A stretch of DNA of 64,000 bases. Origin: Alternaria dauci (lineage: Eukaryota > Ascomycota > Dothideomycetes > Pleosporales > Pleosporaceae). Both the position numbers and the translations under genes were made by a program. Shown here in pieces: positions 1 through 64,000 of this stretch (position 1 is the stretch's first letter; each line of letters opens with the position of its first letter). The notes under the pieces were generated by a model. It saw only the letters and a list, made by a program, of their open reading frames with translations. It ran no database searches and was not told the origin of the DNA. The stretch is from the NCBI RefSeq assembly GCF_042100115.1, contig NC_091274.1, positions 124,001 through 188,000 on the forward strand, read 5' to 3'.

Positions 1-784
1 CGTAGTACTTACCTGGGTACATCCAGTACTAGCACTTCCTCCAACTGGCCGCAGTCAGCGTTGATGACTATCTCCTCAGTCTTGACATTCCTTGAATCAC
101 TGCCATCACCGCGTCCGAAAATCCGAGATGCTTAGCTACAGCGTCATGAAATAACGTATAAACTCCCTATACGCAGGAAAAAACTGTCTCGATTCACTGA
201 TACATCTATCGCCTTCTGAGAGCCCATGGGCGGTATTGTAATCTTCGCTCGAACAACATTATGTATGGATATATACTAGAATTGCGATCTACTCCTGTCA
301 ACGCCTTTTGCCCCTTACAGGGTGGTTCTGTCAAAATGGAATCTACGGAAGCAGTGTGACAGACCATGTATCTATATCAATCTTCCAACGGTAGTCTAGC
401 TATCGTTTTCATCCTAAGTACTACGCACATGTGCCCGAGTGAGCTTCTGCTTTCACCCAGTCCAAATACTCTTCTCTCAAGCATATCGCGGCCGCTACCT
501 CTATTCCGCGCGATAGCTCCAAGATGAGCCCACGTTTTGTAGTAGAAAGTTGTGGGGACCATCTGGAACTCGACGAGAGTGAATGATCCTCCAATTTTCG
601 TCACGTGTTAGTGTGGCAGGATAACCCGAAAAGGGAAAGGCGAAAAGGGATTAACAGGTTGGTGGCATCATCTATTGTGCATTCACTGAAAACGAAAATC
701 TACGTACATCATATCAAGCCCCATGCGAAAACATACCGTAGTTGCAGACTCTTCGATGCTGTGTCCCACCGGAAATGCAAGCGC
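1..784. other. left flank without a convincing gene
   Basis: I see only short overlapping open frames with no recognisable motif and no coherent exon structure. The right end is the 3' flank of the RRM gene on the - strand. Confidence 0.5.
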
Positions 785-1972
785 TCACCACATGCGGCTT
801 TGGGAGACCTTGACAGAGATCTTCCGGCCACCAACTGTCTTCCCGCTCAACTCCATCGCGCGCCCAACCTCGCTAGTCGCAATACGAACGAAAGCGTAGC
901 CCTGCTTGAGGACGATCTTGGTAACCGTGAAACCTGCAAAGAAGGTGCGGACGTCCGATTCCGCAACATCATACGGGAGATTGTTCAGCTTCAGATCCGT
1001 CGTGTCTTGCGGAAGTGCAGCAGGCGGCTCGCCAACCACACCTAAGCTGGACTTCGTCTTCCTGTTCTCCCTATGCGATACGCTCACTCGGATGGTGTAA
1101 CCATGCCATTGCAGACCGTTCCCGAATCGCGCGAGAACTGCACTTGCATCCCATTTCCGAATGACGACGAAGCAGAAGTTTCTGTCGCCAGGTGGCAGAG
1201 TGACATCGCAGAGGTGAACGTCCTTGAAGATGTCACGAACATCCGCGACTGTAGCGCCAATCCGTATACCCCCAACGAAGAGTACCACATCCTTCTCGGC
1301 TGCCTCTTTGCTGATTATTTTCTCCATCCGTTCGTCTGGGACGCGCCGGGCTATCACCATCTTCTCTCTCCAATAGGTGCCATTGAGAAGATACACAAGA
1401 CTGATTGCCATACTATGCGTGTAGAGCTGCCTGAGAGCAACTCCCGGTTCTGCACATCTGCTGCGAACGGTTTCGATACCCTCGACGTAACGGTGAACGG
1501 GTGGCTCACCTTTTAGAATACGGACTAGTTCAGCGTAATTTGATTCCTCGATTCCATAGGCATGATCGTTTATAGGCTGCATCAACTTTGAAAGATTCCT
1601 CAAAGTGTGCCTTTTGGGGAGCCCCGTGATCTCGACGGTTCGCGACAGCGTGCCGTTTTCGCGGGCGCGGAGATAATCCGACAAGCGATTCGGGAAACCC
1701 TTGACGAGTTCAGCCTCTGGCTCGTCACGTAACCTGATGATAACCCTCAGATCAGTCACGCCGAAGCTAGAGTTGTCAAAGTGTTCGACGAATTTCTTCG
1801 CAATCCCGTGTGTATTGAAGACTACCCGGGCGCAGTCACCTCCTCCAGGCGGTGAGTAGATGTCCTTGATATCATCCTTAATTTCATCCTTGGACGTATC
1901 CCAAAACCCGAGCAGTATGAGGTATGGCTCGGTTTTCAAGGGAAGACGGCTAATAGATACGATGGTCGACAT
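785..1972 (-). CDS. RNA-binding protein with degenerate RRM domains (395 aa)
   Basis: This is an uninterrupted frame. Two RRM folds are visible in the C-terminal half. One runs from about residue 228 to 303, with an RNP2-like VVLFVGGI and an RNP1-like FCFVVIRKW. The other runs from about 325 to 392, with LKLNNLPYDV as RNP2-like and GYAFVRIAT as RNP1-like, closing with the usual basic beta strand. The N-terminal 220 residues may hold one or two more diverged copies (VVFNTHGIAKKFVEHF, VEITGLPKRHT). Proteins of this kind bind RNA or single-stranded nucleic acid, but no particular target or pathway can be read here. The start at 1972 is the first Met of the frame. The RRM calls rest on motif spacing; a specific orthologue is not recognised. 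Confidence 0.82.
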   Translation of the reverse strand: MSTIVSISRLPLKTEPYLILLGFWDTSKDEIKDDIKDIYSPPGGGDCARVVFNTHGIAKKFVEHFDNSSFGVTDLRVIIRLRDEPEAELVKGFPNRLSDYLRARENGTLSRTVEITGLPKRHTLRNLSKLMQPINDHAYGIEESNYAELVRILKGEPPVHRYVEGIETVRSRCAEPGVALRQLYTHSMAISLVYLLNGTYWREKMVIARRVPDERMEKIISKEAAEKDVVLFVGGIRIGATVADVRDIFKDVHLCDVTLPPGDRNFCFVVIRKWDASAVLARFGNGLQWHGYTIRVSVSHRENRKTKSSLGVVGEPPAALPQDTTDLKLNNLPYDVAESDVRTFFAGFTVTKIVLKQGYAFVRIATSEVGRAMELSGKTVGGRKISVKVSQSRMW

Positions 1973-2354
1973 GGTTGGTTTAGTGTGTCCAGAAGTTATT
2001 GAGCACCGACGTTGTTTAGGATATGGTGTTGGCCGAATATTTGACTGTGAGCTGGATAAGGTATGAAATGAGGCTCAGAAGAGTTCGGATATATAGGAGG
2101 AAGACAAAGATGGTGCGCAGTCATGGTAAGTATTCATGGTTTCGCGCTGTGCGTACCTTGGTACCCGCTAGCTCCATTCGACACAACCTTAGAATGGATG
2201 CGCGGTCCACACCATTTACAAGTATCACAGCAGAAGATACACTCATAAGCTCACATTGCATACCATGTTTGTGTGAAGAGTAGTGATATCGCGAATAATG
2301 GGTAATCCGTGCAAATAACCGACTGATCAGTCACCGCTCTCGATGCAGCTAGAT
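1973..2354. other. intergenic spacer
   Basis: Upstream region of the RRM gene and 3' flank of the HExxH protein gene. No coding signal is seen. Confidence 0.5.
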
Positions 2355-3635
2355 CTATTTTTTGACAGGCTTTCGGCTAACTTCCCAAGCCATTCGGTTG
2401 CGAAGTATCCTTGCATCAACTTCATTTCCAGGGTGAAGTGGGCGCTGGATATAGGTACCTGACGCGTTCGTGTCGTACATGATTGCGAAGCACTCACCAA
2501 GAGCAGGCGGCAGATAGTATCGATTCTCCGTCCAGTTAGTTCTGGTGTTCCGCCACAAAGTTTGCTGGAACCACCCTGCAATCCAGTGCGAACAGATGCT
2601 CATGATGGTGGCTACAAAACCCATTGCGGTTTCGTCGGGACACCACGTACAACCACAGAACTTACTAACGTCTACCACAGGCCAGACCCGACGATTTCCA
2701 CTAGCATCTCGTTGAGTAAACTCGGCATTCGTGCCTGCCTTGACAGCATCCATGATTGTTTTCTGCTCAGCCTTGGAATGATATTCCACGATCCCAACGG
2801 CAGCCAACCGGGAAAACCGCCCACCGTCGATATCGTCAGCCTTGCTACCCATCGTCATCAGTACACATCCAAGGACATTGCGCTCCCAAGAGAACCCCAG
2901 CTCCCCACTTTTCTCAGCAATATCCCAGAATGGTTCTACTGGCTTTTGTACTCCGTGTACGAAAAAGTTGTAGGCGTGCGCGATTTCATGTCCGATTATG
3001 CAAGCAAATATGAACAGAGCTCTATGGTACTCATCGAGGTCTAGATGAGGCATGGCAAACGTCTTCCGAAAGAAAGCGTCGAACCTCCGTGAGAGGATGA
3101 TGCATGGGTGAGCTTTGCCTGTACTGGGTGGGATGAATGGAAGGTTTTCGGTACGGAGCTTGTGGAAGAACGGAGTTTTCTCCCTGGAGTGATACGTCGT
3201 TCCCCAATTTTCCTCCTCGTGAAAGTCTTTTGGAGAGAACATGAAGGTAATTACCTTGGAGAAATCTATGAGTTTCGCTCTGACGGACGCGATCGCCTGT
3301 GGAGTAATAGAGTATGGTGTCGGAACTAGGTAGGCTTTTCCTGCAGCACTGAACCGCCGCTCACTGGATGTCAGGCGAGTATACCATAAAAGAGGACCGT
3401 CCTCGTTTAAGCAAAGGGAGATAAGCTGTAATGCAGGTAGCATTTTCTTGTAAATCTCGGCAGCATGCTGCTCTGGGCCTGTTACCCAGCGCTCCAGCTT
3501 GAACATTGGATGGACAGAATTTGTCAAGGCAGGCAGCCTTTGCGTTGGCTGGCCTCCGTCATACTCGCGTACATGCCACTTGAACTCGGCGAGAAGGGAA
3601 TGCAAAAAGCCCTCGACACAAGGAGGATCAGCCAT
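2355..3635 (-). CDS. hypothetical protein with an HExxH zinc-metallopeptidase-like motif (426 aa)
   Basis: Single open frame. Residues 216-220 are HEIAH, embedded in a hydrophobic helix (ACIIGHEIAHAYNFFVHG), which is the arrangement of a zincin active-site helix. A Glu-rich stretch 20-25 residues further on (EKSGELGFSWER) could supply the third ligand as in gluzincins. There is no signal peptide, so a cytosolic protein is likely. The C-terminal half has several Cys and Trp residues (CGCTWCPDE). I do not recognise a named peptidase family. The motif is seen in the sequence; peptidase activity is inference only. It lies next to, and on the same strand as, the RRM gene, with no obvious functional link. 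Confidence 0.65.
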   Translation of the reverse strand: MADPPCVEGFLHSLLAEFKWHVREYDGGQPTQRLPALTNSVHPMFKLERWVTGPEQHAAEIYKKMLPALQLISLCLNEDGPLLWYTRLTSSERRFSAAGKAYLVPTPYSITPQAIASVRAKLIDFSKVITFMFSPKDFHEEENWGTTYHSREKTPFFHKLRTENLPFIPPSTGKAHPCIILSRRFDAFFRKTFAMPHLDLDEYHRALFIFACIIGHEIAHAYNFFVHGVQKPVEPFWDIAEKSGELGFSWERNVLGCVLMTMGSKADDIDGGRFSRLAAVGIVEYHSKAEQKTIMDAVKAGTNAEFTQRDASGNRRVWPVVDVSKFCGCTWCPDETAMGFVATIMSICSHWIAGWFQQTLWRNTRTNWTENRYYLPPALGECFAIMYDTNASGTYIQRPLHPGNEVDARILRNRMAWEVSRKPVKK

Positions 3636-4367
3636 GGCCAGTGGTCCAAGTTTCGTCGAGTCGTGGTCGCGTGCTGTTGTGAGTTGACTTGCAGTGTTTC
3701 TCGCTGCTTAAGTAGATGATCAAAGATGTATCAGTTGTAAATCAGCTCGCGAGCCAGCCATTTGTGAAACAGTGTAGAAGTGACACGCTACAGCGGTTCA
3801 ATTAACAGCATAGCAGTGTCAACACCGATGTTAGTTTCAATGCCAATACACGAGGCTTGACTGTCGCAACCTATAAATAGTGCCGTTCGCCCTCATCGCA
3901 ACCCACTGAAACTCGTCGAATAACTGACGAACATCGATGAGAGAGTTGTGGTTATGTACAGGCATATCAACAGCCTCAGGCGATAGATCAGTGACGAAAG
4001 AGTGCGTCGGCTGCTGGTACCCGCAACACAATAGCCAGCACTCCCTGGCCGCAAATACGACAAACGCGTTGGACGTCTGTTGGTACAGCTCTAGAAGACG
4101 CGCAGTGGGAATGCCACGCACCGTGAAGCGGAAAACAAAGTCAACAATAAGAACTGCGGGTGGAGAAAGGGACAAAGCCACCTCTGCTCGACGCCACGCT
4201 AATGCACAGCACATGTCAGCCAGCTCCTCCCCTACTAGTGTGGTTCATTTTTCTTGATGTGATACAAAAACAAAGCATCCCCCCACTTTCGCGATCGTGA
4301 CGGACGTGATCGTTTGGCCTAATCGGGACACCTCTCGGTACCAGTGCCGCACGATAAGACCACCACA
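3636..4367. other. spacer left of the broken ligase gene
   Basis: Contains one 125-codon open frame on the - strand (3837-4214) with no motif that I recognise and no splice-supported partner exons. I do not call it a gene. Confidence 0.45.
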
Positions 4368-4524
4368 TTACAGCTTCTCCAAAGTCGGTCGCGCGATCCA
4401 TCTTTGTATTTCGGGAAGCTCGTGGCGATCAGCGGAGAAGAAGCGAGGCCCAAGGATGTTCTTTTGCACTTTCCCTGTCGCTGTCTTTGGGAGCTCGCCA
4501 TCCTCTAAGATTACAGTCTGCACG
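4368..4524 (-). pseudogene. C-terminal fragment of an acyl-CoA/malonyl-CoA synthetase-type ligase
   Basis: Read on the - strand, this stretch encodes about 51 residues ending in TAA. They contain ELPKTATGKVQKNIL, the C-terminal A10 motif of AMP-binding (ANL superfamily) ligases, whose Lys takes part in adenylation. The frame opens just after a TAG that looks like a 3' splice site, so it would be the last exon; a very short exon may precede it near 4561-4597. There is no adenylation core upstream: the terpene synthase gene lies there on the other strand, and the ligase N-terminal half is found on the same strand at 7513-8235. I read the two pieces as remains of one gene. The terminal tripeptide EKL is not a canonical peroxisomal signal. 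Confidence 0.8.
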
Positions 4525-4668
4525 CTACAGTAGATTATCTAAGACATGCATATACCTTACCGCTCAGAGAACGAGTAAGACGAGGACACCTGTTCCTATA
4601 ACACTGCTTCCGAGACTACAGTCTGCATGCCACGGTCGATCTTAGCTTATATGCCTTATCGCTTACAA
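4508..4668. repeat. two degenerate ~50-bp direct copies spanning the ligase splice border
   Basis: 4511-4564 and 4616-4666 are similar. Both begin TACAGTCTGCA and end with CTTA(C/T)CGCT. Most substitutions are C/T or A/G, with a short indel. The repeated stretch covers the putative last intron and exon start of the broken ligase. The transition bias resembles repeat-induced point mutation, but two short copies cannot prove it. Confidence 0.5.
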
Positions 4669-4846
4669 GAAAAGCAAATAACAACACCCTACTACCCCAC
4701 TAGCAGATGTCAGCTATCTCCCAATAAAAATTTTCACCATTTCGAGGAGTCAATGTTACATGTACAGCATATGAGTATTTAGAGTTGTCCAATTTTCCGA
4801 ATAGTCATACAAATCACACTGTACATCTCTACCTCTTCGTTGCATC
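4525..4846 (+). promoter_or_regulatory. upstream region of the terpene synthase
   Basis: This is AT-rich sequence between the ligase C-terminal relic and the terpene synthase start, including AATAAAAATTTT about 120 bases before the ATG. It must contain the promoter of the synthase if the gene is active. No defined operator can be named. Confidence 0.4.
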
Positions 4847-7238
4847 ATGTCAAACCATACCTCGAGACAAGTACTTTACGATGCTACTTCTTACACTATT
4901 CCCATCTCAAACTACGACACATATGGCCTTTGCAGAAAATACCCCTTAAGAAGACACAAGTGGGAGGCCGAAGCCAATGCAGGTTGTCACGAGGCGAGGT
5001 TGGATTGGGTCAGGTATGTCGGGCCAATCGATGATTTTGGATTGGCCAACCCGATCAATGGGAACCTCGTGGCACTCGCGTTGCCCTTGGCGAAACCGGA
5101 ACGCCTGAGATTGGTTTCTTACGTCTTTGAATGTATGAATTCTGCCTGATCTTACAATACATTACAAAGCCAGGATGACCCCCTCTTATGCTAGCTTACT
5201 TATCTTGTTCACAGACACTTTCTACTATGACGGCGTTCTTGATCTTCCGCAACTAGATGTAGTGAGTCCGAATCTGAATACTTTTCTGATCTCTTTCAAC
5301 TTGCTGACTCGGACCTAAGACGATTCAACCGAAGCACGATCATCACAATCACACTGATCCCGCGCTGGGAATGGCCCAGATCGAAGCAAAGATTCTGACA
5401 CAGCTTACCTCAGTAGACCGAGCCTGTGGTGAGAGAGTCATGCGTACAATGAGAGAATGGGACAGTACGGCTATGTCCAACAAGGGTAAACAATTCGGCT
5501 CGTTGCAGGAGTATCTGGATTTTCGGGTATCTGATCTTGCAGGGCCGTAAGTGTACTGGGTCTGTTTCAACAATCTGAACGGATCAGGTCTAATGTTACA
5601 AATAGATTCTCGGAAGCTTTGGCACTCTTCGCCATGGGTATGACACTCACTGAGCAAGAAGACGCCCAACTTGAACCCATCCGTAGACCCTGGTACCGCG
5701 CTCTCACCCTGGCTAACGATTACTTTTCTTTTGACCGCGAATATCTCGAGTTGATGGAGTTGAAAGAAATGAAGACAATCAAGAACTCTGTATGGTTGCA
5801 CATGCAATGGCATGGAGTGGACGTTGCTATCGCAAAAAAGATGGTATTGAGCACAATTCGGCAATATGAGGATCAATTTGTAGAGAAATGCACGATATAT
5901 CGGCAGGAGAGCAATACACTGACGGAGAAACTAAGTCTACATCTAGATGTACTGGCGTTCATGGTCAGCGGAAACATGGTTTGGAACTTGAATTGTCCCA
6001 GGTACCATCCTGATAAAAGATACAATCCAGATGCTGGCCTCGAAGACGAATTGACGGCAAACTGGATGCGGCAGGAAACTTTAGGTATCGATTACGAGGT
6101 TCACCTTGTTCACAAGGTGAAAGAGGATTTATGTTCACCAAGCATCATGGATCTTGACTCCAAGCGTGGGCACTTGCGGAACTCTCCTAACGAGACCTGT
6201 CTTACGACTTCTGATGAAAGCGGATTGGAAGCAGATGGCAATATTTCTCATTCATCACGTACTTCGGTTTCTTCGAGTCATGAAGTCGAGCAGATCACAG
6301 CTATTCACCCGCCAAAGCGCGAACTCTTGAATTCAAGACATGCAAAAGCGCCAGTCGACTACATCAATTCATTACCCTCAGGAGGTGCACGAGATATTTT
6401 CATCAATGCCTTGGCCATCTGGTTGAAAGTTTCTACGTCAACCTTATCGCGCATCAAATCAATAGGCAATCGACTCCACTCTGCGTCCCTCATACTGGAT
6501 GACATTGAAGATGGATCCAGCCTTCGGAGGGGCGAGCCAGCAGCGCACACTGTCTTTGGTACAGCTCAGACTCTCAACTCAGGATGCTATGAGTTCGTGA
6601 GAGCGGTAGAAGAAGCCCGGCAGCTAGGTCCTGAGGCAGTTAAGATAGTCCTCGAGGGGCTGGACGAATTGCACATCGGACAATCGTACGATCTCTATTG
6701 GACACAGAACTGCTTGTGCCCAACGAAAGACGAGTATCTGGAAATGGTGTCTAAGAAGACAGGAGGAATGTTTCGGCTCATCGCGCGACTACTTCTCGGG
6801 TATTCGGCGAGCAAAGCGTTAAGTAAGGACCTCATAACTAATATTGAGGACCTTGTAAGCCTCATTGGGATACAATATCAGATCCGTGACGATTACCAAA
6901 ACCTTTATTGCAAAGAATATAGCGAGAAAAAGGGGTTTTGTCAAGATTTGGACGAGGGGAAATTTTCATTTCCGCTGATACATGCTCTGAGCGTGGAGTT
7001 AGATGGCACGAAGTTATTGCGCGAGCTTCTTCAGCGAAGAAGGGATAGGGGATACCTCTCCTATGAGCAAAAGAGGCTCGTGCTTAAGCAGCTCGATTGC
7101 GCCGGCAGTATGACATACACGCACGAGACATTGAAGCGACTTGAGGGTGAGATTAACCAAGGCGTAAAGAGGATCGAGGGTGCTATAAAGATCGAGAATT
7201 GGATTCTAAGGGCTTTGTTGCAGAAATTAGAGGTTTAG
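4847..7238 (+). CDS. chimeric terpene synthase: class I cyclase fused to E-polyprenyl diphosphate synthase (~730 aa)
   Basis: Four exons: 4847-5132, 5215-5261, 5320-5546 and 5606-7238, joined in frame by three GT-AG introns of 82, 58 and 59 bases. The N-terminal half is a class I terpene cyclase. Its first metal motif is D101-GVL-D105 (usual form DDxxD/E), the NSE triad is NDYFSFDRE at 224-232, and an RY pair lies at 319-320. The C-terminal half is a prenyltransferase with LPSGGARD, first Asp-rich motif DDIED at 485-489 and second motif DDYQN at 615-619. Such fusions (fusicoccadiene and ophiobolin F synthase type) build GGPP or GFPP from C5 units and cyclise it to a di- or sesterterpene. The product cannot be read from sequence. 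Length and motif order are normal and the frame is intact. The Gly at position 102 is unusual. Confidence 0.94.
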
Positions 7239-7512
7239 AGATAGTGTAGGGAGTATTTGAACAGACACCAAGATACAGGTATAGACTTGTATTAAGACGA
7301 GTCCTTAAGGAGCTGTCAAGACTCCCTAAAGGATGATATATACCTACAGCACATGATTGTAGCTAGTAAGAGCTAAAGGCAGCCTAAAGGGTTCTTAGTA
7401 GCTTACGTATAAACGTATAAACGTATAACTATGTAGTAGAAGTAGCCTACAAAGCATGCTAGCCTACGAAGTATGCACCTACGTTATTATGTTACTACTA
7501 TATTAAGTTAAG
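7239..7512. repeat. AT-rich block with short iterations
   Basis: This sits between the terpene synthase stop and the break point of the ligase N-terminal half. It contains ACGTATAAACGTATAA iterations (around 7404-7427) and repeated AGCCTAC and TAAAGG words, and is clearly richer in A+T than both neighbours. It resembles a small RIP-degraded mobile-element relic or insertion scar. No transposase frame survives. Confidence 0.5.
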
Positions 7513-8235
7513 TTAACGCTGTTTCCATCGTTCCCACATTTGCTCCTCATCGAAGCCGCCACTGCAAAACTCAATACGGCTACCGGATATGAGGGAGGGG
7601 AAGAAGTTGATACCCACGCCGGTCGCATGATGTACCAGAAGGACGTGAATGACAACGTCGTCTGCACTGAGCTCGTAATGATCCACGACTTCTAGCACGC
7701 AGTCAAAGATGAAACTCCTTCTCATCACCGCCCCTTTCGGCGCTCCTGTAGCCCCACTCGTGAAGATGACCACGGCAGGCACATTCTCATCCAAGGCACG
7801 ATCGGAAGAGATGATGATATATCTGGCATCTAGCGTAGGAGACGAAATCGAGGGCTTGATCGCAACAGCTCCAAAATGCTTATCGCTTCTCGTGGCGATC
7901 CGCTTCTCCAGGTCAACACATTTGACCAAGTCCAACGAGCTAGCGAGAACCAGCGCAGCTCTCAACTTCTCGACAAAGTAGACTGCTTCTTCTACAGGCA
8001 GAGCTGGTGTCAATGGAACGACAGCAGCTCCAAGCGCCAGTATTGCTAGTACCGCAACAGTATATTCGTACCCGCCCGCCGCTACAACGGCTATATATAA
8101 CTCGTCTTGCCTTCGCAGCGCTTCAAGCGCCGCACTAGTCCGTGAGCGGCGAACACTTTCTCGCAAGGCTAGTGCGTCCGAGAGTAACTCCAGATGTGTC
8201 TTGTCAAGGTCCAAGCGGGCGTCGTAAATAGCCAT
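7513..8235 (-). pseudogene. N-terminal half of an AMP-binding acyl-CoA/malonyl-CoA synthetase-type ligase, truncated
   Basis: 240 residues of good homology to the ANL superfamily: AMP-binding signature VIFTSGATGAPKGAV near residues 157-171, then LLVHHATGVGINFFPSL, a stretch typical of malonyl-CoA synthetase-like proteins. Family members run 500-600 residues; here the frame stops right after WERWKQR, at the edge of an AT-rich block. Upstream, a few in-frame codons before the Met continue the homology to a plausible 3' splice site near 8268, so an upstream exon may be missing. The last ~50 residues occur at 4368-4524 on the same strand. About 250 middle residues are absent. Activity is not expected. 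Confidence 0.88.
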
Positions 8236-10882
8236 GCGTGCAGTGGTCTGACTCGCGAACCGCAGGATTCTGGAGAAAAGAGGCTAGGTTGAGTTCAGTA
8301 TGACGCCGCGATCGTCCCTTTGCATGCATTGAGGTTCCGTCTTACGGTATTCGGGAGCACATTGCGTCCAGAGTGTCTCGGTGTCACACAGCATCGGTCG
8401 TTCATCCCCTTGGTATCCATTTCCTTTTTGAGCATCCAGGGAGTGGCGACATCGTTGCATGATAGAATGCAAAGTTCGGTACTGAGACCATTGGGTCCTA
8501 TATGATGAGTCGCGCGCGACGTGTCATCGCAATCATGCCCAGCTGTCCCCTGGACCGAACGATACAAGATCGCGGGGAAGACTCCCGACACCAACCCCGC
8601 AGCCCGCAACCCCCTCACTCCCGACGCTAAGGGCCGCGCAAGGCCTGTCGCCACACGCCTGCAGCCGCAATCTAGTGGAGTACCCTTGATGGGTTCCCCT
8701 TGGGATGAACGGAGGATGCCATGGAGAGAGTGCCGCCACCGGGTTCAGACACTCGCTCGACATGGCCATCACAAAAGGCCAGACGGTCGCGCTTGGGTAC
8801 CCGCACTTGACGCGCTACGCACGAGATGTGAATAGTGAAGCGAGCGGCTGTGTTGATAGCGACCATGTTTTCCTCTTCCACTAAACCGGTACAGTGGTCC
8901 TGTCAGCCACCGGCTGTGATATCCCACGCCCCGGAAATGTCATGTCAAATAGCTCGTCACATCAGACCTGTCATCGCGGGCCGGGCCTAAAGTTATCACC
9001 GCGTTCAAATCACACTGTCATCTCCGAGGCGAGAGCATGCGACCGATCCTCCCGACGTCCTTCGTATTGTCCCTGCGTGGGGAGGACGCGGGCACGCCGT
9101 GATTGCCTCCAGCTAGGCATCCTCCAATATTTCGGGCGCCTGCCACCTAGCACGTCCAACGATACGGTCTCTGCGCTCTCAACGCTCTCCCGGGTCGTGT
9201 ATCCGACCTTGCATACCGCCGTTCGCTGTGCGACCAGCGATAAACCTTAATCCTACGGTGTCATACGGATCGCCCTGTCAAAAAAAAAGAAGAGGCGACG
9301 AGGCGCATGCGAGACTTTCGATAGCGTAACGAATATTTCCGACAATGCAGTAGCCTGGAATCAGCCCGATTGCTCAGAACAACGTGCGGTTTCCTTTTCA
9401 TAGGCATCGCATGCATGCAGCTGCTCGCTAACTGGATGGCAGCGTCGCACACGGTGTGGGGCGCTTATTCGCATCAGTCAGCCACAATAACTGCAGCCGC
9501 ATCAACTGCAGTCTTCGTCATGCTGCTCTCGACCAGGGGTTTTGTTTGATTCTTCTTTTCCGATGCTTACGGTGTTTGCTGGCATTTCACATCGGTGACG
9601 ACCCCACGACCCACTAACCGGAGGACCGCCGGCAACGTGTCTCCTTAGAAGCCTTCCCCACCGATCAGATGACGCATCGCCGTCTGCTCTCAAAGTTTTC
9701 TGAGACGCGATGCATCACACCGCTACCCGTCAGATGCTATTTGGAGCTTCACCATGTTAGCTAGCATGGCTGAGCTCGCAGTAGTTGGGGCCGGTTATTC
9801 GAAGAGTCACGACCATCGTGTCAACTCTGACTGGAGCGCTGAAACCAACTAGGTGAGCTGTGCTGTGTTAGTCTGCTGGTTCTTCAATGTCACGCATCCC
9901 CCCAGTCTCCGGTAATAGGCTGCCAAACGCGGGTACATTGTGTCGCGCGTCGCGGGCGCACAAGCATCAAAGCGCCTGGTCATAGGGCTGCGTATTTACC
10001 TTGCTTGCGGCGCTCACCGACTATAGCAGGGCGACATTACCGGTGTGTCGATTCGTGTGCAGTGAGTATGGCATCGGTGATGAAACAATTCCTCGTGGTA
10101 GCCCGGTCACATTGGCCATTCATGTTGGCCATTCACGTTGGGTAGCGGCCAAGCCCGCAATTTCAGATACGATCGGGAGGCCATGCTGCTGCCGCGAAAG
10201 TCCCGCCCGCAGCGACAGCACAATCCCAGGACGTGGGTGCCAGCCTGCTTTGGAGCGACGAGGCAGTCGACACAAACAAGGACAACTACTATGCGCCGCC
10301 CCACCCCTGCTGCCAGGCAGGGCATGGACGTCACAGAGTAGCGAGGTCGTGTTTTTCGAGCTGCACATGGTTGCCTGACCTCCGCCGCGTGCGACGAGGA
10401 TGGGCGGGAAGAAAAGCAAAGCATACGAACGGTCCTGGTCGTGCCCATCTCGTTCATGGGCGGGAACCCTCTTTGAACGTTGCCGCATCGGCTGCACCTC
10501 ATCCGCTGCCGCGGGGGTTTGGTTCCTCAGGCACGGTCGAGCACAGCGGACGGGGAAGGCGGCACGAGACACGTTTGGCGCACGTCAAGGGTTGAGGATG
10601 CATGTGGAATAAGCAGCCATGTCGGGGAAGCGGGAATGAGGCGTGGCTTGGCCGCACAGATGTTTCCGCATGCGGTCATCGTCCTGGTTAACCCACTCGG
10701 CCCGTCGAGGTGGGCCAATGCCGCCCTCCCGTCACACCAGGCGCAGCTCAATGGGGCCTTGCGGTGAAGGGGGTAAAATGACATCTCGTGCTTCACATGC
10801 TGGGTGTCTACTCACCCAATTCACGGCATGTCTGACTCTTCCATCCGTCCTGTATATATACTAACTGCGAAAAGCCACGACC
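8236..10882. other. 2.6-kb stretch without a recognised gene
   Basis: Many short overlapping open frames on both strands, none with a known motif, a signal peptide or consistent splice sites. Base composition is not markedly AT-rich, so this is not an obvious RIP-degraded transposon. It may hold decayed cluster genes, but I cannot support any. Confidence 0.45.
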
Positions 10883-12708
10883 ATGTCCCTAGAGTTTCCG
10901 CTAGTATTGCGCAACGGCCGCCTTTTTGAACCCATTGCTAGCACCATCCCCCGCTTACTCGACATGCTCAGCACATCACATGGCCCGCCTGTACAGACAA
11001 AGTCGTTTCATCTCTCGTGTCTGGACCAGAATGTCGTGCGCGTCTACATACAGACACTGTGTATCTTCCCCGTATGTCGTTCTGACCCGTGTGTGGTGTT
11101 GACATGAATTAACGTTGTCCGCAGTTCCCAGATCTGAATGACGCCGAAACGGCCATACAAGCTCTTGGTGCTGGATTGCGCCTCACACTCAACAAGTTTC
11201 CCTTTCTTGCTGGCACACTCACACTTGCGGATCGCAAAGCCGGAAAGCTGGCCCTCAACTATCCAACTGTCATAACAAGCGAGCAACTGAATCGCGTGTT
11301 CCGATCAAAGCAGATCCCATACCATGAGACGGAATTTCCTCACACCTACGAGCAGCTCAAGCGGGATGGTATGCCACCGAGCGCATTGCGAAGCACCATG
11401 TTCGTCCCGGAAGATCTCGCAAACTACGCTGGCATTCCAAGAGACGGCGAAGGCAAAGTAGACTTTGACAAGAGCGACGCGCCAGCTATGCGCACTCAGG
11501 CCTTCTTCATACCCGGCGGCCTTGTCCTTTCCATGTACATGCATCACAGCGTTTTCGACTTTTCCGGCGTTACCCTCTTTTGGCAAACCTTCTCGGAAAA
11601 CGTCTCCAAGATCTCCAAGCAGCAGCTCTTCGAAGAGCACAAGATCATAGGTACTACCCCTCTCTTCACTGCCCATCCACGACTAACCATAGCAGATACC
11701 GGAAGCGTCGCCGACGAGCAGTCTCTAATGCGAAAAGCCGTTGACGAGCAGGTTACCCCACCACTAGGCAATGCCGGCGTCAGCGCCGACTGCTACTGCG
11801 ATGGCTCGCCTCAGTATCTCCAGACCTTGCCCAAAGAGACAAAATGCACGCAGCGGCTATTCGTCATTCCAGCATCACGAGTACGCAAGTTCAGGGAGCA
11901 ACTCCGCAGCCACTTTCCCGAGGATACCCCTCCGACCATGTGCAATGTGCTTGCAGCCCTGGTCTGGACGCATGTTACTCGCGCTAGAGCAGCCCGCTTG
12001 ACCAAGTACGGGTTGGCCGAGACTAGCATCGGCATTGCGACCGACCTGCGCAGACGACAGCATCCTCCTGTTCCGGCCGACTACATGGGCAACATGGCCT
12101 TGTTCTCAAGAGGCACGACGAGCATCTCGGACTTGACAGCAGAGGACCGGTGAGTCTGACTCCTTCCTATTGTATCATCGTTTGTCGCATCTTGTGCCAC
12201 TCCGAACCTTGTAGTCAAGATATCGAGCGCCGCAATTAAGTTTCAAGACACCCAGCTGACAAACCCCCGCAGTGTAACCAAGACGACCATAGTCAACGTC
12301 ATAAACACCATCAAGAGCACGATCCTCGACGTCGACGACGAGTGGGTGAGCCGCCACCTCACCTTCTTCAAGTCGATCGACAAGATTACCGACACCGAAG
12401 TCGCACTGGCTCTGACCTTCGGATCGGATATTTACATCTCGTCCTGGCTCAACTTCGGCGCTGACCTCAGCTGGGGCATACCTGGTACAGATCTCGACAA
12501 GGACTCCCTTGCTGGCCGCCCCGAGTTCATCAGACGATCGTATGGCCCAGGCGATGGGGGCATGATCTTCCTACCGCGACGCAGACAGCTGGTCAACGAA
12601 ATGGAAGCGCCGTTCGAAATCCTTGTACGCCTTGCTGAAGAAGACATGGCGCGTGTGCTCGAGGAAGAATGTGGGCTGAGCTCTTGGGCTGATGCAATTG
12701 TTGAGTAA
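10883..12708 (+). CDS. BAHD-type acyltransferase (trichothecene 3-O-acetyltransferase-like, ~549 aa)
   Basis: Exons 10883-11071, 11125-12149 and 12273-12708. The family catalytic motif HxxxD is H204-SVF-D208 (in MHHSVFDFSG), and the structural DFGWG motif is represented by NFGADLSWG near the C-terminus. Proteins of family PF02458 transfer an acyl group, often acetyl, from CoA to a hydroxyl or amine. The setting beside a terpene synthase and an acyl-CoA oxidase makes a tailoring step on a secondary metabolite plausible. A 45-base stretch (about 11652-11696) begins GT, ends CAG and carries CTAAC; it could be an in-frame intron, shortening the protein to about 534 residues. No signal peptide, so cytosolic. 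Confidence 0.9.
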
Positions 12709-13424
12709 ACGGCGTTTGTCGTCGGTCTCCTACTGGCACGTTGCTATTCACTCTTGGAATGAGGGCCAATTCGGCGCTCTCCGGTACACCACCTTCTTGA
12801 TGACGCTTACGGTATTTTGTTTCGACATGACGGTATTTGGCATAGCTATCGGTGTTTATTTTTTCGGTTTAGGACTTGGGTCGGACATTTGATATCCTGT
12901 ACAATTAGCCTGCATCGGATGGTGTTTGCGGCACAAAAGGCGTTTTGTATTTGCTCGGATGGCATTTTTTAGGCGATTTGTTTTATTCTGCTTCTGTCTC
13001 CTTGTTAATATGCATGTTACTCCTACCGCATCAGTCACCATCATGTTACACATTATTCTCCTCGTATCAAAAAAGCTTCAATACAGATATTCGTTCGTTG
13101 ATCAATGATGTTCGAGTCAACATGCAGCAACTCCAAACCACCGACATGACCCCGCATTCCGGGTCCACACTGTCGACGCCCCGCAGCGTCGCGCATTAAA
13201 CGTCTCCACGCCAACTCCTGCGGCCTCCGCCCACCACACCATTCCCCGCGCATACCGAGGCTTGGTGCAGCCTACACTGCCGCGTCATTGCCGGCAGGCC
13301 AAGACTCACAATGTGAGCTCTTCCGACGTGCTCGACGGCGACTATCGTCGCTGAGCAGCACCCGCCCATCGGCCTGCAACCGACTGTTGGCCAACTCCCA
13401 TCACGACTGCCGGCCAATCACAAC
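12709..13424. other. spacer between acyltransferase and acyl-CoA oxidase
   Basis: T-rich 3' flank followed by the upstream region of the oxidase. No coding evidence. Confidence 0.5.
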
Positions 13425-15703
13425 ATGAGAGATTTCACCGATCATCTCAAGCCCGCTCGCGACGGCACAGCAACACTCCAGGCCGAGCGCGACGCGTCAG
13501 ACATCAATGTCCACGAACTCGCCCAGCACCTCCTCGGCCGCGACGGCTTTCTGGAGCGGCAAGATAAGGTTCTCAGGGTCCTAAGCAAGGAGAAGCTTTT
13601 CAACAAGGATCAGCAGCTGAACCTCTCGCGCCCAGAGCGGTACCACCTAGGACTCGCAAGAGCAAAGGCCATACAGAGGTTGATGCGACGCGAAGGTTGG
13701 GACCACGAAGACTACAAGATGGCCGAGTACCTGACTGACGAAATGAGCCCATTCCATCTGCACATGAACATGTTCGGTGAGTAAACAGAACGTTGCAGCT
13801 GCGCCCCAGTGCCGCGCACAATCGTACCACCTGGGCGCTAGGAGCTGACTTGCCCCCGTACCGCACAGCCACAACGGTGCGCGAGCAAGCCTCTGAAGAA
13901 CAGCAGAAGCACTGGATGCCGGGGATCCTCAATCACGACATCATCGGCTGCTATGCACAGACTGAACTCGGCCATGGGAGCAACGTGCGAGGCCTCGAGA
14001 CGGTCGCGAAGTGGGACCCGGTGAAGCAGGAATTCGAGATTCACAGTCCGACGTTGACCGCAAGCAAGTGGTGGAATGGGTCCATGGGCAGGACCGCCAC
14101 GCACGCAGTACGTATCTCAGCTGCACCCCGTGCGACCAGCACCCAAAACTTTGTATATGCCCTTGGGGCGTTCGCTAATGCATGTCATACCTAGATTGTA
14201 GTCGCGCAATTACTCTTGCCGAAACCGCCGTCGCCGTCCGACACTTCAGATGCCGCGGATCGGCATGCTCAAGAGAGTAAATATACTTTACACGGCCCAC
14301 AAACTTTCATCGTACAGATTCGGGACGCAGAGACGCATCAAGCTCTGCCAGGAATAGCCGTGGGCGACATCGGTCCGAAATACGGGTATGCGAGTATGGA
14401 TAACGGGTACATGCTATTCGACCATTTCCGCGTGCCCAAGTCGGCTATGCTCAGTCGCTACGTCGGCGTCTCCGACGAGACAGGAAAGTTTGTTCGGAAT
14501 GGCCATCCAGCTGTCGTATACGGGAGTCTCACGTATGTCCGCGGGCAGATTGTGATGCATGCACGGCTGGTCCTGGCACGCGCTGTTACTGTCGCGGTGC
14601 GATACTGTGCTGTACGCCGGCAATTCAAAGACCGCGACTCTACCGACCCTTCTGATGACGAGATGAAGGTCCTCGATTACCCGACCGTGCAGATCCGCGT
14701 CTTGCCGTTGCTCGCGACTACGTTCGCGTTGCATTACACCGGCGAGTACATGTACATGCTGTACCGCAAGTCGCGAGAGAGCGTTGAAAAGGGCGACTTC
14801 AGTCCTTTGGCTGAGCTCCACAGCGCCAGCTCGGGGTTGAAGAGCCTGTGTACGACGCTCGCTGCGGACGGTATCGAGACTTATCGGCGCGCGATGGGCG
14901 GTCATGGTTTCGGCGGCGGAAGCGGGCTAGTAGGCTTGAACGCGGACTATCTCTCCAAGCCGACGGTCGAAGGTGATAACTGGATGATTACTCAACAGGT
15001 TGCGGCACATCTCATCAAGAAGATGACAGATGCTGTCAAAGATCCTGGCTCGACGCCCAATAGTCTGATGGATGAGCTGTTTCGATACTACCTTCTGAAC
15101 AAGGACCACCGCATACCCCAGGACGTCGCAAAAGACGGTGTGGTAGACGATCTAAGCATAGTCGAGGTCTTCCAGTGGCGCTCAGCTGATCTCTCTTATC
15201 GCGCCTACCAAGCACGCGTCGTCGAGAAGCAACCTTGGACCCGTCTCATGATCCAGCTGCACAACCTCAGCCGCGCATACTCGGAGCAAATCCTCATCAC
15301 CAACTTCTACAACGGCCTCGACTCTGTGAGTCCGTCCGCATCGTCGGCACTGCGGACATGCTTCCGGCTCTACGCGCTCTACACTGTCGACCAGTTCGCA
15401 TCCTCGTTTGTAATGACGGCCGCCGTTCCGCAAGCGTCAGTGTTCTCGTTGCAAGATACGATTGTAGATCTCATGGCCGAATTGAGACCGCATGCCGTGA
15501 AGCTCGGTGACGCGTGGTCGGTACCAGATTGGTTGCTTAATAGCGCGTTGGGCCGGTATGATGGAAAGGTGTACGAGGAGTTATTCGACATGGCGCATCG
15601 GAGAAATCCGCTGAATGAGGTGACTTTCAATCCAGACTGGCGTAGCGAGGAGATTGTTTTGGGGAGTGGGGACGGAGGTAGGCATGTTTTGGCGAAGCTC
15701 TAA
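13425..15703 (+). CDS. peroxisomal acyl-CoA oxidase (~699 aa)
   Basis: Exons 13425-13776, 13869-14107 and 14195-15703, two GT-AG introns. The protein follows the acyl-CoA oxidase pattern throughout: CYAQTELGHGSN and SPTLTASKWWNG in the dehydrogenase-like core, then FIVQIRD, GDIGPKYGYASMDNGYMLFD, and the ACOX C-terminal domain. It ends in AKL, a canonical PTS1 peroxisomal signal. The enzyme oxidises acyl-CoA to trans-2-enoyl-CoA with release of hydrogen peroxide, the first step of peroxisomal beta-oxidation. Length is usual for the family. Next to an acyltransferase and a broken acyl-CoA ligase it could be a cluster copy rather than the housekeeping copy; that is inference. Confidence 0.95.
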
Positions 15704-17018
15704 TATAAATCTAGTTATGTCATCCACGTGGAGAACTAAACCCCGAGGATTAGTATCAATCTATGCTAGGCAATGTGATGAGATGGACATCTCGGCCCGA
15801 GGCGTTGCCATCATCACCATCAAGTGCTGCAGATCGATTTGTCGCACACAGCATTGCTTCGTGGTTTGCGAGCGGAAATCTGTCATTTGTAAATGTGGAA
15901 TGCGGAATTCAGGGTAGCGTGAAACGAACTCGACTAATCGCAGGCAAACCCCTTTTCACTGCCGGCACCGGTGAAGGAAAAATTCTCTTCCCCCAAACCC
16001 AAGCTTGCTGGATCGTCATAGTGGATGTGATCGGTCAAGGACGTCGGCGTGCATTCTCCGCAATACATATTGTTTCGCAAACTCTAAATGCGCAAAAGCG
16101 GTCCAGGTCATCTTACTAGTCGGCCGTTGAAAGGAGGGCCGATTAGCCAAGCCGCACGAACGCCCAATGACGATCTGCTGTCAGCGTTTCAAGACCCCGA
16201 ATCCTGTCGCCCGTTGGGGAACAACATGGCAATTTTCCCTGCTAGGCCACCGTTGAAACGTCGGCATCGCGTGTTTTTTTGAATTTTGAACGCGCTTCGG
16301 GAGTTGCTGGTCGACGCCATCCAGCAGCGTCGGATGCGGGTGGCCTGCAGACTGCAGGCTAAGACTGGGGACCAGGACAGATAAGGAATGTCGCGCTTCA
16401 GGAGGAGCTAAGGAGTTTGCACTAACACGTCCGCTTCTCATCGGGAAGCGCCTCCAAACACACAGGGAGCAAAACGACTCGTCTGGTGTTGCAGTACCGT
16501 CGCAAGTGGTGAGCGGAAGAGGGCCGTGGGGCGCCAAGCCATGACTAGCTTTTCTGAGTCAGCAGCGATTGGGGGCCTGTCGCTTGTGACGCAGTTATGC
16601 AGACTACGGCACATCAACCCACTATGCAGCACCGTTTTCCCGAGCACCGGGCCTGACCCCCCATGCCCTTTGATCTCTGCCAGACAACCTTTATGGGCCA
16701 CCTTCCGCCACTCATCGGGTGCTCCATACCAAGCTTGTGAAAGCGTGGCCTAGGTTTCAGCCTGATCGCCGAGAGTGCGCTACGCCAGTTCGGGCCCAGG
16801 ACCCTTCGGATGACCACGCAGCACGTACGAGGAGCAGCGAAGAGGCATAGTTGTTATACGGCGTGTTCGTTGGTCTTGTACTGTCGAACGAATGCATCTG
16901 TCTGCGCTAGTATCTGCTTCGTAGAGACTCGACCTGAGCTTGACCAGCAGTTGCGGAGCTTGCCGCCGTCCGTCTTCCCGCCTGTCGTCCCGCCTCGTCC
17001 ACCGCCATAACCTCAGCA
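15704..17018. other. spacer before the Zn2Cys6 regulator
   Basis: 1.3 kb without a motif-bearing frame. It holds the 3' flank of the oxidase and the upstream region of the transcription factor. Confidence 0.5.
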
Positions 17019-19358
17019 TGTCTTATCGAGGGCGCCCTAGTAAGGGATGCGAGGCCTGCAGAGCCCGTAAAGTCAAGGTACGTGTTCTCTGGCGTTGATG
17101 TCATCGCACAATGGCGATCCTTGGACCGAGGCACGCTGGTCACGAGGGCGATGCTGATATCAGATTAGTGCGACGAGTCGAGACCAGCTTGCACGCGATG
17201 CAGCAAGGCGGGCCATACGTGCAAGTATCGAGACCAAGCCGATATCCTCTTCCGCAACCAAACAGCGTCTGCTGCGCAAAGAGCAGAGGAATCATGGCGG
17301 AAGCGATCAAAGTCGCATCAGCGTGCTGTCGCGGCCGAAAGCAGCAGTGCCTACGTCAAAACTCCGACAAGCGACGAGTCAACACCACCTCATTTGGACG
17401 ACCAACGCTCGTCCAGCGGAAGCGTGCATTCGCCCGGTGGATCCGTCGATGACCCAGCGCAAGATGTATCAAACGCTGCGCCACCGATCATCGATCTCAG
17501 CCGACTGACCATCACCCCAATGGCTAACCCTGATTTTCGTAGGAAGGCGTTTGAGCGCTTTGTGTACGACTTTGTACTGCCCGATCAGCCGGACAGACCA
17601 GCGGACTGGCCTGATGAAGCGCTTTGGACGTTTATACCGCACTTGTACCAGGGCGCGCCAGAGGACTCGTTGATCGCGACGGCTGTTGACGCAGTTGCCT
17701 ATGTCAACTATGCTAATAGATGTAACGACCCCCAGGCCCAGGCACTGGGTGAGGAGTGCCTGGGAAGAGCTATCCCGCTGTTGACGAAGACTCTCGCGGA
17801 TAAGAAGCAGTCGGCTACGAATATTGCACTGGCTGCAGTGCATTTGATGGGAGTTTACGAAGTACGTTACTGGTGGATTCATGATGGTGGAAACTCTAAC
17901 GCGACGATTAGAATCTTACTAGCGTGCAACGAAAAGGCACGTTTATTGCCCACAACCACGGCGCAAATGCGCTGCTTCAGTTGCGGACTGTTGAGCAGTT
18001 CTATAGCGACCCTATATCCGCCAGACTTTACGAAGTCATCTATTCACATCTGGTAATTACAGCCAAGACAAACAGTTCTACCGCCTTGGCTAACCTTGTT
18101 ACAGTTACTAGGCAATTTGCAGACGGCCAAGCGCCCTGCGATACCAACAAGAGACGTGGTCAAGGTCGATGAGCTGCTTCCAAGTCTATACAAGAACTCT
18201 AATGCCTTCGTGATTCGCCTGATCTGGAGAGAGGCGATGTTGCATGCGAGATGGCACGAGGTAAAGCAGAGTGCGAATCCGCCAACTAGCCGTCTAGCCC
18301 TGCAAGAACTTTTGCAGACCGCGCTAGAACTAGATGACGACTACCAGGCGTGGGAGTCACAGATCACACCTGCTTGGAACTACCACACGACACCTAACAC
18401 GCCAGAGGCGAGGTCCACGTATGATTCGAAATGGCAGAAGCTCTTCCTGGGATGTCGAGGCGCTCCCGCAGAGATCCACTCTTACCCCAGCGTGAAACGC
18501 ACCTGGGTCTGGGGCTTCTACCGTACAAGCCGTGTACTGGTCTTGCGAGATGTACTCGAAATGTTGAACTGGATGCTAAGGTTCCGGGATCCGTGTCGGT
18601 CGGCCGCAGCGCAAGGGCACACTGTGCCCACCAATTTGAGCGACAGGACCCTGCGCACGCATCACGCGATTGCTACTGCGCGTTTGGTCGAAGTGATTGA
18701 GCGAAACTGCTCAGCCATGATTGGCAGTTTTACCGTGCCGATACACATGAAGTCCATCGACGATGTGGTTGGCATGAGAGGCTATGTCGCGCTGTGGCCA
18801 CTCGGCACCATGGACGCTGTACTCTGTGCAGGTCTTGTACCGGATAGCAATGCAGGTCAATCTCCACAAGACGCTACTCAGATGTCGACGCCGCCGTCAG
18901 CCTACTCGCATCACTCCAACACGCCACCACATCTCGTCTCCGCCACATCCAACGTGTCGTCCTCGAGCGAACCGTCCGAGAACCTGGAATCGTATGCGAC
19001 AGCACCACAGTTCTCAGACCTCAACACCATCCGCTCGAGAAGCGGACTGAGCTCTAGCCCCAGCCCGCCAGCCAACGTGCCAACATTCGATCCAAATGCG
19101 AAGAAGGATCATATTTTCGACCCGCATCCCGCGCATCCGTACGATCGGCCGCTTGATCTTCCTCCACTGGATTTCGAGACTGTGGTACCGAGGAGGATAG
19201 ATGTCGCCGCGAGACGTGAGTGGATCAACCGCTTGCTGTACTACTTTGCCACGGAGCTGGGGCTGAAGAAGGCGCTGTGGGTGCCGGTCATGCAGGGATA
19301 CATGCCCGTGGTGAAGCCAATGGTTGATGAGATTCTCAGCCAGGAAAGGCGTGTTTGA
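17019..19358 (+). CDS. Zn2Cys6 fungal transcription factor (~715 aa)
   Basis: Exons 17019-17078, 17169-17861, 17912-18052 and 18105-19358. The binuclear zinc cluster is complete once the first intron is removed: C11, C14, C21, C28, C31, C38 (Cx2Cx6Cx6Cx2Cx6C), with basic residues RARKVK between. A linker rich in Ser and Asp follows (about 65-115), then a long helical middle region typical of fungal activators (PNDFRRKAF-like start, VKRTWVWGFYRTSRVL later). The C-terminal 150 residues have a Ser/Pro-rich stretch and a conserved-looking end. Such proteins bind CGG-type sites in DNA in the nucleus. Its place at the end of the ligase, terpene synthase, acyltransferase and oxidase group makes it a candidate pathway regulator. 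Confidence 0.94.
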
Positions 19359-19825
19359 AATGGAAGAGAGTGCATCGAGTAACAAGGGGCATCTTATTGG
19401 CGTTTCTGCATTTTTTTTCTCTTTGCATATGCTTGTAGGGGTTTTGGGATTCCGACTGGTGCATTGGTAACATGTTTGTTTTTCGTATACATATTAGGGT
19501 TTGGGTTGGACATATACGAGGTTACGGTTTGCATTTCGGATCATGAGAGCTTGGTGGGGAGGATATGGCATCGTGTGAGTAAATTGGTTAGCCTAATCGC
19601 TAATGGTGATAGCTCAAGGTTGTGTTTCTGATCACACAACGGCGTAATAGGTATAAGGAGCGGATGAACAAAGAACCGATATATATCTTGAAATGAAAAC
19701 GCTCACTCTCATCATTTGGTCCACTCACCTCGCTCGGACCGCAAACCAAGCCACTGATATCACACAGCACCCAGAGGAACCAAACCGACTCACCACTCTT
19801 GTGTCTACCCGCCAAACTCCGTACT
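19359..19825. other. spacer
   Basis: 3' flank of the transcription factor, T-rich near 19410-19430. No coding evidence. Confidence 0.45.
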
Positions 19826-20342
19826 ATGACTTATCGAGACGTCTTTGCCGGCGTTGTGTTCGATATCAATACGCCTCATACAAACAAAGACAACGTGCTC
19901 ACCGCGTACCCCAGCGTCCGTGCCCACACTCATGTACACCTGCGCGCAGCTCTACTACGGAGCTGAGACCATCATGTTCGACCGCTCGTTCTTCGTTCCT
20001 AGCTACGTCGCGTTCTGTTATCTTTGGCTGTTGGATATGTGTGCTGGGATGGCTGGCGTGGGGAGAGCGTTGATTATGGAATGTGTGATTACAGCTGGGA
20101 ATGCGCGCGCTGTTATCGAAAGAAAGATTGGGAAAGATGGGTTGCGGTATTTTACTTGCTTAAGGGTGGTATTGGTTGAGCTCTAGGAGTACCGTGTGAC
20201 GGCCAGGATGGGTGAGATGTATATAGGGATTCTGCGGCAAGCATTTGGTATTCCGGATCTGGACGTTATGTTCATTCAAGGAGAGGGAGTGATTCAGGAC
20301 TTGATTACGCGGGGCTGGGTGGGCAGGCAGAGCACTTTGTAG
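19826..20342 (+). pseudogene. decayed ORF, family not recognised
   Basis: A frame starting at the ATG at 19826 reads MTYRDVFAGVVFDIN and runs to a stop near 19970. A second frame carries on with YGAETIMFDRSFFVP and GMAGVGRALIMECVITAG, stops at a TAG at 20184-20186, and continues in the same frame for 51 more sense codons (GILRQAFGIPDLDVMFIQGEG) to a final TAG at 20342. The pieces look like one protein broken by a frame change and one nonsense codon. I do not recognise the family; an unrecognised intron arrangement is the alternative. Confidence 0.35.
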
Positions 20343-20694
20343 GCAGACGATTGCAACAATACCAGGAGACTCAAAGGCGACTGACTATACACATTCGTGG
20401 ATGATTGACAACAGCTTAAAGGTTACACATGACGACATGGTCCAGCGGCGTTTAGCCCCACGCTAATTCTTACCTCCGAAACCCACAGCCTTGCTTACAT
20501 AACGCACGAGCCCCATTCCTCGCATCCTCACCAGAGCTTTCCAGACCCTCCCCATCCCACACATCCGCATTCGCATTAGCGCTCCGATACCTGCGTTGCT
20601 CCGAACCGATTCCGATATAGCCAATTGCGCCTTGTAGGTAAAGAAAGGGAACCGATTCAGTATCAGAAAAAGAGCTAGGAAAAGAACATACAAA
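20343..20694. other. upstream region of NAA10
   Basis: About 350 bases between the decayed ORF and NAA10, with no gene seen. Confidence 0.45.
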
Positions 20695-21810
20695 ATGGAT
20701 ATCCGTGTACTACGACCGTCGGACATTCCGCATGTCCAGCTGGCGAATATTACGAATCTGCCCGAGAACTACTTTTGCAAGTACTACTTGTATCATGCGA
20801 TGAGTTGGCCGCAGTTGAGCTATGTGGCTGTTGATGTAAGTTTTGTTGTTTTTGATCATGGGATATGGTGCCCCTCCATGCATGCTGGGGCGATGCACAC
20901 AGAGGAGAAGAAAGAGCTAGGAAGCGGTACAAGAAGAGAAGAGAAGAGACAGCTCGATGAATCCAAAGGACTGCGAATCGTCCCAGCTACTCCATGACAC
21001 GAGGACGGGCCGTAGTGTCCGCTACATGAACAAGCCACCCCACCCACGCATGCCCTCCAACTAACCTCTTTTCTTTCCGAACCCAGGTCTCTCGCCCCCC
21101 AAAGACGCCCTACGATCCCCCCAAAATCGTCGGCTACGTCCTCGCCAAAATGGAAGAAGAACCCACCGACGGCGTCCAACACGGACACATTACTTCTCTC
21201 TCCGTCATGCGCACGCACCGACGTCTGGGTCTCGCCGAGAAACTGATGCGTCAGTCACGTACGTTGCCATTTCCCCTCCCCCTCCCTCCCTACCTACCCC
21301 GTCCTCCCATCCCGCCCATCCGCCCCTTCCCACCACGAGGTCTGTAACTGATACGTGTGACCGATGAAAAGAACGCGCCATGGCCGAAACCTTCAACGCG
21401 CACTACGTCTCCCTGCACGTCCGCGTGTCCAACACCGCAGCCCTGCATCTCTACCGCGAAACTCTAGGCTTCACTGTCGACAAGATCGAAGCAAAGTACT
21501 ATGCCGACGGCGAAGACGCGTATAGCATGCGCATTGAGCTCGCGGATCTAAAGGAGCAGTTGAGGGATGAAGAAGAGGTGATTTTTGGGAGCGAGGGGGT
21601 GGATGAGGGGGAGGCGGTGGGGAGTGAGGTGAGTTTCTCTTGTTTCTGTTTTTTGTCATTGATGGCAGGGTGGTTGTTAATGATGCGTAGGGCCGGGAGA
21701 AGAAGAAAGTGGAGAAAAAGACCAAGGTCAAGGTGGGAAGGGGCAAGGGCGTTGTGGATCTGGTGGAGAGGGTGGAGGCGCACAAAGGTGAAGAAGCGAC
21801 GGCGGCTTAG
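20695..21810 (+). CDS. N-terminal acetyltransferase NatA catalytic subunit, Ard1/Naa10 (~229 aa)
   Basis: Exons 20695-20835, 21087-21258, 21372-21628 and 21691-21810, in frame. The GNAT fold is clear: [20 protein letters not shown] at the N-terminus, then [20 protein letters not shown], which contains the acetyl-CoA pyrophosphate loop (R/Q-x-x-G-x-A), then [19 protein letters not shown]. The C-terminus is charged and Lys-rich, ending near [18 protein letters not shown], as I expect of fungal Naa10. The protein acetylates N-termini of nascent chains at the ribosome with Naa15. The first intron is long (251 bases). The TAG at 21808 is followed in frame by 39 further sense codons (see findings). 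Confidence 0.93.
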
Positions 21811-21930
21811 GAGGCGAGAGTCGCGGAGATATATGTGCAGATGCAGAGGGGTGAGGTGGTGAGTGTGACGGAAGAGGAATATGAACGGCTGCCGTTCTTT
21901 TCGCGCGGAGAGCGTGCAGAGGACTTGTAG
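21811..21930 (+). other. in-frame coding-like extension after the NAA10 TAG
   Basis: The frame of NAA10 stays open for 39 codons after TAG and ends at another TAG (21928-21930). The residues look protein-like ([33 protein letters not shown]). It could be a 3' UTR open by chance, a lost C-terminus, or a readthrough tail. An intron of 78 bases with a weak donor (AAG|GTGGGA) ending at this TAG would also join it in frame. Confidence 0.35.
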
Positions 21931-22182
21931 GTCTGAGGCATGGTAGTGAGTAGTGCAGGATGGTGAAGACTATCTTTGTGGTTGTATTAGTCTAGTCAAA
22001 GCGCCTTTTGCCAGGCCAGCCATTCCTCACCTCTTATGCTCAACTCAGCCCGTAAATGCGAATACAGGATACTATACACACCGCCTCCCCAACACCCAAA
22101 ACACACAATCCCCCCCTCCATAAAACGCCTTCCAATCCCATAAAACGCCACCATACACATACCCATCATAACATCATGTCAT

Positions 22183-23881
22183 TCACATCAACCCCCCCAA
22201 CACCACCTTCCCCACGCCCCCCACCTCCCCTTTAACCCCCGCCCGACAACTATCCTCAAACTCCCTCACCACACCCGCCAACAAAATCTTCCGCACCCGC
22301 GCATCCGCCTTACTAAACAGATCCCCCACCAAACTCGGCTGTCCACCGCCCGCCACCACGACACTCTCTGGCGTCGCCAGCATGCCCAGGATACGCGTAT
22401 AGCAATCAATCAGCACGTCGCAGAGCGTGGCAAAAGTGCTAAAAAAATCTGGATCAAAGGGCAGAGACGGGGTCTGGAGATGTGTATAGGATTCATTGGG
22501 GTGGAGGGAGTCGTCCGTATTCGCGGGGGGAGAAAAGGCGTCGGTGGTCATGGATGATAGACCGGCCGCGGATGCACCAGTGCCAGCGCCGTTGATGCTG
22601 CTTGTATCGCTGCCAGTGAAGCTATTACTCGGTGTCAGAACTGGAATCTCGCCTGTGGTTGCGGAACTCGATCTCCGCCCTTTACCCCCCATGCTCATCC
22701 CCATGCCTATGTTTGCACGCTTAAACATCTGCGGTAATCGCGCCCTCGACAGCGTCGACGGCGTGGAGCCATCGGCTGGGTGCACGGCCTGGTACTGTTC
22801 GAATTCGACGAGCAGCGCGTTGAGCGCTTTGAGGTAGTCGGCGGGCGAATTTGCGTTGAGGTCGAGGATGGTGGGGAGCGAGAAGCCGAGGAGTAGGTAT
22901 TGTGTTGCGCGGCGGGCTTGGTTGCGCGAGGAGAAGGAGGGGAGGCGGGTGAGGTCGGTTTTGGAGAAGAGGAGCGTGTTGAACCAGTATATTCTGCCTT
23001 CGTGGCTGAATAGGCGTTAGCCGTCAGTTAGTCGCAAGGGGAGAGGGGACATACGCTTTCCGGAGATAGTCCAACGTCGATATCCGTTTCGACGCCAGTT
23101 CGTGAATGTGTTGAAACACGAGATTCGGATTCGCGCCATTGGGCACGGGAATCGGGGCTGCGGGCGCGAGCGTGCGATTCGATTGCTGGTTTGCTTGCAG
23201 AATCTCTTTTTGAGTAGGCGCATGGCGGAGCGGCATAGGGACCGCCATGTTGCTCGTCGTCTTGTCTTTGTCGACAGCAGCAGCCGCGCTCAACGGACTC
23301 TTGTCGTACCCGTAGTCGGTCGTAGTCGTCTTCACGCTCTCACTGCTTTTTTGCTTATTGCCGCGCGCAAACGTCGAAATGGAGAGCGCAGGGCGCGACG
23401 CATTACCCACCGTCGCCGTGGTATTCACTACCCCAGTCTTTTCGGGCGAAGAGGTCAGCGCCAGCGTATTGGCCGACGGAACCCTCCTATGCGACGACGA
23501 TGTCCTGGCCGTGCTGCTGTCGGACGTATTGGTTCGAAGCGACGCGGACCGCGAGCGGCGCAGCGAAGCGCCGAGATCCGTCACCGACGACGCAATGCTG
23601 TGCCTGCTGGCCTGTCGCGTGCGGCGCTGTGGCGTCGTCGAGTCTTTGGCGGGGAACGGGTATGTGTCCGGGGTAGGCAGAGGGGGTGTGTCTAGCTCGG
23701 TGGTGGTGGTGGTCGGCGTGAGATTGAGGGATGGCGGGTAGAGTGTCGACGAGGGCGTCTGTTTGTGTGTCTTTGTCTTTGCGCCGCGAAAAAACGAGGG
23801 CCGGCGGAAGAAGTTTGCCTGGGCGGCGGTCGTCGAAGCGGAGGGCGACGAGGGGGGCGGTGGTGCGTGGTCGTCGGCCAT
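22183..23881 (-). CDS. conserved fungal protein of unknown function (~549 aa)
   Basis: Exons 23055-23881 and 22183-23005 with a 49-base intron. The start is the MADDHAPPPP methionine at 23881; another Met lies 12 codons upstream. The N-terminal 230 residues are low-complexity (Pro, Ser, Thr, Arg) and likely disordered. The conserved part spans the intron: HIHELASKRISTLDYLRKA, then HEGRIYWFNTLLFSKTDL, LARRATQYLLLGFSLPTILD-like helices and YLKALNALLVEFEQYQ. A Gly/Ser-rich insertion separates this from a helical C-terminus. I do not recognise a named family. No signal peptide or membrane segment is present. Divergent from ECT1, with about 530 bases between the two starts. Confidence 0.82.
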
Positions 23882-24410
23882 GGCTGCCACGCTGCTCCAG
23901 CACCAAGGGCGACCCAAAGCTGTGGGGCTACCGAGCGATCAGGGGCTGTTTCACCACTGCGCCTGGGACCCTGATGTCTACTACTGTATGTACTATGTCG
24001 CTGCTGCTGCGCAAGAGACGGATGTATCTTCTACGCTATGCTCTCCACATGGCTGCGGAAGTCGAAAAAGGAGAGAGATAAGATATCCGACTTTGCTCTC
24101 AAGGCGTCTGGCGCACAGGGAAAAGAGGGCTGCGATTCGCGGCTACAGCTGCTGCCGCCTTCACCTATCCCGACGCAGGAACAAGCCGCCCGAGGCGCAT
24201 CCCTGCTCACCGCCAACACCCAATGCCATAGCTTCCATCGCAGAGAGGGACCTGGCTAGCCACGTGCGACCACCACGACGCGTTAGTCTGCATTGAGGAG
24301 CTGCTTAATCGCGCTCCAAGCTCTGCTCGACTCTCCCTCAGACACAGACAGAGACTCGAGAGTTGGCGTCTATCGTCTGTATTTACTGTACCCCGCTACC
24401 CCACGTCACA
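23882..24410. promoter_or_regulatory. divergent promoter region
   Basis: About 530 bases between the start of the - strand unknown gene and the ECT1 start on the + strand; it must serve both. Open frames here are chance frames. Confidence 0.45.
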
Positions 24411-26142
24411 ATGCAGCGCAGACAGAGCGCCCGAGTACGCGCCCTTGCTCGACCCACGCCCAGCACTCACTAATCACCCACAGGGCGAATGGATTCCCAC
24501 CGAGGGCCAGTGGCCCGTGGATCCCCAGCACGACGTCGACGTCTCGGAGCAGCGCATCTGGGTCGACGGCTGCTTCGACTTTGCCCACCACGGTACACAG
24601 ACATGGCGCCTCCAATCGCTACACCACCGCTGACGACGATACACAGGCCACGCCGGCGCCATGCTGCAGGCGCGCCAGCTCGGCACCGAGCTCTTCGTCG
24701 GCGTCCACTCTGACGAATCCATCATGGAGAACAAAGGGCCGACCGTCATGCGCCTCGACGAGCGGTACACACATCACCGCTCTACCCACGTTACTATTGC
24801 CAACTAACACGCGTCTCCAGCGTCGCCGCCGTCGAAGCCTGTCGCTGGGCCACAAAAGCCGTCCCCCGCGCCCCCTACGTCACATCCCTACCCTGGATCA
24901 CGCACTACGGCTGCAAATACGTCGTCCACGGCGACGACATTACGTCCGACAGCGACGGCAAAGACTGCTACCGGTACGTCAAAGCCGCTGGCCGCTTCAA
25001 AGTCGTCAAACGCACGCCTGGTATCTCGACAACGGATCTCGTGGGCCGGATGCTGCTGTGCACGAAATCGCATTTTATCCCGTCGCTCGAGAAACGGATT
25101 CAGGGCGAGGAAGGACCCGGCGGCGAGGAAGAGAGGCTGGCCACGGGAAAAGAAATGTTGGAGAGGATTAGGGATTATGCGAGTGATGAGAGTGGCAAGG
25201 CGCCGGGGTGCGATGTGTGGTATTGGCATGCGTCGCGGCCGGTGAAGCTAAGGCGCACGACGACGAGTAATACTGTTGCGTCGCCTACATCTCCCACTGC
25301 CGATGCTGCTCCGCGTCCTGGCACCCTGCGTACTGCGTCCACGGCGCCCGCACTCGGTCCTGTCAAGGAAGAAAAGGGTAAATTCCACCAACTCGTTCAA
25401 GGAAAAGGCGTGCGACCCGGTCAGCGCGTTGTCTATGTCGACGGCGGCTGGGATCTGTTTTCGTCCGGCCACATTGAATTCTTGCGCCTCGTTACGTCGG
25501 CCGAAGAAGACGGTGCACGGGAGCGGGGGTGGTACACGGAAGAAGCAAAGCAGCAGCGCGTGCAAGCCACGGGCGAGGACTATGGACCGCTGTTTGTGGT
25601 TGCGGGTATCCACGACGACGAGGTGATTAATCACTGGAAGGGGATTAATTATCCGATTATGAATATCTTTGAGAGGGGGCTGTGTGTGTTGCAGTGTAAA
25701 TTTTGTATCTCCCCCCCCCCCCCCCCCCTTTTCATCCCACATCTTTTCCAAATAAGAGAAGAAGAAGAGACTGACAAGAAAACAGTACATCCACGCCACC
25801 ATCTTCGGCGCCCCCTTCTCCCTCTCCAAAGCCTTTCTCCACTCCCTCCCCTACACGCCCCTCACCACCATCTACCACGGCAAAACGACTTTCATGCCCT
25901 TGGCCTTTGACCCCTATGCCGTTGCAAAGACACTGGGGTTGTATCGCGAGATTGAGAACCATGAGTTTCAGAACGTCAATGCAGCGGAGATTGTGAGTCG
26001 CATTATGAAGGGCAGAGCGCTGTATGAGGAGCGCCAGAGGAAGAAGGGCGAGAAGGGAATTAGTGAGGACATGGAGAGACGGAGACAGGAGGCGGAGAGG
26101 GAGGTGAGAAGGAGGGAGGTGGAGGGGCAGTTTGGGCTTTAG
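24411..26142 (+). CDS. ECT1: ethanolamine-phosphate cytidylyltransferase (~494 aa)
   Basis: Exons 24411-24434, 24484-24592, 24647-24764, 24821-~25693 and ~25777-26142. Two cytidylyltransferase domains are present. The first has VDGCFDFAHHGHAGAMLQAR (HxGH intact), HGDDITSDSDGKDCY and RTPGISTTDLV. The second starts YVDGGWDLFSSGHIEFLR, where the first His of HxGH is Ser. It converts CTP and phosphoethanolamine to CDP-ethanolamine in the Kennedy pathway for phosphatidylethanolamine. The last intron is awkward: the obvious donor (T|GTAAAT) and acceptor (CAG|TACATC) do not keep frame, whereas CA|GTGTAA with AAG|AAAACAG restores a family-like VLQKQYIHATIFGAPF. That intron holds a run of 18 C. N-terminal exon of only 8 codons. 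Confidence 0.92.
25711..25728. repeat. poly-C run inside the last ECT1 intron
   Basis: Eighteen consecutive C. Such runs are prone to length error in sequencing and to slippage, and this one lies in the only intron of the gene whose splice sites do not agree with frame in the simplest reading. Confidence 0.9.
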
Positions 26143-27382
26143 GAAGACGGGGAGGGTTGGGAAGTGGGAGGGGGAGGGGGAGGGGGAGAGGCGGGCGTGA
26201 TACCATTCTTCAACAGGTGTGAGAATTTTTCTCTCGAGGGCGGGGTGCATGGATGGATGGATGGATGGTGAGGTATTGTCTTGGCGAGCGGTATATAGAG
26301 GAAGCAATCCATCCGTGCCATGGCATCTCGCTACTCAGTTCAACATTACTCAAACGTAATCTTCAAATACCTTTTTCCGCACAAAATCCCCCAACGGCAA
26401 CTCTTTAATCCCATGTCTCTCTTCCAACCCGTACGTTCCACTCGTCTGCTTCCAACACAACTCCCGTATCACTTTGCTAGGCGCGTCACGCTGTCCCAAA
26501 TCCGTTACCCAGCTACCTTTGGTGTGGAACAAAGGAAACAGCATCTTTCTTTTACCTCGTCAAAGTTGGTGTCGAGAGCCTTGTTCCTGACTTTGTCTAT
26601 TTCCTCGGCGTTACATGGATATATCTAGGCACGGTACCGGCGTCTGGGTCTTGACGAGATTATGCAGACGGAGCTAGGAAGTGGGAATAGTGAGGAGGCG
26701 GGATGACTGAATGGCAATGTGTGGGCTGTAGCGTCTTCTCCTTTCTTGCTATGGATTTATGGATGGGTGGATTGTGTCTAGGCGTTAGTGACCATGACTG
26801 TACATGTGCTAATTCAGTTCGTACATTGTGATTGCAGGTCTCAGCTAGTAAACGGAGAGAAAAGGTAGCCCAATCCAGACTGTTTATAAGTAGTAGACCA
26901 TGTGTAAGTCTTTATAAGTGGGAAGGAAAGTAATATGCAGTTTGCGTTTCTGACGTGGCATAGTTTTCTACACATGGACGTTTTAATTATCGTCTTGTGG
27001 ATCTGTCGCCAGTTGCTCATAGTGACGACTTTGTTTGATGCGTAGGGAACGTGAGATTGTTGCACTAGTTCGCTCGGGAGGAGCTAGGTTAGGCGGGCAT
27101 ACAAGCAGGAATCCTGGAACTGGCTTCATTTCCCAGAATGCACTTTTATTCACTTACTTTGACATATCTTGCTCAATGGGAATATCATTCTAGAGTCGCT
27201 TTCTACGCACTCAGATCTAGTCTTTATTCAGCAAGTTTCCCTTGCCTCGTGAACCCTATATTGAACTGATAGCACCTAGGTGTCGACGCGCCTAGTCGAA
27301 CAACCTCCCTTAATTCACACCCCATCATCTTTCCTGTCCCGCAACCATCAGATCGCCCCCTTTTCTCATCCACCCCACTCAC
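26143..27382. other. spacer with simple repeats and small uncertain frames
   Basis: Begins with G-rich iterations (GGGGAG, about 26165-26190) and four ATGG units (about 26248-26268). A + strand frame at 26320-26628 and an opposing - strand frame at 26350-26544 overlap; either could be a small gene, but neither shows a motif. No gene is called. Confidence 0.4.
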
Positions 27383-28078
27383 TCACTCAAACGTAATCTC
27401 CATCCCCTCCTTCTTAAACCACTGCCTCGCCTTCTCCATAACCTCTTCCCCCAGCCCCCTCCCATCCACAACACACAGCTCCTTCACCGCCGGCAAACTA
27501 TCCAACACCACCTTCCTCGCCAGACTCTTCTTGTCGCCCTTTTCAGTATGCCGAAATCGTTCTTGCATGACGACATTCACTATGAAATGCGAGATCCGGA
27601 GCCGCGTCATCTGACGACAGATGCGCGGGTTGGCGGGGCTCGAGAACAGGAACGACATGGTGGACAACCGGCTGACGTCGAAGGTGCCCCGTGTGTACAC
27701 GAGGTGACGCGCTTCGTAGTGGATTTGCGTGCAGGTGCTGAGGAAGGGCGGGGGTACGAAGACGTAGCAGGAGGGGGGAGGGGAGGGCCAGGTGCGGGTG
27801 AAGGCGAGGGTGATGGTGGACGAGGTGCTGAGCTGGTGGATGTTAGTGCGTGGGTGAAGGAAGGGGGTATTTGGGGGGTGGGCGAGGAGATGGACTTACG
27901 TAGTCGTAGATGATGTTGCGGATTTCGCCGGGGAGACGGAGAAGCGGGGAGTTGAGTTGGTTGGCGAGGGTGCTGGGTGAGTGTTAGTTATCTTCGAGCA
28001 AGGGGTATGGGAAGCTTACATGGCTAACATGGCTTTCTCGGTATTGGAGGAACCTTCGACTGGGGTTTGGGCTTCCAT
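27383..28078 (-). CDS. small fungal protein of the SPLLRLPGEIRNIIY type (193 aa), paralogue of the next gene
   Basis: Exons 28020-28078, 27900-27972 and 27383-27832. After the first intron the protein reads TLANQLNSPLLRLPGEIRNI, an opening motif common in large families of uncharacterised plant-pathogen proteins (F-box-like or 2EXR-like). Later QIHYEARHLVYTRGTFDV also fits that family. The function is not known. The neighbouring gene at 28672-29331 has the same N-terminal organisation with an intron at the same place and phase, so the two are tandem paralogues. Confidence 0.72.
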
Positions 28079-28671
28079 GGTGAGAACGTTGGTACAAGGT
28101 TGATTGTAGTTGCAGTTGGATGTGCTGAGCGAGGGAGGAAGATTTTCTTCGGTTAAATCACTAGGCAGTGAAAATACATACAGTTGCACATAGTGAACCA
28201 AGGTATCGGAGAGTCCGTCTGCATTGCGACGTCAAGTAGAGTGTTAGTCAGTGACCTTGTGTTCACATCATAGCACAGCCATTAGATCCATGCAAGGGAG
28301 TGAATCTTGATGATCATTGTATTGGAGCTGGGGAAGGAACCTTGTAGACAACGCTTTTTGACCTTGAAGTACCACGACAATCCTTGAGGAACAACCCTCC
28401 TCTCGCCTTTCGCAATCTTTCTACCATCAGCCATTCATCCATGAAACTCGCAGATCTCGCCTTTCCCTCCGAATCTCCAGGGCCTGACTACAAGTTCTCT
28501 CGATACCTTGATGCAGGATAGCTTCTGGCATCGCGAGCCGGAATCATCAGAGCTCCATTCGTACCCAGTCTCCCATAAATGACTGCCGATCTATCCGAAA
28601 CCATTATGCTGGCGTCCCCTTCACTACCGAGTCAAGAATCAGTGTACAGCGGACGCAACTGGCATTAGGCC
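28079..28671. other. spacer between the two paralogues
   Basis: Upstream region of the first paralogue and 3' flank of the second. No coding evidence. Confidence 0.45.
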
Positions 28672-29331
28672 CTAGGTATAGAAGCAGACTTCTAGGCCCT
28701 CTCCAAAAATATCTTTCAAAGCCTTTGTCGTGGACGTCCTATAACCGTCACTATCTCTATAAGAACACAACAAAAGGAACTTTCGCAACGCAGGGAAGCG
28801 TTCTCGAGGGCTATGCGTACGTGACGATAGCTTTAGGAGAAAGTTGAGTCCAAGGTGTGTAAGACTTAGGACTTGAATCTTGTCGTACCTAGTCTGCCTT
28901 GAAACACTCATTAGAGCTGGAAGATCAGAGCATTTGAATTTGAAGACAACTGTCTTCCAGAAGTAGGGGAGTGATTCGTGGCGACACTGAGAGCAAGTAT
29001 GTGCTAGACTCATCGGCCAAGGCGTTGGAGACGGACCCGGAAAGTATACATGCCCGGATCCGCGTGGAACTGTAAGAACTTCTCCAGTCGTGGGAAACGT
29101 GAAGGAGTAGATCATGTTGCGGATCTCGGGTGGGAGGCGCAGCAAAGGCGAGTTGAGCTGGTTCGCGGTGGTGCTATTCGAGTCAGTTAGTATTTTCTCG
29201 AGGATTAATTGCCCAACTGAAATATATGAAGCGGCTCACATCTTAGCCTGCTCATCAGGGTTGCTCGCGCGCTTGAGCAATTCCTCCAATCTTGTGGAAG
29301 CTTTGTTGTGGTCGTAGTCGGTGGAGGCCAT
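28672..29331 (-). CDS. small fungal protein of the SPLLRLPPEIRNMIY type (197 aa), paralogue of the previous gene
   Basis: Exons 29240-29331 and 28672-29173. It starts MASTDYDHNKASTRLEELLK, then after the intron TTANQLNSPLLRLPPEIRNM. The shared segment with the left-hand neighbour is ANQLNSPLLRLP(G/P)EIRN(I/M)IY. In both genes the intron interrupts an Ile codon after its second base (AT|C). The C-terminal half (CSQCRHESLPYFWKTVVFKF) is family-like but diverged from the sister gene. Function unknown; no signal peptide. Confidence 0.72.
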
Positions 29332-29725
29332 CTTGCGGACTTGCAGATGTTGTTGTGAGAGAATTGCGACAAGAGGGTCGACGAGGAGACAAGGGTTCAA
29401 AATAAAGAGAGTTTTATAGGAACAGCCAGTCCGTGAGCAAGGCAGCTGCAGGCTAGTGAAATATCACATGTTAGCTTAGAGCACCTTCCAAGGTTCGTGC
29501 TGTGGCTCACCGCCGTTCAATGAAGTGCTTATATACGTTTGCTTTTGCTGCGCTCGAGTATGCATGACGGCCTCTGGAGCTCCATGGACAGCTCGTTTGC
29601 CAAGTATAGCGAGGACTTGAGGAGACGGCCATCTTTTCATGTTTTCCAATTCATCTAGTATGTACAGCAAGATTGCAACAAAAGAAGTACTTGTACAATC
29701 GTTCGATCCACCCAAGTCAACACAT
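29332..29725. other. spacer
   Basis: About 390 bases between the paralogue start and the GH6 stop. Nothing recognised. Confidence 0.45.
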
Positions 29726-30901
29726 CTAGACCTCGACACCCCTGGGCTTCTTCGGGTAGGTCGGCTCGAGCGGAGGATCAGCATTCTTCACCAACATCTG
29801 CACATACTCGTCGAACCAAGCACCAGCAGCCGGCGCACCCTCAAGACCACACTTTCCGTCACTCTCGCCACCAGGCTTGATCCAAACAAGAGAGTCGACA
29901 TTGGTGTTGTTCTGCTTCGAACCGGGCAGAGGGCCAAATCCGGCAGGTTCAACGTTGCACCACTCACCCCACTCCGCGCGAGCACCAGGAAGGGCAACGC
30001 GGCCCTGGTCGATGATGAAGTTAGATGGCAAGCCCTCGGCCTCGAGGTAAGGAGCAAGCGACGAGGCGTAGTGGCTTTCGTCCCAGGATGGCGACCACTC
30101 AGTGTAGTTCTCGCGTACCTTGGCTTGGAAGGAGTTGTAGTTGGATACGTTAGTGGCGTAACCCCGGATCTTGGCCGCGGGGTTGAGTTTCTTTGCCATA
30201 GCGACGACCTTGGCAAAGATCTGAGCAGTGGGCTTCAGGTTGTCTGCCCAGCCAAGCCAGCCGCCGTGCGCAGCATCGATGTACAGATGTACGTTTGGAA
30301 ACTGAAGCTTCGCAATCGCGTACGCGATGCCCTCTTCGTAGGCAGGAGTAGCGTTGGCGCAGAAAGGGATGCCTTGGTTGGTGATGGCGTTACCAAGGGA
30401 GTCTGGTTCGAGAACAATGGCAAAGTCGAGATCTTTGGCCTGGGAAACGAGCTTGGCGTACTTGTCGACGAAGTCTTTCTTGTAGATCTCGAGGCCGTTG
30501 TTCGCTAGACTGAGCTCACCAGCAGATTCGCCAGCGGAGCAATCGCGGTCGGGCAAATTGTACAAGACCAGGCCGACAATCATCTTCTTTCCAGACTTTC
30601 TTTGTTGACGAGCTTCCTTGATGGCGGTAGGGATGAGGCTGAGCCCATCACGTGTAGTGACCCAAGTGAAGGTCGAGATCTTCTGAGCGACGGTACGAGT
30701 GCGCGCTGCGTTGAGAGTATCGTTTTGAGCCAGGAAGGAGGCGATGGTTTGGTCGAGTTTCTTGCCGTAGCTCTGGACGACATATCGGTCTCTGCCAATC
30801 CAGGGATTGACGGTCGCATTGCTTGGAGGTGGCTTGGGAGCTGCAGATACAGCACCAGCGAAGGCGGCGGATGCCAAAACAAGTTGTGTGAGTTGCACCA
30901 T
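29726..30901 (-). CDS. secreted GH6 cellobiohydrolase/endoglucanase (391 aa)
   Basis: No introns. The N-terminus MVQLTQLVLASAAFAGAVSA is a signal peptide, so the enzyme is secreted. GH6 hallmarks are in order: YNLPDRDCSAG with the catalytic acid at D120, VLEPDSLGN with D167, YIDAAHGGWLGW, RGYATNVSNYN, DQGR and WCNVEPAGFG, and KPGGESDG near the C-terminus. There is no cellulose-binding module or linker, so it is a bare catalytic domain. GH6 enzymes cleave cellulose with inversion. In the last motif Ser stands where many GH6 members have a disulfide Cys, with a Cys three residues later. The start at 30901 is chosen because it begins the signal peptide; the frame is open further upstream. Confidence 0.95.
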   Translation of the reverse strand: MVQLTQLVLASAAFAGAVSAAPKPPPSNATVNPWIGRDRYVVQSYGKKLDQTIASFLAQNDTLNAARTRTVAQKISTFTWVTTRDGLSLIPTAIKEARQQRKSGKKMIVGLVLYNLPDRDCSAGESAGELSLANNGLEIYKKDFVDKYAKLVSQAKDLDFAIVLEPDSLGNAITNQGIPFCANATPAYEEGIAYAIAKLQFPNVHLYIDAAHGGWLGWADNLKPTAQIFAKVVAMAKKLNPAAKIRGYATNVSNYNSFQAKVRENYTEWSPSWDESHYASSLAPYLEAEGLPSNFIIDQGRVALPGARAEWGEWCNVEPAGFGPLPGSKQNNTNVDSLVWIKPGGESDGKCGLEGAPAAGAWFDEYVQMLVKNADPPLEPTYPKKPRGVEV

Positions 30902-32566
30902 GATTGAAGAGAAGCTGAAGTGGTTCGAGGTGGTGAGAAACAGTGCGTGAGACTTGTCTGGTCTTATATAGAGCGTCGTGAAGACTATTGCTGCGGACAG
31001 TATACGTCCAATGATGTGCCTCCCTTCCCACAGATTTGATGCAGGGCCACCCTCACGTTTGCGTGGCTGTCTTGAGACGTGATCAGCGGTACCGTCGGCC
31101 CGCCCATGCTCTGATTGCACTCAAACAGTTCAAGTCCTTGGTCAGAAGCATTGACATCTCGCATACAACGCGCCGTGGCGGCGTTGCTGTAGTACTTCAT
31201 CGATAGCGTACCGTGCACTCTGTTTGGCGAATGTAAGGAACGGTCGTTCGCCCCTACAATGGTATGTAGTCCTGTTAACAGTAGATTAGCCAAGGCTCAG
31301 TCTACCGGGGATGGTCCGGGAAGTCAATATATTTGCGCACTTTACCCGGCTTCCACCCCTGCTTTGCTGGAAGACTGACCCCACAGTGTGGCTGATGATA
31401 TTGCGATCACAACAAGCTCCTTGCAGATTGGTCGACGTGCTGGAGCTACTGCTGTGTATATTGCACTTAGAGTACAGCGAGGACCTTGTGTCATTTCGCG
31501 CTGCAGCGTGCCATTTGTATACATTGTATAGAAGATTCGCTGCGTCTTCTAGCGTGAATGTGAGCGGCTCTCCCCTGAGGCTGAGTTGGATATGCGTGCT
31601 GCAGGCTACGATGCAGGTACTACAACATCCGACAGCTTTTCAGAGTGAAAGTGGGATGATGCGCAGCAAGGAACAGTTAATTGCGCAATCTGAGCGTTGC
31701 GTGCGAACGTTGGGGTTGAATTGGTCTCTTCTTGACAATGAACACTTTTCAGATGCAACGCATCGCGATGAACATGGCACGCTGCCGCCTACCCGCCATC
31801 TACATATCGTCACGAATCCTGGCTGGATGCGCTCCGCGGAGGTGGCGCGAGAAAGCGCGAAAATGATTGTGATGTGCGACGACGGTGGCTTGCAGAGCGT
31901 TCCGACCGGAACAAAGCGCCTATCAGTCAGTTAAGGCTCCAAGAATGTGCCGCGGCACTCGTATTGGCCGGATTAAGGCATCATTGAGTTGAACGCGTGA
32001 TGTTTCGATGCGAACGCGATGGAGATGCGGTGATTCTCTGCCGCTGAGGAAAGGAGATGGTGCGCCGCTAGCGCCTTGGCAGCACACGGGAGTACCTCAT
32101 GGTGCGTGGACCGAAGTTCTACTGACTCACTACCATGATTGGCAATCTGTTAGGCATCAATTCGTTAAGAAGTCCTAAGCATAATGGACCCCACAGATTC
32201 CTCAGAAAAGGAGGGGACTTGCACTTGGTACGTTCTGCGGGCTAGCTTCCGAGAAGGCAGGTTGTAATTAAAGAAACGAGAATGCGAAGCGCTGCTTTGT
32301 GAGCGCAACATATCATTCACTCACAGTCGCAGCAGCAAGATCAGATGTTGTCAGAGCAAAATCATACATTAGATTCCATCTAATCTACAGGCATATTCAT
32401 AAGGAGTGCCATGTCATCATGTCATATCAAGCTATCAAGGAAAGACTCGTCCAAGCGACCTTAAAGAAGAAAAGCACCAGGTGCCCACATCTCCGGCACC
32501 ATTTAGACTCACTTGCTAATGATTCTCAATCAAAGCAAGGTCTCATCCAACGTAGTGCTAAGCAAT
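30902..32566. other. 1.7-kb spacer without a supported gene
   Basis: A 207-codon open frame on the + strand (31311-31934) has no motif and unconvincing composition. The rest is upstream region of GH6 and 3' flank of the But2 protein. Confidence 0.4.
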
Positions 32567-33937
32567 CTAGCACTGGCGGACATATAAGCCAATGGGGCTT
32601 GGATTGTAGTCCTGGAAGTAGTTGATGGAAAAGTCACCGCTGCCACAGATCTCGTAGCTCACAGTCTTGCCGGCTTCGCAGTCGCCAGACTCGACCGGGT
32701 ACGTGTTTCCGGGGCTGAGCTCTAGGGACCCAATATCCCCTGCCTTCGCAGGAGCGTTGTTCCAGGTAGTTTGGGTGTTGGCATTGCCATTGACCTTACT
32801 GACGGTACACTTTCCTTGGCTAGAGATGGTGTAGTCGGAGGTCTCAAGGTCCTCCTTCTTGGGGAGCATGAACATGGTGGAGCACTTCTTACCGGCGTAA
32901 GAGGCAGGGATATCGAAGTTGAAGATAGTGCAGATGTGGGCACTGATCGTGCCGTTGTACGAGGTGCCATATGCCTTGTCAGGTTGCTCGGAATCAACGG
33001 GTACGATCAGATGAGGGTACTGGTAGTTTCCGTTGAGATCCTGGGGGCAAGTACCAGAGGCAGCAGGCTTAGAGGGAGCTGGTGCAGAAGGAGCGGACAC
33101 CGTCGCAGCAGGCTTGGAAGTAGTGGGTTGGGAAGCAGGAGGGGCGGGCTCTGACTCCAGTGGAGACGCAGGCTTGCTCTCAGCAGGCTTGGGGGGAGCA
33201 GGGTTGGTTTCGACAGGAGGGGCTAACGGCTGGGTGACAGTGACGGTAACGACCTTGGGGACACACGCAGATTCCTGAGGAACATCGGGCGCGGATGGGG
33301 AGGGCTGAGGAGGCTGAGCCGGTGGTTGAGAAGACTTGGGAGCCTCGGGTGCCGGCCCAGAGGGCTTGGGGGCAGGCTGAGAAGCTGGAACACTTGGAGT
33401 GCCAACGGGAGTCTCGGCAGGTTTGCTCTTGGAAACAACAGTAGTAGATGCGGGAGTAGTGGCAGAAGGCTGTGAGCCAGCAGGCTGGGACGCTCCAGCT
33501 CCACATGAACCGGCAGATCCGAGAGTAATCTCAACGCACTTGGTCTGACCGGGAGCAGGGGTTGTGTAGACGTTGTATTCGCCGTTTTCATTGACAGGGC
33601 AGGCGTAGAACTTACCCGAGCCATTGTACGTAACGCTGCCACTGGAGCTGACAGCGAAGCCGTTGGTAGGGGTGGCGCCAACATCGCATTGGAACTGGGT
33701 AGTAGGGGGCGTCAAGATGCAGCCGCGTCCATTGGAATCGGTGAAGCCACCGTTTCCATCCAGGCAATAGCAGCCGGTTGGGTGACCGCCGCCAACACGG
33801 TTTTGGCCATCGTCGAGCTGACCGAGTACACCCGATGCACCGCCAGAAGCTGAGAGCTTGAAGCACTGTGTGTTTGCACGAGCGACGTAGGCGTTGGCTC
33901 CAAGGCCGAACGCAAGGGAAACGAAGGCGTATCTCAT
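32567..33937 (-). CDS. secreted But2-domain protein with a Pro/Ser/Thr-rich linker (456 aa)
   Basis: No introns. The N-terminus MRYAFVSLAFGLGANAYVA looks like a signal peptide. A Cys-containing N-terminal module follows (GCYCLDGNGGFTDSNGRGC, KFYACPVNENGEYNVYT), typical of fungal surface proteins. From about residue 145 to 295 there is a linker of Pro, Ser, Ala and Thr, expected to be O-glycosylated. The C-terminal 150 residues match the But2 C-terminal domain: YPHLIVPVDS, FDIPASYAGKKCSTMFMLP, DLETSDYTISSQGKC, INYFQDYNPSPIGLYV. Likely a cell-wall or secreted protein; molecular role unknown. Confidence 0.88.
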   Translation of the reverse strand: MRYAFVSLAFGLGANAYVARANTQCFKLSASGGASGVLGQLDDGQNRVGGGHPTGCYCLDGNGGFTDSNGRGCILTPPTTQFQCDVGATPTNGFAVSSSGSVTYNGSGKFYACPVNENGEYNVYTTPAPGQTKCVEITLGSAGSCGAGASQPAGSQPSATTPASTTVVSKSKPAETPVGTPSVPASQPAPKPSGPAPEAPKSSQPPAQPPQPSPSAPDVPQESACVPKVVTVTVTQPLAPPVETNPAPPKPAESKPASPLESEPAPPASQPTTSKPAATVSAPSAPAPSKPAASGTCPQDLNGNYQYPHLIVPVDSEQPDKAYGTSYNGTISAHICTIFNFDIPASYAGKKCSTMFMLPKKEDLETSDYTISSQGKCTVSKVNGNANTQTTWNNAPAKAGDIGSLELSPGNTYPVESGDCEAGKTVSYEICGSGDFSINYFQDYNPSPIGLYVRQC

Positions 33938-36070
33938 ATTTGGAGACTAAGCGACTGTGCGATGAGATGAAGGTCGATGATGTCTTCCAAAGGATGTGAA
34001 CTGGATGCTTCTTATACCTGTTCGGGGCTCGGAGACCACAACAACGGAAATGAAAGAGTGCCACTCAATCTCCATAGTTGTTCCCGGCGCTGCGGCATCT
34101 TGGTGAGTTGTTGGGATCTTAGCAGGCTTCGTGCGTTCAATCCATCGTCATATCCATATCGATGATATCAACAGACGTAAGCTTCTACAAGCATTTGCGG
34201 AGACCAGTATGCCAGTGGGTGGTGGCTTGGAGCTTACAGTTGTTTAGCCGTAGCCTTGTGATCCACCTCCACCTAAGAAAATATCGCTGTCTCAAGTAAC
34301 AGCAACCTCGGTCATTGGTCAGAGAGTAAACAACGACCCAGGAACTGTGGCTCGCGACGATCGGCAGGCCCGGTATTGTGGGGTAGATCGACAGGAACAC
34401 GTTGCTCGGATGCCCCAGGGAAATGGGCCCGACGTGAACAAAAGGATGACGTTAGGGAACTGTGACTTGCATCCTGTAACTGCAATCATTACCAGGTGTC
34501 ACAGTTACGATGCAGGATATCGCTGGTTATGGCCGTCTTCATGTTCGCTTTGCATGAGTGAATTTCTTCGAGAAGCTTGTGATTTTATCGCGGAGTACGT
34601 TCCGATGGTAAGGTCAGCGTCGCTTAGTAAATCGGAACTATTGGCATTTCCCAACATAGTAACAGACCGTTGCCGAGTGTTCCGTTGCCGTCACGATGTA
34701 TGCAGGATGACCAGACAAGCAATTCTTGGGCAGTTTACCCCAGACTTAGTAGACCTGTCAATCATGGGGTACGTGGACATTTAGACGTAGTCCTACAGCG
34801 ATTTGTAACAAATAAGGACAGTATGGATGGTTTCGCATAGATACATCTGCTAGCCTGGAAATGGTGGATATTGGAATTGCAAGTAGCCTGGATTGCTGGC
34901 AGCACACGGTGATAACGACCCATACGAACCAGAGCGAGATGGTATCGAAACAGGTTCAACATCGGTCATTTCTCCACGACTTAGATACCTGGCTTCAGTC
35001 GCCAGGGCAGCGACGTCAGTGCTGGTTGCTGGGACGGTCCAGAGAACAGTTTCGTTGATATTCGTCCTACACGGCCTATCAACAGTGCGAAGAAGAATGG
35101 TTGCGTCACCTTGACATTACGACGATGGCAGGTAGTATAGTGATCAAAGTACACCAGTGTAGGCTCCCCATTTTACGAGCGTCGTCAGATGTGGGCTGTG
35201 TTCAGCCATGTGCTGACGAGGCCGCGCAGAGGTACCACAGTGGGCTCATGCCGGACAGTTGATCGTTATTTCTCGTGTTCCGGTCCACTTTTTCTGGACT
35301 CGGTCGTTGTAAGTTGGTGGACCGATCGCGCGATGTTCGCTCTTCAAGTTCGTCCGGAAGGGTCTGGATGCTGCACGTTTAGGGCTACGCAGAGCTCGCA
35401 CATGTACAGTCAGAACTGGCGTAAGACAGTCCGAGCCCTCCATCGTGATACCATCCGTGACTGGATGCTGTGGCGGATCCGATGTTGTGAACGAGTGGAG
35501 GTTGGATGCCGTCTCCATTTTCGTGATACGTCATGATCCACTAGAGCTCTTTTGGCCTAATTAGTCCACTTTTGATCACTGCCCCACCCTTTGTCTCAGC
35601 TTCCGAGGCTTCCGCACTTCCACACTTCCGCATCACCACCACCAGAAGAATGCCACCACTGCTCGGGTGTCATCCCAAAACCTCTGTTCCAATGCGTCGA
35701 GTTCATACGATGTCTAAAGCCAGACACCTGTCTGGTGACGGCTTGAGAACTCAACCGTCCAAGTGCGATCCGCAAGTTTGATCAGTAGCGCTGAGCTTCC
35801 TTCTGAAGCGGTTGAAAGCCGAAGTGCGGTCTACAAGAGTCATCTTGTTGCTGCACATTCTGTGTGATGATTTTACTGCGCCCGTACCGACTTAGCTGCG
35901 GTCCAGTTCAGGTTCTGCATATGCACCTCCAAGGTCTAGTTCCATCATGCCGGCTAGGTGCAGGGCTGATATGAGGCCATTCTTCAGCACAGTGCTTCTG
36001 GTGTAACAGCAAGTTAGCAGAGGCTGTGAACATAGAATATGATTGCATCCCATGAAAAACAACGCAGTAG
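33938..36070. other. 2.1-kb spacer without a supported gene
   Basis: Small overlapping frames only. No domain motif, signal peptide or consistent splice structure is visible. Confidence 0.4.
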
Positions 36071-36545
36071 CTAACATCGTAACAAAGGTGGCAAGGATGA
36101 GCCGATGACCATGGCGAGGATTGCCAGGCCGAGACGGCAACAAGCAGACCCAGCCCAGGGTGAAGGTTTCGAGGCAGTATCTGCGATACGTGGTACTACG
36201 GCCCTCTTGTACTCCCGCAGGCCAGAACCGGATCTTTGCGCAAACGTTCGCATAATATGTTGCACAAGCGTAGAGACAAGAGACAAGATGGCGCTGCAAA
36301 CAAGCGACTCTGATAGCCAGGAGTAAAATGCAAAGGTGATAGCGCGCTGGAAGTTGAATTGGAAGAACATCTAAAGGGAGAGTGAGATACCTTTCCGTCT
36401 GCAGATGGGATGGTGCACCACGGTCTTGAACTGACAAGTACGACAATCGCGATCTACCGCAACTCACAACATCGTCCTTAGGGGCAATCGCGTTACAAAC
36501 CTCACGTGTGAACATCCCACTTCCATTCCAACCCCTTCCGGTCAA
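36071..36545 (-). other. possible small multi-exon membrane-protein gene
   Basis: A frame at 36071-36370 contains a hydrophobic stretch (SLVCSAILSLVSTLV) and another near its end (GLAILAMVIGSSLP). An overlapping frame reaching down to 35892 has a further hydrophobic segment (LATFVTMLATALFF). Together these could be exons of one small membrane protein, with a layout loosely like Ctr copper transporters, but I cannot place the introns and see no Met-rich motif. Confidence 0.22.
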
Positions 36546-36689
36546 AAACCTCTCTTTCTACAACACCGCACGAATTGTTACTAAACCTATAACCATAACG
36601 ACCTACGATCCATCAACATTGCAACCGCCTACGTCGCACCTACTTACACGCACCCATCACCCACGAATCCCACCTCCTCCCAGGTGGCA

Positions 36690-37616
36690 ATGAGCATCCT
36701 CTTCCTAGCCTGCATCCTAGCAATCTGCCTCCCAATCCTCAGTGTACAACTCCCTCGATTGCTCCCCCATCTCCGTACGTCAAACACCACAGCACATCAC
36801 AAAGCGAGATCCAAACAAGAACACCTACTGAACCCCACTCCAGAAACCCGATCCCCGCTACACAAACGGCCACCACCCGTACGACGGCGCATACGACCGC
36901 GAAGGCCAGCCGCAACGGACGGTGCGGATAGTGGAGTCGTGTGGACGGGAGACGAGTCGGGCGAGGGGACGGGGAGCGAGGAAATCCATCGACAGCCGCC
37001 GTACACGACGTCAACGACGGGATTATTAGAGGTGGGGGGAGTGAATATAGGGAAAACGGAAGGGACAGATAAGGGGAAGGGGAGAGCGGATGCGAGGAAG
37101 CCTTGGGATCCGCCGTTTGGGAGGAGCAGGGAGAGACTGAAGAAGAAAGAGACGAGAGAGGATGGGCGGTCTATGAGCTTGTCCACGCCGCCGAAGAAGA
37201 CTGGGAGGGATATGGAGGCCACGGGCATTGCGAGGAGACTGTTTCCTCCTGATGGCGAAGGCGGGTCTGCGTACGATCGCGAGCTACACGACGGGCTACT
37301 CGAATCAGATCATGAAGATACGCCTCGCCCTGCATCTACGCCTACGTCTGCACCTACAACAAAAGATCTTACATCCACCGACGGCACGCCGCCAGCGCCA
37401 ACAAAGAAGAAAAGCAAGAGTAAACCAGGTGTCACATCAGCCGTTTGGATATGCGTCGGCATCTTCGCAGGCCTAATCTCCATCCTGACCTTTGCAATCC
37501 TCGTCGCCCACTGTCTAGCATGGTTCCTCGTATACAAGACCGAAGCCAGGCTCGGCGAAGCACGGCGCGGCATCATGCAAGGTGGAGAAATGAGATTATG
37601 CCTATGCGCTACATGA
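36690..37616 (+). CDS. hypothetical protein with N- and C-terminal membrane segments (308 aa)
   Basis: The start is the Met at 36690 (MSILFLACILAICLPILSV), which gives a signal peptide or anchor. The middle 220 residues are charged, low-complexity and probably disordered. A second hydrophobic segment (SAVWICVGIFAGLISILTFAILV) lies near the C-terminus, followed by a short basic tail ending GGEMRLCLCAT, an ending seen in small fungal membrane proteins. One or two membrane passes are expected. Function unknown. Confidence 0.72.
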   Translation: MSILFLACILAICLPILSVQLPRLLPHLRTSNTTAHHKARSKQEHLLNPTPETRSPLHKRPPPVRRRIRPRRPAATDGADSGVVWTGDESGEGTGSEEIHRQPPYTTSTTGLLEVGGVNIGKTEGTDKGKGRADARKPWDPPFGRSRERLKKKETREDGRSMSLSTPPKKTGRDMEATGIARRLFPPDGEGGSAYDRELHDGLLESDHEDTPRPASTPTSAPTTKDLTSTDGTPPAPTKKKSKSKPGVTSAVWICVGIFAGLISILTFAILVAHCLAWFLVYKTEARLGEARRGIMQGGEMRLCLCAT

Positions 37617-37765
37617 AGAGGAAGAAGAACAAGAAGAAAAAAGACATCCTGTCCATCCTATTCTGACCAGCACCCGCTATGAACGCTAAATAAAATAAAC
37701 CATGGTTACTTTTCTTGCGCCGAGCAATGAACCGTCAATACAATACAATGCGATAAACCCTTACC

Positions 37766-38995
37766 CTAACAATCATGAGCCTCCCCCTTCGCAGCCGGCG
37801 CATGCCCCGTCTTCTCCAACAACTCCTGCTCCACTCGCGGCGACCTCCTCGAGCTCACCGACTTGCCCCCCTCCTCGTCCCTACTATCCATCCTGCCATC
37901 TATGCCCCCAAAATTCTGCTGACTATCACTGAACCCAGAGTTCGTTCTGCTAGCAAGCTGCATTGCATCCGCCATTGCATGCGCCGCAACGTTCGGGCGC
38001 TCGACCTGCGACGCCGTCTCCGGGTCCTCTGGCGGCTTGAACAGCGCCGCCTCGTGGTCATCAAAGTCCTGGCCTGGATTCACAGTCTGGTACTCGACCA
38101 GCTTCACAATACGATACATGCCGAACGCGAGCAGCGTGCCCATCAGCGGTCCAAACCAGTATATATAATGGTAGCCCGGGAAGTTGTGTGTAGCGACACA
38201 AGGCCCGAAACTGCGTGCTGGATTCAGACTGCCGCCGGTGAAAAACACACCCACCATTTCTGCGACGAAGAGCGCGAGGCCGATGCCGATGGGGGCGAGA
38301 TACGTGGCCTTGTGCTTTTCGGCGGCGAGCATGAAGATGGTGAAGACGAGGAGGGAGGTGAGGAACATTTCGAGGAAGACGCCGCGCGCGGGTGAGACGC
38401 CGGCGCCGAGGGTGGTCGAGACGTTGAGGGGCCCAGGGATGATGGCTTGGATCACGCCCGCGGCGGCCATGCCGGCGAGCATCTGGGAGATGAAACAGAG
38501 GCATGCGCGGATGGCGGGGATGGCGCCGATGAGGTAGAGGCCGAGTGTCACCTGGGGTTGTTGTCAGCCGTCTTCCGATGTGGGTTTGCTATCAGGCTGA
38601 CTTACAGCAGGATTGAATAGTCCTCCGCTGACTCGGAAGAATACCCATACGTTGACCATTAGACTGAAGCCAAAGATCAGACTGATGTACAGCAGCACAC
38701 TCGTGTCCGGCGCCTGCGTGATGCTGTTGTTGTCCTGCCCAGAGGTATTCCGGTTGCTGTATGTCGCTGCCGTGTTGGCTACACTTGTTCCTCCAAACGC
38801 AAAGAATAGGAACATGAATGTGCCTGCGAACTCTGCTGCTGCGGCAACAAGTTCGTTTCGCCACCGGTTAGGCAGGAAGCCAGATCTCGTGGGATGGCCT
38901 GGCGGATCACCACCGTCTTTCGGTAACGTTTTTGGCTTGTGAGCCGCTGGGGATGCATCTTTCTTGTGTAGCGGAAGGATGTTTTTGAGCGCCAT
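37766..38995 (-). CDS. aquaporin (orthodox fungal MIP channel, 391 aa)
   Basis: Exons 38606-38995 and 37766-38551; the 54-base intron splits the first NPA box just after its Ala. The channel signature is complete: GGLFNPA|VT in loop B and GGSLNPARSFGP in loop E. Six hydrophobic segments can be traced (AAAEFAGTFMFLFFAFGG, LYISLIFGFSLMVNVWVFF, ACLCFISQMLAGMAAAGVI, EMFLTSLLVFTIFML, APIGIGLALFVAEMVG, YIYWFGPLMGTLLAFG). Long polar tails lie at both ends, about 50 residues N-terminal and 90 C-terminal. Water or small-solute flux across a membrane is the family role. The spacing of loop E suits a water channel rather than a glycerol facilitator (no Asp after NPAR). Confidence 0.94.
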
Positions 38996-40549
38996 CGCGA
39001 CGGCTAAGACGCACGACCGAGTGCAGTCGTCAGTGTCGATAGTAACGGTGCACAGCGAAAAGGTTGCTACGCTTGGCCAAACGACACGAATGTCAAAAGG
39101 CTACAGAACAGTAAAAGGAGAACTAAGGAATGACAGTCCCTATAGCTCACCGCTGAACTCGACGCAAAACCACCACTAGAACAGGCCGCCCTCTCGCTAG
39201 CAAACCTGACGTCTTCCATAAGCCTGCGCGCCATAAAGCCCGGCGGGGTCCTGACGCGGACTACTCTCGAGACCAGCGGTTCACCCGTCATGGCGTTATC
39301 AAGTCCAATAGGCACACCGCGCGTCCATTTCCGCGACGCTCCTCTGCGCGATGTTGGCCGCAAGCCACGATCATCATGTCCAGCCACACGGCGTGAATCC
39401 CTGCGTCGAAACCCTTATCCCCGATCATGCCAAAGCCCGCGGACGTGGATAGCGGTGCACGATGCGACGGCCGCTTTGGCGTGAGTGGCCAGAGGTTCGT
39501 GATGGAGAGGATGTGTCGTGCGGGATGCTTTCAGATCGCTGGCTAGTGACGACACTGCGCCGGTTGTGGGTTAGCGAGACGGGCTAGTGGGTATGATGTC
39601 ACGAAGGGTGCATCTCGGATCTGAGATCGTTTGCTGGTCTGGTGTCCGTCTGCCGTGGTTGTGGAGACTGCACGCGTCGATGCTCGCTTGCACGAGATCT
39701 GCATATGTTCAGAGGTGGTGTTCGCTCGGTGGCTCGGCTGTGCCATGTGTAACGACGTCTCCCGCAGTTTACTCAGTCGGCGGCAAGACGAATGTATTGG
39801 AGATCTACTAAGTTTATGCACGTTGCACGGATCCTGAAGATAGCGTACTGACGCTCATACAGCGCCGCCTCCTTACTAAGACCAGCTGTTGAGCCTGGAT
39901 GCTCAAAACTGGGTTAGCGGCCCAGAGGACCCTTTGTGCACTGCTCCAAGATTCCGGAACACCAACGCCATCGGCGAGAACTATTGTCGAAATCGAGGCT
40001 ATCAGCGACGGATTTCCTCATAGAAGCAAGACGGTGGTTTGACAATGTTTGACTACATGGCAACACCAGTCGGTAGCGTATGGTTCCCAGCTGTTCACGA
40101 TCATCGATACTGCCGCCATTTGGTAGTGACCTATGCCAAAGCTATCAGTGTCTTTCTGTTCCTTTGCGCTCTTCTGCTTGCTCATTTCTACTTCTATCTC
40201 GACCACAACATGATACACGGTAATCTCTTCTCTCGACATTATTCGCATTTGCAAGTCGTCACGCGCATCGCCCAGGTCTGGTTGTCGAATTGACACTACG
40301 CAGCTTCATTCCTTTTGCGAAAATCAACGTACCCGTACTCTCAGGCGTGAATCAATGAACGACATGTACCGCGCAAACGACTCGCCTTGCTTTTGCGACA
40401 CGTCCACCACTTTAGCGCATCATCTCCGCTCTCTCTCTCCTCCCTTCTCCTCACCCAGTACCCCATTTCTCCCCACCACCTATACAACTCCTTCGCCAGA
40501 GCCAGAGCTTAGTCTCACTCTGAGCCAGACTTTCCCCCTCCCACCACCT
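38996..40549. other. 1.55-kb spacer without a supported gene
   Basis: Upstream region of the aquaporin and downstream flank of a small - strand gene. Short frames only, including one on the + strand at 40039-40293 with a single hydrophobic stretch. Confidence 0.4.
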
Positions 40550-40849
40550 CTACGACCCCACGCTCTTCCCTCGCTCACACCGCACCACTCGCCTCCCTGG
40601 CCTCGCATCATCCATCAACTCCTCATCCGTCCACTCTCTATCCTTGACCTCCACCGCATCCCACTCGCTCTGCTCATCAGGTTCCGGCTCTACCATTACC
40701 ACCTCTTGCGTCTCAGCTTCATGGTTTAACAAAGCCGGACTTACTTGTACATCTTGCTCCACTGGACTGTCACGTCCAAAAGTTAAAAGATGCGTTGTAG
40801 ACAGGGAGAGAGTATATACGTACTGCATGATCTGAGTCGTGCTTTCCAT
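40550..40849 (-). CDS. small acidic hypothetical protein (~80 aa)
   Basis: Two exons, 40824-40849 and 40550-40766, around a 57-base intron with GTACGT donor, TTTTAAC branch-like site and GACAG acceptor. The spliced product begins MESTTQIMHPVEQDVQVSP and is rich in Asp and Glu (VVMVEPEPDEQSEWDAVEV). The intron is a multiple of three and open in frame, so an unspliced version would add 19 residues. No family recognised. Confidence 0.45.
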   Translation of the reverse strand: MESTTQIMQYVYTLSLSTTHLLTFGRDSPVEQDVQVSPALLNHEAETQEVVMVEPEPDEQSEWDAVEVKDREWTDEELMDDARPGRRVVRCERGKSVGS

Positions 40850-41561
40850 GCTGTGGATGTATGTTGATAGGAGTAGTGTGTGAGAGAAGCGGGGATAAGC
40901 AGAGGGAGCAGGATACTGACAATGTAGGAAAATTATGCTTTTACTCGGTGTGAAAGGGTAGGGGATGGTGTGCGGCCGCATAGTGAAGAACGAGTGTCGA
41001 GTCACAGCGATGCTGGTACCGTGCGTTGTATTTGGCTGTGTAGAATGAAAGGTGACGTATGCGTTGGAGACACGTCGGGTTCCTCCTCATCGCCCTCATC
41101 GGTACTCACTGATATCTGCTGGAGGTTTATTCCAACATGGACGTGACTTTATGTAACCGGCCTCAGCACCTCCTGACACCAAGTATCCATCCACATCAGC
41201 AAAAGAGCTCACAAAGACGATACAATGACACACAAACCAACTACATCACATCTCCACATCAAACATCAACCTCGACCTAACCTTAAACTCGTGTATTGAA
41301 ACAAAAGAAACAAGACTTGGTGTCTTGCCCCTCGGTGGAAAGTGGTATCCTCGCTTCCAAATGCAATCATAGCCCTCTTCTCCTCTCATCCACTAACAAC
41401 TAATCCGACGACTAGCTGAGCCAGACAAGACACTGATGATGGTAATGACGATGATGACGATGGCGACGACGACGGAGACGATGACGAGAAAGAAGGACAA
41501 GAAGAGATGACGGGCTTCCACAGCATGCCAGAAATAAATCCCCAACAAAGACCCAAGACTA
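40850..41561. other. spacer with an ATC/GTC-rich microsatellite
   Basis: Contains a GAT/GAC trinucleotide tract at about 41430-41495. Read on the - strand the tract yields a Val/Ile-rich hydrophobic open frame, most likely a by-product of the repeat. No gene called. Confidence 0.45.
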
Positions 41562-41750
41562 AGGCTCCTCATCAGGAAAAATCTCCGGATCAACCACTGT
41601 CCAGGCCGCGTCGTCCTCCTGCCTAGCCGCCTCCCTCTCCTCCCTCTCCCTATCCATCCTCTCCATCAACACCCTCGCATCCTCAATCACCATCCTCAAC
41701 TGCTCCCTCCGATCCACACGCGTCCCACCCGACGGAGTACCGACCCCTCC
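41562..41750 (-). other. in-frame coding-like extension after the Mal3 TAG
   Basis: After the Mal3 stop the same frame stays open for 63 codons to a TAG at 41559-41561. The residues look like a charged helix and acidic tail (RREQLRMVIEDARVLMERMD, WTVVDPEIFPDEEP). It could be a chance frame in GC-rich 3' UTR, a readthrough tail, or an exon of an unrecognised small gene. Confidence 0.35.
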
Positions 41751-42804
41751 CTAAAACGTCTCCTCCTCGACGCCCTCGGCGCCCTCTCCCTCAGCCTCCG
41801 GCGGAATCTCAAACCCCTCCTCAGTCGAATACAAAATATTCTGAATCTGCTTGAGGAGGCCTTCGTCCTTCTCCAGCTCTGGATCCGCCTCCATGGCCTG
41901 CTGAATCAACAGCTCGATATCGCGGAGCTTACTGAAATAAAAGTCGCGCTCGCGCTCCAGACCCGTCACCGTCTCCTTGAGCGCATTATTCTCCTCGCGG
42001 AGCGCCGCACTCGCGGCTGCGCCGGCGCCGCCAGACGATGCGAGGGGTGTGCGGGTGCGCGGCGCAGCGGTATTAGAGGCAGCGGGGGCGCGACGCGCGG
42101 TCGAGGCCGCGGCAGAGGCGCGTGGGGCGGTGCTGGCGACGGCTTGGCCCTTGCGGCGGGCAACGGGGTCGTAGTCGTGGCCGGGGAAGTGCTGGTCCCA
42201 GTACTGTTTGACGAATTGGAGGAACTCGAGGTTGTCTTGCATTTTGCATTTTACGAGGGATTCGACGCGGATGGGCTTGTCGATTTGGTGCTTGGCGAAC
42301 GTGTCTGTTGAAGGTATCAGGACATGGTCTAAGTGATGGGGGGAGGGAGAGGCGTACTCTGTAATACCTTGAAGTTCTGCAGGTATGCGTACTCGGTGTT
42401 GGCATTGAACTTGACTCGCGACATGGGCACATCGTCTGTGGTTCCCCTGTTAGTCCTCACCCGCCATACAATAGACACGACGGCTTACAGAATATGCTGT
42501 CAAAGACCTGGCACAGTGCTGCTCTGTGGCGACATGTCAGTACATGTCCTCAGTCCTCAGTCCTCATGCCCTGGACCCTGATGCCCATCTGGTCCCTGTG
42601 GCTCGGCGCGTTCTGACGTACCCGGTACCGCATTGTTCGACTTTGGTGATGTTGAGCTGGAGCAGGTTGTTCAACCACGCCACGAGTTCCTGTCTGTGTG
42701 CACCTCTAGTCAGCATATACTCTTTGCCCAACTGGTCGTGTGGACGTGTCTCTCCGTCAAGGCCTAACCAACCCCTCGGGGGCACGTTACCTTGATTCTC
42801 CCAT
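41751..42804 (-). CDS. MAL3: EB1-family microtubule plus-end protein, Mal3/Bim1 (250 aa)
   Basis: Five exons: 42791-42804, 42622-42693, 42489-42523, 42358-42435 and 41751-42304, all phases consistent. The N-terminal calponin-homology domain reads MGESRQELVAWLNNLLQLN, KVEQCGTGAALCQVFDSIF, DVPMSRVKFNANTEYAYLQN and MQDNLEFLQFVKQYWDQ. A basic Ala/Arg/Pro linker follows, then the EB-homology coiled coil (LERERDFYFSKLRDIELLIQ) and an acidic tail EEGFEIPPEA ending EEETF, close to the EEY/F-type end of EB1. The protein tracks growing microtubule ends and recruits partners. Intron-rich structure is usual for this gene in filamentous fungi. Confidence 0.95.
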
Positions 42805-43091
42805 GGCGACTATGTCTCTGTGCGGTGCTGAGGGGGTAAAAAGTTTGTTTTGGCGGTTCAGCAATGGGATAAGAGCATAGACGAGCGTGTGTCTGTGTAC
42901 AGCGGTGGCGCGGGAGGCGGTGGGCGAAGACGATTGCTGTTATTTGTTGATGCGCCTGCTGCGTCGGGGAGTCGACAATTTGGGCGCCGTTGCCCCACCA
43001 TCAATGTCATAGCGCTGCGTCACGTGCGGTGCTTTCAGAGTTGGTATGAGCTGTTTACACCACTATCTTCCCTTCCCCATCCTCTGTCCAT

Positions 43092-43941
43092 CTACACCAC
43101 AAACTCCTTCCCAACGACAACCTTATCCACCCTCGCAGCCTCAAATGCCCTCACTACCGCTGGAAACCACACATTCGTCATCTTGACATCCCCGCTATCA
43201 TTCGGATGCACCCCGTCCCTCAAGTCCGCACTCCCACTAAACCCCGTAAACTGGTCTACAACCCAGACAGGACTCTGCGTCGTATTGAGACCCTGCGCCC
43301 ACGGCACAATCGCGCGGTTCAGCTCCTGGATTTTGCTGTTGTAGTTTCCGATGCCCATGGGGATGATTTGGGCCACCTGAGATGCAAGGTAAGTATGTGT
43401 ATGCTTGGTGCTCTATGACAGGTAAGGAGACGTACCATGATCTTCATCTTCGGATTCGATGTCCGCATAGTGCCAATGAGCTTGGTGAACGCAGCGATTA
43501 TGTCCGTCACCGCTTTGTTCTGCTGCACAATGTCATTCGTGCCCAGGTGCATAGTCACGACGTCCGCGGGGTTCGTCTTCAGCCATCCGTCGAGCTGGTT
43601 CCTGTTCGCGATATCGATGGCGAGGAAACCTAGAGTTTGGTTCACACAGTCAGCTTGTTGCTAGAATGCACGTCGTCTCTGGCATGCTGACCGGAGTGTC
43701 CTTCATTGTCGCGGTCGTATGTCGTGTCGCGACAGTTGTTCTCTGTCCTGCCACTGCCGACAAAGTTGACATTTGCCCATTCAGTGGTCTGGAGACGCTG
43801 CCACAGTTTTGAGCGCCAGCACACGATTTCCGTTATGCTGTCGCCAAAGGGCATGTAGCGGATTGGCGTTGTGGCGTTGGTGGACTGAGCGGAGGCGGCT
43901 GCGAGGAGAGTAATAGCTGCGAGGTGCTTGAGAGATACCAT
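43092..43941 (-). CDS. secreted CE3-type acetylxylan esterase, SGNH hydrolase (242 aa)
   Basis: Exons 43692-43941, 43436-43629 and 43092-43376. A signal peptide (MVSLKHLAAITLLAAASA) is followed by the SGNH block I MPFGDSITE with the nucleophile S35, then VCWRSKLWQRLQ, NVNFVGSGRTENNC and NEGHSGFLA. Block III is HLGTNDIVQQN and block V is DGVHPND, providing the Asp and His. This order matches carbohydrate esterase family 3, which deacetylates xylan. The first intron has a GTCAGC donor, less usual than GTAAGT. Secreted to the cell exterior. Confidence 0.92.
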
Positions 43942-44725
43942 TGCGGCGGTTGCGAGATTACGATGATTCGCTTGTGTTTGCGTAGCACTGTTCCTTCCGT
44001 ATCATGTCTGGTGAGTTGACCAAGCCGCTCTCTTATGCTCTCCTCTTCAATGTTGTCGACAAGGGCGCGCGAAACACCATCTATCGCGCACTTTACCAGG
44101 ATTTGCAGCATATGAAGGCACGCATCCCTACGCACATGCCACGACGGGGAGAAGGAGACTTCCAATGATGCGCCCGATACTCGAATGCCGTTGCGTCTTT
44201 CCGTGGTACTATGTACAAGGCTAAATGCAGCTGCCGGACGACCGCTAATCTACACGGAACACACACCCTGCAAGAGGCGTCACGAAGGCGGGGAAGAGCC
44301 TCAGAGCTTGCTTGACAATGTGCGGCATTGAGCGGAGTCAAGACATTCTGTAATATCATCGAATGGCTTAGACTTTCGGTATTGATGTCATACGACAATC
44401 GCGAGATGAAGTCATGGACAGTCGTACGGTGGGTGAAGGGGTACTGATATCGACGTCACCAACTACTCCCTACGAATAAGAAAAGCGAACAGCGGAATGC
44501 GAAGACGCCTAAACGTTCACCGGTGTAGTACTTGCTATGTACAAATGGATGCTACACCACGCGGCACCGTCAATCCACAAAACCAACCGCGCGCGCCATC
44601 TCATCCACAACACCCACCCCGAGGCGGAGCTCACAACGTCTCCGACTCTCGCCAGCACTAGATCAGCACCCTTCACACCATGCGCCAACCCCAACAGCCA
44701 GCGCCAAAACAAGACCTGACAACTT
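43942..44725. other. spacer
   Basis: About 780 bases between the CE3 start and the dienelactone hydrolase stop; only short frames. Confidence 0.45.
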
Positions 44726-45724
44726 CTAAAACCAGAAATTGAACCACTTCAAAGCCTGGATATACGACGACTGCTTCGCGTACTTCTGCCTGGGGACGCT
44801 AATATTGACTCTGACCGCAAAGCCATGCGGCGCGCCCGAGTACAGCGTCTGTTCGTACGTAACATTGTTCCCCGAAAGCAGACGATCCGCATCAAACTGC
44901 TGCGTAAGATTAAACGTCGCATCGAGTTCTATAATCCTCGCTGTCAGTACTCCATTCTCCAATCCCAATCACAAGAAAGAAGGAAAAGAACCAATCAACT
45001 CACCTCCCGCCGCAATACTAATCGGATTCACAATCTCCCCAATCTCCGCATTCGACAGCACACTCGGATGCGCCGCGAACCCGTAATCCACACCTTTGCC
45101 CTCCGCAAGGAAACGAGCTACATAGCGCCCGCCAAAACAGTATCCGACGGCCCCGATAGTCTGGATCCCGAGGTCGTCGCGCAGGTACGCAATGGTGCGG
45201 TCGATGATGGGCTCGACGTTTGCGGGCTGGTGTTTTGGGAACCAGGTGGTGAGGTTCAGGGTGCCTTCGGGGAGGTCGCTGGGAATTGCGTCGCCGGCGA
45301 AGAGGTCGGGGATTATGGTTAGGTAGCCGGCGCGGGCGAAGGAGTCTGCGAGTCTGGAGGTATGGGGGATTAGTTGATGTAGATTTGTGACCTTTTTTTG
45401 GATGCGCGACATGCTTACAGCTTGTTTTGCAGCAGTGGAATGCCGAAAATGTCCGTCAGGTAGAGAATTGCGGTGCTGCTGTTTGTCTTGCTGCGGCGGT
45501 CCGGGTACGCGTGGTACATGTCAACTTTCAACATGTTAGGAGCTGCCCATAGCCATTGAATTCAGTCCTGAGATCGACTTACTTCCGTCGACATTCTTGA
45601 TCTCGCCCTTGGGCCGGCCTTCATTAATCACGGACGGGAAAAGCGAAACTGGATCCTTCCACGCAGCCACAAGGCTCGATGTCGCGAGCGCGAATGCACA
45701 CGCGCGAGCAAACTTGATCATCAT
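44726..45724 (-). CDS. dienelactone hydrolase family protein with a signal peptide (266 aa)
   Basis: Exons 45583-45724, 45419-45524, 45004-45353 and 44726-44928. The N-terminus MMIKFARACAFALATSSLVA is signal-like, so the protein may be secreted or enter the secretory pathway. The dienelactone hydrolase core is clear: AILYLTDIFGI, ARAGYLTIIPDLFAGD, the nucleophile elbow AVGYCFGGRY with catalytic Cys, HPSVLSNAEI, and SGAPHGFAVR with the catalytic His. Family enzymes hydrolyse lactones and related esters; the substrate is not known. The last intron falls just before the stretch ELDATFNL. Confidence 0.92.
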
Positions 45725-46086
45725 ATCGGATATGGGAGAGAATGAGATATGGGACGACCGGAGAAGGTTACGAGAGATCGATGCAAGAGGGGAAACCAGC
45801 AAACGACGGGAATGTTCCACGCTAGATATACGTCTTTATACCTCACCAGACTGAAATAACCTGCCTTCCTGATTCTCTCTTTATACTACAAGCAACCCTG
45901 GAAGTCATTCCCGCCCTCCGATTTGCGGAAAAGCCCGAACGGAACAAATGTAAAAGGACCACGACCGCGTCATCATCCTGGTACATCGCAATAGCACACA
46001 ACACGTGTGAGGTACCAGTATCTAGGGTGGACAAATGTACCGCCCCGTCCGTAATTTCGAACGAGCTATCGCGACAGGATTACAAA
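45725..46086. other. spacer
   Basis: Upstream region of the dienelactone hydrolase, about 360 bases, no gene seen. Confidence 0.45.
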
Positions 46087-46860
46087 TGTCGATCTTTACT
46101 GTACCCGGAACACTCCTTTGCATTAGCGGGCTTGTTACATCTTGGCACCCCGCTCCGCCGGTGCGTTCGAGGACATTCGACTTACAAAGCCTGATGTAGG
46201 ACATCATGGCCGCCGCCATATCTGCATAAAAGGACGGGATATCCGTGTTGGCGATGGTAAGTTTGCGGGGATGCTTGTCGCTTGGTCGTGCTTAGCATGT
46301 TCTGTGGCGCTTCCTTGTTGTTCGCGGCGCAATGGGAAGTCGTGGGTTCTGCCGAGCGGCGGCTTTGCGAATGAAACAGGCCGTGAACGAGAGACCAAGG
46401 ACACGCTAGGACTGTTTGAATGAAGACGCAGGGCCAGGCCCAGAGCTGGTTGCGTTGCTGTCGGCGTACATGGCTAACATCAACGGAGTGCGATACGCAT
46501 TCGATTCAACGTGCGCTGCAGGATTTCCATCCAGATGCATCCTACACGGCGATTGTACCAACATGGCTGATACCCGATGCCATTGTAAAAGGAAGACTGG
46601 AGCCGGTTGCAACTGACCTCTTCGCGCCATCCATGGACGGAACGGGAGGGGAGTGGATCAATCTCGTAGAGAACGGCTACAAGATCCCTGGTGCAACAAA
46701 CAAGGTTCTCATCCATACTCAGGAGCATTTGCAATATGATTCTGTATTCATCAATCGTAAGTCATAAAGTCGTAGCCAACACTCTTCTATCACCTAATAC
46801 ATAGCCCTCGCATACCCATGTCCTTGTCCATCCCCAACCTGGGTACTCACAGCAACAACA
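46087..46860 (+). pseudogene. probable decayed secreted-protein gene, family not recognised
   Basis: A start at 46087 gives MSIFTVPGTLLCISGLVTS, signal-like, but the frame meets TAG after about 37 codons. Further right ELVALLSAYMANINGVRYAF runs in one frame and ALQDFHPDASYTAIVPTWLI in another, with the change near 46515-46525. The second frame goes on to EHLQYDSVFIN, a GTAAGT donor at about 46757, and a last short exon ending in TAG at about 46867. The pieces read as one protein with a frameshift and possibly a nonsense codon. An unrecognised intron is the alternative. Confidence 0.35.
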
Positions 46861-46867
46861 TCTTAGC

Positions 46868-49080
46868 CTAAAAGCTCTCCCTCTTCACCGCAAGAAACGT
46901 CAAGCTCCACAGTTGCCGAATATTACTCTCTGTCGACGTCAACGAGCCAAGCTGCGCAACCTGGAATCCATTGTTATACTGCCAGCTCCATACCTCGTGA
47001 CTGAGCTGATCGCGGTTGGCATCAATAACATCCCACAAGCTATTATAAGCACGCAGCACCCTATCATAAACCTCGGCGTTGGAACAGAATTCTAGAGCAG
47101 CGCGTCAGCAACATCCATGATATAAGAACGCTTTATCAACTCACCAGGCGCCCCATCTCTCGCGCACCGCCCAAGCTGTCGCGCAAGTCCAGCGCCCATC
47201 ATCGCGAGCTGCCAGCTCCAAACCACAGTCCCGTGATAATCTTTCTTCGAGAAGCCAGCCGCGAACCTTGCGTCCCCAGCATACGCCGGGTTCGCAACGA
47301 ACAGACCGACATCGCTCGACAGACCGACCGGGAACGGCGCAAGAATGTGAGAAGCAGTCTGGTCGATGTATGCTGTTAGCTGCGTCTGGTTCGTCGTGTC
47401 GAGGAAGAAGTGGCGGAAACAGTCGTCTGTGTTCATGACGGGTACGACGGGCGAGCCGGCGTTGCCGTCGAGCGCAAGACCGTAGTACGTGATGTCGCTG
47501 GTGATGCTATCCGCGTTGCTTGGCACACCGAGGTTGGCGGTCGAGACGTAGTCTTGCACGAGAGACTTGGCAGTGTCTTGTGGTACGGTGACCTGGAAGA
47601 AGCGGAGCGTCTCGTCCTCCCAGATCTGTGCGTATTCATCAGCTTTCTGAGACCAGTCGGCGTGGTCTGGAAAGAAACCGGCACTGCTCAGGCTAGCGAT
47701 GGCACGTAGACCTGCTGGCACAAGCGCAGTGTTGACGTTGTATGGGATACGGCCTCCTCCAAGGCCGTTGCCGGAGTCTCGCCATTCGCCAACATCTTCG
47801 CCGTCGTGCAGTCTGATGAGATTGTCCTCGACAGGACTCTGCGCAAACGGCTCAGCGATCCTCATAATCTTTTCCGCGGTGATTTGGGCCAGCTGAGAGT
47901 AAGGCAGCCCGTTGTTTTCGGCCAGGAACGATGCAGTCTTGCTGAAAAAAGCATCGGAACGTTGCTTGCCAGCGTCTGTATCGACAAAGTAGCTCTTCAT
48001 GGCGACGGGAAGCATAAAGTCGGTGTCGACCATCTTGTAGTCACAGCTGGGCGCGCTGGAATCAATCCCTTTCTTTTTGTTCAGCCAAGTCGAGTAGTCG
48101 CCTAGAACTTCTTCGTGGCACACTGTGCCATCAGTGCGGTTGATCCGCTCAATGACAGATCCGATGACGGCTTCGATAGCGGCTTCGCTGAGAATAGGCT
48201 GCATCAGGAGCAGTGAGAGCATGCTGTCACGGCCAAAGTAGGTGAGGAAACGCCAGGTGCCAGCCAAGAGCTTATCCGTATATGAAAGAAACGACAGGGA
48301 GGTGGTTTGATCCGGGTTTTGCGTAATCAATCCAGAAGACGCCTCATTCAGCACTTCCTGGGGGCTAAGCTGCTTCAGCTGTGGGTAGTTGTACGAAGCT
48401 TCAAAACCATAGCTTCCCGCGCCGAACGTCAACGTCCAAGCCGCTTCGCGGTTGAGTGTGATAGCCTGAGCACCATTCAACGGCGAAAACTTTAGTGTGG
48501 TCGTCGTCACACCGTCAAACCAGGTGCGGTTGATCGACGCGCTACCATCTCCGTTGATCGCGAATCCGAAGCTGTTCTGAAAGTCTTGACTAATTCCGCC
48601 CCCTTCAGCGTAGTCGCGGATACTTCTTATGCTACCCAGGATAGGTACGGTTAGTCTGGCAGCAGCGTTGAATTTGATGGAACCGGAAATGCCAACACGG
48701 TCCGACGCAGTCAAGGGCTGCACCGACTGTCCGTTCTCGGACTCTTCGAGGCTCATGGTTAGACTGCCCTCGCCGCTCTCAGGAGCGAATCGTGCCATGG
48801 CGCCACTGTTGCCGGCGGGCCATGCAACGAGGAGGCGAGGCTTGACAACGTTGGGGTCACTGTCGGGCTGGGGACTGGTGACGATAACGTGGACGCTAGT
48901 GTGACAATCAGAATAGAAGTGGTTGTCCTGCGGACCATCTCGAAGAGACAGCCTCGTGGCTGCTTCTGTGCATGGTGAGGATAGGTCGGTGGCTGGTGGG
49001 GACGAGTTTGGTGAGCCTTGGGGGTAGGCTAGGACGCCAGCTATTAGGGCCGCTGAACCCAGCACCTTCGATACTACCAT
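46868..49080 (-). CDS. secreted six-hairpin glycosidase-like protein (~719 aa)
   Basis: Exons 47145-49080 and 46868-47091. The signal peptide is MVVSKVLGSAALIAGVLA. A beta-rich N-terminal half precedes an alpha/alpha-barrel-like half with YFGRDSMLSLLLMQPILSE, GTVCHEEVLGDYSTW, DTDFMLPVAMKSYF, RIPYNVNTALVPAGLRAI, and KKDYHGTVVWSWQLAMMGAG, reminiscent of the glycogen-debranching or amylo-1,6-glucosidase C-terminal fold. The second exon completes the barrel (HEVWSWQYNNGFQVAQLG). A secreted sugar hydrolase is likely; substrate and CAZy family cannot be fixed. It sits in a run of carbohydrate-active genes (CE3 to the left, AA9 to the right). Confidence 0.85.
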
Positions 49081-50420
49081 GGCGGTTCTGATCCAGTCAT
49101 TAGTTGGGTATCACATACTGAGAACTAAACACTTACATTCGTTGTTGAACGAACCTCTTGTAGCTTCAAGTTGTAGTACGAGGTATGATGCACGGCGAAT
49201 ATGAAATGCTTCGCAGATACACACCAGGGGATAAAGTATCATGCAGAATCTTCTATTATCTCACGTACTCCAGGACGTGCTCATAAACAATAGACTTGTA
49301 GCCTTACTTCCTCTCTATTCTATGCTTCATTTATATACTTTTGCACTCCATACCGCTCTTTTTGTGACCCACACACGCAGTGCCGTCACACGACGCAAAA
49401 CCCTGGACGTCATCGCGTGGACTGCCAGTACCCCAGGTCGTCTGGGGATGTGATGCTCGCTCTAGTGGCCTTGCGGGGAAGACTTTATGATCACGATGGC
49501 TACTCCGGTGTCTTGTTTGTGGGGTTGGAGAGGGTTGGTTCGTTAGTCTTTGACCCGGTGATCTAATTCGCCGAGCGCTTGCACGGATCGGGTCGAGATC
49601 TACCCCAGGTCCACATCGCCGCATCGTGCGTCATGCCCGCAAACTTCACGACGCACCTGCGTCTTCTACGGCTTCCGAAGGAACAGGAAACTGCCCTGCA
49701 TGAGCAACGCATTCGAAGTGTATTATCGTTCTCCAAAACGGCTATCCAAATACCGACACTTGAGCCAGCGTCTCCTTCCCGCCGAAGCACCTCAACACAT
49801 GGGCAAAACCGGCTTATCCCCGGTCGAAGCTTGTTATGCATGCCTTTGGTGGGCTGCAATACCTTGCTAGAGCTTCACGTTAGTCGGAACAAGGCGAGAG
49901 AAACTCAGGCATTTACTTCATTGCCTCGCGTGACTTGCTCCTGCAACCTCGTCATGGCCTGGGGTACAGCAACCGGGGCTGTTCAAGTAGCGCCACACGG
50001 ATGGCGTAATATACAGACCCTTCCTGTTTGCGACTCGAACCTCACTCCATCGTCTTGTGACTAGTTGCGTACAGTCTAGAGCAAGTCCTGACCAGTCATG
50101 GAGAAGGTCAGCCAATCAGGGATCAACCCGGATATGAGGTTCAACATCACCAAATCTGGGGTAATTACAGGAAGTCTATGGGTAAACGTTCATTACCAAA
50201 ACCTTTTTTGGACCCCACACCTTGGCATATGGTCATCAAAGGATGCTTGTAACCCGTTCAGCACCGTTTTCGCGCAATCCACCCAGGTCGTGACATCTGT
50301 CACGCCAAACTCTAGACAACTTTAGTGAATAGCACTAGAGAACTCCATCCGAAAGTTTGAGCCGCACCCGTTCACATGGGCTTGTTCAGCCCGGCTTAAC
50401 GACCCAAGGCCCACGCAAAC
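49081..50420. other. 1.3-kb spacer without a supported gene
   Basis: Divergent region between the glycosidase start (- strand) and the AA9 start (+ strand); small frames only. It must contain both promoters. Confidence 0.45.
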
Positions 50421-51268
50421 ATGCGGCTCTCGAAGATTGGTACATTGTCTTTCTTGGTAACCACCACACACGCACATGGTCGAATAACGCATGTAAGAAC
50501 TGCTACCGGTAACGTCTACGAAGGATGGGATCCCGCATCCTCAGACGACCTGATACCACCTCAGTCTCTTGCGGCATGGTCGGCATCGAATCTAGGCAAG
50601 ATTCATGCTCCGTCGTGCTGGTTCTAAACGTTTAACGCTGCCTAGGCAACATATACATCCCACCCTCTCAATTCAACACCTCAAACATCGCATGCCATTA
50701 CAACGCCCTACCCGGCGCTCTCCACATCCCCGTAACAGCCGGCGAGGAACTAAGACTGCAGTGGAATGAATGGCCAAATTCGCACGTCGGACCGGTGATG
50801 ACGTATCTCGCAGAATGCCAGGGCAGCTGTGCGGACGCAAAGAAAGACGATCTGCAGTGGGTGAAGATTGATGAGCTGGGATGGCTCAATAGTACAGGCT
50901 GGGACGTGATAGATCTAGGTGGAACATGGGCGATGAATGTACTCATTGCGAATGGTTTTTCGTGGGTGGTCAAGATACCGGAGGTACTGGATGAAGGCAA
51001 CTACGTGTTGAGGCATGAAATTATCGCGCTTCACGTTGCGGAACAGGAGGACGGAGCGCAGGCATATCCGCATTGTGTGAATCTCCAGGTTATGCGAGGG
51101 GTGAGTGGAGAGGGGAAGAGGTTGGAAGGTGGTGTGAAGGGGAAAGAGTTATATGGAAGCAGGGATGAGGGTATACTGGTGGATGTCCATGGGAAGATAA
51201 GAGGATATAAGATTCCTGGGCCAAAGGTATGTGAGTATGCGACGCCGATCAAGCAAGCTAATCAATGA
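50421..51268 (+). CDS. AA9 lytic polysaccharide monooxygenase (265 aa)
   Basis: Exons 50421-50595 and 50646-51268, joined by a 50-base GC-AG intron (AG|GCAAGA donor, TTTAACG branch-like, CCTAG acceptor). The signal peptide ends at A18, so the mature chain begins with H19, the first copper ligand of the histidine brace. The second is H105 in NSHVGPVMTYLAEC. Other family marks: YEGWDPAS, GNYVLRHEIIALH, AQAYPHCVNLQV with the axial Tyr, and GILVDVHGKIRGYKIPGP. There is no CBM1. AA9 enzymes cleave cellulose or hemicellulose oxidatively with copper. Read without splicing the frame ends at once, so the intron is required. Confidence 0.92.
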
Positions 51269-51455
51269 GGTGTTGCTGGATGAATAAATCACTCCCAATG
51301 CTGGTGTTGGTATATCTCATCTTCATACCCATCAACTATATCGACCCTGGTACCGATGATGCGACATATCATCGACGAGCTACCACCGTGTGGAACCTCA
51401 ACACACTAGCCCAAGTCCACTCGTCCTTAACAACCACCCTGTCTTCTTGAGCCTG

Positions 51456-53035
51456 CTACTCAACCTCGGCAAGGAAGTTCTTCACTCCCTTTGTAGGCTT
51501 GAACTTCTTGTGACTCTTCAGTGCGACCCTCAACGCCTTTCCGATCACTGTTACTTTTCCATACTTGCTTCGCTGCGCCTTCGTCCATCCTGCATCATTG
51601 ATCAAGCGCGGATTAGCACCCGCCTCTAGTAGCGGCAGAATGCTATTTGCATAATCAAAATACATTCCGAATTGAAGTGGTCGTGCCAAACCGGCTAGAT
51701 ACTTCGGTCCGTTTGGGTCCGCCCCTAGTTCGAGGAGCTTTTTGACGATGCATCTCCTGTGTTGTGGCTTTGCGAACTGGATTGCAGTCATGAGGGGGTA
51801 GGTAGAGCTGTAAGGGCCGTTCGTCGACTGGTAGACTTGGTTGACTGATAAACGCGCTGGACTGGTCGGAACTGAAGTGAAGAAGAGTTCGAGAAGGGAG
51901 ACCTTTGAGAGGCGACAGGCCGTTTCGAAGGCCTTGTAGGATGTGGATATCCCCGCTTGATTTGGAAAGCGAATCAGGAGACAAAGCATATATTTTCGAC
52001 CATATGTAACAGCTTTGTTGAGCCAATCTGCCATGCAAGCCTCTCTTGGGAGACCAAAGGCGTCAACGTACTTCTCGAGTAAGTAAGCAAACATGTCCCG
52101 GCGCTGCAGCTCGATACAGGTACAAATAGCTTGACGGAAAGACAAGTGCTCAGCTTCGGGACTAAATTAGGAGGGAAGAAGTTAGTGTGTGACTCACATG
52201 CACTTGTTACTGCAGAACTTACCGACGGTCTTGATCGAGATTGATGATTGTCTCATTCTGGTCTGTGATGGCCTGTTGTGCGATAGCTTTGACGATATCG
52301 AAGTTTTTTGCATACAGTGCAACATCTAGCGGATATCCAAAGGCTGGTGACTTTGTCCATAGCGAGTTCCTACTCCTGGCGGCCGTTGCTCTCAGGGCTT
52401 CAATATTACCCGTAACAGCAGCTGCAGCGATCAAATTAACTTTGTCACTCGCTACTATCACATTCAGGTGGTTGATATGTAACTTGGTCACATCGGTCAA
52501 GACAACCTTGAGCGCGTCGTAGTAGTTGCGGACAAACAATCTGCACAGTGTCCTTCGTAGCGTTGAGGCTGCCTCATCGCCAGTGATCCACGGCTCCATC
52601 GCCCGCATGACGTCGCGGATAAATTCGGGAACATGGGCGCGGACGAAGCCATTCAGCTTTATGCTACGCGTGTAGAGGAAGTCGGCCAGCTTATGTTTGA
52701 GGATCTCGCGCCCGGCACGTGTCTTGTTGTATGCGTAGAGAGATGGAGTAGCAAGAACTTCGTAGGTGATGTAGGATTTGAAAGCTTCTGATGTTGGGTA
52801 GGTCAGTGCAGTGTTCTTGTATAGACACGGCCATCATCGTAAAAGGTAGACCCCACATATGTGTCTATCCCCTCTGAAATCGGTCGTATAGACACGGAAT
52901 GGAGTGGTACTTACTGCTTGTTCCTCGAACCTTCCAAGCTGCCATCAGGCCGTGCTTCTTGACAAGAACGCCCACAATGCGCTGGAATACCTCTGGCGGG
53001 AGGTCGAGTAGCTTCATGTTCGTTGTCAGTGACAT
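51456..53035 (-). CDS. F-box-like protein with ankyrin-type repeats (463 aa)
   Basis: Exons 52915-53035, 52223-52787 and 51456-52161. The N-terminus MKLLDLPPEVFQRIVGVLV is F-box-like. The rest is helical with ankyrin-type units, clearest as KKLLELGADPNGPKYLAG and ILPLLEAGANPRLIND near the C-terminus. F-box/ankyrin proteins can act as substrate receptors of SCF ubiquitin ligases; no substrate can be inferred. It is a tandem paralogue of the gene at 53847-55353: equal length, same first-intron phase, similar block (K)(A/T)FK..(I/L).YEV(L/F)AT after it. The first intron is 127 bases. Confidence 0.82.
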
Positions 53036-53846
53036 GGTTATGATGTTGGAATAGAAGTCACGAAGGTCAGAGGTTGGGAGAGGGCTTCGTGCTATATAGT
53101 CGAGCAGACTCGTTGCCGAGACTGTTGATTAAGTAAAGGTAAGCTAGAGAGTTCTTTTACTTGCAAGTTCTCTCATTTGAGCAAACTTTTCGAAGGTGAG
53201 TTAGAGATCATCCGAGTAAGGTAATATCGATAATCGAGGGATCGTCACAGTGACTGAGAATGGAGAGGTGAGAGACCAAAGCACAACCCGATTATCACCG
53301 CCATACAGCAGGCCTCCGCCAGGAGACTCAAAAACGACTATACATACTCGTGGAGAGATAAGAGGGGGAAGAGTGCCCGGAGCTGTATTTGGTGAGAATC
53401 ATAGACATGGACACATATATGAATACATATATGATCATTAACAATTGTGGCGATGGCGGGTAATCACAATGAGTCGAGAAACTTGATCTGGCCAACCGTC
53501 GAGTACTTTGAAGATGTAGAATTACCTATAGTATAAACGAATTCTACCTCATACAATTCTCCCGACAACTTTCTCTAACAAACTTCTCGAATATAGCTCG
53601 AGTATCCTCAACCCCAATAGGTCAAGACTCGAAACCGCCATGTCTAACAATCATGAGCGCCTCCGAATCGCCTATAACAGACGGCAACAGCAGGCTAGGC
53701 GAAAGAATCACTTCCCCGCCAGGCTACAGTCCCAAGTAAACCCTCCATTGTGGCGCAGAACCGGTCCGTGCCACAGAACACCTGTGCACAGACGCGCCAT
53801 CGACGTTCGACTGTACCTAGTATCCCGACCCGAACAGCAAGCGCCT
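53036..53846. other. spacer between the F-box/ankyrin paralogues
   Basis: 810 bases with no supported gene. Small + strand frames at 53250-53441 and 53640-54050 are not convincing; the second overlaps the neighbouring gene antisense. Confidence 0.45.
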
Positions 53847-55353
53847 TCAGTTGCACCGATGCACCGCCAGACAATCCTCCTCACCACCCCCCGCACCACG
53901 CTGCGCCAATCCAGGAAGATACACCTCCGCGTTCTGCACCTTCCTCACCCCACGGATCAGATATGGCGTGAAACGTGCGCGCGTATCTACCAAGTATGGG
54001 TTTGCAAAGAACCATCCGTAACCAAGAAGGCCAACATCCGCGCCCCATAGCAAGAGCAAGATAAACACGTCCTCCTTGTTCGCCTCCAGAGCCCGGTACA
54101 GAGGAAGATCGGAACGCAGACATTTCGCAATACCATTTGCATCCGCGCCCATGGTGAGAAGCACTTCCACGGACCGCCAGGTACCAGCGCCGATTGCTAG
54201 GGACAGCGGAGTCTCCGTGCGCGAGAGGTGTGCACCCTTGGCGACGGGGAAGACCGTGTTCACGGTGAGAATACGCTTGTCGAAGAAGCGGCGGATGTAC
54301 GGCGCGTAAGCGTACCTGCAGGCCGTCTCAAAGGGGCGGATGTGTTTGCGCATGTTGTCGTTTCCGGGAAGAGTCGTGAGGTGCGAGTAGACGCTGGCGT
54401 CTGGGTATACGGCTGCGTCCACGAGCCAGCTGCGGAGCGAGAGATGGAAGGTGGCAGGGAAGCGAAGACGGTACTGGTCGACCAGGAACAAGAACATGTC
54501 CGTGTGCTGTCGGATCAACGAGATCTTGATGGCGGATATGAGCGCTGTCCTGTACTCTGGTTCCAGGTCGGACTGGTAGTTGTATTCGAGGTCTGCCAGG
54601 AGGGCGTGGACGACCTGTGTGTGATTGCCGCCTGCGGCTGCGGCGAGCGGATATCCAAAAGGGTGTGAATGGTACCAGAGGTACTCTGTGCCGTAGAAGC
54701 TGCTCAAAGCATGAACCATATCAAGGCGACCGATAGCCGCCACCACCGCTATTTGGTCTACGACCCCGCTACCAGATACGAAATCGAACTTCGGGAGGTC
54801 GGGATGAACAGAGAGGCTTGCTGGCTTCGATGTGGTGAGGAAGTATGCATTCGAGCACGCAACAGCTAGCTAGTTGGCCAGCATGCGCGCATAGAGGTAC
54901 TCGTCGTCGCCATTCACCAACACTTTCATGAAGCGGAGCAGCTCCAGACAGTTCTTGAGGAAGGTTGGCAGGAAGCCCTGTGCGCCGCGGAGTTTGTTGA
55001 TGTTCATCACTCGATGGATAAGATGGTCTGCAAGCTTGTTCTTGAGGAGAGTACGGGCGCTCGTCTTGCCCTCGCGGTTGAAGGAACGAACCGGCATTGT
55101 CGCGAAGACCTCATAGTCGAGGTGGCGCTTGAAGGTCTCTGGGTAGACGGGATTAGTTCACACTCTCTCGTATGTCTCACACTTGCGTCGTCTGGAGACT
55201 CAACGCTGTGTCGGGGATGTGCATACGAGCTGCACCACAAGAGGACTTACTGCAAGTCTGGCGTTGCATCGACGCTTCACGGACGTTGTCCTCGTCGACG
55301 CAGAAGCGGATCACATTGGCGAGAATCTCTGCCGGGAGGTCGAGAAGTTCCAT
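53847..55353 (-). pseudogene. F-box-like/ankyrin paralogue with one in-frame TAG (464 codon positions)
   Basis: Exons 55251-55353 and 53847-55138. It starts MELLDLPAEILANVIRFCV (F-box-like) and ends with ankyrin-type units (VEVLLTMGADANG, ILLLLWGADVGLLG). The second exon is open throughout apart from one TAG at codon 124 (54870-54872), between LYARMLAN and LAVACSNAYFL. Counting that codon, the protein has 464 positions, against 463 in the intact neighbour, and the neighbour has coding sequence across the equivalent region. A 48-base intron ending at this TAG (donor GTGAAT) would also keep frame but would delete residues present in the paralogue. A nonsense mutation or readthrough is more likely. 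Confidence 0.8.
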
Positions 55354-56929
55354 GCTGATTATCGTCGTCGTCGAATGCGGGCGTATGGGTATGTCGATGA
55401 GCAGCGTCGTATTCCTAAGCCTTCACGATATTTATATCTGGTGGGGTGCTCTCCAAAAGTAGCGATAGCGGCAAGGCATACACATCTTTTGGAGTTTCAC
55501 TACTTTGACCTCCTCAAGATGTGCGCTCGACCAATAGCAATGCCCCAGACCCTCTCGCCGCGAAGCTTTGGTCAACAGTATTAGCTAAGGCAGTAGCTAC
55601 GAACGTACCAGTTGCGGCCGCGAGCAGTATCCGGGGTTCTAGCTCTTGATACAAAGGCAGCACGTCGATAGGCGCTGCCTGAATCTCCGACAACGCAGTG
55701 CACGGTCTTGGAGTATTGCACGGAAAGGCGTCATAGCAAGGCACTGAGTGCTGTGCTAAGCAGTGCATGGGGATTGTGACGTGTAAGAAGTGGAAAGAGA
55801 ATGAAGATGACGAGAGTGCGAGAGCGCGATATCGCTGCATTGTGGGACTGGCGGAGGCGAAGAGTCAAAGTCAAATATGGGTGTAAGATCTGGAGATGAT
55901 CTTGAGCGATAATGCTCTAGGGGTGCTCGTCTTCGATATATCTCCTGGAGACCCAGTCCATGCTCATACTCAGTGTCGGGTTATCCGGAGGTCAGATGGT
56001 GTATATGTATATGTCGCGGCATGACTCTAGGACGGACTGCCGGAAAAAAAGATTTCTTGCGTACACAGCCTTCGATGCGAAACTTGAACACGACCCCGCC
56101 AGGAGAGTGTCTAGATAGCAAACCGAGCAAACCTATGCGCGATGGAACCCGAAGAAAGAAAATGCAGATGTCAAGCAGGTAAGGAGACGCGTCATGACAG
56201 CTTCGTGAGAGAACTTTGGAAGATTGACTGCTGCGAAAGAGAGAGAGAGTGATGTCGTAGAAAAGAGGTGTTGAGACAAGGTGTGAAGCTGCTTGTTGCT
56301 CAGTCGCATCCTTCTCAGAGGTTTCGTGCGAGGTCGAGCAAAAGATCACCATGAGTGTGGTACTGCTCGCTGGTATTACCTGACTGTATAGGTACGGTGT
56401 GAGTCATGGAAGTCGAGAGCGGCCTGTCTGCTGTGTATGAAAAGGACCGTATGAGTGATGCATGATGCCAGGACCAGCAACCGACCGTTGAAGAGTTGTA
56501 CGCGAAATCAGGGTGCTGGGTCAGATGTGGCCGTCCGCTGCCGACGGAGAAGCTGGCGATAGAGTCATGGTGTTGAGTCCCCCGGGCAAACCTCCATCGC
56601 CTAGGTGACGCACGTGGCGCTAGCGTGCCGCGGCTGCATCCAACGACGTCAAGTGTACCGGGACCCTGGATCATGCGCGCAAGTCGTCTTTTCTTTTTGC
56701 GCCCAGCACGTCTTTGCCAATAAACCTCCCAGAAATCCAAAATTACAAGCATCGCATCTCACGCGCATACACGTAGCTTGCACCGCTAACAGTTGCGCTA
56801 CCGTCGCGAGTAAAGTGCACGCGACCGCGCCAGGCACCGGCCAAACACAAGACGGCCGTCCTGCCGCCGACCTCAGCGACACCACCCACTGCTTACTCTC
56901 CGCACCAATCCACCACATACACCGCAATC
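55354..56929. promoter_or_regulatory. 1.6-kb divergent intergenic region
   Basis: Lies between the start of the second F-box/ankyrin gene (- strand) and the VAM7 start (+ strand). Short frames on both strands without motif. Contains both promoters by position. Confidence 0.4.
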
Positions 56930-58123
56930 ATGGCGCCGTTGAAGATTTCAATACCGACTGCGCAAAATCAGACGCCCGAAAACGGAAAGCCGTACACGAC
57001 ATACACCATCAAGATCGAACACCCCTTCCCACGCGCCGCAACCAGCGTGCAGAAACGCTACTCGGATTTCACCTCCCTCGACTCAGCGTTACGCTCAGAA
57101 ACGGGTTCCGCGCCGCCTGCGCCTCTCCCACCCAAGTCCTGGCTCGGCGGCTTCCTAGGCATCGGCAACACCGCCAGCTCACCAGACGCCATCGAGAAGC
57201 GGCGCGCAGGTCTAGAAGCCTACCTGCGCGCGATAGAAAGCAGTGAAGACGGCCGCTGGCGCGTTTCCAAAGCATATAAATCGTTTCTGGACCTCGCCGG
57301 CGATCAGAATGGCAGTAATGGGAAGAAGACGACGGGATTCCCTGGCTCGCAGTTTGGCAAAGACAGAGTGCGCGATTCGTCAGATTGGCTGGATAAACAC
57401 GCAGAACTCAAGTCGAACCTACAAGATGCGCGCAGATGGCTGACGAAACGCGAACAAGCCACCGCCGCGACCGCGCAACACGAAGCAGCCGCGAACGCAA
57501 AGAAGAGCCTGGTTAGAGCATCCACGCTCATCTCTGCGCTGGACGAGGGTCTGAGTCGGCTCGGTGGCGCGAACAATAACAAAAAAGGCGTCTCAGACGA
57601 CTGGTCCGGCGAGAAACTAGGCGACGGCGAGATCCGCAGACGCAAAGACATGATCAGCGGTCTGCGCAAAGAACGCGACGGCCTAGACTCTGTCCTCAAC
57701 AGCATGGCCGTCAAAGCCGCGATATCAGGATCGGGCGCAGCATCACACAACGCACCGTCTACCTCCTCGGCCGCCGTCACCGAGAGCCAGAAAGCGGGGT
57801 TATTCAAGGGCGCGGCATCAGCATCTACAAAAACAACATCGTCGAGTAGTCGCAGGGTCCTGGGTGCGCCGGTACAAGAAACGGATAAGACAAGGGAGTT
57901 GGATAACGAGGGTGTGTTGCAGCTGCAGAAGCAGATTATTGCGGAGCAGGATGAGGATTTGGTGGATTTGACGACCGTGGTGCGCCGCATGAAGGAGATG
58001 GGGGTTATGATTAATACCGAGATTGTGGAGCAGAATGCTATGCTGGGCTTGTTTGAGGAGGATGTCGAGAGGGTGGATGGCAAGATTAAGATTGCGAAGA
58101 AGAGGATGGATAAGATTCGTTGA
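56930..58123 (+). CDS. VAM7: vacuolar SNARE Vam7 (PX domain plus t-SNARE, 397 aa)
   Basis: Single exon. The PX domain spans about residues 4-125: YTTYTIKIEHPFPRAATSVQ, the phosphoinositide-binding RYSDF, PPKSWLG and RRAGLEAYLRAI. A long linker with coiled-coil potential follows. The C-terminal SNARE motif is at about 335-395: LQKQIIAEQDEDLVDLTTVV, with the zero-layer Gln region in TEIVEQNAMLG. No transmembrane anchor, as in Vam7, which is held on the vacuole by PX binding to phosphatidylinositol 3-phosphate and by the HOPS complex. It acts in homotypic vacuole fusion. The start at 56930 is in good context (CAATCATGG). Confidence 0.93.
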   Translation: MAPLKISIPTAQNQTPENGKPYTTYTIKIEHPFPRAATSVQKRYSDFTSLDSALRSETGSAPPAPLPPKSWLGGFLGIGNTASSPDAIEKRRAGLEAYLRAIESSEDGRWRVSKAYKSFLDLAGDQNGSNGKKTTGFPGSQFGKDRVRDSSDWLDKHAELKSNLQDARRWLTKREQATAATAQHEAAANAKKSLVRASTLISALDEGLSRLGGANNNKKGVSDDWSGEKLGDGEIRRRKDMISGLRKERDGLDSVLNSMAVKAAISGSGAASHNAPSTSSAAVTESQKAGLFKGAASASTKTTSSSSRRVLGAPVQETDKTRELDNEGVLQLQKQIIAEQDEDLVDLTTVVRRMKEMGVMINTEIVEQNAMLGLFEEDVERVDGKIKIAKKRMDKIR

Positions 58124-58443
58124 TGGGGGGTTGGGTCACGCGTGGGTGAGGAGAGGGAGGTGCGTCCCGCGCTTGTAATATATGGTATTGGAGTATGGGG
58201 TATTGGTATTGGGCGGGTATTTGGTTAGTTTGGAAAGGATAGGATAATACGATTTGATACCCCGTTGAACAAGATAGTATGGTGTCTGGATGGGAATGGT
58301 ATCTTGAATGTGCGTCCGCGTACGTGTCTATACAGCGCATTACAAATCAACTAGCTACTACCCAAATGCAAGTAAAACGATTGCACCCCTCGCCATCCTC
58401 CAACGAACCCAATACCTCAAACATCCACCAATCAGTGCTCCAA
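58124..58443. other. spacer between convergent genes
   Basis: 3' flanks of VAM7 and the proline-rich protein gene, about 320 bases; short frames only. Confidence 0.45.
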
Positions 58444-60873
58444 TCAACTCGTTCTACGACTCTTCGCGTTATCCCCTCCCTCGCTCCCTCCTCTTTTCCT
58501 TTTCTGGCCCGCCGGTCGCCGATCTTCATCATCCCCAGCATTCCCACTCGTACCCTCAACCCTCATAACCGAATCCCTCCGCCCTCCCTCATCCCGGTCA
58601 CAGTCCCGATGCGAAGCCCCAAGACCCTGCGTCTGTAATCGCACTCCCAGCCGTTCAATCACCGCGGCATCATACTCTGACCTCTTGAGATTCGTCTGCA
58701 CCGGTTCAATCAACAGCGGATGTGGTAACGTGCGCGGACCGAAACTCATGGCTCCCAGTTGCGCTCGCCAGAGCTGGTTCATGTACTTGGCTTTTCTGGA
58801 TTCGATATCGTGCTCAGTCATAATTTTGAGCAAGGGACCAAGTGGTGGAAGGGTGGGTGGTGCCATTTGACCGGAACCCATAGTATCTGATCTGATTGCC
58901 GTCGGGTGGAATAACTGTTCGTGCTTGCGTTTTAGAAAAGCGAGTTCGTTCCCACTCGCGTGTTCTGGTAAAGAACGGAGCGATGGGAGGGTGAGCGGTG
59001 GCTTTTGAACAGGACGTATAGTCCCTGGTTTGAGTATGGCCAGCTGGGAAAGCTGTTCGTGCTTGCTCTTTATGGAAGGGAGCTTGTTGTCTTTCGTAAT
59101 ATTTAATAAAGGTTTAGTTGGTGGAAGAGTGTGCGGTAGACTTTGACCGGAACCTAAAGCCTCTGATCTGATAACAGTCGGCTGGGACAACTGTGCGTGC
59201 TTGCGTTTTGTAGACGCAAGCTCGTTTTCTTTCGCAATTTTTAGTAAAGGTTTGGTTGGTGGAAGAGGATGGGGTGCCCTTCGAACGACACCCATAGTCC
59301 CTGGTCTGACTCCCGCCGGTCGGGATAGCTGTGCATGCTTGCGTTTCATCTCCGCCAGATGGAATGCATTTTGAGTCTTTGACAAGACTCTTGTTCGGGA
59401 TAAGCGAGCCGCTTTAGGATTTGGTTTCGCTGCAGGGACCGGAGCGGCTCGAGGAACAGAATTCGCTATAGGAACCGGGGCGGGTTGAGCATTTGGATTC
59501 GCTCCTGGAACTGGAGCAGGTTGAGCTCTAGCAATCGCTACACGCCGCAACTCTTCTTCCATGGGTCGAATATAATCAAGCTCAATATCACTCGGCGCCG
59601 GCGGTAAAAGATGATACGGTACCTGATAGTCAAATCCCATTGGAACGGGACCCATAGGTCCTGGTCCAAATCCCGCTGATGGAATAGAAACAGGCCAAGT
59701 ATTAGTATCCGCCGCAGGACCCGCTGCATACTGACCCGCAGCCTTCTCCTTAGCAATCAACGCCGCCAGTACATCCGGCATTGGCAACGGCTTCATCCCC
59801 GCATTCGCCAACTCAGACCTCACATACTTCCTTATCAAACCCACCGCCACATCCGTATGCACACCCGCACAGTTCGGCGGCAGCGTCACCAGCGGCGACA
59901 CCACCTGCCCGAACACAGTGACCCAGAGTCCCATGCCAGGATCGACAATCGATCCCGGGAAAGACAGAGGCGCATATCGATTCCGGAGCCTGGAATCCAG
60001 TGGCGGGGGAGGAGCGAGAAGCGGGAACTGTGCGGGATTGTGTCTGGGGAGGGGTATGTTGTTTATGATGGTGGCATGACGTGCGAGTTGCGGGGGGAGA
60101 TTCCATGGGAAAGTTATGGTTATCAATATCGGACGAGTTGGTGATCCAAAAGGAGGAGGAGGAGTGTGGCCTGGTATCGGCGGTTGCGTGTGGTTGTTTG
60201 GGACAAAGGACGGTGGCGGATTTGCGTGTGGTCCTCGTCCTCCAACCGGGGTAGCTTTTGGTGGGGGTGGGATATTCATAGCGATAGATGGCGGTGTCGG
60301 TGGTCTTGCAGGTCGAGGTGGTTTCGGTGCAAGGGCTCGCAGCTCTCGTCTTGGCTGGCGAGACGGTCCTTCCGAGATGGGTTCAATGGGGCTTTTGAGA
60401 GCATCGTCGTTGGACGTCGGGAACCGGACTGATGCACAAAGTTGGCCGACTGCTCGAGCACAATACTGTAGCGTCGCTTTTCGGTCTTCTGGGAGGCATA
60501 TTGTATCGCGATGATCATTGGGCTGATCTTTGGGGAACGGTTGATTGTATGGCTTTGGTGTGCTGCCTGCATCAGGTGTATCGGTCGGAGCGGACGGAAG
60601 GGACGGCGGGGATGGCGGCGGCAGCGGTGATATCTTTCTGGCATGGTGATTCTCATCAACAGGCGGTAGGCGTGGTTTAAGCCCTTGGCTCAGAGCGTGG
60701 AGTTTCCGCAATCGCCTCACTGCACGCTCGTGGAGCTCTCTCTCAGTGTTCGGAGGTGCTGGTTGAGAATATTGGTTGATATCACTGGGGCCCCCTACAG
60801 GCTGTAGAGCACTATTGCTGGATCCTGGAGGTTGAAATGACTCTCTGTGCGCAATTTTGTGTTCTCTCTCCAT
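58444..60873 (-). CDS. proline-rich, repeat-containing hypothetical protein (809 aa)
   Basis: One long open frame. The N-terminal half is rich in Pro and low in complexity (PPPSPPSLPSAP, PPPPFGSPTRPI). A short possibly folded part lies near residues 245-360 (FGQVVSPLVTLPPNCAGVHT). From about residue 510 to 710 there are four clear and one weaker tandem units of about 46 residues, each starting with a K(R/S/A)KH(A/E)QL-like word and carrying a LPP(T)KPLLKI-like word. The C-terminus is basic (KRKRGG, KSRRTS), compatible with nuclear targeting. No known domain is recognised. Confidence 0.78.
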   Translation of the reverse strand: MEREHKIAHRESFQPPGSSNSALQPVGGPSDINQYSQPAPPNTERELHERAVRRLRKLHALSQGLKPRLPPVDENHHARKISPLPPPSPPSLPSAPTDTPDAGSTPKPYNQPFPKDQPNDHRDTICLPEDRKATLQYCARAVGQLCASVRFPTSNDDALKSPIEPISEGPSRQPRRELRALAPKPPRPARPPTPPSIAMNIPPPPKATPVGGRGPHANPPPSFVPNNHTQPPIPGHTPPPPFGSPTRPILITITFPWNLPPQLARHATIINNIPLPRHNPAQFPLLAPPPPLDSRLRNRYAPLSFPGSIVDPGMGLWVTVFGQVVSPLVTLPPNCAGVHTDVAVGLIRKYVRSELANAGMKPLPMPDVLAALIAKEKAAGQYAAGPAADTNTWPVSIPSAGFGPGPMGPVPMGFDYQVPYHLLPPAPSDIELDYIRPMEEELRRVAIARAQPAPVPGANPNAQPAPVPIANSVPRAAPVPAAKPNPKAARLSRTRVLSKTQNAFHLAEMKRKHAQLSRPAGVRPGTMGVVRRAPHPLPPTKPLLKIAKENELASTKRKHAQLSQPTVIRSEALGSGQSLPHTLPPTKPLLNITKDNKLPSIKSKHEQLSQLAILKPGTIRPVQKPPLTLPSLRSLPEHASGNELAFLKRKHEQLFHPTAIRSDTMGSGQMAPPTLPPLGPLLKIMTEHDIESRKAKYMNQLWRAQLGAMSFGPRTLPHPLLIEPVQTNLKRSEYDAAVIERLGVRLQTQGLGASHRDCDRDEGGRRDSVMRVEGTSGNAGDDEDRRPAGQKRKRGGSEGGDNAKSRRTS
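58740..59355 (-). repeat. tandem ~138-bp (46-residue) coding repeats
   Basis: Within the proline-rich protein. Units begin with KRKHAQLSRP, KRKHAQLSQP, KSKHEQLSQL, KRKHEQLFHP and a weaker KAKYMNQL. They share R(P/S) and G(T/S)-rich centres and LPPTKPLL-like ends. The copies have diverged, so the duplication is not recent. Confidence 0.75.
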
Positions 60874-61129
60874 GTCATGAAGGTATGGTGCATGAAATGT
60901 TCATACAGGTAATATTTCTTTCACCGCAACCACGGTACCATGTCGAGAACCACGGTACAGCAGTGACCTAGACGAAGCCCTGAGTAGATCTAGCGAATTA
61001 ACACTGGGAGATGTCACGCAATGCAAGACAACGGATCCAAGAAGAACCCGGTGTACTGGAACGGATCACGTATACTTAGTCTGATAATCCCCCAAAACCG
61101 ACATCCCAGCCCCCCATAATTCCAGCATC
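60874..61129. other. short spacer
   Basis: Upstream of the repeat-protein gene and downstream of the alpha/beta hydrolase gene. No gene seen. Confidence 0.45.
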
Positions 61130-62618
61130 TCAATCCGTACCATCACCCAGTCTCATCGTACTCAAATTATCACTCCTAACCTTCTGAATGTGATCAATCG
61201 CCTCAATCAGATGCGGTACAAACTTTGCCGGATTCTCCGTCGCGGGGAAATGGCCCAGATCCGGCATGCTCTTGTGCATAGCCCCCGGTATCTTGTCTGC
61301 CGTCTTCTGGCCCATCTCTGGGGTATTGGACCAATCGTACTCGCCAGTCAACATGTATACGGGACAGTTTTGCGTGTCGATCGAGGCGACGCGTGATCGG
61401 CCGTCCCAGCCGCCGAAGTAGAAGTCGAGATCGCCGTGGAAGATCTGGGGATGGGTTAGTGGGGATTAGAAAGATGGGGATGGGGCTGGGCTTACACCAT
61501 AGGCTTGGGCGCTGTAGGTGTGCCATATGAGCTGCTTGTTCGCATGGGGTGTGGTTGGCGACATCATCTATCGAAGTCAGCAGCGGTTCTGTTGCTCATG
61601 GCTCATTCGCACATACCCCATAGACCCATTCTGGGTTGAACAGCGACTGGTTGACCACGGGCGAGCGGTCGTGCCATTGCCGCTCCATGTTGAGGTATTC
61701 GGAGCTGTCCTCGTTAGTCTGGCTCCCTTGACCTCACACATCCACCTACCCTTGCAGAGGAATGACTCCCGCAGCGCCAACTTCCCTGTGTCGGATCGCA
61801 ACTGCCAAACAGACCTGCCCAGCCATGCTCGCGCCACAGATGATGGGTCTTCGCAGGCCAAGAGCCTTGACAAAAGCTGTAATCATCCCCACGTAGCTAT
61901 CTTCTGTGTTTGTATGCGCGCCCGGTGCGTAGTTCTTCGACGGGAAGCTTCGGCCATGGCCAGGCAGGTCGAACGCGTACATGATGCACTTCTTGCGCAT
62001 TTTCACATCGTTCATAACACCATGGTACTGCCGGCTGTCGCTACCAGCGGTATGCAAGAAGACAATGGGTTGCTTTCCCTCGCCAGAGTACTCGTAGAAG
62101 ATCTTGCATCTACCCCATACTGGCGCCTCGAGGTATGTGTACTTTCCGGTGAGAAAGTCTCGCTCGGGTTCGGCTTGCTCGTCTTCCTTGATCGGTCCAC
62201 AGTGCGCGTCGTGAGTGAGCTCGAGGACGCGCCTCCATACATGGGTCCATTGCGCAAAGGCGGTCTGGTCGCCCAGAACTTCAATGCCTTTTTGCTTGAT
62301 GTTCATGCCGAACATGCCCCAGTAGCTCTGGTACGGCATAGCCGGGACTGTCTTGAAGTGCTGTTCCCATTGCTCGGGGAGTGCGACAAGCGTGAAGAGG
62401 GCATCTTTGGACGCGCCAGTGCTGGCCTTTGCGCTGCCATTGGCCACTGTGACAAGCAGGGTGTTGTCGGAACCACTCGACTTGATGCCAAAGGTAACAT
62501 CCTTTTCAATGGCATTTGTTGTCGTGAAGGCTTTTAGCTGTTCGTCAGATTGGAGGAGCTTGGAGAGCTTGTCCAAGCTTCCTTTGAGAGCCGCGGTAAG
62601 GTCGGACCAGTCAGACAT
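61130..62618 (-). CDS. alpha/beta hydrolase with an N-terminal sterol-carrier-like extension (~447 aa)
   Basis: Exons 61750-62618, 61617-61704, 61496-61567 and 61130-61444, phases consistent. The first ~130 residues (LLQSDEQLKAFTTTNAIEKD, KDALFTLVALPEQWEQHF) resemble an SCP2-type lipid-binding segment. The hydrolase core follows: PIVFLHTAGSDSRQYHGV, YAFDLPGHGRS, the nucleophile elbow ICGASMAGQV with S264, YMLTGEYDWSNTPEMG with a likely acid residue, and PDLGHFPATENP with the catalytic His. No signal peptide, so intracellular. Substrate unknown; esterase or C-C hydrolase activity is possible. Confidence 0.9.
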
Positions 62619-63773
62619 GGCGGTTGGGGGTGTGGGATAGCTCTTTGCAACGCGACAAAGACAGGGAAATGATTAAATGCAGGATTAGGTTCAAGAGAGG
62701 CAGAAGAGGGCAAGAAACAGAGCTCAAACGCCCCGATGGCGCGCTCTTCACATATAGCAAGGCACAAACCCCGGCATCGCTCAGAGCTAGCCCTGCAGCC
62801 ATGGTGCCAGGAGGGGTAAACGTAGTGCGGGGTTCTGTACACGTGGGCGCATGTCTCGACTTCTGCTCGTCATGTCTCCGGTGAGTTTTGTGTTGACCCA
62901 GACCAGATTCGGGAGGACTAGTTGAGGAATCAAGCCATGGGAAGCATGGGGAAGAGGCGGGGAGTGTTGATCAAGCAAGCCGAACGCGCAAAGACGCGTT
63001 AAGGGCTGTTAGCGCCGGCGCCAAGCGAATGGCAGCACCGCCCGAGACAGGCCATCGTTCCCCACCACGCCCCCAACGCGCATCCCTTCAAGCGTCACGC
63101 ACGAGAACCGCGGACCATTGACTTTATCCCATATGCCCCTGATGATAGCTGTCACAATGCCACATCGATAAGCCAAAGATTACTCTCCAAGTTCCTCCGG
63201 TCCGGATGAGCTGTATCGCGTTACGGCACTCAAACGCCAGCCGAAGATTCGCCATCTCGACGATGTTTCTAGTATGCGTATCCTTCCATGTCCCACGAGA
63301 TGGTTGTACTACTAGTCTGTTGTTGCATGACACCTGAGGACTAGGTGCGAGTGATCTCGTGCGATGCTGAGCCATCGTACAGAGATCAAAGACTATAGAC
63401 GACTAGCATCGTGCTTCATTGCCGTTTCCTATACAGTCCAGCTATCCTCAACCTCAACCTCGCAGGTCGCACGTGTCATCTGTACCCAAGATGAAGCTTC
63501 GTCCAGAAGTCGGCTTACCATACAAGCTCTTGCATTGGGATTCCAGCCAACCACTATCTGCCCCGTAGACTTGCAGATTCCTGCAGCATTCCTGCAGCAT
63601 GATCAAATCCTCATGGTAGAACAACAGGCTGGTTACCCCGCTACTTATGTCTGCAGTCACCACATCCATTCTTGAAGTTTTCTCACGAATTATTGAGCGG
63701 ATCACTGAGACGACTCCAAGAGTGGACCTGGTTTTTGAACAAAAGTTCCAGACAAGAGGACGAAACCGGTAAA
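62619..63773. other. 1.15-kb divergent spacer
   Basis: Between the alpha/beta hydrolase start (- strand) and the SET protein start (+ strand). A + strand frame at 63364-63675 has no motif. Confidence 0.4.
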
Positions 63774-64000
63774 ATGGGGGTCCGAGCGAGCCTTCCTACG
63801 CCCACTGTCGAAGATGCATCGTGCACTACTGAAGATGCGCCGTGCAGTATAGAAGATGCCTTATGCACTAACGAAGATGCGTTGTATACAGTCGAAGACA
63901 TACCTGGCAAGGGCAAAGGCCTCATCGCAAACAAGGATATACCCAAGGGCACGCGAATCATCTCTGAGAAACCAGCCGTCACTGTAGGAGGTAGAATGGC
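63774..64000 (+). CDS. SET-domain protein, N-terminal part (cut by the window edge)
   Basis: The start is the Met at 63774, reading MGVRASLPTPTVEDA. Five 7-residue units with the core ED follow (TVEDASC, TTEDAPC, SIEDALC, TNEDALY, TVEDIPG). The last unit merges into DIPGKGKGLIANKDIPKGTR and IISEKPAVTV, the typical opening of a SET domain (G-x-G followed by the KG-I strand), as in fungal SMYD/SET-TPR proteins. Such proteins are lysine methyltransferases or relatives. Only 75 residues are in the window, so the catalytic NHS and GE(E/Q)-type motifs cannot be checked. Confidence 0.72.
   Translation, partial: MGVRASLPTPTVEDASCTTEDAPCSIEDALCTNEDALYTVEDIPGKGKGLIANKDIPKGTRIISEKPAVTVGGRM
63808..63912 (+). 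repeat. five tandem 21-bp coding repeats
   Basis: Five in-frame units of 21 bases, each with the core GAAGA(T/C), encode the T/S-x-E-D heptads at the start of the SET-domain protein. They differ mainly in the codons on either side of the core. Confidence 0.8.

Follow-up and report, generated by a model that had tools for sequence, protein, structure and literature searches.

The window analysed here, G000:C3:124001-188000, is the whole 64,000-nucleotide stretch of DNA, which contains no N and lies close to one end of a 3.45-Mb contig in a genome of 34.9 Mb assembled into 10 contigs (the longest 7.05 Mb). Two separated parts of a predicted acyl-CoA ligase gene were located on its minus strand, and the gap where the middle of the ligase had been was filled by approximately 3.0 kb carrying a terpene synthase gene on the opposite strand (Table 1). 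The neighbouring gene beyond the ligase C-terminus had 11 relatives, one of which was named SprT-like by its source. On the other side, the segment of approximately 2.5 kb from the ligase start to the next gene (8406-10882, GC 56-59%) held no recognised gene, and was followed on the plus strand by a gene resembling those for trichothecene 3-O-acetyltransferase and by one for an acyl-CoA oxidase (10883-15703). A terpene gene cluster around the synthase was also considered and rejected, as a Pfam scan of the window that covered 29 different frames, short exons aside, gave no P450.

Table 1. Features of the ligase-synthase locus (positions in the window)
Feature	Position	Strand	Remarks
Ligase exon 1	8346-8405	-	ATG at 8405, 20 codons; tblastn with P0003 residues 1-20: 75% identity, E 3.5e-6
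Ligase intron 1	8284-8345	-	62 bases, GTAAGA...CTAG; flanking exons contiguous in relatives
Ligase exon 2, remaining part	7519-8283	-	255 codons, corresponding to residues 21-275 of relatives
AT-rich repeat fragment, right seam	7483-7520		Matches at other genome sites
Low-copy repeat	7243-7394		Begins 4 bases past the synthase stop codon
Chimeric terpene synthase (class I cyclase + prenyltransferase)	4847-7238	+	4 exons, 730 residues
Degenerate tandem duplication, left seam	4508-4605 and 4613-4701		Unit of ~100 bases; local alignment
Ligase C-terminal fragment	4371-4505	-	45 codons, corresponding to residues ~535-583 of relatives
Ligase stop codon	4368-4370	-	Relatives also end in ..KL
Neighbouring gene	2355-3632	-	425 residues, HEIAH sequence; no Pfam family

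The open reading frame 7513-8283 on the minus strand carried the FTSGATGAPKG signature, and its segment 7516-8235 matched the Pfam AMP-binding family with an E-value of 2.6e-26. The N-terminal half of an AMP-binding ligase that the earlier note had placed at 7513-8235 was therefore present, and was somewhat longer than proposed owing to the additional exon 1. The remnant of exon 2 was free of stop codons and frameshifts and continued into the repeat sequence for one codon before a stop (7513-7515). The C-terminal fragment (EDGELPKTATGKVQKNILGPRFF...EKL) matched the relative P0003 in tblastn with an E-value of 1.3e-14, while it hit no Pfam family because of its short length. Its assignment to a ligase, made in the same note for 4368-4524, thus held, except that the recognisable ligase sequence stopped at about 4507 rather than 4524.

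Relatives of the ligase were sought with the N-terminal fragment and compared at the protein level; 414 proteins were found at an E-value of 0.001 among 7993 candidates scored, 120 of them being listed, and the C-terminal fragment was compared only within these 120. The N-terminal fragment matched all 120 and the C-terminal fragment 61, many of the others being partial sequences; the named relatives belonged to Pleosporales. As had been predicted, both fragments pointed to the same proteins at opposite ends. They shared the best relatives P0003, P0004, P0005 and P0007, all from Alternaria and 572-583 residues long, which ranked 3, 1, 2 and 6 for the N-terminal part and 1, 3, 4 and 2 for the C-terminal part. 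The N-terminal fragment corresponded to their residues 21-275 (1-275 with exon 1) and the C-terminal fragment to about residue 536 through the last residue. Identity to the Alternaria relatives was 64-79% across exon 1, the stretch of residues 21-275 and the C-terminus, and P0008 showed 85% over its part. A search of PDB with the C-terminal fragment was uninformative (best E 0.12, an oxalate-CoA ligase). The shared best relatives and the complementary residues of one 572-583-residue protein strongly support the proposal of one disrupted acyl-CoA ligase gene, similar to fungal malonyl-CoA/fatty-acyl-CoA synthetases. Like the Alternaria ligases P0003-P0008 of this type, the remnant retained a matching N-terminal part and C-terminus; unlike them, it lacked the middle 260 residues and had A in place of T in the P-loop (T178A).

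The same results bear on two rival explanations. That two unrelated ligase fragments happened to fall in this order would be easier to imagine given the shortness of the C-terminal fragment, but it is barely conceivable in view of the common best relatives and the complementary residues, and no other close ligase was found in the genome, where the best match elsewhere was 28% identical for the N-terminal part and, for the C-terminal part, a single stretch of 18 residues with an E-value of 0.08. An assembly artefact joining unrelated sequences is also very unlikely, since the ligase pieces retained their order and strand as well as complementary residues in an assembly of 10 contigs reaching 7.05 Mb, with no N in the window. 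As a separate observation, the A. alternata ligase model P0008, representing a cluster of 124 sequences, had an unrelated, frameshift-like tail after VVGVPD. The ligase of that species may also be failing, although an error of the gene model is equally possible.

The absent part of the ligase corresponded to residues 276-535 in the numbering of P0003, or 260 residues, close to the 250 or so originally estimated. When P0003 (582 residues) was searched against the whole genome at an E-value of 0.001, 26 matches were obtained, of which just two exceeded 37% identity. Both were at this locus, covering residues 12-276 (72%) and 534-575 (71%), and the next best match, at C4:1713236 (36%), was a different member of the family. 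The middle of the ligase alone gave no match in the window at an E-value of 1e-3, and a weak match of P0003 at 16238-16396 (E 0.002) was judged to be due to chance. We also considered that the middle had moved elsewhere; as nothing more than 37% identical was found elsewhere in the 34.9-Mb genome at an E-value of 0.001, it seems to have been lost rather than moved, although this search could overlook a fragment only a few dozen residues long. A ligase of this type requires a complete adenylating N-domain and a C-domain in one frame, which the remnant did not provide, and with 260 middle residues gone it cannot be a complete enzyme.

The synthase gene was predicted to consist of the exons 4847-5132, 5215-5261, 5320-5546 and 5606-7238, separated by three GT-AG introns (5133-5214, 5262-5319 and 5547-5605) that were placed from GT/AG boundaries and relatives. 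The 730-residue product showed 69% identity over 100% of the query to P0121 of Bipolaris oryzae, its closest listed protein, with agreement of the first and last residues, so the cyclase-prenyltransferase gene described in the earlier note was indeed complete. It matched variediene synthase (PDB 9e2h) in two domains with an E-value of 2.8e-150, and exon 4 matched Terpene_syn_C_2 and polyprenyl_synt (E 2.9e-50) in Pfam. According to PMC9605422, the N-terminal cyclase of a fungal bifunctional terpene synthase (PTTS) has a DDxxD-type motif and an NSE/DTE motif. In the window's enzyme, the NSE motif was present as NDYFSFDRE, while DDxxD was seen just as D-xxx-D (DGVLD); the two prenyltransferase motifs, DDXXD and DDXXN, were found as DDIED at 485 and DDYQN at 615. 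The enzyme thus resembled fungal PTTS such as EvVS and fusicoccadiene synthase in having an N-terminal class I cyclase, a C-terminal prenyltransferase and these three motifs, and differed from their DDxxD in the first aspartate motif. The second D of this motif was also absent in six of the seven relatives shown (DTILD, DSVIE, DTVVE, DNMIE and others). The product is probably a cyclic C20 or C25 terpene. A recent copying of the gene within the genome was rejected, as the best other match was 46% identical in the prenyltransferase part (C4:525501) and 35% over 542 residues, and a retrocopy was rejected on account of the three introns. A second chimeric terpene synthase gene, approximately 35% identical to that of the window, was noticed in G000:C4:520000-529999 at about 4200-6400 of that segment.

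Substitutions at conserved sites were compared between the two genes. For the ligase, columns at least 95% conserved were used, and filtering by coverage and identity left 90 of the 120 relatives. The remnant differed at 7 of 99 such columns (S107L, T178A, A196V, A200V, L212I, P216L and R240C), ranking third of 91 rows behind P0073 and P0086; T178A lay in the FTSG-TG loop. The eight nearest relatives P0001-P0008 together showed 10 changes in 788, P0004 and P0005 being identical in this part, and at strictly invariant columns the remnant was changed at 3 of 51. The same test with 49 of 52 synthase relatives, from 60 found, gave 4 changes in 111 for the window's synthase (rank 17 of 50) and 4 in 110 for that of B. 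oryzae. The ligase remnant therefore had an excess of changes at conserved sites; the synthase had none in excess. These results point to a pseudogene in the former and suggest that the latter is under constraint. As no frameshift or internal stop was present in the 275 open codons of the ligase, the evidence of decay consisted of missense changes alone, and the event was probably not old.

Repeat fragments were present on the right side. The AT-rich fragment at the right seam overlapped the ligase by two bases, in the codon for Q275, and was found at at least four other genome sites; the copies at C5, C9, C3:3119341 and C1 were 92-97% identical to it over 33-39 bases. The low-copy repeat adjoining the synthase was 78% identical to C3:1966987-1967138 and 84% identical over 68 bases to C4:3333207. 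Among the 34 differences between this repeat and its other copy, 16 were G to A in the window, and nine of these 16 followed T; G after T was changed at 9 of 16 positions and other G at 7 of 32. RIP causes G-to-A leaning changes of this kind in repeats. The substitution pattern thus appears RIP-like, which suggests that the segment was mutated as a repeat. The left seam was at or near the degenerate tandem duplication. None of 2000 base shuffles reached the local alignment score of 57 of this duplication, and in the rest of the window one of 657 adjacent pairs did. The left flank (4500-4860) had no other copy in the genome. Neither a target-site duplication nor a complete transposon was found at the locus, only repeat fragments; any target-site duplication would have disappeared with the 260 codons. 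The captain of Starships is DUF3435, and transport as Starship cargo was rejected because no such captain (PF11917) was present on C3. The only PF11917 match of the genome was a DUF3435 remnant with internal stop codons at G000:C5:127859-129179.

The insertion event proposed in the earlier note was favoured by the remnants of repeats on the right side together with the absence of the ligase middle from the genome. A ligase relative (P0001) and a relative of the neighbouring gene (P0183) were both listed with a longest contig of 4827 bases; if this is one and the same contig, it would have no room for ligase, synthase and neighbour at once. We consider it quite probable that the ligase gene, running from 8405 to 4368 on the minus strand, lost approximately 260 middle codons and that the approximately 3.0 kb with the intact synthase now in their place was captured during repair. 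In the likeliest route, a chromosome break would have occurred within the ligase gene, end joining would have captured the synthase segment along with the repeat fragments, and the ligase middle would have been deleted in that repair, leaving the ligase as a pseudogene. A seam made in one event and a seam made in two or more successive events would look the same. It is thus possible, if less probable, that repeats had first broken and shortened the ligase and that the synthase was added to the scar they left at a later time, as could happen when copies of a repeat recombine; two different repeat fragments did lie between the synthase stop codon and the ligase, one of them with the RIP-like pattern. 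Such a stepwise course would sit less well with the left side, where no repeat was found, and with the still open ligase frame, which argues against long decay before the synthase arrived. Both families are carried within one genus in related Pleosporales (Alternaria and Bipolaris), so the synthase might instead have been a neighbour of the ligase that was brought inside by a local inversion and deletion. This is improbable, as no rearranged ligase middle was found in the window or the genome and the scraps at the seam were foreign repeats. The further statement that a terpene synthase had thereby entered a metabolic locus went beyond the data, since there was no sign that the ligase and the synthase share a pathway.

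The trees of the two genes suggested different histories. The best relatives of the synthase were mostly from Pleosporaceae. In the synthase tree (n = 29; 28 of the 60 found and the window's), the window's enzyme grouped with that of B. oryzae (100/99), and the two nested with the B. maydis and B. victoriae enzymes, apart from those of Alternaria and Stemphylium. In the ligase tree (n = 28; 27 of the 120 listed and the window's), the N-terminal part grouped with A. alternata (95/88), and all named members of the clade containing them (100/99) were Alternaria; its terminal branch had twice the length (0.15 versus 0.075). Identity between the synthases of B. oryzae and B. maydis was just 65%, so that old duplicates with uneven loss fit the tree as well as transfer. 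The third-position GC of the synthase (0.523) was the lowest of 11 coding segments compared (the rest 0.539-0.655), which is no more than a weak hint. A less probable idea is that the synthase came from a Bipolaris-like lineage as filler DNA in the repair of the ligase break, a metabolic gene being traded for a new terpene gene in one step.

The breaking of genes by inserted DNA that leaves repeat fragments at its borders is a general phenomenon. The preferred repair capture shares with them the deletion of the target and the captured DNA, and differs in that the insert was a whole secondary-metabolism gene and not a transposon. The locus represents no new kind of system but an example, unusually easy to read, of an event of a known kind: as the target gene is legible on both sides and the frame of its remnant is open, one can see where the event took place, how much was lost and what debris lies at the seam. 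In the literature searched, mostly outside subscription journals, we found no published case of such an event. Terpene synthases are scattered and patchy in fungal genomes, and explanations of how this came about usually rely on guesses from trees; at this locus, the genomes of a few relatives would allow the event to be dated and the donor to be tested. Elsewhere in this genome, the AltA1 family had just two weak matches, and the only match to 5.8S rRNA was at G000:C7:2725102-2725255, in an AT-rich and apparently heavily mutated rDNA copy near the contig end.
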